Shown piece after piece: positions 1 through 64,000 of a stretch of 64,000 nt of DNA. A model generated the notes under the pieces. It ran no database searches. It saw only the letters and a program-made list of their open reading frames with translations, and was not told where the DNA came from. The stretch's first letter is position 1; each line of letters starts with the position of its first letter. Made by a program: the position numbers and the translations under genes. The stretch is from NCBI GenBank assembly GCA_949317995.1, contig OX439051.1:44333250-44397249 (forward strand), read 5' to 3'. The DNA is from Acholoe squamosa (lineage: Eukaryota; Annelida; Polychaeta; Phyllodocida; Polynoidae).

Positions 1-1539
1 ATATGACATCAGGGTGCATCGGTATCTGCCAATACCCGGATTGTAAATCCAATGTACAAAACCATTGGTTCCCACCCAAGCTATCTAAGGTCTCGTCTAT
101 CCTAGGTAAAGGATACGAGTTCTTCTTTGTTATACCGTTTAACTTTCGGTAATCCACGCAAAAGCGGATTGTACCGTCCTTCTTAGTGGTCATACAAACA
201 GGGCTGGACCAGGGGCTCGAGCTCGGCATGATGACCCCTAGGTCCAATTGCTTCTGTATCTCCTGTTCACAAATTAGCTTCTTAAGAGGAAGCCTACGAT
301 ACGGGATTTTAAAAGGTTTCTCGTCGCCCACATCTATAGTGTGCAACACCTTATCGGATTGGCCTACCGGTCCTCCTTCCCTACCGAAAGCACTCTCGTA
401 TCTCCGTAGGAGTTTCGCTAGGTGATCCTTGTCCTCCGTATCCTGCAAATCTGATTGTTCAACCAGCTTCTTAAATTCTTCATCCAATGGATGCTTACTA
501 ACAGGATTTAGTTGTTTATTGAACCTGGCCTCGGCGACGTGTTCAACCGAACTCATCACACCCACACTGTCGCCTCGCTTCAAGTAAACCACCGAACCAC
601 TTCGGTTAGTTATGGGTAATACAGACCAAGCTGCATTGGCCACTAATGTATCCACTGAGTCCAACCCGATACTTGATAAATATACTGTGTCGGGTTCATA
701 GACTCCAGTTTCATTCCTCTGGGCCATCGATCCGCCACAAAGGACATCGCAAGTGGTACCCGGTGGGATCTTCACCGTATGTATCATTGATGCAACAGAA
801 GACACCTGTCTCAATACGCACTGGACATGCAAGCCATACGGGTTCCGTATACTCATCATACCATCCCTGGGATCCAAGACGGCCCCATACAAGCTTGCAA
901 AATCCAATCCGAGGATTTCATCATCACTAACCTCTGCTATAGTTGGCGAAAGAACGAACTCTTTGCCTCCTATACGGATAGGCATAAACGTCCTACCAAA
1001 AGTACGCATACTGCTTCTGTCGGCTGTGCAAGCATTTACCCCCGTTTTGAGGTTCTCATGGCTGCCGGTCACCGAGTCAAAGAATCTTTTGGACACACAG
1101 GAGTGGCTGGCTCCAGTATCCACCAAGAATTCTCCTACCCGGCCTTCCACAGATATGGGTACATACCACCGTCTCCCCCTAAAGGAGAGGGGTTGCTGGT
1201 AAACTGGTGAAAGTCTCCCGAATCACCAAGATTCAATCCGAGTCCTCTCAAAAACTCCAGACACGGATGACTTGGGGGAAGGCGTGTCCCACACACTCGA
1301 ATCAACTCTTTGATCCATCCTTCCTCTCCCCCAGTGCGGCCACTCGCCTTTATATGTTCACCACCGTACACATGAGCACTAGGGTCCCTGGCCCCGGCCA
1401 AGGTGCAGGGGTGCGCACCCACAGCCACCCGGCCTCCAGGTGAATTTGATTCGAAATCTTCCACCGGGTTACCCCCGGTAGCATTTTGGCATTCGTTCCC
1501 TTCCGGGGTCATACCCAATGCCGTGGATACAACCCCCAC
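1..1539 (-). pseudogene. pol: pol (protease and reverse transcriptase) of gypsy element 1, partial
   Basis: Pol begins in the -1 frame relative to gag, overlapping the gag stop. The aspartic protease core DTGASHSC lies near 1095-1125, followed by a long linker and the start of the reverse transcriptase, with TKKDGTIRFCVDYRKLNG near 135-180 and SYPLPRIDETLDSLGG just beyond. The frame is open to the left edge, so RNase H and integrase should lie outside. A single-base loss in a G-run near 1173-1182 separates the first part of pol from the protease frame. Compared with element 2, which reads through this place, the change looks like decay or an assembly error. Confidence 0.8.
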
Positions 1540-4442
1540 TAGTTTTCCACATCAGCGGAACTCGTAGCGTTCTGTTCGCCCTCACCGTTATCTTCGGCTT
1601 CATAGAAGGCAGCCATTACCGGTTTAGCAGCGGTACATTCAGATGAGTAGTGTCCCATGCGTTGGCACCTGAAACACTTGACCGTCCGGCGATCCACTCT
1701 GGGTCGTTGCTGGTTGGCTTGGAGGGCATCTGTAATATTCATACACATCTCCTCCATAAGTTTGGTCATGTCCGGGGACTGACCCTTCGCTTTATCAGCA
1801 TTGTCAGAAGACTTAATTGCCTTCTCACCAACCTTTGGGTCACTCCTGACCTCGGATGACGGTTTAGAATCTCTCGATTTACTAAACGCCTTCCGTGGAA
1901 TGTACTTCCTACCTGAAGTATTTTTCCTGAGCTGCATCGAACAAAAGGTGCCGTCCTCCTGCTCGATTTCTATTAGTTCAAAATCATCGGAGGTATTATC
2001 TACCTCAGACCGCTGAACTACTGATGCTAGGGGAGCCGAGCCCGTGGCATTCGGTATGTCCCCAGCTAACATGGTTCGCTTCTTCACGGCCATATCTATA
2101 CCATTAAATATACCGTGCAATGTTATGCCTTCCTTCCAGGCATCTCTAGCAGCAATTTGCTTGTCTCGGTCTCTTAGGCCATTAACGAATTGTGTAATCA
2201 AATCGTCCATATACCAGTCTTGGTTTTCAGTACCGGGCCTGGCCTTGCTTAGCAGGGCATGGAGTTCCATACAGTATGCTCTGAAAGCTTCGTTAGGCTT
2301 TTGTGTGCGTTTCTTAAAGCGGACCATTGGATCCTCCTTGACCATGTTACATAATAGTCCACTAGCAGATTCTACTAACTGCTCAAAACTTCCTACGAGA
2401 CCATACCAGGTCCGCCATTGCTCTACAGCCATGCGACCCGGCCCGCCTTTCAAGCATCTCACCAGATGCGGCTTGGCCTCGTATGGGGTCCAACCAATTC
2501 ATCACATCGATGAAATCTTCAAACCATTCTTTCCATGGCTGAGTACCGTCGTATTCCTTGGGAATCATGGCTACCCTCTGGGCTGAATTATGGGCATACA
2601 TCAATCTAGTGCATTGTTGTTTGCTCCATTCAATCGCCTTGGTTTCGTTCAAGGTTCGATTGCCTCCCAATCCACCGAAGCTTATATTGCCTGGTGGAGG
2701 CGGTGGTGGGGGTTGGTTATACGTCCACTGCGTACCACTGTAGTTTGTATAGCCTCCACCACCTTGGTTAGGGCCGGTACCCGAAGTACCATTGCTACCT
2801 ACGTTACCCGTAGCACCGTCTCCCCATGGGTACCTTGGTGACCGCCATCAGACGGCTGGTTCGGTTGACTACCACCGTTAGGTGGAGTTTGTTGGTTGCT
2901 GTCATTACCAGCTCCCAATTCAACATTTTCTGTCTGATCCACATGTATATGGAATCCACTACTTTCCGCACTATTGTCGGAAGCATCCCGGGGTACATAG
3001 TCCGGGTCTAAGTTATGGACTATAGGGACCTCACTTATCCGGACCCTACTAGTTCGGCCGTGCTTATCTTGGGTTCTGATATAGACTCCCCCTTGATCTA
3101 CATTCCGCGTTGCATTGTCGTTGACAAAAGGATTGTACTGCGGATGCTTAGGTGTCAAACAGGAAACTGGGTCTCCTTGTTTAACAAACGTCGAGTTCGG
3201 GTTTAAATCCTTACTCGCCGGAGGAGCATTCGCCTGCTCTTGCTCCTGTAAATAACTCTCCATAGCAGACTTATTTAATGTGAGGGTAGCTACATCCGTA
3301 GTTACGTTTCGCTGCTCCTCTCTTAGCTGTGCATTCTCCGATCGAATCTTCTCGTTGTCTGCGACAGCCCTGTTATGCTCCTCCTGGGCGGCTACTGCCT
3401 CCCCCTTAAAAGTATCCTTTAATAGACGATACTTTTCACCCTTTTCCTTCTGAGACCATTGATATTCATTGGTCTCTCTCCGGATCTCGGCTTGTTCCGA
3501 GATCAACTTGGCTTCCGTCTCCGCCTTGCGGAGCTGAAGTTTCTTCAACTTTTCCTCCATGGCATGCAACTCGGATTGTAGTCTGTTTACGTCCCGGGCC
3601 TTAGCAATCTCCTCGGCTCTAGCCTTTTCGATTGCTCTGAGTTTATTGGTTTCTTCGAGCTCTAGCTCAGCCAATCTTTTCTCTTTTTCTTTCTCGTCTT
3701 TCTCCTTTCGCTCCAATCGGTGGGCTACAGAAGACAGGCGATATTTGAGGTCTGATTCTTTTAGGATCGCCTCCTGTTCAACGGATCGGAGTTTACCGAT
3801 CCGAGACTTTGTCTCCTCTTCTATTTTCGTTTGGGCTGCCATGAATTGTTCATGCTGCCTCTTAGCCTGTAGCTCTACCTGTTCCTTGGCTTTCAAATAG
3901 GCCGAAGTAGTTTTATACCCGGGGCCCATTCGACGTCCATATATTGACTTGCGGCTGCCTCCAGGGTTGAACATGGAGTCAGACAAGCCTTCATCCAGAG
4001 ATAGGCCTAGGCAGTGCCTTTCTGAACTCCTCGGTTTGGCATCCCGAGGCCTATTCTTCGGGGTTGCTTTGGGAACCATTGGGTCCTTTACAGCTTTACT
4101 ATCATCGCTATCATGATCCGACGATGTCATTAGTGGGGCTACCCCGTTTGCCCCCTCTGGTATCGCTCCTGGGGGGGTCGCGGTATGCTGCATGGGGCTC
4201 TGTGCTATTGGGGTACCCAAGTTGCTAGCTGAGCCTGCTGGTATAATAGGACCTAGCTGGCGTCTGACAGTCTGGACACCCTCTGGGTTGAACATTTGTT
4301 GTTGACCGGGTTTCCAGTCTAACAACAGATGCTGGGATGTAAAACCATCCTCTTCGAATCCCTCTAGCCCAGGGCTGGAGGGATCCGCATCGGGTTTCCC
4401 GAGGCTTTCGGCCAATGTGGCCGCGCTCCACCCCCGAACCAA
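1539..4442 (-). pseudogene. gag: gag of gypsy element 1, broken by frameshifts
   Basis: The first part (4442-2799) is a long open stretch with a proline/serine-rich start and a long charged coiled coil (roughly 3900-3250). The second part (2670-1539) holds the capsid-like region and a CCHC zinc knuckle, CFRCQRMGHYSSEC, near 1633-1676. Gag would form the nucleoprotein particle and bind element RNA. The reading frame changes twice, so a full protein cannot be read straight through. The start is unclear: the open frame begins close to the primer binding site without an ATG, and the first ATG in frame lies near QQQMFNPEG. The gag stop TAG (1539-1541) directly follows a GGAAAACT motif shared with elements 2 and 3. 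Confidence 0.8.
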
Positions 4443-4457
4443 CTGGTCACGGCACCA
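4443..4457 (-). other. Primer binding site, probably tRNA-His type
   Basis: Minus-strand TGGTGCCGTGACCAG lies one base inside the LTR. Its complement ends GTCACGGCACCA, which matches the 3' end of eukaryotic tRNA-His as I recall it (acceptor stem GCCGTGA/TCACGGC). The same site occurs in element 2 at 9302-9316 and, with one base changed, in element 3 at 51903-51917. The position is seen directly. The tRNA identity is recalled knowledge. Confidence 0.7.
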
Positions 4458-4458
4458 G

Positions 4459-4822
4459 TGTAATGGTTCGTATCGACTTATATGTTGGGTGGCTCGTTGG
4501 CTCGCTTATCACTAAAGATACCAACACAACACGAGTAGTTCGGGTTGGGCAAAGCCCCGGATACCCCTACCTCTCGGGTAGGACTTTATTCAATCTTTCA
4601 ACTGGTTATGGCTACACGTCTTGACTGGACTACGTCCAGTCCCCTTCTGCGGCTCGTCCGGCTTCTTAGTAGAAGCTGGACGCGAGGCATGGTGCTGCCC
4701 CCTCTTGTACCAGCCGGGTATCGCAAAGCGACACCTAGTTGGCATAGAAGGAACGAGCACCACACGAACACGTCTCTCGGATGAACCGCACTAATATATA
4801 TACAACGATGCCGGCCCCTACA
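4459..4822 (-). repeat. 5' LTR of gypsy element 1
   Basis: This is a 364-bp long terminal repeat with TG...CA ends in minus orientation. It is followed at its inner side by one spacer base and a primer binding site. The inner end CCATTACA is shared with the LTRs of element 2 and the solo LTR at 46020, and is close to the CCGTTACA of element 3, showing one broad family. The partner LTR is outside the window. Confidence 0.85.
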
Positions 4823-6441
4823 ATTGCTTCAAATGTAGCTGGTGCATTGCACAGGCCAAACGGCATTACATTATATTGGAATAGTCCAATATGACTCGAA
4901 AATGCTGTTTTCTCCATATCTGATGGGTTCATTCCCACTTGCCAATATCCCGATTGCAAGTCTAGGGTACAAAACCAACTGTTACCTCCTAAGGAGTCAA
5001 TGGTTTCGTCTATTCTCGGTAATGGATACGAATTCTTTTTCGTTACTCCATTCAACTTCCTGTAGTCTATGCAAAAGCGTATAGTACCATCTTTTTTGGT
5101 TACCATAGATACAGGACTACTCCATGGACTATTGGATGGGACTATTACATCCTGATCCAACATCTTGTTTATTTCCTCTTTAGCTATTATTTTCTTTGCT
5201 AAAGGTAACCGCCTATACAGTATTTTAAAGGGTTCTCCATCTCCAGTATCTATTTTGTGTACTACCTTATTTGTCGTACCTAGTTTTTCACCAGGTTTGG
5301 CAAAGGCAGTTCTATACTGACAGAGCAATTCATGAAACTCTTTCCGATGTTCCGGATTTTCTAATGAAGTTTCCTCATACAACTTTAACAAGTCATCCGA
5401 AATTTCATCGTCTTCTGTTACCTTTGGTAAGTTTAACTTACTATCTGTTACATTTTCCGAAAGGGTCACGTTTCCAAAAACTTGTCCCTTTTTTAGGTAG
5501 ATAGTAGTGTTTCCAGTATTGGAAACAGGCACTACTGACCAGGATGCATTTGCTACTATACTGTCTGCAGATATTAATCCGATGCTTGACAAAGTAACTA
5601 CATCCGGTTCGATCACTGCAGGCTTATTGCGCATTGCAGGATCGCTTCTCACAAGCACATCACAGGCTACACCCGTGGGAATTCGCACAGTGTGTGCAAC
5701 ACTAGCCATACTGCTTACTTGTCTTAGTACGCACCTAACCTTTACAGGATATGGGTATTTCACACTCAACACTCCTGATTGTGGTTCTAAAACCACCCCA
5801 TACAGGGATGCGAAATCCAACCCGAGTATCCCTTCATCTGCTATATCCGCAACGGTGGCACTCATGACATAGTCATGTATTCCATCCAATTGCAACTTCA
5901 CACAAGTTCTTCCATACGTTTGCATGGTACTGCCATCGGCCGTTTGAGCATTTCCTCCCGATCTGAGAGTATCGTGTTCATTCGGAATAAGATCGTAGAA
6001 CTTCTTGGAGATACAGGAGTGGCTAGCACCCGTATCCATAAGAAATTCAGCAGATCTTCCGTTAACAGTGAGGCAAACATACCACCGCCTTCCGTTTAGA
6101 ATAGAGGGCGTGTCCGTGACGATTGGGACGTCATTGTTCAAACCTGGAGTCAATCCACATCCTTTCAGGTATTCCAGACAAGGATGACCCGGGGGTAGGT
6201 GGGCACTACCAACCCTGGCTAAAAAATAGCCGCCTACCTCGTCACTGATATTGGGTTTCCCCTGTGCTCCCTGGGCACCTGTTATATCAGCTTCCCTAAC
6301 CTTCCGTGTGTCTACAACCACCCCGGTGTTAGGCGAGTTTGCTACTTTATGCGAACTATCGTTACGGATAGTGATATCATGGCAAGATTTGTCACTGGGA
6401 TCCCCTTCTCTGCCCATAGGGGGACCCCTCCTTAGTTTTCC
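4823..6441 (-). pseudogene. pol: pol of gypsy element 2 (protease and RT), cut by insertion
   Basis: Pol runs in the -1 frame from the gag end. Protease DTGASHSCISKKFYD is near 6036-5990. The reverse transcriptase includes TKKDGTIRFCIDYRKLNG near 5110-5055, SYPLPRIDETIDSLGG, LDLQSGYWQVGMNP, and MPFGLCNAPATFEA at the break. The open frame is uninterrupted from about 6417 to 4823, then continues into LTR sequence of element 1 for a meaningless tail. The catalytic YxDD box would come just after the break and is not in the window. This copy keeps about 70 residues between protease and RT that element 3 has lost. Confidence 0.88.
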
Positions 6442-9292
6442 TCCGCTGTTAAACCAGAGACACCTTCCTGTCTACGAGGGACAGGTTTCTCAGCCATACA
6501 TTCGGATGCATAGTGTCCTAATTTCTGGCATCTGAAACATCTCCTCTGGGATTTATCCACCCAAGGTCTTTTCAGCGCCTCTGTCAATCCGGCTATCAAT
6601 GTCTCTACCAAATTCGTTGGAGCAGCTGTGGCTGTTACGGTAGGAGCGACTGTAGCTGTGTTACCTGCTTGAATAGATCCGGAATCTATTTTATTAGCAA
6701 CAGACCCTCCTTTTCCTTTCGGATAAACTTTTCTATACCGTTTCTGACGGTAATACTTTCCAGCTACCTGGACTGACCCAATATATTCTCCATTTTCATT
6801 GGAGACATATTCGTCTTCCTGGTCAGCCTCCTGCAAATCAACTGGGGCCAGTTGGGAAGTTTCATATACTTGAGCAGGGGCACCTCCGTATTGTAATGGA
6901 GCTGCTCGTACCGGGTTAGGTCCTAGACCCACTAGCCTTTTCTTCATATCGTGTCCATCGATTGATATAAAGAGATCACTGAAGGATGTATCATCCTTCC
7001 AAGAATCCCAAACTACTTGTTTGTGATCCGGATCCCGCAATCCACTATAGAATTGTGTAAATAATTCTTGCAGATAGCAGTCATCATCATGAGCCCAATT
7101 CGGACGTGCCTTGGATAACAAGTCCTGTAGCTCCAAACCAAAGACTTAATGAGATTCTTTAGGTTTCTGAGTCCTCTTCTTAAAGCTTACTCATGAATCT
7201 TCTCTAACGATCGAACCAAATAGGTACGCGGCACACTCGACCAATTGATCATAGGTGCCATATATTCCGTATGCTGCTCTCCACTGGTTGAGGGCTACTT
7301 TTCCGCCTTTATTCAACCAACAGATTAAGTAAGGCAGAGCTTCTTCTTTTGTCCAACCACTCCAGTTGACTTCATCGACAAAAGCCTGATACCTATCCTT
7401 CCATGGATCATTCGAATCATATGGAGGGGGTATCCTTGCCTGTCTACGAGCCGGATTATTACATCCTCGCAGTCTGTCTGCTTCTCGCATGCTCCAGTTC
7501 ATGACTTCCATGCCATCTGCTCCCTTCCGGTAGCAGTCAATGCCCAGATTTTGGATACATTGGCTTCTATCAAAGATGTTTTGCATCCCTGCAGGCATGG
7601 ATGTTCTCCTGTTTGGTTTCCTGGCATCTCCCCCCGATCCTGATCCTCCAGATCCAGATCCACCAGGACCACCTGGGGGATTACCTCCGGGTGGACCATT
7701 ATTGGGGTAATTCCCGGACGGACCGTTAGGATACCCACCTCCATAACCAGCATTTCCAGTTGTTCCAGAAGATGCAGACCCGGGATAGGAATTATTTCGA
7801 TTCCCTCCCTGGTTATATGTATTCCCATAATGGTAGTTACTTCCTCCTGCCAGATTATAGTTATTACTATATCCATGAGGAGTTGCTCTCGGTAAATACA
7901 TACCCCCTACCACATTGGGTTGTGGAGGATTCGGTCTAGGGAATCATCCACCATTAGGTACATTGCTCGGACCCGAGGGCAGGTTAGGCAATCTTGCACC
8001 TTCTGGTGTGCTATGTCTGGGTTGAGAAAAATATGATGGTGGTGTAATTAAATTTCTCACTGGTCCCGGTGCCTGTGGTTGAGCCACTGGTGTAGTGTTA
8101 TTTCCACTAGCTGTATTAACATGAGTCCGTCTAATTTTATGACTCAGATCTGGTACAGGTGGAGCCGGACCTACAACTGTATCAAGCGCAGGAGCCTGAG
8201 GTGTAGGTACACTATTGGTGGGTCCTTTGTTCGTTACAGCTTGTATACAGGTACTATTTGGAACACCTACTCCGTATTTGCCAACATTGTAGATACCACA
8301 TTTGGATCTATAGTACCTATAGTCAATTGTGCAGCTTCTACGTATTTATCTAGGGTCAGTGCAGTATTCTGCAGATCCTGAAGCTCATTCGTGAGTTTCT
8401 GTCTGTCTTCTTCCAGTTGTTTATTATAAGCTATAATGCCCATCCGGATAGTTTCATTGTCTTCAGCTTGTTTACTGCACTGAAGTTTCAATTTCTCCAA
8501 TTCGCTTTGATATTGGCTTATTTCGGATTCATACTTGGCCTTATCAAGACATAATTGATCATTCGTATCTATGTATGTCTGGATACGAGTGTGTCTATTG
8601 TCATATTCTTTATTGAATGACTTCCTCATTTCTTGAAGTTTTCTTTCTTAATTTTCTAATTCTTTCATATATTCACTTTTTCTGGTTTCGAATTCATTTC
8701 GCATACCAATTAAGTCTTCTTCTAGATGCAGTTTTTCATTGATTACTTCATCTTTCGCTTTGATCAAGGTATTCAAATTCTCGTTCAAAGTAACATAGGT
8801 TTCGTTTAGCAACATGACATCCGGTTGTTTAAATTCCTCACCTTCCGGTACCGCATATGTTACATCGCCGTCTATGGCGCTGTAATCTAGAATTGGTAGT
8901 CCGGGTCTGGGTATACTGTATGGTAATTTTCCAAACGTAACCCTTTTTGGCATAGGTGCCGGATGTTCTGGATTAGTGCTTCCACCAACTTCAAACATTG
9001 GATTACTTAATTTGTCAACAAGTGATTGTTGACTCATTAAATTACTCTTTCTCTGTATGGATTGTTCCCTCCGTACAGAGTCCGGTATGTTTTCTTCACT
9101 ATCCATCTTATAGTGAGGTTTGGGATCTCTCCAAGATGCAGCGTCTACATCTTTTGAGTTCGAATGGGTATGGATCAACAATGATCCATTGCCATTCTCC
9201 TGGGCAGTTGATTGCCCTTCAGGGATAGCTTCCGCAAGGCGGTCTAACCCATGGACTAGCCGTTCGGACGTTATAACGTCCGGGCTATACAC
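6432..9292 (-). pseudogene. gag: gag of gypsy element 2, multiply broken
   Basis: Pieces read 9292-8648, 8629-8267, 7913-7191 and 7136-6432. They carry, in order: an N-terminal region with DSEENIPDS, a coiled coil (about 8800-8300), a glycine-, asparagine- and proline-rich stretch (about 7900-7620), a capsid-like domain with SQCIQNLGIDCYRKGADGMEV near 7560, and a CCHC knuckle CFRCQKLGHYASEC near 6500-6540. The order matches gag of element 3 piece for piece. The first codon aligns with the ATG of element 3 but is GTG here. Frame breaks make this a pseudogene. The stop TAA at 6432-6434 follows the conserved GGAAAACT. Confidence 0.8.
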
Positions 9293-9317
9293 CAGAATTA
9301 ACTGGTCACGGCACCAA

Positions 9318-9562
9318 TGTAATGGTTTAGTCTTACGGACTTGGTGGTTCGGGCCTTACTAATCGGGATAAAGATATTTACATGATCAGAGGCCAGGAGG
9401 GCCTCTGACGTAGCGGCTGAGCCCCGGTCTTTATATATGCACCTAGGTGTTCATCGTCAGATGTCCCCACAGACCCGGATCCTGAGGAACACCCAACGAC
9501 TGGACTCACCCGCCACGCCAGACGGTACCCACCACTATGGTTTATATTAACGTACCTCTACA
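9318..9562 (-). repeat. 5' LTR of gypsy element 2
   Basis: This is a 245-bp LTR, TGTAGAGG...CCATTACA in minus orientation. It closely matches the solo LTR at 46020-46386 but lacks about 120 bp that the solo copy has in two blocks. The flank to the right (from 9563) shows no element sequence. The inner neighbour is the primer binding site TGGTGCCGTGACCAG (9316-9302). Confidence 0.85.
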
Positions 9563-10380
9563 AATACATCTATTTTTGACTACATCTAATTGCTTGTCAC
9601 ACCAGTGTGTAAGATGTGGCTGAAAAATACAAAAAAACATGTGTACAAGACACCTAGCGATAGAGTGGTAAAGTGCTTTAGTTCTCATAGAAGGAATTGC
9701 TTCCGCACTATACTTTAATGTACGAAGATGCGCGATTACTACTACTCGAACATGTTCATTTTCAGAAATTTGTTGCTGATGGGTTAGAGACATTCTTGCT
9801 ACATAAATAAATCCTGGTTATAATGTCGGGTCAAAAATGTAAACTCACCTCCATTTCACAGGCTTTTACACTATATCACCAGTAGATTTTACCAAACCTA
9901 AATCAGCCACACATAAAATGTGCAAACACACAATAAATTACTCTGATGTCATATGTTTTATTTCAATAGACATTCAGCAGCATGCACACCTGTTTTCAGA
10001 TTATTCCCAGTGTTTATGACTGATTTATGGACCATTCAGTGCTCCAGCATTATTCACTTCTGATGACAATTGTATATGACTTCCGGTTTTCTGCGGGATT
10101 TCCCTCACTGAGACCTGGAGGACAGACTGTTAAAAGCCCAGTGGCTCCACCTGCAGAATTCTGTGCACATTATGTTATAGTGTAGGAGCCGTGAACCTGA
10201 TATTTAGACTGGTATGGCCTGTCTCTATAACATAGAGACACGGGTAGCCCAATTTGACCCGACCTTGAAGCATGGTTGCAACTGGTTTTACTGCTCATTT
10301 GCATATATTTTACTCTTTATATGATCATGTGACCCTCCCTAGATGTAAAGAACTCACGGTAAATAAGTTGGCTCAGTAAA
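9563..10380. other. Non-coding flank, no gene seen
   Basis: No supported coding region. The sequence is AT-rich, with no clear tandem repeats and no convincing splice-bounded exon. Confidence 0.6.
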
Positions 10381-10480
10381 ATGCTCCCAGCATGGGGAAT
10401 TGAACCCTGGCCTCTGAAGTTAAAGGCACGGAGCATATCCACTTGACTACCAGGGCTGGCTATCATCTAGATTCAAGAAG
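10380..10480 (-). repeat. tRNA-like SINE remnant
   Basis: On the minus strand this stretch contains a box-A-like segment (TGGTAGTCAAGTGG) and a box-B-like segment (GGTTCAATTCC) at tRNA-like spacing. It resembles the 5' head of a tRNA-derived SINE. I do not call it a functional tRNA because the arms do not pair well. Ends are approximate. Confidence 0.45.
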
Positions 10481-10669
10481 CAGCATGTTATTTAGATGCC
10501 CCCTATGCACCTCAGAGTTTCATGTCCCTGTGAACTTCCCATATTTTTCCATTATTAATAGGCTTATTTTAAGCATTTACAGACTTTATATAATATCCAA
10601 AACTGATAAAAAGCATTGAATTAACACACATTATGTACATCCAAAAATATATTGAAAACATAAATTAAG

Positions 10670-10760
10670 TGAGGGATTCGTTCTGGTCACCCTGAGATCT
10701 AAAGTCCAGTCAGTACTCTCCCACTTGAGCTAACCAGGCCAGCTGTCAGAGGGGAGCCTG
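10670..10760 (-). repeat. Second tRNA-like SINE remnant
   Basis: On the minus strand GGTTAGCTCAAGTGGGAGAG looks like a tRNA D-arm with box A. It is followed about 40 bases later by CAGAACGAATCCC, a degraded box B. This is a likely second tRNA-derived SINE head, decayed. Ends are approximate. Confidence 0.45.
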
Positions 10761-10984
10761 ACCACCCTCAGATCACTCCCACCTCATGCTCTGGACCTAT
10801 CAGTCTACATGTAGTCTAGATTTCCCCCAGTTGTCTGGTCTCCAATCTGGGCAACAGTGAACCAGATCACTGATTTTATTTCTATCAAATACTGACCCTC
10901 TTGTATCCCATCCAAGTATCACTGACATTGGTTCAGTAAATTAGAAGCAATGACAAAGGTATGGGTCTGAAGTGGCATTATGTA

Positions 10985-11110
10985 ATCTGTAATTATAGTC
11001 AAACTAGTGCAGCTATCTGGTTCACTGCTGCCCGGACGTCACTCCAATATGGTTGGTTACACCTGTCTGTAGATATACAGACAGGCCTCTCCAGTCTACC
11101 TGATATTGGT
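10985..11110 (+). repeat. Dispersed repeat, inverted partner at 44780-44870
   Basis: The stretch with CTGGTTCACTGCTGCCC, then a short stem-loop around CCTGTCTGTAGATATACAGA and CTCCAGTCTA, recurs in reverse orientation at about 44780-44870. Coding is not supported. It is a short non-autonomous repeat of unknown family. Confidence 0.55.
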
Positions 11111-11448
11111 CACAGTGACGCCCTCTGTACCAGTGTGAACCATCAGTACTCGGCATATCCCTTCCCATGGACATTTCCACTGTAATTCCGATCTGATCAA
11201 GTGAACACCCATATATATTCAAAGCACTAATGACAAAAGAAACTTATATTGTGCAATCAGAATTTCCCTTACAAGGTAAAATATCTTTTCAAATTGAAAA
11301 ATTATAACTGTGGAGTCTGTAAGTGCCATCAAGTCTAAAGTTCAAATAGATGTCCTTAATATGATATACATAGTGTTTTATTGTACATGGTTGTGTTCAC
11401 ACGTACTTTACAAATTATGAACTCTTGCTTCCTGCAAAAACTGTTCTC

Positions 11449-11493
11449 TCTATTGGTTATAATACTTCAAGTATTGTAACTAATAGAGAGTTA
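11449..11493. repeat. Near-perfect hairpin
   Basis: CTCTCTATTGGTTATAATAC pairs with the reverse complement of the following 20-odd bases, ending CTAATAGAGAG, with almost no loop. It could be a MITE remnant or a palindrome in the 5' flank of the Ly6 gene. No function is seen. Confidence 0.6.
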
Positions 11494-11636
11494 TAATACT
11501 TCAAGTACTTTAAAATAGAGTACATGTATGTGCACTGTAAAAAAAAAGAAATGTCTGTGAAATAACGAAGGATTCCTTGTACCAAAGTTGCCAGAGATCC
11601 GTTGTTATTTTCACAGAGATGTCGTTATTTTCACAG

Positions 11637-12072
11637 AGGTTCCTTTTACCACCACACTGCCACCTGGAGATTCTTGTAAAAACTATAGTGGCTCCCTGTT
11701 GTATGATTATTGTGATTCACTGTTCAGTTTTATGAGGATCACTGGTAGATTTAACAGTTACTTTTTACAGTGATGCTTGCAGTCATCTTGACGCTATGCC
11801 ATTGTTTTGCAGCTGAGACGGGTATCAGGATCGTCAAGAAGTGTGCCGTGGGGCCGTGCGTCCTAAGTGATGGACAGAATAAAGCCCTCAACCTCAACTG
11901 TGACCGCTCTGGGACCAACTGGGACTGTGAGGAATGCTGCCAAAAGGACCGCTGCAACCTCTCCGCCTCGCCAGGAATAAGCTCACTTCTCTCTGTTCGG
12001 GGCCTCGTTCTGGCCGCCACCATGGCAGCCATGTTGGCTGCCATATTGGCCGATGTGAGGTTGGGGTTGTAA
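11637..12072 (+). CDS. Ly6/uPAR three-finger domain protein with GPI signal, last two exons
   Basis: The last exon (about 11813-12072) reads KKCAVGPC, then NLNCDRSGTNWDCEECC and QKDRCN, followed by a hydrophobic tail ending at TAA. The closing CC....CN is the hallmark of Ly6/uPAR domains, and the tail (VRGLVLAATMAAMLAAILA) fits a GPI-anchor signal. Just upstream, 11637-11744 encodes DSCKNYSGSLLYDYC then SFMRIT. A donor at 11745 and acceptor ending 11812 join in phase, giving an intron of only 68 bases. Family members are small cell-surface proteins. The first exon, with signal peptide and first cysteines, was not found. Alternatively ATG 11773 gives a short signal-like start (MLAVILTLCHCFAA), so a one-exon gene cannot be excluded. 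Confidence 0.65.
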
Positions 12073-14262
12073 TGCTTTGTAGTGGGAATACACAGAGTTT
12101 AAAGTGGGTTAAACTGATTAAACTTGTCATAAGGCTTCTACTCCTTGGGGGGGGGGTGGGTTCAGATATTTAATGAGGAAGGGAAATGTTGTATGTATCT
12201 ATAATGGGTGGATATTCTATGTATGAACACACCATTTAAGCAATATTGTAAATCTGTTTGTACGACTTTCCTTCAGAAGGTCAGTTCAATTTAAGAACTT
12301 TCAACTTGATATCCTTGAGATAATCAGTTTGAGTTTGCCTGTCAAATAATATGGTTTTTAAGTTTGAGATGCCACATAAGTGGCACTCAATTCCGTTAAA
12401 AGATATCTCTGAATGTCGTCTGCTCTTCTTAAAGACCTTGTATTATCGCCCATTGCTCATAATGTCATCTAAAGTTCTACTGGGCGAGCTGTAATGGGTG
12501 TAGTCTTGTGGGATAAATCTTTGACCCTCTTTTCCAAATTGACCTTTGACCGCATACCTTTAGGCAGTTTTCAAATCTTATTTACATAAATCGATTCAAA
12601 GACATCTCCCACAAATCTACAAGACCTGTCCTGTCATGAGCATGACATGTGGCGGTCTGTCACAGCAACAGCCGCTACAGTGGCTGCCAATGGCAGTGGC
12701 TGTCAACAAAATGGCACGTAAACAGTAAGCGCCCACTTTGTGGGGCTCTGTCCGTGTTGTAATGCATTGTTCTACTATGTAAGTAAGCTCTATGGGGAGC
12801 AACATCTTAAACAGATTCACCATTCCTATCAGAGCCTACTGGAAGCATCAGGTGTGGAGGTTGTATGAAGGTTACACGTAGGGTGGCCATAGCTATGGCC
12901 GTACTCAGGGTGAATGCATCCTCTCATGGTCTCAGTTGACTTTTGATCCCTTGGTGTCGCTCTTACCATGAGAGCCCCCAGATGTAGACTACTAGAAGTA
13001 CGTTAGGAAATGATGAGAACAGCGCCTAGTCCAAACGGTTTCTTGTTGTCGCTTTCATGACAATTTAGGGCAAGATTCCATTTGGATTACAAGAGAGGAA
13101 AAATCGATGACTTATAAATGCTTCTAATTCAGCTTTGGAATGACACAATTCAGGCTCTGCTTTCAATGTAAGATGCAATGGCTGTATAATATGGATACAT
13201 TACACACATGTGAAGGGAAGCGGGATATAACATTTAAGTGTATGTGCATTAAACAACGAGCATCCTTTTTCCATGTCCAATTCTTGTTTCAACTTGGCAA
13301 GTATGCGAATAGTGACACCTGAATGAATACCCTGAGAGGTTTATTAGAAATACATGCATATAAAAAAACATCATGGGTTTACTTGCAAGACGATGTCACT
13401 AACAAGTGTCCAACAAACTGCATAATATGTAGGAATCATAAACCCAATATGTAGTTCCATATGGCATACAGTACCCTAGCCGCAAGGTTAGGTTTGGGGT
13501 ACAGAGGGCTACCCCTACTACTTAAGAGAACAGGGAGCCCCATATACTGATTCCCTTTCTGTGAGGACATAGTCAGCACGGGAAGGGTATGATGGGTATA
13601 GGTGACCCCTCGACTACATTATATCAACACACCGTTTTTTATGTGACTAGTCAGTATGACTAGCCGCTAGTCAGCATGACTAATTTCATGCTGCAATGAG
13701 TAGTGAGCATGGGTCACGAATCTGTGCTTCATTGATTATTGACTATTGTGACTAGTCTAAGTGACTAGTTGTATTCACCTAGTCAGTGACAGGTTGTTTC
13801 TTATTGTGACTAGCTGAAAGTGACTGGTCATGTGTTTGCTGTGACTAGTTATAAAAACAAAAACCGTGTTCTCCATAGAGGTACAAGATAATCCGACTAT
13901 ACCAAGACACATATTATATATATACTTATGATGCCGCAGGTTACGACTCTCCAGTTTTTACCTTATATATACACACATTGTTATTATAGCCTTTGACAAT
14001 CTGCACCGAACCTCTCCGTGTCTGAGCTGAGTGTGTACTGATTAGTCAGTGAAATCTTATATAATAATGATAGTCATAATAATTACTGATTGTACATGTA
14101 CTTATGTAAGCATTTTCAATTGTTGTTTCCCGCGTACCTGCCCATGTACTCGCATTTGGTCAGCCTATATATATACATACATATATAAATAAATACCGCC
14201 ATCTATATACAGATATTATATAACATATACGTGTATACATACAATCAAGTGTTGTCTACTGT
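12073..14262. other. Gene-free stretch with short repeats
   Basis: No supported gene. At 13640-13860 the words GACTAGTC and GTGACTAGT recur many times in both orientations as a degenerate satellite-like patch. AT-rich runs near 13930-14220 include TATATA microsatellite fragments. Confidence 0.6.
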
Positions 14263-15669
14263 ATGATTCAAATGGTGAGTTTCAATTGCTATTTTCGGTG
14301 GACATTTGATATAAATTTCTATTTTATGCATACATACACTGTATAGTAGGTTTAGGTAGTTGAGGTATCATGTGACCCTGCACACGGTCATGTGATTTAG
14401 GTTTAGTCGTAGTAGTGGTTGGTTATCTTACATCACACAAGGAGCTTAGTCGTACTTGGCCACGTTACATCTGTTGTCATTAGGTGAATGTTTGTGTGTA
14501 TTCGCTATCAGTAAAGCCTTGTTGTCAAAAAATATCTCATCTGTTCTCGTTTCTTATTTCGGGTCTTATTTAATGCAATATTCATGTACACCAAGTAGTT
14601 AACCATCTTAATTGCCTCACCACCAGGGAAACAAAGCATTGTTGTTGTCTGAGGTTTAAAAAAGAAATTGCAGTGAATGGAGTATTTTCAAACTCACCTT
14701 CACTTTCAGACACTATGCACTCAGGCAAAAATTTAAAAGTGCAGGCATGAAGAAATTCAATATCAAATGGCAGATTGAGGTGAATTATTCTCCCTGTTTA
14801 TTGTAGATTGAGGTCTTCAGCCAGTAAAAGTGTTCTATTTCTTTTAATAAGCATGGTCATTCTTACCTGCATCTAGCATCAGCCAACCAAAATTAAGTGA
14901 TCTGTAACACTGGAAACTTAAAAATTCCTAGGTGTTTTGGCTCCTCCCTAGTTGAATCAGAGAACTATATATACTGCCAGAAGTCCCCCTAGTGAGACAA
15001 TCCATGCACACCAGAAATCTACGAGGCCCTGGATAGGACAGGAACAACTTTTATGTCTAACAAGAACCTTCTTGTACCAGCAAAGATGTTTTTGCAGTCA
15101 CAAGAACACGTTCTTGCACCCGCAAAAATGTTGTTAAAGGGGCAGGTGTTAGGGAGCCTATAACCACCCACAAGAACATGTGTTTGCGGCCAATGAGTAA
15201 CACGAGCCCAGGGGTATTTGAACGAGGGTCGTGAAATGTAGCCTATTAATTTAAGAAAAATGAAAAACCACAACCACACAAGCAAGCCAAAGCACATGTA
15301 TCGATCTTATATCTGTGGTGTCCAAAGACCCGGCGCTCACACAGGCCACTATGGTAGTAACTAGGCAGGACAGAGTACTTGGCAACCAAAGTAGCTAGCA
15401 GTCCACTATGTGTCCTTAGTGTGCAGTAGTTCAGTTAGGGATGAGTGTTCTTGTATAAATACTCAAAACAATCCTCACAATTACTGGAGAGAAATTGGTA
15501 ATATTGTTAACCCCAAAGACTCCACAGACTCCAACAACTTGGTAGATGAAATGGGAACGGATACATAGTGAAGACACTGTCCAAATCACAAACTCATATC
15601 TAACTAACATTGGAGCAAAACTGGACAGAGGTTCAAATGAGCAACTTCACTAAGCCCACAGCTGAAGAC
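14263..15669. repeat. 1.4-kb duplicated segment, copy 1
   Basis: From ATGATTCAAAT to GCTGAAGAC this segment is repeated in the same orientation at 24545-26072 with high similarity. It includes recurring words like ACAAGAACATGTTCTTGCA, a short palindromic array around 15060-15180. No open reading frame of note and no terminal inverted repeats are visible. Copy 2 is about 120-145 bp longer because of an internal block near 25575-25730. Confidence 0.85.
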
Positions 15670-15709
15670 GTCATAACAATTATAAGAGGCATCAATTTAC
15701 ACGATTGTA

Positions 15710-16180
15710 GGTCATTCGGCCCCTGCCAAACAGCCCCTACCAATCAGTCCCCTGTCATTTGGCCCCTAGCCTTTTGGCCCCAAATACGTCATAATTACAT
15801 CATAACCTCGTCATAAATACATCATTCTTCCGTCATAACTTCATCATAAATACGTCATCTGCCCTTTCTCTTAATTCCTGCAGTAATTTACATCATAACT
15901 TCGTCATAAATACGTCATAATCCCGTCATTAATACATCATAAGTACGTCAGTAATACATCATATGCTGTCTAAATCGTTTTGCTACTGGCTTGCCCTTCA
16001 ATACGTCATAAATACATCATAAGTACGTCATAAATACATCACAAATGCGTCATAAATACATCAATTTTGTTTGCTTCTTGGTTATGACGTAGTTATGATG
16101 TATGAGGGGCTGAATGGTAAGGGGCTAAATGGATGGGGCCAGATGGTCAAGGGCCGGATGGCTGGGGGCTGAATGGTCCG
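15710..16180. mobile_element. MITE-like element with GGCCCC ends and TACGTCAT core repeats
   Basis: The left end repeats CATTCGGCCCCT-like words about every 15 bases. The right end carries the same words in inverted orientation (AGGGGCTGAATGG). Between them lies a degenerate tandem array of about 10-bp units, ATACGTCATAA and ATACATCATAA. This long inverted-repeat layout with an internal array fits a non-autonomous DNA transposon. No target-site duplication could be fixed. No protein is encoded. Confidence 0.65.
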
Positions 16181-16191
16181 AAACCGTGTGT

Positions 16192-16309
16192 GGTGCACAT
16201 ATATGCGCGGGCACCGACATATTCCTCTGTGAAATTGTGTAATATAGTTCTCGTCATAAATATGACCTTAGCTGTCGAAATGGCGTTAAACATCTATTAC
16301 TCACTCACA
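16192..16309 (+). repeat. Short interspersed repeat (SINE-like), copy 1
   Basis: This unit of about 118 bp starts GGTGCACATATATGCGCGGG and ends with the stretch GACCTTAGCTGTCGAAATGG and a CTCACTCAC tail. It recurs at 27640-27758 and 28101-28219. The 3' part resembles the shared tail of molluscan SINEs from memory. A database search would settle this. Confidence 0.65.
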
Positions 16310-16419
16310 AGCCCTCAGGCATACATAAGCCTATCTACAATATTTTGGAGGATGCTTTATTACCTCTTCCACTTCATTTAAAGCATGTCATAGTCTGCAA
16401 GTGCAACTCAACTTCAGCG

Positions 16420-17260
16420 TTTCCCCAATGTTGAAAAAAAAACAACAGTTACTCCCATTCCTAAAGAAGGTGATAAAACAAAGGTGATTGGCTACTATTG
16501 CGATACTATCTCTCTCTTCAAAATTAATTGAGAATGAAATGCACAGGCAGTAAGTCCAAGATTTGAAAGACCATGACAGAAGACTAGTTTGGGTTAAGGG
16601 AATGCAGATCAACCATCCAAACACCTGCAAATTTATCGACTTCTGGAAAGCTAAACCACAAAATGTCAATTCAAAAAAAAGAAAAGAAAAATTATATTTA
16701 GAAAATGCACCAAAGCTTCCATCATTCTTTCACCCCAGCATACAGGTTCTTACAGGGCTACACCCTCGGACCCCTTATATTTATCATTTATATTCTAGTT
16801 CCCTGTACCGGTATAGATAAATCCATAAATAATTGAGGAGGACAATCATATATGATTTGGCCTTAATTGTCTGAGACTGGCGAGACGCCCTCATCTATTA
16901 CATATACACAAGCTCAATATTACAACTTGGATGAAATAAACACACAATTAAAAAAACATTTAAAGTCAGTCACACAGAGTGAACCACCAGGTTGTGAACT
17001 GAAATCAGGTGGTCGGTTGCTCCAACAGTGGAGGGTGGCCACCAGGTAAGAGTTCAGGTGTGTAACACCAGATGGTGATACCAGTGTTTAGGGCTCACAG
17101 AATATTTATATAATACATTATATCACTCATAAATGACTTAGCTACCAGCATAACATATATCAAAGCCCTGCACTATGTGGATGATACTGTCGTTTATATT
17201 TCGCATCATGTACAAACCCTGGAACTAGTAAATTATAGTATAAACCCAATTAAAGGGTAT
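16420..17260 (+). pseudogene. Non-LTR (LINE) reverse transcriptase fossil
   Basis: Three scattered pieces match LINE reverse transcriptase blocks in the right order. TPIPKEGDKTKVIGYY near 16455-16500 is like the PI.K.GDKT...YRPI block. YRFLQGYTLGPLIFIIYI near 16740-16795 is like PQGS.LGPLLFIIYINDL. LINDLATSITYIKALHYVDD near 17125-17190, continuing to TVVYIS, holds the catalytic box as VDD. They are in different frames and separated by unrelated sequence, so the copy is long dead. The clade (RTE, CR1 or other) cannot be told. Confidence 0.6.
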
Positions 17261-19341
17261 CATTAGGGTTGTTGTCCTTTCAAATTCTAAAGAGTGATGT
17301 TATCATGGTTTGCATTACATCGAAATCTGTCGAATAGTCCTGTCCAATTGTCTCACAACACTGAAAAAAATAATCTTCAAAATCTTAGTCAAATGTTAGT
17401 CAAAGAGGATAACTTTCTAACAATAGTTAGTCAAAAGCATGTGCCCATGTGTCCAAGTTTTTCTTAGTCAAATATGACTGACTGTTAGTCAAAGTGACCA
17501 ACTTCTCTTGGTTTGCCTCATTTTGACTGCTGGCTTATAGACCATCTAAATGGCCTACTTTGGCTTATACCTTTTTCCTTAATGTAGGATGAGGCTTAGA
17601 GGCAGGGCATATCCAGAAGCGTACCTCATATAATGGGTTTAATGGTAGGATTTGTTTTTGACAATTTCTGCTAATGTTTTGACATACACATTTCTATGTA
17701 AAATGTATGTCTAAAGCCTATTTAGCATTTGTTTAGGATTTACATACCTGTGAAACAGAGTATCATCATTTAGGAATCATGGTAAATGCTTCCTGTTTCT
17801 TTCTTTTACAAACCCTGAAGCAGAGCCCTGGGTTTGCCACACAAATTGAAGTGCAATTGTGTGCATACATGTATATATCTAGATTACCACAGAATAGGTG
17901 TTATCTATCTTACTACCCGGTTCCTTTGATAAATCAACAATTTATTTGGTATTTTTTGTCAAGCATGTTGTTAGGTTGAATTGTGTAAGCGCTAAGCATA
18001 TAGGGCAATCAAAAATCGCCATAATTTTGACATTCATAGAACTATTTATAGTACACACCCACCACAAAAGTCCTGTTGCAAACCATCCTGCCACCTGGTG
18101 TGAAAAGGTGGCATTGTCCCTTTGACAAAGTGGCTAACCTTGGGGTAGTCACTGAGTCTAACATAAGTTAGTCAATGTTAGTCACCTGTTAGTCAGATGC
18201 ACTAACTAAGATCATTTAGCTGTTTTGACTTAGTTAGGTTAAACTGACTGGAAATGACAAAAACCAAAACAGAAATCAACAATAATGATGAGCAAAAATG
18301 TTGATTTGGAGAACAAATAAAATGATACATTTCAAGTACTACCTGTAATTGGCTTTGCTGTTTTCTGATCTGGGTGAATCATTAGACCACTTTGAGTGTA
18401 CATACTGCTACCAACAAAGATTGCCGACAGCTGGAAAGTCCAAGGATGCATCATCTTAGTGAGCCATCTTATTTTAGACATATTCTATTGCAAAAAGGTG
18501 TCTTCAACCCCTAAGCCCCCGTTTCTGCACATAAGAACACGTTGTTTTGATCATAACATATATATGTGAGTGGGGGTTTGGTTGAGGAAGAGTAGATTAA
18601 TGCCATTTCAACAACTAAGGCATTATTCCCGATAAGAATTCTAATTAGACATAACTGGTGGATAACTGTATCTGTGCCATCACATAAATGTACACTGGAT
18701 ACACAGAGGACAGAGTGAAAGTAAATGTGACTTGAATAGATCCTACCAAAGGGAGGGAGGGGGCGGGGTTATAGAACGAAATGGGTCTGATATCTTCAAT
18801 GGTATGAATGCCAGTAGGCGACAACACAATCTCATCTGTAAGCTTGGCCTTGGAGGATGCAGAAATAGGATGCAGGTCAGCAGTATAACACGTACTATTT
18901 TACCCACTACACACCATGAGGTTAGTTTAGAGTATGGGCAGGGTATGGGTTGGATTCCCCGCCAGCAGTCTATAAATAGAATTCGTTGTTCTAGCTGACA
19001 GTGAATTGGGGGGGGGGGACGTTTCAGTTGACTGAACATGTAACTGATAGCTGGTTTGATAGAGTAGGTCCCGGGGAGTAGGTAAAGTGTACCAGGTCGC
19101 CCCATCTGCTGTAGGTCTTTATGCTGAGATCCACCAGTGAATGGTAAACTACAGAATTCGGGTGACAGATCTTCCTCTTTAAGATGGACAAGGGATGCTT
19201 AGTATATGACGTACCACACATGTTTGCGATGGCGAACTACAAGGTAGATGGTAGATAAGGTGGTTACATCACCAGGTGGAGGTCGTGTGTCCAGGTAGAG
19301 GACCATACGGCACCACTCACACACACACCCGGACACACACC
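17261..19341. other. Gene-free 5' flank of the lipocalin gene
   Basis: No exon supported. At 17380-17520 and 18150-18250 the word TTAGTCA recurs many times, as a degenerate simple repeat. At 19005-19018 there is a G-run. The stretch may hold the lipocalin promoter but I see no decisive motif. Confidence 0.55.
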
Positions 19342-19592
19342 ATGAAGGCTGCCTTACTGCTACTGGTAAGTTAAGCTACAATATGGCTACATACAACACA
19401 GTAGGGAGAGAAGACGGAGAGACAGAGACAGAGAGGCAGAGAGAGACAGACGCAGACAGAGGCAGACAGAGACAGAGACAGACAGTGACAGAGTCAGACA
19501 GAGACAGACAAACAGAGACACGGACACTAAGACGGCAAATGATACCAAACATCTTACAATTATGTTTGTTTTGGTTTGATTAATCAGAACAG

Positions 19593-19660
<68 letters not shown>

Positions 19661-22600
19661 CTGTACGTAATTGCTTTTATTTGCCACATATTTTTTCTAC
19701 TCAGTTTGGTATCGTCCTCTCGGCCTATGGCCAGGAGCCCAAGGGATGCATATCACCAAAACCTGCAGCCGACTTCAAATACGACTTGTTTGAGGGACAA
19801 TGGTGAGTTTGATATGGAAATGGCGAGCTGGAGCAGGGCATTAGTATTTCTAATGTTGTTTCTACAGTTGATAGCCATGATCAAGTATCATTCTGATGGT
19901 AAAAGTGCCAAAACTTTGTAGATCTACATCATAGATACTGTAACATATACCAGGATATAGATGTACTCTTAAATATCCATTTTCAGTGACCAATAATAGA
20001 GGACAATTGCTGCGTCGACCCATTTTTGCCTTATTTTTTATACAGATGTAGGGGCCAGCTCTGGCTGTGAGTCCATGGCGGTATGCCATCTGTCCCCATT
20101 CCGGTTGCACCAGCCCTCAGGGGCTGGTCAGCCGGTATAAGCTACCCCCGTAGGTAGGGAGGAGTGTAGGGGCCAGCTCTGGTCAGCCGGTATAAGCTAC
20201 CCCCCGTAGGTAGGGAGGAGTGTAAGGCCAGCAGCCCTGTTTCTGGAGATCCCAGCCCCCAGGGGCTGGCATCCGGTGGTAGCTCCCCCTACGTGTGTAT
20301 TATACCGATCCAGATGTAGATGGAAGGTAGAGAATGTCAGACGGGGAAGTAGCTCAGCAGTAGAGCTTCCGCCTGCAGGTTGGAGGGTCCCGGGTTCGAC
20401 TCCCGGTTTCTCCATAGATATAGCTATGATTACTTTACCAGCCTGTTATTTTTTCCACTGTTTCACCTGTTGAGGCCACAGGAGGGCTGAAACCCAGAGG
20501 CCAGACAAATATTCACACATCAGTTAGTGTGCGAATAAGAAGAGTTTTTTCTTCTTTTTTTTGCATAAATACTGCATTACCCGTACTTCATATATAACAC
20601 AGCCTGGGTGGGAGTTGGAAGGCCTATGCAGTCATCTGATGGTAGGCCCCTGTATCCGCCTGTCCCCTTAGTCAGTGCTCAGCCATCTGTTTCTGCTATG
20701 CAGAGTGGCCCAGTTCCATCCCTGAGGCAACAGCAACAGCTCAAACACCAGCAACAGCAACTTCAGCATCAAGGTCCACCTGTGGTTGTTTATGCTTGAA
20801 AGGATACCAAGAGTAAGTTTACTACTTTCGACATCAAGCAACATATGCCTCAGAGTAAATACAAGAATCCAGCTCTGGGAGATGTGATTTCAGCTAGTAT
20901 GGGCCTTCTCAATAGTATGATGGAGCGAGGCCACCCATGTAAAAGTTATGGGATGCATGTAAAATTCCTCACGGACAAGAGGGATATTTACAAGGAAGAT
21001 GCTCTCATTGCCTATGATTAGGCCATGCAAGAACGTGGTGATGCGTTTGTTGAATTCACTTTTTGCTATTTTGATCATAATATGTTTGCACAACATGTGG
21101 GTCTGGAAAATCTGGAGAGAGCCCATCACTGACTGTTCTATGCCTGAGCATATCATGTGCAAAATTTCATTATCACTCTGTAGATGATGTTTTGTCGGAT
21201 TTGAATCAGTTTGATTTTTGCGCAGTGACTGACATCGCCAATGCATACCGTTATATTAACGTCCTGCCTGCCCATCATGACTTTCAAGGCTTTGCCTGGG
21301 ATGTGGGTAATGGTAAGGAATTCTTCCAAGATATGTCCTTATGCTTTGGGTTGCACTGTGCCCCCTTCATATTCACCCAAGTGTCTGACTTCATTGTAAA
21401 ATGTGGCACTAGTGGCAAGTACCCATGTTGTACCAACTACTTGGATGATTACCTCGTCATTGGTGATTCAGAATCATCTTGCCAGGATGCTCAAAGCCAG
21501 TTATGTGCAATGTTGAATAGTCTACGGTTCAAGGTAAAAATGAACAATTTGGTTCCCCTGTCACAAGTAACTAAGTTCCTTGGGATTGTTATCGACTCAG
21601 TGAACTTAACCTTGTCAATCGATAATGATAAACTTGATTGAGTAAAATCGGAAGTTAATTACTTCAGGGGTAGGAAATCTGGCACTAGGAAATGCCTGGA
21701 GAAATTAGCTGGTCTCCTAGGCCATTGCTCGACAGTCGTTAATGGCGGCGCACCTTCTCCCATCATGTGTACAATGAACTTCAAGATATTCCGTCCAGCA
21801 TTCACTGCTTTAATCTGTCTGAGAGTTTGTTATTGGACCTAGAGTGGTGGTATGAATTTGTTACTTGGTTCAACGGCAAGGCCCGTATGATAAAGACTAA
21901 TACCCTGTCTTATACTGTGTATATAGATTCCTCCAAATACAGATTTGGCATCCATATTGAAGACAACTTCTTCTACAGTTGTTGGTATAAAAATGATAAG
22001 TGTTGTGGCCATCAAGAAAACCCTCTGCAGAATGAGTCGTACTGTGATCATATTAACATTGAAGAAATATGGCCCGCCATAGTATTGGTGAACCGCTGAG
22101 GTAGTGAGTGGAAGAATGGCTTTGTAGTTGTGTATACGGATAACACACAGGTTCAAGGCATGATCAACCTTGGTAGGAGTACCAGCCCCCATGCTATGCC
22201 TTGGCTACGAGAATTGTTCTGGTGCTGTGCTCTATACAACATTCATTTGAGAGCCTTCAGGATCACTTCTGAAGATAACATAATTATAAGCTGACGCTCT
22301 CTCTCATCTTGCCGATCATGTAATTATTTGTGGCTACACTATTGACGCATTCATCAATTGTTGTTACAGAGCTGGAGGCACTGCAACGCAGTTGGGAGAT
22401 TCTGAGATCAAATTGCTGGTCCGCCAACACTTATAAGACAAGGAAATCACAGTGGAAACAATATGAGGACTTCTGTGAAGAGTACAGTTTGTGTTAAGTA
22501 CCAGCCTCAATAGAAACCGTCTGTTTGTATATAACCCATCTTTCTGTTCGTGTGGCATATCACACAATTGAGAATTACATTTCAGGGCTATGGGCCCTGC

Positions 22601-25600
22601 ATGACTTCATGGGTTACTCGCACTCCACAACAGCATGCATCCTTATCAAATCGACCTTGGATGGTGCGAAACGGTTGCTAGGCTCAGCGTCTAAGCCAGC
22701 TGAGCCTCTGACAGCCACTGACTTATTATGTATTGACTTATCAAAATCTAAAGACAGGAAATTCTGGGCTGCTCTACTCCTTTCCTTCCACTGCTTGTTG
22801 CGTGTTGGACACATCACCAATTCTCCACATTCCCTCCTTGTGAGGGATGTAAATTTTGGGATGGTGGGCTTGACTTATGTATTCGCAGCTCAAAGACAGT
22901 CCAATTCCGTCAATATGAGCAAATTATTCCTGTTATTGCTTCACCTGGCAGTAGCCTCTGCCCTGTACAGTCTGGAATCAAACCAAATGAGCAGTTATTT
23001 CCATGGAGCTGTAGTGGTCAGCGGAAAATGTCATGGAGAAACCGGGACTCGAACCCGGGACCCTCCAACTTTGAAGCGGAAGCTCTACCCCTGAGCTACT
23101 TCCCCTGGCCTGACATTCTCTACCTTCCAACTACCCTGGATCGGTATGGTATACATAGGGGGAGTGACACAATCAAGTGAACAGTCCCTCTGAAGGCTCT
23201 GCACACCCGACGGGGGAACAAACCCCTACACTCGTCCCAACCAGCTTCAACCGTATCCCACCAGAACCGGTCCTCCAGTCCAGTCTGAATGGTACCAGTA
23301 CTAAGTCACACACAGTACGGCTTTATCCTGTTCCCAGGATACACTGTGGGTGCCACCTGTTTCCAAGTCCCCCAGTACTAGCAGGTTGAAGCGCTTGTCT
23401 ATACCATACCGGCCCAGGTACCGAGCTCTCTAAAGATCCCCCTTGCGAGGCAGGACCACTCGGTTTCTCCACCACTGTAGTGGTCAGCGGAAAATGTCAT
23501 GGAGAAACCGGGACTCGAACCCGGGACCCTCCAACTTTGAAGTGGAAGCTCTACCCCTGAGCTACTTCCCCTGGCCTGACATTCTCTACCGTCCAACTAC
23601 CCTGGATCGGTATGGTATACATAGGGGGAGTGACACAATCAAGTGAACAGTCCCTCTGAAGGCTCTGCACACCCGACGGGAAAACGAACCCCTACAGAGC
23701 TATAATGTTTATTCTTACAAACTCAAGGAATCCTGTCAGATTGCCAAACTGGTAGGGGAGTTCTCGCCTCACAGTGTTCGTTGGGGTGCTGCTATGTTTC
23801 TAGCTGGATTTATGCACCTTTACGACATTAAAAGTTATGGCAACTGGAGATCTTGGGCTGTTTTGATTTATCTGTCAGACTCATACCGCTCAACATGTAT
23901 AAAAGACCTATGTGTTGCTCAGGAATTGAGCAGGTATTAATTGGGCAAAGTGTTTTGTTGTTGTGCCTGTGCTGCCCCTCGGTCAGTGACTTTGGGCAAA
24001 GTGTATTCATTGTAATGTTGTCCATCCCACCAGGGAAATATGACTACTATATATGCGAAGGAACTGTGGATATATAGGGGTATATTTCCCCACCAGATGG
24101 ACCCTTTCACCCACCTGAGACAGGTGGTTCTTTGCTACCACACCAGGTGGCACAGCACCAATTGGAACACAGGGACAGGTTATGGACTTTTGGTCATGAG
24201 ATTTTTTTTTTCTCTTTATTGTTACTGACATTGGTCTGTTAATGTTGTTAATAAACCGCCCCTCTGTCAGTGACATTGGGCAAAGTGTATTCATTGTTAT
24301 GTTGTCCATCCCACCAGGGAAATATACTGCATTACCAATACTTCATATATAACACAGCTCCTAACTGAAGTCTACCTAAGTCTTTTTTATGTCCATCAAC
24401 GGGATCCAAACACTGACGGGGTAAACACTGATGCTCCTCGCCATCACATGGAAAATGAAGACCAAAAACCTGACATGAAATAGTAATTGCCAAGTTGTTT
24501 TTTTTATACCAATTGTATGTTGCTCCAACATAACCTTGGGTCCCATGATTCAAATAGTGAGTTTCAATTGCTATTTTCGGTGGACATTTGATATAAATTT
24601 CTATTTTATGCATACATACACTGTATAGTAGGTTTAGGTAGTTGAGGTATCATGTGACCCTGCACACGGTCATGTGACTTAGGTTTAGTTGTAGTAGCGG
24701 TTGGTTATCTTACATGACACAAGGAGCTTAGTCGTACTTAGCCATGTTACATCTGTTGTCATTAGGTGAATGTTTGTGTGTATTCGCCATCTGTAAAGCC
24801 TTGTTGTCAAAAAATATCTCATGTGTTCTTGTTTCTTATTTCGGGTCTTATTTAATGCAATATTCATGTACACTAAGTAGTTAACCATCTTAATTGCCTC
24901 ACCACCAGGGAGACAAGGAATTGTTGTTGTCTGAGGTTTAAAAAAGAAATTGCAGTGAATGGAGTATTTTCAAACTCGTCTTCACTTTCGGTCACTATGC
25001 ACTCAAGCGAAAATTTAAAAGTGCAGGCATGAAGAAATTCAATATCAAATGGAAGATTGAGGTGAATTCTCCCTGTTTATTGTAGATTGAGGTCTTCAGC
25101 CAGTAAAAGTGTTCTATTTCTTTTAATAAGCATCGTCATTCTTACCTGCATCTAGCATCAGCCAACCAAAATGTAACTTAAAACATTCCTAGCAGTTTTG
25201 GCTCCTCCCTAGTTGAATCAGAGAACTATATACTGACAGAAGTCCCCCTAGTGAGACAATCCATGCACACCAGAAATCTATGAGGCCCTGGATATGACAG
25301 GAACAACTTTTATGTCTAACAAGAATCTTCTTGTACCAGAAAAGATGTTCTTGCAGTCACAACAACATGTTCTTGCACACACAAAAATGTTGTTAAAGGG
25401 GCAGGTGTTAGGGAGGCTATAACCACCCACAAGAACATGCGATTGCAGCCAATGAGTGACACGAGCCCAGGGGTATTTGAACGAGGGTCGTGAAATGTAG
25501 CCTATTCATTTAAGAAAAATGAAAAACCACAAGCGTACAAGCAAGCCAAAGCACATGTATCTATCTTAAACCTGTGGTGTCCAAGCCTCAATAAACATAC

Positions 25601-28600
25601 CGTTGTGGCCTGTATAAGCGCCCCAATGCTTATAAATGTCAACCTTACCCTACACCAGCACTTAGTATTTTTTTCAATTTCAATGCAACTGCACCCCCGG
25701 CGCGTACTCAAGACTGGTGCTTATTCAAAGACCCGGCACTCACACAGGCCACTACGGTAGTAACTAGGCAGGACAGAGTACTTGGCAACCAAAGTAGCTA
25801 GCAGTCCACTATGTGTCCTTAGTGTGCAGTAGTTCAGTTAGGGATGAGTGTTCTTGTATAAATACTCAAAACAATCCTCACAATTACTGGAGAGAAATTG
25901 GTAATATTGTTAACCCCAAAGACTCCACAGACTCCAACAACTTGGTAGATGAAATGGGAACGGATACATAGTGAAGACACTGTCCAAATCACAAACTCAT
26001 ATCTAACTAACATTGGAGCAAAACTGGACAGAGGTTCAAATGAGCAACTTCACCAAGCCCACAGCTGAAGACATAACCTTGGGGTCCTATAAAACCTTCT
26101 GCAGCTGACGGGTATGCTACCCTTCCACAATACCCTAAGGCAGAAACAAATGCAAAACAGAGAATCCTTGATTTGTACAAAGGGAATGAACAATTCCCTT
26201 TTATGAAAGGGGATTTGGTCCTGTGCATTTCTTGGTCGGTTGTTTGAATTGCAATGATAGTTGAACGTATACACAAGTCAAATTCCAGTACTGCCTCCAC
26301 AGAGGGCAGCACCATACATACATATGCAACCTACATGTGTATAGTTCATAGTTAATCCACATGAGGGGGTCCCTGTCACTTGCCTTTATGCCTTTGTGCC
26401 AACACTAAACAGTAGTCACTTTCATGCCACAGCCAGGAGGCTGGTAAAAGTATTAATAAAGCGCTATACACTTTTTGTGCGTATGTGTGTGCCTGGTGCA
26501 AACAACTTGTACTTTGGGTTTTTTTTTTCTGCACTTGCATAGATGTTATACACTAAACCTAAATAGTGTCCCATACAACGGTTGAGGTCTAGAGATTGAA
26601 TCGACACACATCTCCCACCCGGCGGATTTAGATTAAACAAATCTCAACAAAACAAATAAGGGATTAGGCCACTGCACCACACTGCCACCTGGGGAGAGAA
26701 GCAGTAACCTACACCAGACTGAACTCGTATGTCCAGCCAGTGGGAATAGGCCTACACTATTGGAAAAACCAGAGTAGGGGCATTTGGAACTGTGTGGTGA
26801 GAGTGGATGTATGACACCTCTCTCAACTCAAGACACCTCAAACATCCCACTTTCAGACTGAGTTTGTGATAACCCCTACCTCTGTCACCTTACAGGTTTG
26901 TGATAACCCCTACCTCTGTCACCTTACAGGTTTAAGATAACCCCCTACCTCTGTCACCTTACAGGTTTGTGATAACCCCTACCTCTGTCACCTTACAGGT
27001 TTGAGATAGGGTTCTTCAGAAACCCAGGTGCCCTGATCTGGAACCTAAACTGCGTGTGTAGCACAGTGAATGTAACCCGGGACATGGCTGGTAAGGATGC
27101 AGGGGACAGTCTGATGACCTACTCCTGTAATGAGGAGACGCCGACTGAGGAGGTCACCATCTTTGACAGTAGGCAGAACAGAATATAATCAATATTCATA
27201 TTTTGATACAACAGAATCCACACTCTTTGGTATAAAGTAAATAACTTAAAGCTTGACTATGGAGCATATCAATCTACCATCACTCTTTTTTTTTTCAAAA
27301 CTGAGGTAAATTCACCAGTTTTATAAGAGGGTTCACATGTTAGAGGCAAAGAAATATGGAAGGTTTTACAGTACTAGTACTTCTTTCCCATCTATAGCTG
27401 ACCTAGTATTGATGAACCCCCCTGGGAAGTGGCAGCAAATTGTGGCACCCCTGCCACTCTTTGACCCCCATGAGTTTGTTGTACTGGAGATGACTGAGGA
27501 TTATGCCTTAACATACCGCTGTGGCAACTACGTCCTTGTAGACTCCTACACCATCCTGGTACGGTTATTCACTTATATTACGTCCTACACCATCCTGGTA
27601 TGGTTATTCACTTATATTACGTCCTACACCATCCTGGTTGGTGCACATATGCGCGGGCACCGACACATTCCTCTGTGAAATTATGTAATGTAGTTCTCAC
27701 CATGAATATGACCTTAGCTGTCGAAATGGCATTAAACAGCTATTACTCACTCACTCACACCATCCTGGTACAGGTATTTACTTATATTATGTCCTGGTAG
27801 ACTCCTACACCATCCACAGTTATTCACTTATATTATGTCCTGGTAGACTCCTACACCATCCTGGTACAGTTATTCACTTATATTACGTCCTACACCATCC
27901 TGGTACGGTTATTCACTTATATTACGTCCTACACCATCCTGGTACGGTTATTCACTTATATTACGTCCTACACCATCCTGGTACGGTTATTCACTTATAT
28001 TACATCCTACACCATCCTGGTACGGTTATTCACTTATATTACGTCCTACACCATCCTGGTACGGTTATTCACTTATATTACGTCCTACACCATCCTGGTT
28101 GGTGCACATATGCGCGGGCACCGACACATTCCTCTGTGAAATTATGTAATGTAGTTCTCACCATGAATATGACCTTAGCTGTCGAAATGGCATTAAACAG
28201 CTATTACTCACTCACTCACACCATCCTGGTACAGGTATTTACTTATATTATGTCCTGGTAGACTCCTACACCATCCACAGTTATTCACTTATATTATGTC
28301 CTTGTAGACTCCTACACCATCCTGGTACAGTTATTCACTTATATTACGTCCTACACCATCCTGGTACGGTTATTCACTTATATTACGTCCTACACCATCC
28401 TGGTACGGTTATTCACTTATATTATGTCCTACACCATCCTGGTACGGTTATTCACTTATATTACGTCCTACACCATCCTGGTACGGTTATTCACTTATAT
28501 TACGTCCTACACCATCCTGGTACGGTTATTCACTTATATTACGTCCTACACCATCCTGGTACAGTTATTCACTTATATTACGTCCTACACCCTCCTGGTA

Positions 28601-29466
28601 CAGTTATTCACTTATATTACGTCCTACACCCTCCTGGTACAGTTATTCACTTATATTACGTCCTACACCCTCCTGGTACAGTTATTCACTTATATTACGT
28701 CCTACACCCTCCTGGAACGGTTATTCACTTATATTACGTCCTACACCCTCCTGGTACAGTTATTCACTTATATTACGTCCTACACCCTCCTGGTACAGTT
28801 ATTCACTTATATTACGTCCTACACCCTCCTGGTACAGTTATTCACTTATATTACGTCCTACACCCTCCTGGTACAGTTATTCACTTATATTAAGTCCTGG
28901 TAGACCCCTACACCATCCTGGTACAGTTATTCACTTATATTACGTCATTGTAGACTCCTACACCATCCCCAGTTATTCACTTATATTGACCACTATAGGC
29001 ATACATTCCTGGTACAAGTATCTATTTATATATATTGACCACTACATCATTCTTTCAGTAATGTTGATCATTGTAGCATTCAGGTAAAGTCATTTGGTGA
29101 AATGTTTATTTTAATGCTATTATAGAACGTCAGATAAGCTTTTTCCAGTGCATGAGAAAAAATTCCTTTGGCATGTTTATTTCTTATAAACCCAGAAATA
29201 ACATCTACATGGTACTAAATTTCGGAGTTTGCTAAGCAGGATCTCTACACGAAGGGTGCTGTTAATCTGGGGTCTAAAACAGTTAACGCCTGTAAATTGT
29301 GTGAATTGTTTTCTTTGTTCAGATCATGGCTAGGAAGCCCAGTTTGGATCAGGCAGTTGTAGAGAAGCTCATTAAAAAGGTGGAGGATCTCAAGTTGAAC
29401 ACAGAGAATGCACTCTACCTGGAAGTGGAACATGCCAATTGTACCTACACCGGGCATGGCTTCTAA
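19342..29466 (+). CDS. Apolipoprotein D-like lipocalin, complete five-exon gene
   Basis: Exons: 19342-19365, 19705-19802, 26999-27168, 27398-27558, 29323-29466. All junctions use GT...AG and join in phase, giving 198 residues. The protein starts with a signal peptide (MKAALLLLFGIVLSAYGQ), then GC and DLFEGQWFEIGFF, the first lipocalin signature (GxW). Next come NLNCVC with an NVT glycosylation site, MTYSCNEE, EDYALTYRCGNY (the strand G/H region as in ApoD) and a last exon with MARKPSL, matching the ApoD-type R.P.L motif, ending HANCTY and TAA. Family members are secreted carriers of small hydrophobic ligands; the ligand here is unknown. An AATAAA lies at 29499, 33 bases after the stop. Intron 2 (7.2 kb) is full of transposons; intron 4 begins with a minisatellite derived from the exon 4 end. 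Confidence 0.9.
19405..19520 (+). repeat. GACAGA-type microsatellite
   Basis: Degenerate GACAGA and GGCAGA repeats in intron 1 of the lipocalin gene. Confidence 0.85.
19597..19658. repeat. (TA)n microsatellite
   Basis: About 30 uninterrupted TA units in intron 1 of the lipocalin gene, shortly before the exon 2 acceptor. Confidence 0.95.
20047..20342 (+). repeat. TGTAGGGG repeat block upstream of a tRNA-like sequence
   Basis: The words TGTAGGGGCCAGCTCTGG and GTAGGTAGGGAGGAGTGTA occur twice in tandem. The block then runs into CCGATCCAG...GGAAGGTAGAGAATGTCAG, which is shared with the TRIM LTRs at 23010-23230 and 23476-23696. It is likely a diverged relative of that LTR, or its source, in intron 2 of the lipocalin gene. 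Its outer ends could not be fixed. Confidence 0.5.
20343..20414 (+). tRNA. tRNA-like sequence, anticodon position reads GCA (Cys-like)
   Basis: 72 nt fold as a tRNA: acceptor GGGGAAG/TTTCTCC (two wobble pairs), D-arm GCTC/GAGC, T-arm CCGGG/CCCGG with TTCGACT loop. Box A (TAGCTCAGCAG) and box B (GGTTCGACTCC) are intact. The anticodon stem has one C-T mismatch, and the loop CTGCAGG gives GCA. It is embedded in a repeat related to the TRIM LTRs, so I read it as repeat-borne rather than a housekeeping tRNA gene. Confidence 0.6.
21192..22099 (+). pseudogene. DIRS-type reverse transcriptase and RNase H region
   Basis: 21192-21641 reads DIANAYRYINVLPAHHDF, LCFGLHCAPFIFTQVSDF, the catalytic YLDDYLVIG and FLGIVIDS, all typical of DIRS-like RT. 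A TGA at 21639-21641 stops the frame, but the reading continues behind it (CLEKLAGLLGHCSTVVNGG). A frame change then leads to 21767-22099, with LDLEWWYEFVTWFNG and YTVYIDSSKYRFGI, the RNase H-like part. It is broken and unlikely to be functional. Confidence 0.8.
23010..23230 (-). repeat. TRIM 3' LTR
   Basis: 221-bp LTR, TG...CA, containing a complete tRNA-like gene at 23034-23105. It shares about 98% of positions with the other LTR; visible differences are a C/T in the tRNA anticodon stem, a T/G upstream, and a small cluster near the start. Confidence 0.85.
23034..23105 (-). tRNA. tRNA-like gene inside TRIM 3' LTR
   Basis: 72 nt; acceptor GGGGAAG/TTTCTCC, D-arm GCTC/GAGC, T-arm CCGGG TTCGAGT CCCGG. 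Box A TAGCTCAGGGG and box B GGTTCGAGTCC are perfect. The anticodon stem TCCGC/TTGGA has four pairs and one mismatch; loop TTCAAAG puts CAA in the anticodon position. Intact Pol III promoter boxes suggest it could be transcribed. Confidence 0.65.
23462..23474 (-). other. TRIM primer binding site, matches its own tRNA
   Basis: Minus-strand TGGTGGAGAAACCG starts one base inside the 5' LTR (from 23474 downward; the match runs through about 23461). Its complement is CGGTTTCTCCACCA, exactly the T-arm/acceptor 3' end of the LTR tRNA (CGGTTTCTCCA) with CCA added after the discriminator base. The match spans 14 bases. Confidence 0.75.
23476..23696 (-). repeat. TRIM 5' LTR
   Basis: 221-bp LTR, partner of 23010-23230, with its own tRNA-like gene at 23500-23571. 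The target duplication GAGC follows at 23697. Confidence 0.85.
23500..23571 (-). tRNA. tRNA-like gene inside TRIM 5' LTR
   Basis: Same as the copy at 23034-23105 apart from one base in the anticodon stem (TCCAC, still giving an A-T pair with the opposite strand). Box A and box B are intact. Confidence 0.65.
24545..26072. repeat. 1.5-kb duplicated segment, copy 2, in lipocalin intron 2
   Basis: Direct repeat of 14263-15669. It is flanked by a duplicated target-like word: ACATAACCTTGGGTCC before (24528) and ACATAACCTTGGGGTCC after (26071). This suggests copy 2 was inserted as a unit by a process that makes a target duplication of about 16 bases. A block of about 145 bp near 25575-25730 is absent from copy 1. 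No coding capacity is seen. Confidence 0.8.
26862..26998 (+). repeat. 34-bp minisatellite built on the exon 3 acceptor
   Basis: Four tandem units (26862, 26896, 26930, 26965), each starting GTTTGTGAT or GTTTAAGAT and ending CACCTTACAG. Exon 3 begins right after the last unit with GTTTGAGAT, so each unit contains a copy of the exon start and of the acceptor CTTACAG. The real acceptor is the last one, because only it leads into the lipocalin frame. Confidence 0.9.
27640..27758 (+). repeat. SINE-like repeat, copy 2
   Basis: Same family as 16192-16309, inserted in the minisatellite in intron 4. Confidence 0.7.
28101..28219 (+). repeat. SINE-like repeat, copy 3
   Basis: Practically identical to copy 2 and 461 bp further on, with the same minisatellite context. 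It is therefore a duplicate of copy 2 and not a separate insertion. Confidence 0.7.
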
Positions 29467-30111
29467 TAACCACTGTATATCAACCCTAATGTCTACGCAA
29501 TAAAAGGATCTATTGATATTGTCATTATTTCTCTTAAAAGCTACGAAAATCCATTTAGCAAAGTATTCTATCATTATTTAGATTCCGTATAGATCTTCAT
29601 AAAAATACCACAAGGTTTCTACCTGAAGTACAGCTCTGAAGCTGGAATCAATTCAGTGGTGCCATCTCCTGGTACACATATAAAACAAGGCATTCCTACT
29701 TCCTTGTCTCCCCACTAGGTTTCAGATATGTGCCAGAAGCCAGCTGCCATGCTCTATAACTATAATCAAGGTTATTAGCACGGTGACTCTAGGTACTACT
29801 CGTAAGACTTGTTTAATAGTGTATGGTTCAGAGTCGCCACGGTGTTAAGCATAGGGGGAGCCTGCAATCTATTTTTGTCTGTGGCTCCTCTGCTATGGAC
29901 TATTCCTACACAATGTTCTAATATAATAACAACACTGTGTGTGTTTTAACTATGAGTAAAGGAATTTCCAGAATATATCTCATACTTTTGATTTTATTCA
30001 CAGATTAGACATTTCATCATTTGGAGCCCCATGGCAGATTAGCATTGGAGCATTTTAAGATTCAGAAATGCATCTCTGTAGCCTTTGTTTTAGAATTGTT
30101 TCTTCTGAAAC

Positions 30112-30113
<2 letters not shown>

Positions 30114-30172
<59 letters not shown>
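30114..30172. repeat. (TA)n microsatellite
   Basis: About 29 TA units without interruption. Confidence 0.95.
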
Positions 30173-30176
<4 letters not shown>

Positions 30177-33100
30177 AGGTTTTATCTCAGAGGGTTATGG
30201 TACAATTTTATCATATTTTCTGTATTTGAACAAGGTATTCACTGTTAAAGATCTCTATGGAGAAATCAGTGCTAAAGTGTGTGTTGCCATATCTACATTT
30301 TTTAATATCAGAGGTGGTCTAAGCGTAAGGACACCTTGTGGAACTGCTATGTTCTTCTCTGTGTAAAGGTTTTTAGTTCACATTGAAATAATGCTTTCTC
30401 ATAATATCTATATCCAGTTGGTGATGAAACATTACTTTAATTCTCGTTTCATTATATTTCACTTTATAAAAGATTTTGTGGAACACTGTCAAAACATTTA
30501 TGCATGCAGGTGTCCTTACACTCTGCTCCTCCTCTACAGAGAGGTCAGGTGATCTGGCCAGTTTGCTGACCACTGGCCTGTGATGAGGTACAGACTATTA
30601 TAGGTGATTGGCAGCTGGGGGTGTCTGTGGGAGGGAAGGCAGAACAGGGTAAATTCATAATGACACACTTGTTGACTAACATTGGGCATTGAATGAGACA
30701 GGTCCCTCTGACAGCTGAGTGAGGTGCATGCAGAACGAACAGTCTACATGCTATAAGTACTTAGCTATAGTGGGTAGTTCGGGTTGAATTTGTGTTATAT
30801 ACTATCAAAAGCACATATGATAGTATGTCCTATCTATCAGTCTCACCAACTGAAACTAGACACAAGATTACAAGTCGCCGCGCCATGTCTAACAGGACTA
30901 TTCTCTACTATTGTATTAAAATCTACAACACTATGGTTTTATTATGTTATCCTCAGGGCATATATCTACATTGTCTCAGTGCAACAAGGTTGTATCTGCA
31001 TCTTTCAAGTTTTGCAGGATACACAAAGAAGCTTTATTTAATTGAATAAGCGCCTGTCTTGTATAAGGGCAGTTGGTAATGGCCCCTCCAAATCTTAAAG
31101 CACTGGGGTAGTTATTCACTATGATATGGTGTATTACTGTTATACCCTGTGTATCAGGTGTGGCTTATGCACAAGGATAACAGTTCTCCTACATCGGTGA
31201 TATCACATACTTTTACTAGAATTACAGCCTACATCACAGCTGCAGTGTTAATCATAATAATGGGCTAAATACCCATCAAGAAGACATCAATTTCCATATA
31301 AAGGTGTCTGACTCGAATAATTCTTAAAGACAATGGCCATCAGATCCAGCACTTTTGGGGACATCTGCTGAAGTTCAGGTCTAGAATCAATTCAGTAGTG
31401 CCGTTTCCTGGTACACATATAAAACAAGACATACCTCCTTCCATGTCTCACTACTAGGTGTCAGATGGGTGCCAGAAGCCAGCTGCCATACTGTATTCAG
31501 TTGGTAATGGCCCCTCCAAATCAAAACCATATTGAAATGCTATTAGAACCCCATATTAGGCATGTGAGGCCTATTATGATGCACTATCGAGCTATTTAGC
31601 TTTAAATAGCAACAAAAGCATTGTTGGCACCATGGACTAGAATCATGAGATGTGCCTCATTGTTCTCATACTTATTGTATCACTTGGATATTTCACTTGC
31701 CTTTAATGATGATCAAGTTGAATACAAAAATGGATAATTTTGGTATCACTGGGTGATCGCCTCTCCATATAAGGTGATCTATGTGGTCCAACATCAAAAA
31801 CCAAGCAAAAGTTGTGCTGAAAATCACAGTTTTTGGAAACAAACAAATATCACATGTCTGGAGCCCATAGTATAACAAGTCTACTTAGGGGTAGGAAAAT
31901 AAAGCATACTCATTTATGAACTTGATGGGTCACTCTAATGAACTATCTATGAAAAACTGATGGTTAGAATGATTTTTCATAAAATATATAGGGCCAAACT
32001 TTGAAAAACTAATGATTTTCAAATTTACAATTTGTACTTCAGTCATTAACTGTCCACAACATGAATGTAAAGACATCTATCCTGACCTGAAAGCCGTGAC
32101 TCTCAGCTTTTATTTGCTGCAAATATTGTGTAAATCAGATTATTTTTGGCTAAACTACAGCAGTTCTTCACAAAAAATTCAGGAAAAACTAAGTTCTAGG
32201 TTCCCAACTTGCTGCATAGATATGACAGCTTAATGTGTAAGTGCCTCCTGAGGCCATGTTTCCTGTCTTGATCTTCAAGTCAAAGCAGCTTCTGGGGAGT
32301 TCTGCACAAAGAATATCTCGTTTGAAGGGTGCAATAGGTGTTTATTAGAACTTCACTAACTGATGATACAGATTGCATGTTTTCGTCAGAATATTGCCTA
32401 TTTTACCTACATATGTATAGAACTTACCTTTTGTCATTGCTCCTGCAAAAGGAATATTATTAAAGAATTAGCACTGTACATGCCCCGGGGTACATGCAGT
32501 AAATAAAATTAAGCACTCAACCTGGATACCTCCTTACTGGTATTATATATGCCTCTATAATACTCAAAGTTTTTGAATATATTTTTTTATAGGCAGTTGG
32601 TAATCGCCCCTCCAAATCTTAGGGGCCGTCCATAAATTATGTCACCCTTTTTTGTCATTTTTAACACCCCCTCTCAGCCATACTATCAACTCATTCAGTT
32701 CATAAAATTCAGGTCACAACTGCATTGCCAATGCTGTTCCAGATTTTTGTTGATGGATCTGGAGTGTCTACATATCCCATATTTCAGTACAAGCTTAGAA
32801 CTAGGGATCATGACTTTTTTGTAATGATACCCCCAATCGAATATGGCTTGCAAACAAGTTGACTATGTACACTTTATATCATAAAGTCTCTCGTATAAGC
32901 CACTGCTAGTACCAGAACCCAAATCAAAATGCAGTTTATAGGACGTTCCCAAAGTCGTATAGCGTATAGTTTTGTTGTTGGCCTGATTATAGACCCAATG
33001 TTGGCTTTATGTGTTTGTATTTGAAGTGTTGGAACATTCCAGCCCCCATTCCAGAGATTGGGGAAGGGGGTAATATGTGCTTCCTCGGCAGGTGATGGAT

Positions 33101-33854
33101 GTCTGCCTGTTTATCTGTCACACATAGCTACAGAGCTCTACTTCACTAATTGTATCCTGTTAATCTGCCACAGGTATACCTGGTGGCTGCATAGCTCTAC
33201 CTCACTATTACCATAACAGTGCTGACTTCCTGCAGTTCCCTTCTAGCTAAAATGTAAAGCTTGTTTCATATGATGTCTTTAATATGGGTCTTAAAATTAT
33301 ATATTGCAAATGTGACGTCACACTATCCTTAAGACCCCCCACCACCCCCCGTCACACTGGGGGACGATCACTAGGTATAAAACGAACCCTGTTATACCTC
33401 CTGACCCATGAAATATACCTACAATTTAATACCTTTACAAACAGATTATGGTAGGCCTGGTCAGTCCATTGTTTATACTATTGTTATACCATCTTTCTAC
33501 TGTTTGCAATGCAGCTATCTGATTAATGTCAATTTAGAATGGTATAGGGTTCACAGCTATGGAACATGGCCAGGAGAGAGGCTGGGAGGGTCCCAGCGAC
33601 CTCCCCACCATAGCTGTCAGTCTAGGGTTGGGCATCTAGGCTACTAGGGTCCGGGAGCAGTTGGGTATCGGTGGCAACAGTTTGCAAATGTGTTTTTTTA
33701 ATGTTATTCTTTATAATGCTAAACCATTGACCCATTCTGACATTTTCAAAATTCACCAGAGATTTCCATACATACTTTTGAACATAAGAGAACATTCAAA
33801 CTGGCAATGCTATTTTGATTTTGTATTTTGCACAGGTGCCTATTGCTCAGCCCT

Positions 33855-34020
33855 GCACTTTCTACCTATAGGGGAAATTTCTAATGACCCACTGGTTAAA
33901 TGAGACTGAGGGATTTGGTGTTAGGATTTGGTGTTATACTTTCTACCTATAGGGGAAATTTCCCATGACCCCCTGGTTAAATGAGACTGATGGATTTGGT
34001 GTTAGGATTTGGTGTTATAC
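33855..34020 (+). repeat. Tandem duplication, about 85-95 bp unit
   Basis: CTTTCTACCTATAGGGGAAA...TTAGGATTTGGTGTTATA occurs twice in direct succession with few changes. Non-coding. Confidence 0.8.
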
Positions 34021-35136
34021 TTGCATGGTCATGTTTCATTGACTATGAATAAAAACATCCTTCTTCAAACTTTGTATTTGTTTTAGTAGGTTTAGGGGAA
34101 TTGCTTCTCAAAATATGGGAGTTTCATCTAATCCCTGCATATATAACATTTACATGACGATTGCATTCACAACAGAGCAAATAAGAAAATTATTTCATTT
34201 TTTTTTGCATTTGCTTTTGTACATTTCATCCCAAAATATGAAATTCACACTGAGTTCAACATACTGCGAAACATTGAGAATTCAAGTCTTAAAAATCTGA
34301 GGCTCAGGCATTCAGGTCTCCACAACGAGGATGCCTCTCCCAAACAGTGAATTTTGTTAGTTTCGTAACGTCATTCATGAACATGGCCTTCAAAGCTATT
34401 GTCTAGTAAGTGAATAAATGACAATGGAATGAATTTTGTGTTCAGAGTTTTACTAAAATTTAATATATTTCTATAGCACAGCAGAGAGAGGGATGGAGGG
34501 GGTCTAGTTGTGTGGATAAGAGAGCTTAGGGAGTGCCACCAGCCGAACTCATAGATGGAGAAAGTTCTTTTGGGCTGGAGTACCATGTTCAGATGGATAA
34601 AGTTATACCTAGTGGTCTCGGGGACCTTACATTGTTATACCTAGTGGTCCCATGGCAAATTCACTTTTATACCTAGTGGCCCCAGGGAAGTAGAAGTATG
34701 GAGTCTGGGGCCACTAGGTATAATTCTCCCAAATCCACAGGGGTCTTCAACCTGTGTTGTTACCACATTTTAATTATATGTAAACCTAATGTGCTAAATG
34801 AAGCCATGGCTGTTTATACAAGATCACCAATTAAGGATTATACCTCCTGGTCCCTGGCTTTATACCTAGTGACCCCTACTCGTCACACTCTGTCACAATC
34901 AGAAAATACCTCCCCACCCCCTCCTGTGTGAAGTAATTTATGGAAGGCCCCTTAAAACGCTGGGGCAGTTATTAGATACGGCATACTACTGTCATGCCCT
35001 GTTTATAAGGTGTGGCTTATCCAAAACTTAAAATAGGATCAATTCTAGCTGGAATCCATTCAGTGATGCCATCAGGGGGCTGTCTTTCCTTATGTTTAAA
35101 AATATAGTTATATACGGACTCATATATAGGGATTTA

Positions 35137-35312
35137 TGGCGGACCATAAATAAATACATGACAAAAAAGTGTTCCGGCACCCGTCCATATATTTTCAGCT
35201 TTATTTCCTAACATACGGACACATACGGGGGTACACATACGGACGTCCGTATGTTCCCTCCGTATCTTAATATATGTGTCCGTATGTTGTCTCACATACC
35301 TTAAATACCGGG
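35137..35312. repeat. Left subterminal ACATACGGAC repeats
   Basis: Several copies of ACATACGGAC in both orientations, including the palindrome ACATACGGACGTCCGTATGT. They mirror those at the right end (44265-44560) and are likely protein-binding sites of the transposition machinery. Confidence 0.75.
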
Positions 35313-35422
35313 GAAACCCCATGGGTATCCTCGGGGTTCCCGTATGTCACGTGGTCTGACGTCATGTACATGCGGAAAATCCCTTTTAATCGCCATTTGC
35401 AAAAAAACCTTACCCAAGCACG

Positions 35423-38400
35423 ATGTCTTCTTTCGAGGTAAGTTAATCGATGATTTTAATTCAAAACAGGGGTTTTAAGTCAAGCTCTGTCTAACAGAAG
35501 AAGGAGAGCTTAACTAGGCACTTATCTAGTTTTTCAAGAGTTTATTCCATTAAACTTATCTAGTGAGCAATGGATAGATCTTGAGAAAAGAAGTGGATTT
35601 GCTTTTTAAATGAAGTCTCTATGTCAATTTAAAGTGGAATTATGACCGGTCAAAGGTACCAAATCAGACCCAGAATTCTGCCATAGTTAAGAGTTTAATT
35701 TGGATCCAATTTTGTGATCAAGCAAGATAAATCTAAGGTAGCCTAGATCACTAAAAGGATTATTTTGGGCAATTCTCTTTTCAGATAAGCAAGATATACC
35801 CCCAAGAATGTAAATAATGATACATTTTATCATAATCAAACAATGTAAAAGCAAATTTTTTATGTCATCTTTTCCCTTGAACTGCGCGCTCTGACAGAAC
35901 CATGGCAGACTATCGTCCTTGACTCAGGATGTTTGAATGTTCATAACTTCCATTTAAATCGTCATAAAAACTTCATTTAAAAAGCAAAACAACTTATTTT
36001 TATCACAGCTATCAATGTCTCATCATATAAAATGCATACAATAAGGTCTTAATTGAGAGGTACGTGCCTTACATGGGGAGGTTGGGACAAGTGTCCAGAG
36101 ATAATCTCGCCTAAAAAGTTTGCAGGGTCTGTCGAACATACTGCAGACCCTTAGAAAAAGAAAAGCTACACATTTTCTAAATGATTTTTATCCATAGAAC
36201 AGGTGGGAACCATTTATTTTTAGGTGCTCAGTGATCTTCTCATCATAAAATGGTTCTAAACTTTTGGTTGAACTTCAATGGGGTCAAAGGCAAAATTCCC
36301 TGCATTCAACCTTGTACAAAAAATATTCATTTTAAAGGTCTAGCCAAGCCTGTTAAAATGAGCCCTTGTTTGTAAAGATCCACCAGTAAATAGTTTCAGA
36401 ATAAGCTTGCAAAGAAAGGAGAGTTTAACACTACCCAGTTTCAGCATTATCACAGTTTCACACCTCTACTGCAGCAGACTCACACACTGGAGGCATTTCA
36501 GTGCCTAGCTTAACTCTTTTTTGTCCTGGGCATTCACATCTGTTTCTTTCTTACTTTAAAGCCTGTGCTAACTACGAACTTGCTATCTCCTGTCTGTTTT
36601 TTTTTTTTTTGTACCGGTTCTGAAGTAGAGGGAAAGGCTTTTATTTTTTTTATATTCAACGCGAGTTTTCCAGCAGGCATGTCAGTCTTCATGTTATATG
36701 GAAGGTACGTTTGAAATCCTCATTTCCTTACACTTTTTGTCTTCTGTGTTTGTTTTTAAGTATATTAATTAAATTTAATGACTTGAAAAAATTCCTTTTT
36801 TATTTTTTCTTTCTATCGAATTTATTGTTATTTTTCTTTGAATATAGTTTTTCCTCCTTTCTTTTTTCAGCGTCAGGACATAGATGCGCAGTACAAAACA
36901 GGGAGCGGCCAAAAGGACGATTCTAATTACCTCACAGACCTGGAACAAGCTGCTTGTGACTACTGTGGGACAGAGGTTATTCTTGGTGAGTCTCACCTCT
37001 CTGATGAAAATGTTCATCCATATGTTTAAACTTGTTACACTATATCTGATATTATTCTGTATAATTTTAATACATACTAACATAAGGAAAGACAGTGAGC
37101 AGACTTAAGGAATTGTCAAGTAAAGTTTATGCTTTTCCCACATATACTATTATTATAATATGGTCATGAATTATTTTGTTTGGTTTCATTTTCTCTTTTT
37201 TTTTCTGTCAGGGATAAAAGGCATGCAGCCACCCGATCTGAAAGGGGGGGACCCTTCTGAGAGAGACATCCAGTGGTCTTGTTATGACCCTCACCGGCCT
37301 TCTCGTGTCGATTATGAGAAGATGAAGATGCCTTCAGATTCACTCTCCGCTGCTTTGATGGGTCAAATGCTGGACAGCATCGACGGAGGTGGGTACCATA
37401 TGGATGAAGCTGCTTTTAAAATAACTGCTTTCAAATACCTCATTTCTCATCTTCATATGAATTTATTTCAGACATGTCAGAGTTTCAGATCCCTGCAACA
37501 TTTCATATGTTTGAGGTTGATATTTTAGTATAGAAAAAAAATGTATAAAGAATTTCAGATGATTATTTCATAGTTTTCTTTATTGTTAAACATGTGCCCT
37601 ATTCCAAGGCGTCCATATTTAGGTGTTTTGTTGAGATACATAGGGTATAAACCCCATTTATGAGTCCCCCAAAATAATCTTCAGATGTTGAACTAAAATG
37701 TCTGTTATATGGAGAATAAAGGTTTTTCTGTCGATTGAAATCATATTTCCTTAATGCCCTTCATTTTTTTTTTCTTTTCTTTTTTCATTTTCAGTTCCTA
37801 TCCTGGAGGACGGGGAGCCAGATACTACATCTAATGCAGGGACAAAGGAGGCTGTGAGCACTCATGGAGGAGAAACCGAGAGCGAGGTAGACGATCAAGA
37901 AGAAGGGGAGTCTTCCAACAACTTGACTCAGTGTAACAAAAGAGACCCTGTCTCTCGCCCGTCTGCAACTGGCCAGTCTTCTATTCTTCAACCAAGGGTA
38001 TCGACTGGGTATATGTTAAAAATATGTAATTCCTTCAACAAAAAACTGTCTTTAGAGAAGGAGAAGAAGGGCTCAACTGGAGTCCAAGTGTCCACCCTAG
38101 TTACAGCCGATCAGTCAAGAGAGAAAGAAAGAGAGGAGCTTCAGAAAAGATTAGAGGACATAAAGAAAAAGAATGCTTACAAAAACAATCAGGGGAAGAA
38201 GACCTCCGCCTCTGGTCAACGTGCTGAGACGTCAACTTCAAGCTCTTTTTCAAAGCCCTCTTGTTCTACATCTAAGCCGTCTAAATCAGCAGGCTCTTCC
38301 AAGGCATTTTCATCAGTAGGGGCTTCCAAGCCTTCTTCATCCGCTCGGCCTTCAAAGTCCTCTTCAGCTCATTCTTCTCTACCCTGTGCCTCTCATCTCT

Positions 38401-41369
38401 TACCTGACCCACCGTTAAAAGACACCCAAGGAGAAGAAGAAGACGACGGAGAGGAAGAACCTTCTCCTGTTTTTCAGGGGAGGAGGCGGAGGAGGGCAGA
38501 TTCCTTTTCTAGTATATTAAATGCGACCCCACCTGTTCTCGAGCATGACGATGATGACTTGGATAAAGAGAATGAATACAACAAAAGGCCTAGTCTAACA
38601 AAACTAGAAAATCCAGCAAAGAAGGCCAAGCTGTACACCCAAGAAGAAGTCGAGGAACTTATAACTGCATCAAAGAAAGATTCGGACATCAAGACTAGTA
38701 CCCCATTGACTAATAAATCGCGAGAAATAAAAAAAAACTCCTGCTGATAAGACTTGTGGAGGGAAAAAAAAAGATAAACCTAACTCTTCAGCTAAACGTC
38801 GTACATCCCCCCGTCTGCAGGCCATGAAGACTATGGAAATCTTAGATGAAATAGCTTCTACTTCGAATGTGTCTTCTAGAAAAAAACTGTTTGATTCAGG
38901 ATCCAAAAAAAACAACATGATGAGGAAAACATATCCGAATTGAAAATGCCCTCTTCACCAGCTCAGTCTGAAATAGAAGATGTGACATCAAGTGCAGGAA
39001 TAGACACAGGTAAGGGCAGTTCTATTAAGACATCCTATGAAAGTTTACACCGTGTGACAGAGGAACTGAAGAGGACTCATGAAGCACTGGCGGAATCGGC
39101 CGTTAAGATATCAGAAGATATGCGATATTCCACTCAAGATTTGGTTTTATCTAATAAGAAAATGATATCCTCATATGACAACTTCTGCAAGCATATGGCG
39201 GAATCAGCGACTGCCATACATTCAAACACCAAGTTGGTGTTAGATAAGTTGGATGAGGCTGCGAGCAGATCGACTGGCACTGTACGAGAGCTGTCTGCTT
39301 CCTTCCTACAGACACAAAAGGAAACTATGGAAGGATTAGAATTAGTTCAAGACAAAGTTATTGAAAGTCTGGTGAAAAGACAAACAAAAATTGCACAGTC
39401 TGTCAATAATATGACGGATGCTTTAGACAAGCATTGTAAGTCAGTGGAAGAAGCTCAGGAAAAAATAAGTGTGGGGGTATTGTCCGTGGCAGACAGTATG
39501 GCTAGACTTAGTGAGAACATGAACCAGCTGGCCTCCAACCAGAGGGCTTTAAACCTGTGCAACAACTCCTCCTTGAAGCTAGTAGACAATACAGAGCGAG
39601 CTCTTGATAGAATAGTAGCTAACCTGGAGAAACTGGCAGATATACAGGAGAAGCTGAACAAGGAATCCGTGGCCAGAACTCTTATTGAAAGTGAGTCAAC
39701 TAAAATGTCAAGCGTCTGAAATCATTCATCTTATTTCCTTATGAAAAGCTAAACGAATAGGGAGCATGTTATAGTTATTTAAAAACGTTTTTCTAATAAA
39801 AGTGGAGGTGGACATGTTATGACAATGCAATACAATGCAGCTCATAAATATACAGTTTAAGACATGATAGGGGGGTCCGTATGTGTGTTAATTATAACAA
39901 TTTTTTTATCTTTTCTTCATTTTAGACAAATAAATGAAACTGTTTGTCATTCAATTCAACAGTGGGACGTCCTTTGGTTAAACCTCTGGCACAGGAGGAA
40001 CAGGAGGAGCCCTGTGAAGACGCAGAAGTGGTTCCAGGATCTCCAGTTCCAGAATGTATTGTATTGTCTCCTGGTACGAAGGATGCTTGCCCGGACAAAG
40101 CTTTAGACAAAGGTATAAATACTTTCTACTTTGTTTCTTTGTGCTTTACAATGTAATAATAACCTATCACTACCAACAGAGAAGCATGTACAGGCCAGAA
40201 TGTGGACAATTGCTTTCTTGATAACCTTTTCCAGCATGTACAGCATGTGTGTGTAACATAACTAACCCTTCACTTTATTTGAAATCAAAGTAAATTATAT
40301 GGAGATATGAGATCAGGGCGAAGAGAAATAACCTAACAAGAAACTTGGTTTGTAACACTAGTCTCTCCCTTTTATTGTCACAAAGCCCTGGAGACAGTAG
40401 AAAATGAGAACCCTACCTCAGAAGTAGATACTTTGGTTATATCTGCCTTCCTTACTCATCCGAACCCTCCTCCTGGTAAGTCGAGAAGAGTTTCAATGAA
40501 AGGAAATATCTGTATGGGTTTTCATATGAAATAATTTGCTCATTTTTACCTTTTTTTGTTCATATAGTCTTACAGCCTTAAATTTTACGGTATATCATTA
40601 TGTAGAAATGAAATAATTTTTTTTTATAAGTATTTACTTTATTATTTTGGATCTTCTTACAGTTGGAACAACCCCTCCTTATCAGACACGGGACGAGGGA
40701 AGCCCGGGGTTACTTTTCGACCTCGAAGAGGGCCAAAGAAAATTAGCTATTCCCGGCAAAGGTAAGCATTATTTCATTTTTCATGAAAGAAAGGGAGAGA
40801 GAAAATCTTAAATTTAAAATGAAACGTGTATCAGAAAGTAAGCCAAACTTAAGTGTAAAATCTGAAAGGGATAAATTTATTCACTTGCTGGAAAATTGTA
40901 GTAATTGTCCTCTTTTCCTGTAAAGTATACCCTGCTGTCAGCCGCTAGCCTTCTTTTGGTTTATTTTAGAAGCCTGTTTTGATTTGGATACTGGTAAGAG
41001 GTGCGGCTTATGTGAGAAATTGTATGGTAATTTTGTTTTCAGCTATTAACTACATAGATCCTGAAGACAACAGCCTCCCCCATTTTTCAGTGCTGCACAA
41101 GGACGAGTATTGTCATCGTCACTTAAGATGGCCCTGAGGAAGTAGAAGGAGAAGTGGAAAACCCTGAGGTTATCGTGAAGGAAGGCCATCACCAGAAGGA
41201 AACAGCTTCAGAGGCAGCTTCAGAGGCAGCTTCAGAGGCAGCTTCAGAGGCAGCTTCATAGGCAGACACAGAAGCTTCTGAGAAGGATGAAGGGCAAAAC
41301 AAAAAGAGAGGTGTACCTGTGAAAAGATCCTCAAGAAGCAGGAAGGCTACCAAAAAATATAATGACTAA
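35423..41369 (+). CDS. Harbinger accessory gene, unrecognised nuclear-looking protein, multi-exon
   Basis: Exons in phase: 35423-35437, 36871-36985, 37212-37388, 37795-39690, 39963-40112, 40386-40475, 40663-40761 and a last exon from 41043. The N-terminus has CDYCGTEV and, in the next exon, WSCYDPH, a possible CxxC...CxxxH zinc site. The big exon is rich in Ser and Lys with RRRRRAD, an acidic stretch (DDDDLDKENE) and long coiled coil (about 39000-39690). I see no Myb/SANT domain, the usual partner of Harbinger transposases. The large exon is broken twice at A-runs (near 38730 and 38908). The end is uncertain: one frame stops at 41137, another continues to 41369 with ETASEAASEA repeats and one internal TAG. 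Function unknown; a role in DNA binding or nuclear import of the transposase is only inference. Confidence 0.65.
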
Positions 41370-41539
41370 TGTTATGTTGTCAAGAATTGTTAACAGACTA
41401 ACAGTTAGAATAGGTAATTAAGATTTTAATGCACATAAAAGACAGGCTGTTATCTTGAGTTTTATTATACCTCAGTACTCTCATGTCAATGTTACGACAA
41501 ACAGAGACTAGTCATGTTGTTCTTGTCTTAAAAGTTAGG

Positions 41540-42050
41540 TACAGTTCATCGTACACTTTTTAATGTTGCATTGTTAAGGATATCAGTGTCATTTTTAAAC
41601 TTTCAACTTAAAACTGCAAACATCATACTGCATATTTTAGAATCACGGGAGTACATGTTGATTTCATTAAAAAAAGAACAGAAAAGATGTTTTGAGATAC
41701 ATTTAGTCATAAAGTTTCCTGACATAGGAATACACTAGGAAAAGATAATGTAAGGTGTGAACAAGATTATTATTCACCCATAGCCATACATATTGTTCGA
41801 AAGAGGTATTGTTGCATTATTCAGGATAACAGTATCAATTTTTAATTTTCTACATACAACTGAAAAAATGACACTCTTTATGTTAGAGTCACGGTACTGG
41901 ATGTTCATTTGAATGAAAAAAGAAATGGAAAGATGTTTTAGATACATTTAGTCATAAGGTTTCCTGACATACAGCTACACAATGCAAAGGTAATGTTAGG
42001 TGTGAACAAGATTATTATTCACCCATTGCCATATGTGTTGTTCTACAAAG
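41540..42050 (+). repeat. Imperfect tandem duplication between the two Harbinger genes
   Basis: A block of about 245 bp with GATACATTTAGTCATAA and GGTGTGAACAAGATTATTAT occurs twice. It lies in the space between the convergent genes. Poly-A signals are seen for both strands nearby (AATAAA near 42090 plus; TTTATT near 42131, i.e. AATAAA on minus). Confidence 0.65.
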
Positions 42051-42211
42051 GGGAAGTTCATTTTGATATGCATGCTGTTCACTCTTAGAAATAAACGTCA
42101 TTTTTTAATACTGCATTTGCAGTATAGTCCTTTATTTACACAATAAATTAGAGCTCCAAAAAAAATATATACATTTATATACAAGAAAGCTGTCTAGGTC
42201 CATTTAAACTT

Positions 42212-44164
42212 TCAATGCAGATAGTTAGCGTCATAGTATTCCTCTATCAGTGCGTTCATCTGGTCCAACAAAACAGCTAGCTGAGGTGCCACTTGTGGGT
42301 CTCTGTGGTCAGGACACTGTAGTCCCTCCTGTGGAAAATCTTCCTCCTGGGGAGTGGGTTGACCCTCTTCCGCCTCTGTCTCATCTATATCTTTTTGGAT
42401 GAAGTACTTGTTGACGAAGGTAGACCGCAGATTGTGGAAGGCCACATGTCTGTTGGTCTCCTCTGTTCAGGTTGGGAACAGGGTTTCTGGATCTGCGGAA
42501 GCTGTCCCTCGCGAGGTAATCGGGCAGAAGATAGACCTTAGCCGCTTTAGCACAATTATGCAGAGCCACACAAGTCTCTATAATGGCTCCTGCTGTAGGA
42601 GGGTCATGGTAGAGGTAACCCCCACTGCTGTCGAGACACCTGCAAGAACCGAAAAGAATGTCAGTCAAGATTCCTTGACAATTGTTTCAAGTCTAATAAT
42701 AAAATCATGTAATGTACTTTATTTAGTATATTTTCTTTCTTTATAATTATATATGGTGTTATAAACCAAAGAAATATAATAATCTGAGCTCTAAGGACTC
42801 ACCTCCACCTCTGCTTTAATATCCCTATTGTCCTCTCCACAGAAGACCTTGTCTTCCGGTGCCATTTGTTGTAATCGATGTCGGATTGAGTCTTCTCATA
42901 TTTAATGGGAGTCAAGACATAATCAGTCAGAACATACCTGAAAAATAACAATAAAATTATTTTTTTCTCTGTTAAGTCAAGGCTCACATTGGTTTCAATA
43001 GGATATAAAAAATAGGTACATATGGACAACAGATGAAAGACTTGTTTACAAAAAAAAGTGACTGAAAGAGTTCTGTAAGCACAAAACTTACCCAGAGTCT
43101 CCTAGGAGGTAGTTGACCTGAGAGCCGTTCATGACATAGATATCTTTACAACTTCCAGGGTTTGCTGCATTAACATGGAAGATGAACCCATCATAGTCTG
43201 CGATGATCTGCAAATATATTTTAACCATGGTGAAGGACAGAAAAATTCCTTTGTCTTGCTTTTTTAAGTTCAATTAATCATAGTTCAATTACTTTAGCTG
43301 AAAGTTTTAATCACGTCTTTCAGAGTTTTTAACAGTATCTACGGATAAGTTCCTCTGAGGAAAAGGAAGTGGAAAACAACTCAGAACAATGCTGAACAAG
43401 ACTTGAAATGATCCTCACCATAGCATTAATACTGTAATAGCCTTTGTAGCAGTAGAACTGGTTTTCGTCATTCACCACACCTTTCGGACACAAAATAGGG
43501 ATATGGGTCCCGTCTACCATACCAAAGCAACGTGGCTTCTTCTTCTTCTTATAGAAAACAGTTGCCTTGGCATTCTTGTCGTCGAAGCTGTCTGGCCAGA
43601 CCACATATTCACTGATGTGAGTCCGGAAGTACTCAGCCACATCCTTGACTGAGCATCCCACCACGCTTTTGCTTATGCCATGGCAGTCCCCTATTGTCTG
43701 GTATGTTGCCCCAGTGGAGAAGTACCTTAAGGCAACGCAGAACTGCAAATTGAAAGAGAAAGATGGGTGTAGGCCACTGACTAAATAACTAATTAACGTG
43801 AAACAAGGCCTCCATTCATTTTTAAATTATTCATGTGTTTTTCCTTTGATTCTATGTGGCCCAAGTTTTCAAGCAAAGTAAACATCCAATATTATTACAC
43901 AAAGAGAAAGCTGAGGGGAAAAGGAGAGAGAGAAGGGGGGGACGTGCTTAAGTCTTAGAAACTTACTCTTATCCTGTAAGGGACAGCATGTTTACCCCTC
44001 AACTCTTTCACTTTCTTTGTGGAAACCCATTTCTCTGTAAGCATCCATACCACTGGCTTGGTCAGTCTGTAACGCTGAACAAACTTTCGGTCTGTGAAGA
44101 AAGATAAGGGATCGAGCCTCTTGTAGTATTCCCTTTTGGCTCTCTGTATCCATCCTATTGCCAT
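42212..44164 (-). CDS. PIF/Harbinger DDE transposase, five exons
   Basis: Exons (minus): 44164-43967, 43742-43419, 43207-43092, 42937-42803, 42639-42212, all GT...AG and in phase. The start resembles Harbinger proteins (LDPLSFFTDRKFVQRYRLTK). The three catalytic acids are present: FGMVDGTHIPI (first D), NPGSCKDIY...LLGDSGY (second D) and RSSVERTIGILKQRWR (E). The helix-turn-helix-like TYQTIGDCHGISKSVVG precedes them. Total length is near 400 residues, usual for the family. In the last exon the frame that fits the family (VAFHNLRSTFVNKYF...) is offset from the upstream frame near 42450, apparently by a lost dinucleotide, so the C-terminus is frameshifted or misassembled. The enzyme would cut and paste the element at its terminal repeats. 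Confidence 0.88.
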
Positions 44165-44264
44165 GTTATCGAGCAGGTCAGAGCTGGTTCGAAATTGGCT
44201 GCCAAAAAAAACTTGGTGACTTCCGGGTCAAGGTCAGAGGTCATAACCCCACAAAGGGCTCAGA

Positions 44265-44560
44265 GGGAAATTACGGACACATACGGACGTTCTCCGGGTC
44301 CGCATGTGACATACGGTGGTCCGTATGACGTAAAAGAACATACGAGGGGGTACCCCACCATGATGTATTTGAGACTGTTCATACGGCGTTTCAAAGGATT
44401 TCTCGAAGTCCGTAAGATAGGGAAATACAGGGTTTTTTCCATATATAAATACGGACCTCCGCAGGTTGAACACAAAAGTCCGTATATATAAGGAAATACA
44501 CTTAACTGAATTATATCATATACGGACATCCGTATATGACATATGGAGGTCCGCATGATA
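44265..44560. repeat. Right subterminal ACATACGGAC repeats
   Basis: Multiple copies of (AC)ATACGGAC and GTCCGTAT(GT) in both orientations, matching the left subterminal region. Confidence 0.75.
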
Positions 44561-44578
44561 GGGAAAAACAGCCCCCTG

Positions 44579-45689
44579 GTACATATATGTGAAGTAAGGC
44601 TACCCTGCTTCCGTGTTTTACTACTAGGTGTCAGATAGGCGTCAGAGGGGAGCTATAAAGATCTTTAACTGTCTTAACCCGTCGTAGCTATCAGTAAACC
44701 CAGGAATGAAGGCTGAATGGGAAAGTATCAGATGATCTAACAACAGCTTTTATTCATCAGGAATCGCAATAGTAGCCTAGACTGGAGCGGCCTGTCCATA
44801 GTGTCTGCAGACAGGTAGACCTGAATGTTGTAGTGACATCTGGGCAGCAGTGAACCAGACACCTACAACAGTTTGATGGATATTACAGTTCACATAATGT
44901 GACCACAGTTCCACATATTGGCCAGTGTCTAAGATGTATTGAGCCACTCTCTCTATTACCTTAACGGGATAAAAGGAGGGCAGTGCCAGTATCTACGGTC
45001 GTCTGCCCAAGTGTTACATAAAACAATGGTAAATGTCTCACATGACAAAAGTGGACTGTTTACAAGCATTTGAACCCTCTAAACACTACTCAAGAATCAT
45101 GAACCGGTTGATACTTGTCGTGATCACAAGTCATGACACAATTACTGTAAATTCTCTCATATAAGCCGCACCCTTGTATAAGCCTCCCCTGAGTTTGTAG
45201 AAAAATCCAAAGATTTCAAGATAGTATATCTTTTTTCTTATGAATGGATCCGGGGGGGGGCACTAAGGTAGGGTTTGGCTCACGGGTGCCACGGGACCCT
45301 CGGGAGCAGTCAGCGGTGGGCCAGGGGTAAGGCTTAAAAGGCAGGGCGGTCAGCTCCCTGCATCATCAAAAGGAGCGGGCTTAAGACTTTCTGTTTATGT
45401 AAACTACCCCCCCCCCATCACCTACCACCCACCCTGACATCACCCTCATGTCATATAATATAAAGCCAACACATTGCAGAAACAATACAGGATGCTACTG
45501 TAGCAGTATTGTGTAAAATGGACTCGCTCCTACCCTAGAAAGCCCAGTGTCAGGGTAGAATTAGGGGGGGGGGGGCAATGGGGGGCACTCTATGTATTAC
45601 TTCCCCATGGCAAATATTGGGATATATGTGCGTGGATTCATTATAATGATGTAACATTATATAAATTCTCCTAACATTATGTGAAATGA
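44579..45689. other. Repeat-rich spacer
   Basis: It begins with the second half of the dispersed repeat split by the Harbinger element (GGTACATATATG...CTACTAGGTGTCAG), followed by a reverse copy of the 10985 repeat at about 44780-44870. The phrase TATAAGCC..CC near 45160 recurs inverted near 49020. No gene. Confidence 0.6.
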
Positions 45690-46019
45690 AGAATTTTAAG
45701 TTATAAAGTTACATAGAATCTTTTTAACATACTGAAAAAGATATCTTAAAAAACAAAATTAAATCTAGATCTAGTTCGAGATTAAGGGCAGATCATGTGG
45801 TTTCGGCATATTCACGATAGAGTGTATGTACTACCGCGTAAGTCCAGGGGAGGAACCAGCAGACAATCTGATTGATCAAGGGGTGCTCACATTATGGTTT
45901 TCAGGCAGGCATGCACAATGATGCTAGTCGCCCTTTAAAGATACAAGAAATCATTCAACCACAGCGCTGCTCTTTCATCACATTAATGTATTCCTGTTAG
46001 TTGGATGATAGTTTGTATC

Positions 46020-46386
46020 TGTAGAGGTACGTTAATACAAACCATACTGTTGGGTACCGTCTGGCGTGGCGGGTGAGTCCAGTCGTCGGATGTTCCTCAG
46101 GTTCCGGATAGGTGGCAGCACCGATCCAGGTCTGTTGGGACATCTGACGACGAACACCTAGGTCTTTATATAAAGACCAGGGCTCAGCCGCTACGTCAGA
46201 GGCCCTCCTGGCCTCTGATCATGTAAAACCTTTATATCCATTAGCTGCCCTTGTACCACCTACCGGGTAGCCGTGAGTGTTCGTATAATAAATTATCCGT
46301 TGGCATACACTTGAATCACCGCCTTGCTCCTTCTTTCCCGATTAGTAAGGCCCGAACCACCAAGTCCGTAAGACTAAACCATTACA
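46020..46386 (+). mobile_element. Solo LTR of the gypsy element 2 family
   Basis: 367-bp LTR, TGTAGAGG...CCATTACA, flanked by TATC on both sides (46016-46019 and 46387-46390). The inverted partner arm has the uninterrupted site (GTTTGTATCCTT as read on the minus strand, 49599-49606), which proves the 4-bp duplication. A TATA-like CTTTATATAAAG near 46165 and AATAAA at 46287 fit LTR promoter and poly-A signals. It is longer than the LTR of element 2 by two blocks. Confidence 0.92.
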
Positions 46387-47454
46387 TATCCTTAAAGAAG
46401 ACTACATAAGGAGTAGAGGTACATCCGTAAAGGACATATAAAGCTGAGCAATAAAAAAGCCAACTATGAACATCTAAAGCACAAAGCAAACCCAAGGGGT
46501 GTTCATTAAACAACTTAGAAAGTTAGCAACGAGCGCTAACCCTTGCTCTGCAACTAAAGGGTCAGTGGCAAGCGTGGCTAGCGCTCGGAAGTTATTGTGG
46601 TTTATGCGGCTTTTTACGATGGAGCGCCTCTATTATCGTGTCAGGACAATATTGGACAGGTAAATTAAAGTCTTATCATCTTAAATGAACTTTAAAACAC
46701 AGTTAAAAAATCCATATGCACCGGTAACTTTTTGACAGTAACAAGTTCCAACAGCAACAAAAAATCGTCGATACAAAAGAGGTCAAGTGGTGCTCATGTC
46801 ACAAGGCTTAACGTTGTAATTTTGCTATACTAATAAAATATTATGAGAAAAGACAAAAATCTTAAATTTGATTTAATATGTTTAATTAAGATCCCGAAAA
46901 GTAATCAACAATGCTATATCGCTATATTTAGCTTTATCATTGAGAAAATGAGTCACCATTTACAATTCTTGTGTACAATAACATTGATTATACCATAGGT
47001 GAGTTACTACCATACTACCAAAAACAACTGTCCTACACCTCAGCACCTACGTTAACAGTTTGGATAACATGGGGTGGTTTACACAAGAACTAGGTATGCT
47101 TTAGGGAACTAAAATCTAATATGATCCATCATAAACCATTAACAAATTTAAGTAGAGAACTTTGTCCATTGGAGTGATATCAAATATATAGTAAAGGAGT
47201 GAGAACTTGGTGACCTATACCAACATGGATTTCTACTAGTTTTTTTTTTTTTAAAAAAACAATACAATTAAAGGGAAATTAAATCTGAAATAAAACATCA
47301 CAGACCATTAAGATGGTATTTACTAGTTTAAATTAAGAACTTTAACCATTGTGGCGATATCAAATATATGCTATAGGAGTGAGAACTTTTGGTTTTACAC
47401 TTTACTTCAACTTGAACTTGATGTTTTACACCTAAACACAGTTAATGTTTCATT

Positions 47455-48637
47455 TAGCATGAGGCTGCATCATCACTGTCGCTGACACTGTTGCTGACAC
47501 TGAGTGAATCAAAATGTAGTTTACGCCTTACTCTTCTGCGAGTGCTTTGTGCAGTAGGGGTCCCATAGCTTATGATATTTGAAACCTTCATACCTTGCAA
47601 AAATCTTACCCTTTTTCTTGGGTTGGGACTCATATCTGATGCCGTGACACTTTACACAGGTTTCTTAAATACAGCCTTACTTTGTGACTCACTCAGATTG
47701 ATGTCAAATTTTTGGAACACAAGTTTTTTTCCTTCATTTCTGCTAGATGATGTATCTCCATTTCAGCCTCCAAGCTCATATTTACTTCTGCACCTTCTGC
47801 ATAGGTGAGACTGTCACTTGCTTCATCAAAGTTACATGTTTCATGGTAGCTTTCACCGGTGTGGCTGTTACTTGGTTCACCAGAGGTACATGAACTAAAT
47901 CCAGTGTTTGTGCTGTTACTATGTTTACAGTTATTACATGTTTCATGGTAGTTTTCACCGGTGTGGCTGTTACTTGCTTCAACAGAGTTACATGAACTAA
48001 ATCCAGTGTTTGTGTTGTCACTATGCTTAGAGTTATCACATTCAGCCCCATTTTTGGCATCGGTTGATGAAACCCCATCTTTGGCATCAGTTAATGAAGC
48101 CTCATCTTTGACATTAGTTGATGAAGCCCCATCTTTGACATCAGTTGATAAAGCCCCATCTTTGGTATTAGTTGATGAAGCCCCATCTTTGGTATCAGTT
48201 GATGATGGCCCATTTTTGGTATGTTGATTGAGCTTCGCATCAGTTGATGATGCTCCATCTTTGACATCAGTTGATGATGCTCCATTTTTTATATCAGTTG
48301 ATGAAGCCCCATCTTTGGTATGTTGATAGAGCTTCGCATCAGTTGATGAAGCCCCATCTTTGGTATGTTGATAGAGCTTCGCATCAGTTGATGAGGCTCC
48401 ATCTTTGGTATGTTGATTGAGCTTTGCATCAGTTGATGAAGCCCCATCTTTGGTATGTTTAGTGAGCTTCGTATCAGTTGAAGTAGAGCCATCTTTGGTA
48501 TCTTGATCGGACCTTGTATCGTCTGATGTAGTCACATCTTTGGTATCTTGATTGAGCCCTGTATTGGTTGAAGCAGACACATTTTTAATATCTTGATTGA
48601 GCCTTGTATCGGTTGACACATCTCTGGTTTCTTGAAG
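47455..48637 (-). pseudogene. Repeat-rich gene of unknown function, left copy, frameshifted
   Basis: Same gene as 49935-51143. It is dominated by tandem units of the type TKDGASSTDAKLNQH and shorter KDGASSTDV. One A is missing near 47764 relative to the right copy (GAAATGG instead of GAAAATGG), so the conserved C-terminus is read out of frame and the protein ends early (KNLTSI). Sequence beyond 48637 differs from the right copy, so the 5' contexts are different. Confidence 0.7.
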
Positions 48638-49189
48638 TGTAGAAAACCCTTTTGCAAAAAAAGAAGCACATGGTGCAAGTTTTAAGACATAAAAATATTA
48701 TGATATTACACACTTAACATTTTACAGTTTTACATTAATTATAAAGACTTAAAGAATCCTTCTGTATTTATGAAGTTGCAACAATGGTTTAGGGGAACAA
48801 GCTTATAAATTTTTATGGTGTTTTACATTAAATTTAGGCTAATATACCCTTGTACAAGCTACAGCCTACCTTTGGGACAATACTACGGTGGTTTATACCA
48901 GAACCCAAGTTAAAATGAGGCTTACAGGATCATACCCAGGAAGAGGTGTGGCTTATAGGAGGGTATTTGGCACTATAGAACAGTACTAAACCTCCAAATT
49001 TTAGATATCAGGTATGGCTTATAGATTATTTTAAGGTCAGGATGCGGCTTATACGAGAGAAGAGGCTTGTACGAGAAAATTTATGGTACCTGCTAGTAGG
49101 ATTGTACCGGGACAGCCTAATTTAGCTTTGAATACTAGAATAAACCATGGCTTATATTAAGACAGTTCACACTATAGATTGAATCGATG

Positions 49190-49929
49190 ATTTTTTGTTG
49201 CTGTTGGAACTTGTTACTGTCAAAAAGTTACCGGTGCATATGGATTTTTTAACTGCGTTTTAAAGTTCATTTAAGACGATAAGACTTTAATTTACCTGTC
49301 CAATATTGTCCTGACACGATAATAGTGAAAAGCCACATAAACCACAATAACTTCCGAGCGCTAGCCACGCTTGCCACTGACCCTTTAGTTGCAGAGCGAG
49401 GGTTAGCGCTTATTGCTAACTTTCTAAGTTGTTTAATGAACACCCCTTGGGTTTGCTTTGCGCTTTAGATGTTCATAGTTCAGTATGCTTTAAGTACTTG
49501 TTGCAAAGCAACTACTATGTGACTAGGGGGCTTTTTTATTGCTCAGCGTTATATGTCCTTTAAGGATGTACTTCTACTCCTTATGTAGTCTTCTTTAAGG
49601 ATACAAACTATCATCCGACTAACAGGAATACATTAATGCGATGAAAGAGCAGCGCTGTGGTTGAATGATTTCTTGTATCTTTAAAGGGCGACTAGCATCG
49701 TTGTGCATGCCTGCCTGAAAACCATAATGTGAGCACCCCTTGATCAATCAGATTGTCTGCTGGTTCCTACCCTGGACTTACGCGGTAGTACATACGCTCC
49801 ATCGTGAATATGCCCAACCACATGATCTGCTCTTAATCTCGAACTAGATATAGATTTAATTTTGTTTTTTAAGATATCTTTTTCAGTATGTTAAAAAGAT
49901 TCTATGTAACTTTATAACTTATAATTCTT
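49190..49929 (+). repeat. Right arm, blocks L2-L1, with empty site of the solo LTR
   Basis: Inverted copy of 46780-45690 without the solo LTR. An extra patch near 49490-49540 with GCTTTAAGTACTTGTTGCAAAGCAAC-like palindromic character is missing on the left. Confidence 0.8.
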
Positions 49930-49934
49930 GGATT

Positions 49935-51143
49935 ATGTATCCTCACGGTGACACTAGAGATGTTTGCTCCCAAATCTTCTGCACACTTCAAGAAACCAGA
50001 GATATGTCAACCGATACAAGGCTTGATCAAGATATCAAAGATGTGTCTGCTTTAACCGATACAGGGCTCAATCAAGATACCAAAGAAGTGACTACATCAG
50101 ACCATACAAGGTCCGATCAAGATACCAAAGATGGCTCTACTTCAACTGATACGAAGCTCACTAAACATACCAAAGATGGGGCTTCATCAACTGATGCAAA
50201 GCTCAATCAACATACCAAAGATGGAGCCTCATCAACTGATGCGAAGCTCTATCAACATACCAAAGATGGGGCTTCATCAACTGATATCAAAAATGGAGCA
50301 TCATCAACTGATGTCAAAGATGGAGCATCATCAACTGATGCGAAGCTCAATCAACATACCAAAAATGGGCCATCATCAACTGATACCAAAGATGGGGCTT
50401 CATCAACTAATAACAAAGATGGGGCTTTATCAACTTATGTCAAAGATGGGGCTTCATCAACTGATGTCAAAGATGGGGCTTCATCAACTAATGTCAAAGA
50501 TGAGGCTTCATTAACTGATGCCAAAGATGGGGTTTCATCAACCGATGCCAAAAATGGGGCTGAATGTGATAACTCTAAGCATAGTGACAACACAAACACT
50601 GGATTTAGTTCATGTAACTCTGTTGAAGCAAGTAACAGCCACACCGGTGAAAACTACCATGAAACATGTAATAACTGTAAACATAGTAACAGCACAAACA
50701 CTGGATTTAGTTCATGTAACTCTGGTGAACCAAGTAACAGCCACACCGGTGAAAGCTACCATGAAACATGTAACTTTGATGAAGCAAGTGACAGTCTCAC
50801 CTATGCAGAAGGTGCAGAAGTAAATATGAGCTTGGAGGCTGAAAATGGAGATACATCATCTAGCAGAAATGAAGGAAAAAAACTTGTGTTCCAAAAATTT
50901 GACATCAATCTGAGCGAGTCACAAAGTAAGGCTGTATTTAAGAAACCTGTGTTAAGTGTCATGGCATCAGATATGAGTCCCAACCCAAGAAAAAGGGTAA
51001 GATTTTTGCAAGGTATGAATATCATAAGCTATGGGACCCCTACTGCACAAAGCACTCGCAGAAGAATAAGGCGTAAACTACATTTTGATTCACTCAGTGT
51101 CAGCAACAGTGTCAGCGACAGTGATGATGCAGCCTCATGCTAA
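49935..51143 (+). CDS. Repeat-rich gene of unknown function, right copy, open
   Basis: 402 codons from an ATG at 49935 (another in-frame ATG at about 50004 aligns with the start of the similarity to the left copy, so it may be the true start). The N-terminal two thirds are tandem Thr/Lys/Asp/Ser-rich units (TKDGASSTDAKLNQH). The middle has NTGFSSCNS...SHTGE.YHETCN twice. The C-terminus is different: KKPVLSVMASDMSPNPRKRV and TRRRIRRKLHFDSLSVSNS, basic patches that could be a nuclear signal, ending SDSDDAASC. No signal peptide and no membrane segment. I do not recognise a family. It is likely intracellular and disordered. Confidence 0.6.
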   Translation: MYPHGDTRDVCSQIFCTLQETRDMSTDTRLDQDIKDVSALTDTGLNQDTKEVTTSDHTRSDQDTKDGSTSTDTKLTKHTKDGASSTDAKLNQHTKDGASSTDAKLYQHTKDGASSTDIKNGASSTDVKDGASSTDAKLNQHTKNGPSSTDTKDGASSTNNKDGALSTYVKDGASSTDVKDGASSTNVKDEASLTDAKDGVSSTDAKNGAECDNSKHSDNTNTGFSSCNSVEASNSHTGENYHETCNNCKHSNSTNTGFSSCNSGEPSNSHTGESYHETCNFDEASDSLTYAEGAEVNMSLEAENGDTSSSRNEGKKLVFQKFDINLSESQSKAVFKKPVLSVMASDMSPNPRKRVRFLQGMNIISYGTPTAQSTRRRIRRKLHFDSLSVSNSVSDSDDAASC

Positions 51144-51667
51144 ATGAGACATTAACTGTGTTTTGGTGTAAAACATCAAGTTCAAGTTGAAGTAAAGTGT
51201 AAAACCAAAAGTTCTCACTCCTATAGCATATATTTGATATCGCCACAATGGTTAAAGTTCTTAATTTAAACTAGTTAATACCATCTTAATGGTCTGCGAT
51301 GTTTTATTTCAGATTTCATTTCCCTTTAATTGTATTGTTTTGTTTTTTTAAAAACTAGTAGAAATCCATGTTGGTATAGGTCACCAAGTTCTCACTCCTT
51401 TACTATATATTTGATATCACTCCAATGGACAAAGTTCTCTACTTAAATTTGTTAATGGTTTATGATGGATCATATTAGATTTTAGTTTCCTAAAGCATAC
51501 CTAGTTCTGGTGTAAACCACTCCATATAATCCAAACTGTTCACGTAGGTGCTAAGGTCTAATACATTACTTAAACTTGTTAACAGCATCTTAATGGTTTA
51601 AAATGAATCATATTAAATTTTAGTTCCCTAAAGCATACCTAGTTCTTGTGTAAACCACCCTATGTTA
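49990..51667 (+). repeat. Right arm, gene and 3' flank
   Basis: Inverted copy of 48637-47065. The match stops at 51667, where gypsy element 3 begins, and resumes at 62797. Confidence 0.8.
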
Positions 51668-51901
51668 TATAAGAGAAGGACAGGGCTCAGTCGCCGCGTC
51701 AGAGATAGTGAGACCGCCGCCGTACGAAGCTCTCTAACCTAGAACAGAGAATCCGGCATCTGCTACAACCTCTCCGAGCTACCTCCGGGTAGCCGTGTCT
51801 GTGTCATTCGAACTGAAATAAAACCCTGTTCGCATACACCCGAATCCTCCTCTTGTTGACTTGTCTGTCCAATAGAAAAGAGGAGAAAGGAACCCGTTAC
51901 A
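51668..51901 (+). repeat. 5' LTR of gypsy element 3, 5'-truncated
   Basis: It matches the last 232-234 bp of the 3' LTR and starts at the TATAAGAG of its probable TATA region. AATAAA at 51817. It lacks the first ~148 bp (equivalent to 62417-62564), which removes the U3 promoter part. Confidence 0.9.
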
Positions 51902-51902
51902 C

Positions 51903-51917
51903 TGGTGCCATGACCAG
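51903..51917 (+). other. Primer binding site of element 3
   Basis: TGGTGCCATGACCAG, one base inside the 5' LTR. It differs at one position from the sites of elements 1 and 2 (TGGTGCCGTGACCAG). Confidence 0.7.
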
Positions 51918-51929
51918 TGGGTTCGGCGA

Positions 51930-54900
51930 AATGTATAGCCTGGATACATAGTGTCCGAACAGGCGAGTACAAGATTGGCGTATAACGCCAATCTGGATGA
52001 GACCCGGGAGGAACCAGCGCATTTTAATGTGCCCTCCAGGGACCAGCAATGGAGGGACACGATACCTCACTATGCGGATAGTGAAGAAAATGTCCCGGAA
52101 TCAATCCTGGTAAAACACCGGACTGAACGTGTTAACCAACATTATTCTGTCAATTTAGAATTGGCAGATTCTTTGTTCGAAACTGGAGGAAGCCATGACC
52201 CAAATCATCCGGCTCCTATGCCAAGGAAGGTGAGCTTCCCTACGATGTCCCAGGGCATTTACCACCACTTGATTGTAGTGCGATTACCACTAGGAATGTT
52301 ACTTTCACCGTTCCGGATCATGATAAATACAATCGGGAAATGGATGAAATGAACCAGCAATATCTGGCTATGAACGAGACGCTGAACCTGATAGCGAGAG
52401 CTAAAGATGAAGCATTCGAAGAGAAGGAGGATATTTTGGAAAATCTCCGAGATATGAGAGCTGAGTTTGAAAGTGAAAAACAAACTCTGAAGCAGCAACT
52501 ACATGAAGAAGAAACCCAATTTCTGAGTGCAAAAGAATCGCTGCAGGCAGAATACGAACGCCTGAAAGAATGTTGTGTTAAGCAGGCCGAAGATAATGAA
52601 ACTGTCCGAATAGGTATCCTCCGATATAACGAACAGTTGATGAATGATCGGGATGAATATCTACTCGAACTGCAGGATTTACAAAATACTGCAGCGGCAT
52701 TGGGTGACTACGTAGAACAAACCCAACAAGCAATTGGCCCATTAGACGATACAATAATCGTACAATTAGCTAGTCGTTTACAGGCAGGAACTACAGTAGA
52801 TAATAATGATGCTGTAGGATCGCAGAGTGCGACACCTGTTGCCGGCCCCACACGGTATAATCCTTTCGTAACCGATGGGGCTGATAAACATGTGGCGGGC
52901 GGTATTTATAATCCCAATAAACCGCCGAATGGAGTGGATTCCACAACTAATAGGACAGGATCACCCACTACAGGTGGTTCCCATACTACTCCACCCAGAA
53001 ACAATGTGAGAGCCCCACCAGTACCTCAATTACCTTTCTTGACGAATACAAAGACAGCCGCTGGTGGAGCAGGTGATTCTTCAGATCCAAATAACAATGG
53101 TTCGGGTAAACAAGACAGGAATCGGAATAATAACCCGAAACAACCTGACCCGCCGAAACCCACCCCTGGTCCCGGAGCAAGTACACCACGTCCTCCCACA
53201 AGGAATACATTGCCTGATGGTCATTATCGGAACGCTCCATCTCGTCCAACTTATGTAGGTATGCAAAATGCACAGAGCCCACATACAGGAACATATGCCG
53301 ATGGTGGTCAACCTCCGGCCGGTGACTCCCATGGCTTCCGGAGATACCAAGCGAATAGCTACGGCTATGACAGTAGTAATACCGGTTATACCAATACCCA
53401 AAATTTAAATTATTTTGGGCAAGGACGCAGCCAAGGCTATGACGGAGGTAGAGGATATCCACCGGGAAGTTCCGGAAGTGGAGGATATCCATCGGGAGGA
53501 TCCGGAGGTGGTAGATATCCATCGGGAGGATCCGGAGGTGGAGGATATCCACCGGGAAGATCCGGAAGTGGAGAATATCCACCGGGAAGATCCGGAAGTG
53601 GAGGATATCCACCGGGAGGATCCGGAGGTGGTAGATATCCACCAGGAGGATCCGGAGGTGGAGGATATCTATCAGGAGGATCCGGAGGTGGAAGATATCC
53701 ATCAGGAGGATCCGGAGGTGGAGGATATCCATCAGGAGGATCCGGAGGTGGAAAATACCCATCAGGAGGATCCGGAGGTGGAGGATATCCACCGGGAGGA
53801 CCAGGAGGAGGGGGTAATACCCCATACGGTGCTAATCAAGGAGACGGAGGAAAGCCTAAGAGAATGAACAGGCGTTCTTCTATGTCTCCAGGAATGCAAG
53901 AAATTTTTGATAATAGTAAATGCATTCAAGGATTGGGAATCGATTGCTATCGTAAAGGAGCCAATGTTGTCGAAGTAATGGATTGGAGTCTAAAAGAAGC
54001 CAATCGGCTTAGGGGTTGTTCCAACCCTGCGCGTCATATGGGACGGATACCTCCACCATACGATCCGAATGAACCTTGGAAAGATAGATAATCTTTGTAG
54101 ACGAGGTAAATTGTAGCGGATGGACTAAAGACGAAGCATTACCGTATTTAGTCTGCTGGCTTAGTAAGGGAGGTAAAGTGGCCCTGAACAGATGGAGAAA
54201 AGAATATGGGATAGAAGGTACCTAAGACGAATTGTTGGAGTGTGCCTGCTACCTATTCGGTTCTATTATCCGAGAAGATCCTTGGATCACATTTAAGAGA
54301 TGGACACAGAAACCCAGAGAATCACATAAAGTCTTTGGGCTGGAACTACGGGACCTGCTTAGTAAAGCTAGGCCTAATTGGGAATATGACGATGAATGTT
54401 GGATACAAGAATTATTCACTCAATTCATTGCCGGACTCTGTGATCCAGAACATAAGACTATGGCCTGGGATGAATGGAAGGATGATACCTCCTTTAATGA
54501 TCTGTTCCTGGCTATCGAAAATTATGACAGAAAGAAGCGGTTGCTAGGCGCAAATGCACCCCCTGCAAGAGCTTCAGCAGTTAAAAGTGATCCGCCCATA
54601 CCGGAACACACGGCTGCGGTTGAGTCCGGTTCAATGGACTCCGATTACGAATATATCTCTGATGATAATGGAGAATATATCGGATCCGTACAAATTGCCG
54701 GTAAATATTATCGGCAGAAAAGGTACCAAAAGGGAGGTTTCAAGAAGAAAACAAACTTCCAGAAACCCATAGGGGATGCATTACCCGTAGCACCCAAACT
54801 AGAGGTGCCGCAGAGACCGGTAGCGCAATTACCGGTACCACAGTTACCCACATTCTCTACTCCTCAAATGGCAGTGTCAACTGCTCAGGGAGATTTTATG

Positions 54901-55074
54901 GAGAATCTGGTTACCCGGTTGACGAACGCTCTGCGACGCCCAAGGGTTGATAAGTCCCACAGAAGGTGCTACAGGTGCCAAGAATTAGGTCATTTCGCTG
55001 CCGAATGTGTGGCAGAGAAACCGGTGTATAGAGCACGAATGAGTTTTTCTACAGTAGAGGATAAGGAAAACTGA
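51930..55074 (+). pseudogene. gag: gag of gypsy element 3, broken
   Basis: It starts at ATGTATAGCC, which aligns with the first codon of element 2, but the frame shifts within ten codons and again near 52340. Then 52340-54091 reads coiled coil (52340-52760), a Pro/Asn-rich linker, about 11 tandem Gly-rich units of the type GGYPSGGSGGG (53450-53810, 33 bp each) and the capsid-like part with SKCIQGLGIDCYRKGANVVE. A stop at 54089-54091 and another near 54224 interrupt it. 54232-55074 finishes the capsid and the CCHC knuckle CYRCQELGHFAAEC (54967-55008). The gag stop TGA (55072) follows GGAAAAC. Confidence 0.85.
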
Positions 55075-58000
55075 GGGGGGATTCTGTTACGGGCAAGCAA
55101 CAGGATCCCAGAATAGTCACTTTCCATGATACCACCAGCAGTGGTTCAGATCTGAATGGAGTAACACATCCGCCCAATACTGAGGTGGTGGAGCAGCCCA
55201 CTCAGGAGATTGGGGAATCCGGTATAACAAGTGCCCAGGGAGCACAGGGGAAACCCGGTACTGGATTGGAGGTAGGAGGTCAATTTTTGGCCAGAGTTGG
55301 TAGTGCTCACCTACCCCCGGGCCATCCTTGTCTGGAATACTTAAAAGGATGTGGACGGGACCCAGGTGTGAATAATGAGGATTCTGCAATAACTGATGTA
55401 CCTTCCATGTTGCATGGAAGGCGGTGGTATGTTTCGCTTAATATCAATGGAAGACCCGCTGAATTCCTAGTTGATACGGGAGCTAGCCATTCCTGTGTCT
55501 CTCAGAAGATAGCGGATCTTATACCGGATGTGTGCGATACTCTCCTATTGGGAGGAAACGCCCAAACGGCCGACGGTAGTAAGATGCAAACATATGGTAG
55601 GATGTGTGTGAAATTGCAATTTGAGGGTACTCACGAATATGTGATAACCACTACGATTGCCGGTATAGCGGATGAGGGGATATAAGGATTAGACTTTGCG
55701 GCCCTGAATGGAGCAGTCTTGGACCCGAGAACTGGTGAGCTGAGTGTAGAGCATCCTTATCCTGTGAAAGTACAATGTGTATTGAGACAAGTTAGCAGTG
55801 TGGCATCCATCGCTCAGACTGTAAAGATTCCTCCGGGCCTGTGATGTTCTGGTTCGCAGTAATTCTGAGTTAAGGAACCAGGATGCAGTAATTGAGCCGG
55901 ATATGATTATGCTGGCTGGTATAGGATTGGAATCGTTTGACACGATAGTAGCCAATGGGGCTTGGTCGGTCATACCGGTTTCCAACACCGGTAACAGGAC
56001 ATAATATTTGAAAAAGGGAGCCAATTTTGGTACCGTTACATTGGCCGAGACAGTGACTTGTTGTTCCCTGATCCCGTATCGGAGGCTACCCCTACCTAAG
56101 AAAAGGGTAGCTGAAGCGGAAATAGCTAAGATGTTAGAACGGAATGTAATAGTTCCATCTAGCAGTCCTTGGAGTAGTCCGGTATGTATGGTGACTAAAA
56201 AGGATGGGTCTATCCGGTTCTGTATAGACTATAGGAAACTAAATGGACTAACGAAGAAAAATTCGTACCCATTGCCAAGAATTGATGAGACAATCGATTC
56301 TTTGGGAGGTAACAAATGGTTTTGTACCCTGGACTTGCAGTCCGGATACTGGCAAGTAGTAATGAACCCGGATGATATATGACTTTTTCAAGTCATATAG
56401 GTTTGTTCCAGTATAATGTTATGCCTTTTGGCTTATGTAATGCTCCGGCAACCTTTGAAGCCATGATGGAGACACTTTTGAGTGATCTGTTATGGAAAAG
56501 GTGCCTCGTTTACCTTGACGACGTTATAGTATTCGGTAAAACATTTAACGAATGCTTACACAACCTCAAGTTAGTATTAGAAAGAATAATATCTAACGGT
56601 TTAAAACTTAAACCTAAGAAATGTAATTTGTTTAAAAAGTCCATAAATTATTTGGGCCGGATAATATCTGAAGAAGGAATAAAAGCTGATCCTGAGAAAA
56701 TCCAGGCAGTAACGGACTGGGGTGTACCGAAAAATCCAAAAGAAGTAAGGTCATTTTTGGGATTCTGTTCATATTACAGAGACTTTATACCGAATTATTC
56801 TCGGGTAAGTTATCCCTTACAAATCCTAACAACATGGACCCCCGGTAGTAGGAAGGAGAAGTTCCCATGGGGAACCGAACAGGAACAAGCTTTCCAACAA
56901 TTAAAAGCCTTGTTCACGAGTACTCCAGTACTGCAATACCCATCCGAGGAAGGGCATTTCATACTGGATACGGATGCTAGCAATGAAAGTATCGGAGCAG
57001 CCCTCTCCCAAGTCCAAGGTGGAGTGGAGGTTCCGATTGAATTCGCTAGCAATACACTGAGTAAAACACAGCGAAATTATTGCACAACTAAACGTGAATT
57101 ACTAGCTGTCGTGGTGTATACCAAAAAGTTTAAACACTTCTTGTGGGGTACTAACTTTACATTACGTACGGATTATTCCTCCTTAAGATGGTTATTAAAC
57201 TTTCGGGATACCGAAGGAATGATAGGGAGATGGCTAGCCCATCTGTCGGAATTCGGACTAGAAAATAGCCAGATACAGCATCGTGCCGGAAATAAGCACG
57301 TGAATGCTGATGCCTTATCCCGAATACCAATTCGGAAATGTGACAATCCGAATTGTACTGATTGTGGGATCCATAAAGCGGTAGCAGCCTCGATTCGAAT
57401 TCCTTTCGAAACACATATTGGCAGTGTCCTGGATTGGTCCTTAGAAACCATAAGGAACTTCCAGGAAGCTGACTCGATTACTGCTAGGCTCCTACAATTG
57501 GTACCAAAGGGTATATGTCCAGCTAGGCCTATAGCCTCGCTGGAGAATAGGGAAATGAGAAGATTTCTAGCTCAATGGACGGAGCTGGAAGTCAAGAAAG
57601 GAATACTGTACCGCTGGAAACCATGTAACAATGGTGGAAAGCAGATACAAGTTGTCATTCCATCTGCCAAGCGTAGAGACATCATGTATTATTGTCATGG
57701 ACACAGAACAAGTGGTCACTTTGGGAAGAAACGATCTTTAGCTCGTCTCTCAAAAAGATACTACTGGCCGGGTATGTCGCAGGACTTACTCCGATGGGTG
57801 GCTAGTTGCCCGGATTGTTGTAAAAACAAACCCGGACACGGACCCGGTAAGTTGCCCTTATCCCAAGAACTATTCGGGGTTAGGTTCGCCCGAATAGGAA
57901 TTGATATTATTAGCGGATTAAATAAAATGCCGAATGACAATACGTGCATGATGGTAGTGTGTGACTATTATACCAAGTATACTTAAGTCTTCCCACTGCC

Positions 58001-58910
58001 GGACCATAAGGCTGTTACTTGTGCAGAAGCTTTTGTGAAGGGTTGGGTACTAACCTTTGGGGTGCCCTTAATGCTTCACAGTGACCAGGGAAGGGAATTC
58101 GAATCCAATCTCTGGCAAAGTATGTGTGAATATCTCGCCATCTGTAAAACCAGGACCAATCCGTATCGTCCACAAAGTGACGGGCTAGTAGAAAGGTTCA
58201 ATAGAACCCTTATACAAGTCTTAAAGTCACTTGTAAATGACAATATGGATGATTGGGATGAACAATGCGACTTTGTAACACACGCTTACAATGGCACTGT
58301 TCATTCGAGTACCAACTGCTCCCCAAATTTGTTAGTATTTGGAGAAGATTTAATAATGCCAGCAGATCTGGTATTTGGTGTCGTCGGAATGAATCCGGAA
58401 TTACCTTGTCAGGTAGTTTTTGTGGAAGCATTACGAGACCGGTTTAAAAAGGCATATGAAGTGGTTCGTCTAGAATTACATAAAAGTGCCCGCTGGCAAA
58501 AGGCCGGATACGATACGGGTTTAAAGATAAGACACTTTAAACCAGGAGATCGTGTTTTACGATTACATGAACCCCTCAGACATGTTAAGCTGGCATCCAA
58601 TTGGGATGGTCCGTTTACAGTAACTACTGTGATCAGTGATTGTACAGTATTAATACAATCCGATATAGGAAAGATGTACAAATCCAATATAGATAGGTTA
58701 CGTCCTTGGTTAGGAAGAGAGAAGGTTTCACCGCTACCGTCTTCCCCAGGTGACAACAGTGCAAGGGGAGATCGCCCTCCTGCACCGGATTCGTCACCCG
58801 AGACGATGGGGGAATCCGGTGGAGCCACCGGTAACCCGACTACCAGCAGTTGGGCGGACGACTGCAGTGGAAACCCGGATGACAGATTTCGAACCCTTGG
58901 GTGTGAGTGA
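55065..58910 (+). pseudogene. pol: pol of gypsy element 3: protease, RT, RNase H, integrase, broken
   Basis: Pol is open in the -1 frame across the gag stop. Protease DTGASHSC at 55473. A stop replaces a Leu codon at 55683, a frame change follows near 55840, another stop near 56002, and a deletion before the RT. The RT resumes at about 56070 (FCIDYRKLNG, LDLQSGYWQV), shifts near 56376, then 56379-57986 gives MPFGLCNAPATFEAM, catalytic YLDDVIVFG (56511), RNase H (ILDTDASNESIGAAL) and the integrase zinc finger (H...GHFG...CPDCCKNK). A TAA at 57984-57986 splits the integrase core; acids lie in IGIDII (57903), HSDQGREF (58083) and LVERFNRTL (58191). A GPY/F-type end (NWDGPFTV...YKSNIDRLRPW) follows. 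Confidence 0.9.
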
Positions 58911-61615
58911 GCGAGAACTACTACCCATCTTACGATGGTAGGTACCTCTTCGTTCACCCGAACTTGATGAAGACGGATGAGGACGGTCGTCATATTCTGA
59001 TTGACCCGGAAGTCCGACGGAGTATTCTGGAGGTTATACCTAACCACGTATACTCGGAAATCCCTCAGGAATGGCTGACGGATTACGGATGGTTTCAACG
59101 GGGACTTATGGTCCACCAAGAATTCCGTAAGGCAGTATATGATGCTGCTATGACACTGGAGCTTGACCTCATGCCACGACCCGATCGTAGTACATGGGGT
59201 ATCGACGACCTTAAACAGGTAGATTGGATCGGGCTTTTTGTACGGCATGAAAGCCACCGTTACCCGAACCCGGATTCTCACGAGACGTCCTTATTGAACA
59301 TCAGTGAGTACCGGAGAGCTGCTGAAGCGTTTGATTCCTGGTCTACGGGTTATACTCTCCAGAAATCCGACATTGAAAAGTGTCGGAAGTCGAGCCTGTT
59401 AACATGGACTCGACCCGAACTTATCCGTCGTCTCATCCGGGAACAAATGGAGGATGAGCGAGCCGCAGCAAAAGCGAGACATGAGGAGAGTGAGAGGAAG
59501 CGTCTGTATGACGAAGCCGCCATTGCTCCTCCGATTAAGAAGATTGTCGTTACCGGCAAACGGGAGGACCCCTCACCTAAGGGTCCTCGTGTGGGAAAAT
59601 CTACTCCTAAGCCAAAAGCCAAAGAGTTGGAAACACCCGCAGACTCTGACGACGGGAGCAGGACTAAAACCCAGTCGGAACGTCAGCGGAAGGCTGAACT
59701 CCGGAAACTTTAAAACCTTCTGGTTTCAGCCATCATTGAACGACGGAACAGAGCCCCCGAACCCGTAGAATCTATGGAAGTAGAGGAATCTGTTTCCGAA
59801 TCGAATGTTTCGGATGAGTCGGACGACAACATAGTCCCGCCAACTCTATCCGATGCGGACAGATGGGCCAACGCTAAAGGGGGTTTTAAAGACCGCATCC
59901 CTACTAGTATGGAGGATTGCGTCACTGGTGTCACCAAAAAGGGTACGGTAAAATACGCCTGCCCGAAATGGTGCAACAAGGACGGTAATTCCGACGATGA
60001 GGACTGGATGCGTCTGACCGACAGCGATCCCGTCCTGAATAAGATGTACCAGAGTATCTGGCTCTTATTGAACAATTGTGCCGACACATATTACAGTCAG
60101 GTTCAGAAAAAGAAACTGCGGTGGGCCTTGGATAAATGGTATTCCAAGACCCAGAAGACATGCCCCTTCTCCATCTGTATGGATAAGAGCGACATGGAGC
60201 AGGAACGCGTCTGGGATACCCAGATCCGGTTCCAGCGCCACCTGGTGGAGGAGCATATGCACCACCACCCCGAGTACTCGTGTAACCCAGACGAGGGCAA
60301 GAAGAGTGCTAAATGCACTAAACGTGTGAGTTACAAACGCCGGGGCGACTTATGTCGTCACGGTAAGTCAGCTCACGCCGACGGACTCAACAAAGCCTGC
60401 GACCAAGTTATGGCCCTGCATAAAGAACTCATGGCCGAGTTCCGGAAGATGGACAACGAGCGTTGGGCGAACGTGAAGCCGAGTGATCAATCATTTGGCA
60501 CCACGGACACCACGCACGGGAAAAAGCTCGTGGCGAGGTTTGTGCTCACCGAAGGCCGGTGTAAGCTGGACCTCCACGACGAAGAGTGGAATGAGTGCTG
60601 CAACTCCGGGAGGAAGCCAGTTCAAACCGGACGCAGCAGAAAAGATGTCAGGCGGGAGGGATCCCCAAGACTTCCGGATGGTACCCACAGCCAGATGGAC
60701 CGATCAAGGTCACCGCTGGACCATCATGATGCGGAGAAGTCTTCGAAAGAAGTGACCTTCAAACACCCGTCACAGGTGTTAAGGAGCGCTTCCGGCAGGC
60801 CTAGTTCTTATAAGGCCGCTGCTGAAGCCATACCCAGCAAGCTTGACTCCAGCCAATTCCCCGACTTGGGAGCACATGGCCCGGAGAGTCAAGTATTGAC
60901 ACCCGGTAACAAGGGTAAACTGCGCCGGAAGCCGTCTGCGGCGGCAGGCAGTCCTATCGCTGGAGGTACTTATAAACCCCTCACCAGCGATGAGCAAATT
61001 TAGCATTATCTGAAATTGGGATTGCACCTCCCTCCTACTCCGGATGGTGTACCCTTTGTTCACGTGGGACCAGACCAATCCGGGCCTGCTCCCATTCCGA
61101 AAGCTGTGGTTAGTACTGAAAAAACTAACCCAACCGCTCCACCAGCACCTGCTAAAGTGGAGAAGGAACCGCCCAAAGCGCCGAAAGACAAAATTGTTGT
61201 TCGTTGTGGAAGGGCGGAGACCTGGTTCGACAGCTGCTAACCAGGTAAGGCTGAAGTCCAAAGCACCATCTATCAGGCGTGGGAAGGACTTCAACGTCAG
61301 AGGGCCATAGCATTCCATCAAGGGATGATTAATGACACTCTGATGTGTTTCCAGGAGCTGCACGAAGCCGAAAAGGATCGTGTGGAGAAACAGGTCAAGG
61401 ATGATGTTAAATATCAGGAAGACCTGGCGGAAAAAGCACAACAGAAATCGGATTGTGCCGTCCACGTCCTGAAAAAGAAATTGGACGCGGAAGAGATGAA
61501 GAATGTCCAACTTCATAGTAAGTTTATGACAGTCTTCGGTGTCGATCTCGATGAGTGGGATGGCACAAAGGAACATGCCTTGCGGTTGCTAAAAGACAAA
61601 TATGGCAAAAAGTAA
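58907..61615 (+). pseudogene. Accessory reading frame after integrase, about 900 codons, three stops
   Basis: From the end of pol (4-base overlap, -1 frame) to 61615 a single reading frame is open except for stops at 59711 (TAA), 61001 (TAG) and 61238 (TAA). First part: a 268-residue stretch with coiled coil (RRLIREQMEDERAAAKARHE) and a basic tail (PKPKAKELE). Second part (59774-61003): an acidic start, YACPKWCNKDG, then two C2H2-like fingers, CPFSIC with HLVEEH about 20 residues later, and YSC...C...RHGKSAH. Third part: Pro-rich linker and C-terminal coiled coil (EAEKDRVEKQVKDDVKYQED). No signal peptide or membrane segment, so it is not an envelope gene. The GTG at 58907 follows a stop, so translation may use frameshifting or a spliced message; the first ATG is at 58967. 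Function unknown. Confidence 0.7.
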
Positions 61616-61818
61616 CCGCAGCCCTCTCTAAGGGATCCGATCAGTCTATTGGTGTAATCCGGTAGGCCGTACAGTATTCTTCATCCATCCGGACTAGGAT
61701 ACCGGATGACCCGCAAGGAATGATTCCCGAGGCCCCGACTAGACTACTAACCCATCCGGGTCCGATGTTCACCATATGACATCTACAACCTAGTTATAAA
61801 AGGGACTGCAGCACACGG

Positions 61819-62040
61819 ATGTACCCGATATCCAACCGGAACTATACATCTATGAGGAGACACACAGCACACTCGTGGATAGTGCCGTTGTGGTATCCTA
61901 TGATTGTTACATTCCTGATATATTTTTCACTCGGACTATTCAATATAACGGATATAGGAGCATATAACGCAATCGTGGATAGCGTCATTATGTTTCCTAC
62001 ACTATATTATATTAATAAACAAGACTTTAGCACACCGTAG
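61819..62040 (+). other. Small open frame with hydrophobic segment, doubtful gene
   Basis: 73 codons with one hydrophobic stretch (YPMIVTFLIYFSLGLF) near the middle. It lies in the AT-rich region before the 3' LTR, in another frame than the accessory region. It may be chance. Confidence 0.25.
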
Positions 62041-62416
62041 AGGATTAGGGTAGCTGCCCTATCATCTTACATACTATAAACACATGGATTAATTACACCA
62101 GTTCCACATCACAGGAATGGACACTGCTCTATTATCAGAGCAATAATATCAATATATATATCTTAAGGGTGTATGAGGATTAAATATTATATTGTAATGT
62201 ATTTTTCCAGTCCGGATGTAGACCTATTGTTACTCTGTGATATACGATTTAATATCACTTCTATCCGGTTATATATATGTTCATATATTGTCGTCTAAGG
62301 ACACATATCCATAATGTTAATAACCTCTATTATTATAAGATAGATATAACTATAACATAACCCCATTGTTGGTTAAATAGTTTATTTATCCCCGAAGTTT
62401 TATCTAGTGGGGGTAG
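62041..62416 (+). other. AT-rich untranslated 3' region of element 3
   Basis: Very AT-rich with TATATATA words; no coding seen. Ends at the purine-rich GTGGGGGTAG before the LTR. Confidence 0.6.
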
Positions 62417-62796
62417 TGTAGAGGTATACATATATATATTACATTATGGTCCTTTGGCGCGGTGGGTGAGTCAGCCACCGGGCTTCGCCCTCCACTTCCC
62501 GGATAGGTGGCAGCATCTGTTCGGGTGGTGTGAGAGAGGCATGGGGGGCGCCACTGTCCCTACCTATAAGAGGAGGACAGGGCTCAGTCGCCGCGTCAGA
62601 GATAGTGAGACCGCCGCCGTACGAAGCTCTCTAACCTAGAACAGAGAATCCGGCATCTGCTACAACCTCTCCGAGCTACCTCCGGGTAGCCGTGTCTGTG
62701 TCATCCGAACTGAAATAAAACCCTGTTCGCATACACCCGAATCCTCCTCTTGTTGACTTGTCTGTCCAATAGAAAAGAGGAGAAAGGAACCCGTTA
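62417..62796 (+). repeat. 3' LTR of gypsy element 3
   Basis: 380-bp full LTR, TGTAGAGG...CCGTTACA, preceded by a purine-rich GTGGGGGTAG that may be the polypurine tract. Confidence 0.9.
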
Positions 62797-63235
62797 CACT
62801 GTTAACATAGGTGCTGAGGTGTAGGACAGTTGTTTTTGGTAGTATGGTAGTAACTCACCTATGGTATAATCAATGTTATTGTACACAAGAATTGTAATTG
62901 GTGACTCATTTTCTAAATGATAAAGCTAAATATAGCGATATAGCATTGTTGATTACTATTCTGGATCTTAATTAAACATATTAAATCAAATTTAAGATTT
63001 TTGTCTTTTCTCATAATATTTTATTAGTATATCAAAATTACAATGTTAAGCCTTGTGACATGAGCACCACTTGACTCTTTTGTATCGATGATTTTTTGTT
63101 GCTGTTGGAACTTGTTACTGTCAAAAAGTTACCGGTGCATATGGATTTTTTAACTGTGTTTTAAAGTTCGTTTAAGACGATAAGACTTTAATTTACCTGT
63201 CCAATATTGTCCTGACACGATAATAGAGGCACTTT
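62797..63235 (+). repeat. Right arm, blocks L3-L2, continued after element 3
   Basis: Inverted copy of about 47058-46640. From 63235 a second partial copy of the L3 block (TTTTTGTCTTTTCTCA...GTGACATGAGCACCACTTGA) follows directly, showing that the unit was tandem here. Confidence 0.8.
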
Positions 63236-63372
63236 TTGTCTTTTCTCAACTAATTTTATAAGTTTAGCAAAATTACAACGTTTAGCCTTGTGACATGAGC
63301 ACCACTTGACCTCTTTTGTATTTAAAACCTAAAGTGACATGATTTAAGTTCTATTTCCAAGGCAGTCTTCAA

Positions 63373-63434
63373 TAAATCACACCTTTTGAATTCAAACTTT
63401 AAATTAAAATCTTTAATTCAAAAGGTGTGATTTA
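63373..63434. repeat. Perfect 20-bp hairpin
   Basis: TAAATCACACCTTTTGAATT (63373-63392) and its exact reverse complement (63415-63434) with a 22-base loop. Function unknown; could be a small MITE. Confidence 0.85.
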
Positions 63435-64000
63435 TAGGAGACCGTCTTAGATACTACTTACAGGCTGTAGTGGTGCAAGCTGGGACTTACTACAGGGTGT
63501 GGGAAGCTAGGTATAATGGAAGGTGCAATAGCAATGTGTGAAATCTCCTAGAGGAGGACTATGTAAAGAGTTGACTTCTCAGTGGAGAGAAACACCCCTT
63601 ACCAGAGTCAGGAGAGGATATCAGGACAGCACACAGCAGCCAAGAGCACCATGGAGGAGGCATGGTTGAGGTTTGGGTGTAGCTCTGTCCTGGGCCAGGA
63701 ACAGTTACATAGGTGCAGTAGTTTCAACAAAAGGACCTTAGGCAGGTATGAGGTTGAGTTACACCTTGGAACTGTGGAGGCCAGCCTGGACTGTCTCGGG
63801 TGGGTGAGGTGCTAGGAAGGCATTTTGTCCAATAAGGTATTGTGATCTTTACTTTGATTCTGCTTTGTATTGTATCCTTGCTCTATAGTGTTGGAACAGT
63901 TGTACTTGTACATCCACTGTGCTAATGGTTTTGTAGGTGCAGATTGTTATAATCTGAGTGATATAGCTATGTGCTATGGAGCTATTGTTTGCCATTTGAA
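63435..64000. other. Right edge, no gene supported
   Basis: An open stretch at 63582-63815 (77 codons) has no recognised motif and no splice support. I leave it uncalled. Confidence 0.5.

What the first reader, a model, noticed from the sequence alone, without database searches (positions are those of the whole stretch)
23010..23696. Miniature LTR element carrying a tRNA gene in its LTR that matches its own primer binding site
Seen: two 221-bp LTRs, TG...CA ends, GAGC duplicated at both sides, 245-bp inside without coding, a complete tRNA-like sequence with perfect box A and box B in each LTR, and a 14-base primer site complementary to the CCA-tailed 3' end of that same tRNA. Known: TRIMs are non-autonomous LTR elements, and plant Cassandra TRIMs carry 5S rRNA promoters in their LTR. 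Inference: this element may supply its own priming tRNA and use Pol III for transcription, a self-primed parasite design. I know of no described animal equivalent but cannot search.
Basis: partly seen in the sequence, partly recalled or inferred. Interest (0 to 1): 0.88.

Follow-up and report, generated by a model that had tools for sequence, protein, structure and literature searches.

The report
Mini retroelement carrying its own primer
A tiny, abundant jumping element in this animal genome carries a tRNA gene in its end repeats, and the site where copying into DNA starts matches that same tRNA, so the element probably supplies its own starter molecule instead of borrowing one from the cell.

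Summary
Window 23010-23696 (minus strand) is a complete miniature LTR retrotransposon (TRIM): 221-bp LTRs, a 245-bp interior, a 4-bp target duplication, and a tRNA in each LTR whose CCA-extended 3' end matches the 14-nt primer site. The genome holds 1,323 exact-pattern LTR-tRNA/primer-site junctions. TRIMs with a tRNA in the LTR are already known ("Helenus", Kojima 2024), also from animals, so "no animal equivalent" is wrong for the layout. But that paper found no complementarity between the LTR tRNA and the element's own primer site; here there is. A sister subfamily with a different tRNA end carries the matching changed primer site: 0 of 100 listed junctions cross the two types, and 13 of 1,323 do genome-wide. 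Host tRNA-Ala genes seen mismatch the primer sites, most at two positions. At 27 places the primer site runs on as an antisense copy of an LTR tRNA, joined through a CCA that the LTR does not encode. Most likely the LTR-encoded tRNA, or the genomic RNA ending in it, primes reverse transcription. RNA evidence is lacking, and a host tRNA of another type with the same end is not excluded: that search did not complete. New variant of a known kind.

The parts
23010..23696 (-). Complete TRIM element (LTR 221 / interior 245 / LTR 221)
23476..23696 (-). 5' LTR
   Evidence: 222-nt direct repeat, 98% identity; TG...CA ends
23010..23230 (-). 3' LTR
   Evidence: 5 differences from the 5' LTR
23500..23571 (-). 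tRNA in 5' LTR (anticodon CAA in this copy; the commonest form in sampled LTRs, 37 of 83, has CGA)
   Evidence: ARAGORN; Rfam RF00005 53.4 bits; variants
23034..23105 (-). tRNA in 3' LTR
   Evidence: ARAGORN; Rfam RF00005 52.1 bits
23491..23494 (-). TTTT, Pol III terminator-like, 5 nt after the 5' LTR tRNA
   Evidence: sequence; TTTT after the tRNA in 82 of 83 sampled LTRs
23025..23028 (-). TTTT after the 3' LTR tRNA
   Evidence: sequence
23475..23475 (-). Spacer base between 5' LTR and PBS (G here; G 22, C 13, T 5 in 40 loci)
23461..23474 (-). Primer-binding site TGGTGGAGAAACCG, complementary to the LTR tRNA 3' end plus CCA
   Evidence: exact in 35 of 40 loci, one mismatch in the other 5
23231..23242 (-). 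Imperfect polypurine tract before the 3' LTR
   Evidence: GGTTGGGACGAG here; GGTTGGGAGGAG in other copies
23697..23700 (.). Target-site duplication GAGC, right side
23006..23009 (.). Target-site duplication GAGC, left side
20047..20470 (+). Remains of a second, diverged relative with tRNA at 20343-20414 (anticodon GCA) ending in the same CGGTTTCTCCA; 86.7% identical to one LTR over 135 bp; 3' LTR end and PBS not seen

Best explanation
[quoted passage not shown] Proposed steps. (1) The LTR tRNA is transcribed from its internal boxes A and B [inferred]. (2) Its 3' trailer is removed at the tRNA end and CCA is added by host enzymes [inferred; the complement of the added CCA is seen in the PBS and in 27 primer-copy products]. 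(3) The CCA-tailed 3' end, on a short tRNA or on a longer element RNA ending in it, pairs with the 14-nt PBS of the same or another copy [supported by tRNA/PBS co-change and by trans cases]. (4) A Gypsy-type enzyme set supplied in trans extends it and integrates the product with a 4-bp duplication [TSD shown; the enzyme source inferred]. If the PBS is recopied from the primer in each round, tRNA and PBS change together.
For: Layout, TSD and PBS conservation. Co-change: 1,323 exact junctions genome-wide. Of the 100 listed, 84 have LTR tRNAs ending CGGTTTCTCCA: 82 with PBS AAA, 1 AGA, 1 TAA. The other 16 end CGGTGTCTCCA: 15 with PBS ACA, 1 GCA (counted by eye). Crosses genome-wide: 5 and 8. Host tRNA-Ala genes, the closest host relatives seen, mostly end CGGCATCTCCA and mismatch both PBS forms at two positions. 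All 21 listed places with TTT or TGT ends lie in LTRs (7, 12, 2 overlapping loci L100 and L111). Primer copies: 27 places where the PBS continues as antisense LTR tRNA joined through TGG (= CCA), which the LTR does not encode there (the search pattern itself required the TGG). In L089, L090 and L099 the copied tRNA is of another type than that of the adjoining LTR; in L101 it differs at 3 of 49 bases. L093, L112 and L101 are otherwise largely complete elements with 4-bp TSDs (L101 read by eye).
Against: No RNA data. The two tRNA/PBS classes are lineages, so the co-change may be only one or two independent events. 13 junctions are discordant, and one of them (L127) carries a hybrid tRNA. The match is 14 nt, not the 18 expected (recalled) if the primer were copied up to A58. 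19 of 27 primer-copy products run past the tRNA 5' end into the LTR, so the copied template was not a mature 5'-trimmed tRNA there, and strand annealing could produce the same joint. One host tRNA-Ala variant (L144, no LTR around it) ends CGGCGTCTCCA, a single mismatch to the ACA PBS. The tRNA is not more conserved than the rest of the LTR, and by my reading its anticodon stem has a mismatch, so a charged, translating tRNA is doubtful.
Confidence: 0.74

Rival explanations
1. Ordinary Helenus: the LTR tRNA is only a Pol III promoter, and a host tRNA that happens to share the 3' end is the primer.
For: The Helenus families described so far are assigned host tRNA primers (PMC10886601). The LTR tRNA resembles host tRNA-Ala, and one host tRNA-Ala variant, L144, is a single mismatch from the ACA PBS. 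The direct search for host tRNAs of any type with exactly the TTT end did not complete.
Against: Host tRNA-Ala genes seen otherwise end CGGCATCTCCA or CGGCAACTCCA, two or three mismatches of 14 to either PBS. All 21 listed TTT- or TGT-ended places lie in LTRs; 21 of its 121 matches were not listed. The PBS changes with the LTR tRNA.
Confidence: 0.13
2. The 27 primer-copy products come from plus-strand DNA ends annealing to the LTR tRNA sequence of the same or another strand (snap-back or template switch), not from copying an attached primer. The PBS match is real but these joints do not prove priming.
For: 19 of 27 run past the tRNA into antisense LTR. Five of these end at the LTR start (L089, L091, L100, L106, L113), as expected if a strong-stop DNA were copied to its end. 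Arms are often identical (L088 229/229).
Against: Seven leave inside the tRNA (L101, L103, L104, L105, L107, L110, L112). L089 has a TTT-type LTR joined to a TGT-type PBS, tRNA and LTR arm with a 4-bp TSD. Eleven of the 19 continue past the LTR start into purine-tract complement (L088, L090, L092, L094, L095, L097, L098, L102, L108, L109, L114; read by eye; L094 and L095 look like one duplicated locus), which strong-stop DNA lacks. This rival does not touch the co-change evidence.
Confidence: 0.35
3. Two SINE insertions side by side, or chance repeats.
For: tRNA-like units with a TTTT resemble SINE heads.
Against: The same LTR-interior-LTR layout recurs genome-wide with 4-bp TSDs.
Confidence: 0.01

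Closest known systems
Helenus TRIMs (Kojima 2024, PMC10886601; parts 1-4 of 6 of the text read)
   Same: TRIM of up to about 1.3 kb, tRNA-derived sequence with boxes A and B in each LTR, PBS and PPT, 4-bp TSD in animals, tandem arrays in one family
   Different: That paper states that no complementarity was found between the LTR tRNA and the corresponding PBS, and assigns host tRNAs as primers. Here the PBS matches the LTR tRNA and changes with it.
Cassandra TRIMs of plants (as summarised in PMC10886601)
   Same: TRIM with a small-RNA gene promoter in its LTR; the transcript runs from the promoter in one LTR to the other
   Different: 5S rRNA instead of tRNA; no role of the LTR RNA as primer in what I read
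biv-TRIM of bivalves (PMC6934838; part 1 of 5 and passages seen)
   Same: Animal TRIM of similar LTR length with tandem copies
   Different: No canonical PBS found and no LTR tRNA reported in the parts read
Retroviral vector complemented by an engineered tRNA-like primer (Lund et al. 1997; title seen in a reference list)
   Same: Primer and primer site matched by supplying a non-standard tRNA
   Different: Man-made and, as I recall it, supplied separately; here natural and inside the element
Self-primed Tf1-type retrotransposons (named in PMC6934838 passages)
   Same: Priming without a host tRNA
   Different: Tf1 primes from its own RNA 5' end (recalled); here from a CCA-tailed tRNA end

Membership tests
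Helenus | Short LTR element too small to code for the enzymes (TRIM) | tested here: met
   687 bp with a 245-bp interior; conserved layout
Helenus | tRNA-derived sequence with boxes A and B in each LTR | tested here: met
Helenus | PBS after the 5' LTR and PPT before the 3' LTR | tested here: met
Helenus | 4-bp TSD in animals | tested here: met
   29 of 40 and 14 of 20
Helenus | PBS without complementarity to the LTR tRNA (reported in the paper for its families) | tested here: not met
   PBS matches the LTR tRNA. This is an observation and not part of the paper's definition (a TRIM with tRNA sequence in its LTRs), so membership stands, as a variant.
Helenus | PBS shared with an autonomous Gypsy element | not tested
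   the search for it did not complete
Helenus | Pol III transcription | not testable with these tools
   sequence signals only
Cassandra | 5S rRNA sequence in the LTR | tested here: not met
   the only Rfam hits in the window at gathering threshold are three tRNAs
SINE | No LTRs and no fixed-length integrase-type TSD | tested here: not met
   two LTRs and 4-bp TSDs

The most novel reading that the evidence does not exclude
The genomic RNA is its own primer. Its 3' end is the tRNA of the 3' LTR, trimmed and CCA-tailed by host tRNA enzymes, and it primes on the PBS of itself or a sister RNA. That would explain why 19 of 27 primer copies run from CCA through the tRNA into the LTR, and why L088, L090, L097, L102 and L109 run on into the interior. 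It would be a retroelement whose template, primer and promoter are one molecule matured by the tRNA pathway.
Probability: 0.28. Interest if true: 0.93.

Novelty: new variant of a known kind. Interest (0 to 1): 0.82.

Why it matters
Most LTR retrotransposons and retroviruses depend on a host tRNA to start DNA synthesis. An element that brings its own, and whose primer site follows changes in it, would be free of that dependence. It would show how primer usage can switch, and it gives more than a thousand natural copies in which the pairing can be read. It is a counterexample to a negative statement in the paper that defined the family. It also means that tRNA gene counts in such genomes include many mobile tRNA copies that may be matured as tRNAs.

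Tried and rejected
SINE pair or chance repeats: rejected by layout and TSDs. A protein search with a window ORF gave no homolog. Pfam found Gypsy-type RT, protease, RNase H and integrase zinc-binding matches, and an integrase-core match below its cut-off, at about 4.7-6.4 kb and 56.4-58.9 kb; no link to this element was shown. A single-sequence RNA fold did not give the cloverleaf (z -1.69). Not completed: the count of TGT tRNA with ACA PBS, the host tRNAs of any type with the exact end, and the autonomous partner.

Novelty searches. In their listings I saw no paper, other than the Helenus paper with its negative statement, that addressed an LTR tRNA matching its own PBS. The library holds only open-licence papers.

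Full report
What is there. The element lies on the minus strand of the window. Reading 5' to 3' on that strand: TSD GAGC (given here as on the plus strand); a 221-bp LTR starting TGTAGGGG and ending CACTACA; one spacer base; PBS TGGTGGAGAAACCG; the rest of the 245-bp interior, too short to code for the enzymes; a purine-rich stretch; the second LTR; the TSD again. Each LTR holds a tRNA in the sense direction of the element, called by ARAGORN and Rfam, followed five bases later by TTTT. The two LTRs differ at 5 of 221 positions.

Other copies. The host genome (1.48 Gb, 63 contigs) gave 43 matches, 41 of them covering the whole query; 40 of 3,184 first-look candidates were scored. In 40 loci (the window copy and the 39 fetched), 29 show a perfect 4-bp TSD against 1.0 in shuffled flanks, and none shows 5 bp. 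Of 33 two-LTR pairs of equal length, 7 are identical and 28 differ by at most 3 bases, so many insertions are young; the other 5 differ by 4, 5, 11, 11 and 11. The PBS is exact in 35 of 40 and has one mismatch in the other 5. The spacer base varies (G 22, C 13, T 5). TTTT follows the tRNA in 82 of 83 LTRs; the remaining one is cut off there. Three loci (L013, L040, L042) are tandem LTR-interior-LTR-interior-LTR. These 40 were picked by similarity to the query. A second set of 20 was picked by hand across contigs from 97 exact LTR-PBS junctions, leaving out copies already fetched. A script found a 4-bp TSD in 14 of 20. Of the other six, four are nested, tandem or truncated (L050, L052, L053, L064), L062 has an end the script may have placed one base off, and L061 has a damaged 3' LTR but ATAG on both sides by eye.

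Is the tRNA conserved more than the rest of the LTR? No: mean minor-allele counts per column are 0.73 before, 0.96 in and 1.33 after the tRNA. Young copies give little power, so this neither supports nor excludes selection on the tRNA. By my reading the anticodon stem has a mismatch at its loop end, and a single-sequence fold does not favour the cloverleaf. The acceptor stem of each of the three tRNAs compared pairs at 7 of 7 positions, G-U included. G3:U70, which I recall as the alanine identity element, is present in both LTR tRNA types.

Known or new. A literature search found the Helenus paper (text parts 1-4 of 6 read). Helenus covers TRIMs with tRNA-derived LTR sequence in fungi, animals and one plant; animal ones have 4-bp TSDs. 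[quoted passage not shown] The present element is a counterexample. [quoted passage not shown] The listings of searches showed nothing on a self-matching PBS.

Does the PBS follow the LTR tRNA? In L050 and L052 I saw a sister subfamily with a 249-bp LTR and another tRNA, ending CGGTGTCTCCA, with PBS TGGTGGAGACACCG. The whole-genome pattern search found 1,323 junctions with three free bases in both places, and 0 for the reversed control. Only 100 are listed. Of these, counted by eye, 84 are TTT-type: 82 with PBS AAA, 1 AGA, 1 TAA. The other 16 are TGT-type: 15 with PBS ACA, 1 GCA. None crosses. Genome-wide, TGT with AAA occurs 5 times and TTT with ACA 8 times, three of these in one tandem array and one being L089. 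The TGT/ACA total was not obtained. Among the loci held, some of them picked for having PBS AAA or for discordance, 75 distinct junctions were 65 TTT/AAA, 3 TGT/ACA, 4 TGT/AAA, 1 TTT/ACA and 2 single-base variants. The two classes are lineages, so the number of independent co-changes may be as low as one or two. L127, one of the discordant ones, has a tRNA whose body is TTT-type and whose end is TGT-type.

Could a host tRNA be the primer? The LTR tRNAs look like tRNA-Ala. A pattern for host-type tRNA-Ala found 121 places, of which 100 are listed, 62 of them on contig 15, nearly all within one array; host-type ends there are CGGCATCTCCA or, in three, CGGCAACTCCA. ARAGORN on 2.5 kb of that array gave three tRNA-Ala(tgc), three tRNA-Ala(cgc) and two tRNA-Leu. 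Against either PBS the CAT end mismatches at two of 14 positions, exactly where the LTR tRNAs differ from it. Twenty-one of the 100 listed places end TTT or TGT. All 21 lie in LTRs of this group: 7 read, 12, and 2 overlapping L100 and L111. Of two further ends, CGGCTTCTCCA (L145) is an LTR tRNA and CGGCGTCTCCA (L144) is a host tRNA-Ala without LTR around it, one mismatch from the ACA PBS. The pattern covers one tRNA shape only. The search for any host tRNA with the exact TTT-type end did not complete, so this rival is weakened and not closed.

Primer copies. At 27 places the PBS continues as antisense LTR tRNA into the T-loop. The pattern required TGG (the complement of CCA) before TGGAG; the point is that the LTR itself encodes other bases there, such as TGACA, AAGAC or GGACA after the tRNA. 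19 of 27 run past the tRNA 5' end into antisense LTR; one (L111) does so with a gap; seven leave inside the tRNA (L101, L103, L104, L105, L107, L110, L112). L094 and L095 look like one duplicated locus. Of the 19, five end at the LTR start (L089, L091, L100, L106, L113), eleven continue into purine-tract complement (L088, L090, L092, L094, L095, L097, L098, L102, L108, L109, L114), and three are otherwise (L093, L096, L099), read by eye. L089 joins a TTT-type LTR to a TGT-type PBS, tRNA and LTR arm, flanked by the TSD ATAG. L090 and L099 also carry a copied tRNA of another type than the adjoining LTR; L101 differs at 3 of 49 bases, which later mutation might explain in part. L093, L112 and L101 are otherwise largely complete elements with TSDs and a tRNA copy at the PBS (L101 by eye). 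The script tried all pairs of LTR ends per locus, so a chance TSD among its hits is possible; L098's hit joins outer ends of a composite. Copying of an attached primer is the plain reading. But the runs past the tRNA show a template longer than a mature tRNA, and annealing of a DNA end to an LTR tRNA strand could make the same joint. A genomic RNA ending in the CCA-tailed 3' LTR tRNA would explain both the CCA and the length.

Mechanism, shown and inferred. Shown: LTR-type integration, tRNA/PBS match and co-change, a CCA complement at the joint that the LTR does not encode, template in trans in some cases. Inferred: Pol III transcription, 3' trimming and CCA addition by host enzymes, which RNA is the primer, Gypsy enzymes in trans. 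Open: why the match stops at 14 nt and the next bases stay unmatched (AGTG in 39 of 40), which fits copying that normally stops early, with longer copying giving the aberrant products.

Verdict. A real, abundant Helenus-type TRIM with young copies and, to my knowledge from the searches named, the first with a primer site matching its own LTR tRNA: a new variant of a known kind, of high interest because it makes self-priming testable.

Noticed in passing
window 20047-20470 (+): Diverged relative with a tRNA (anticodon GCA) ending in the same CGGTTTCTCCA, a duplicated 55-bp unit and a PPT-like stretch before TGTAGGGG.
   Followed up: partly
window 22525-23094 and just after 23700 (+): The element sits inside an open frame that, by eye, appears to resume on its far side; no Pfam family was found for the 5' part.
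   Followed up: partly
window 4735-6417 (-) and 56379-58910 (+): Two related, apparently broken Gypsy-type elements in opposite directions, about 69-77% alike over matched pieces.
   Followed up: no
window 47034-48640 and 49983-51560: 1.6-kb inverted repeat, 91.6% identical, holding 27/45/90-base tandem repeats in open frames.
   Followed up: no
G000 contig 15, about 5.10-5.135 Mb; L123: Tandem array of host tRNA-Ala(tgc), tRNA-Ala(cgc) and tRNA-Leu(cag) genes, unit about 0.9-1.05 kb in the 2.5 kb read.
   Followed up: partly
L089, L106, L113: Short inverted LTR(+)/LTR(-) products of 446-480 bp with 4-bp duplications: probably integrated by-products of aberrant reverse transcription.
   Followed up: partly
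G000 C10:55982641-55985625: Tandem array with three junctions of TTT-type tRNA and ACA-type PBS, among the rare discordant ones.
   Followed up: no
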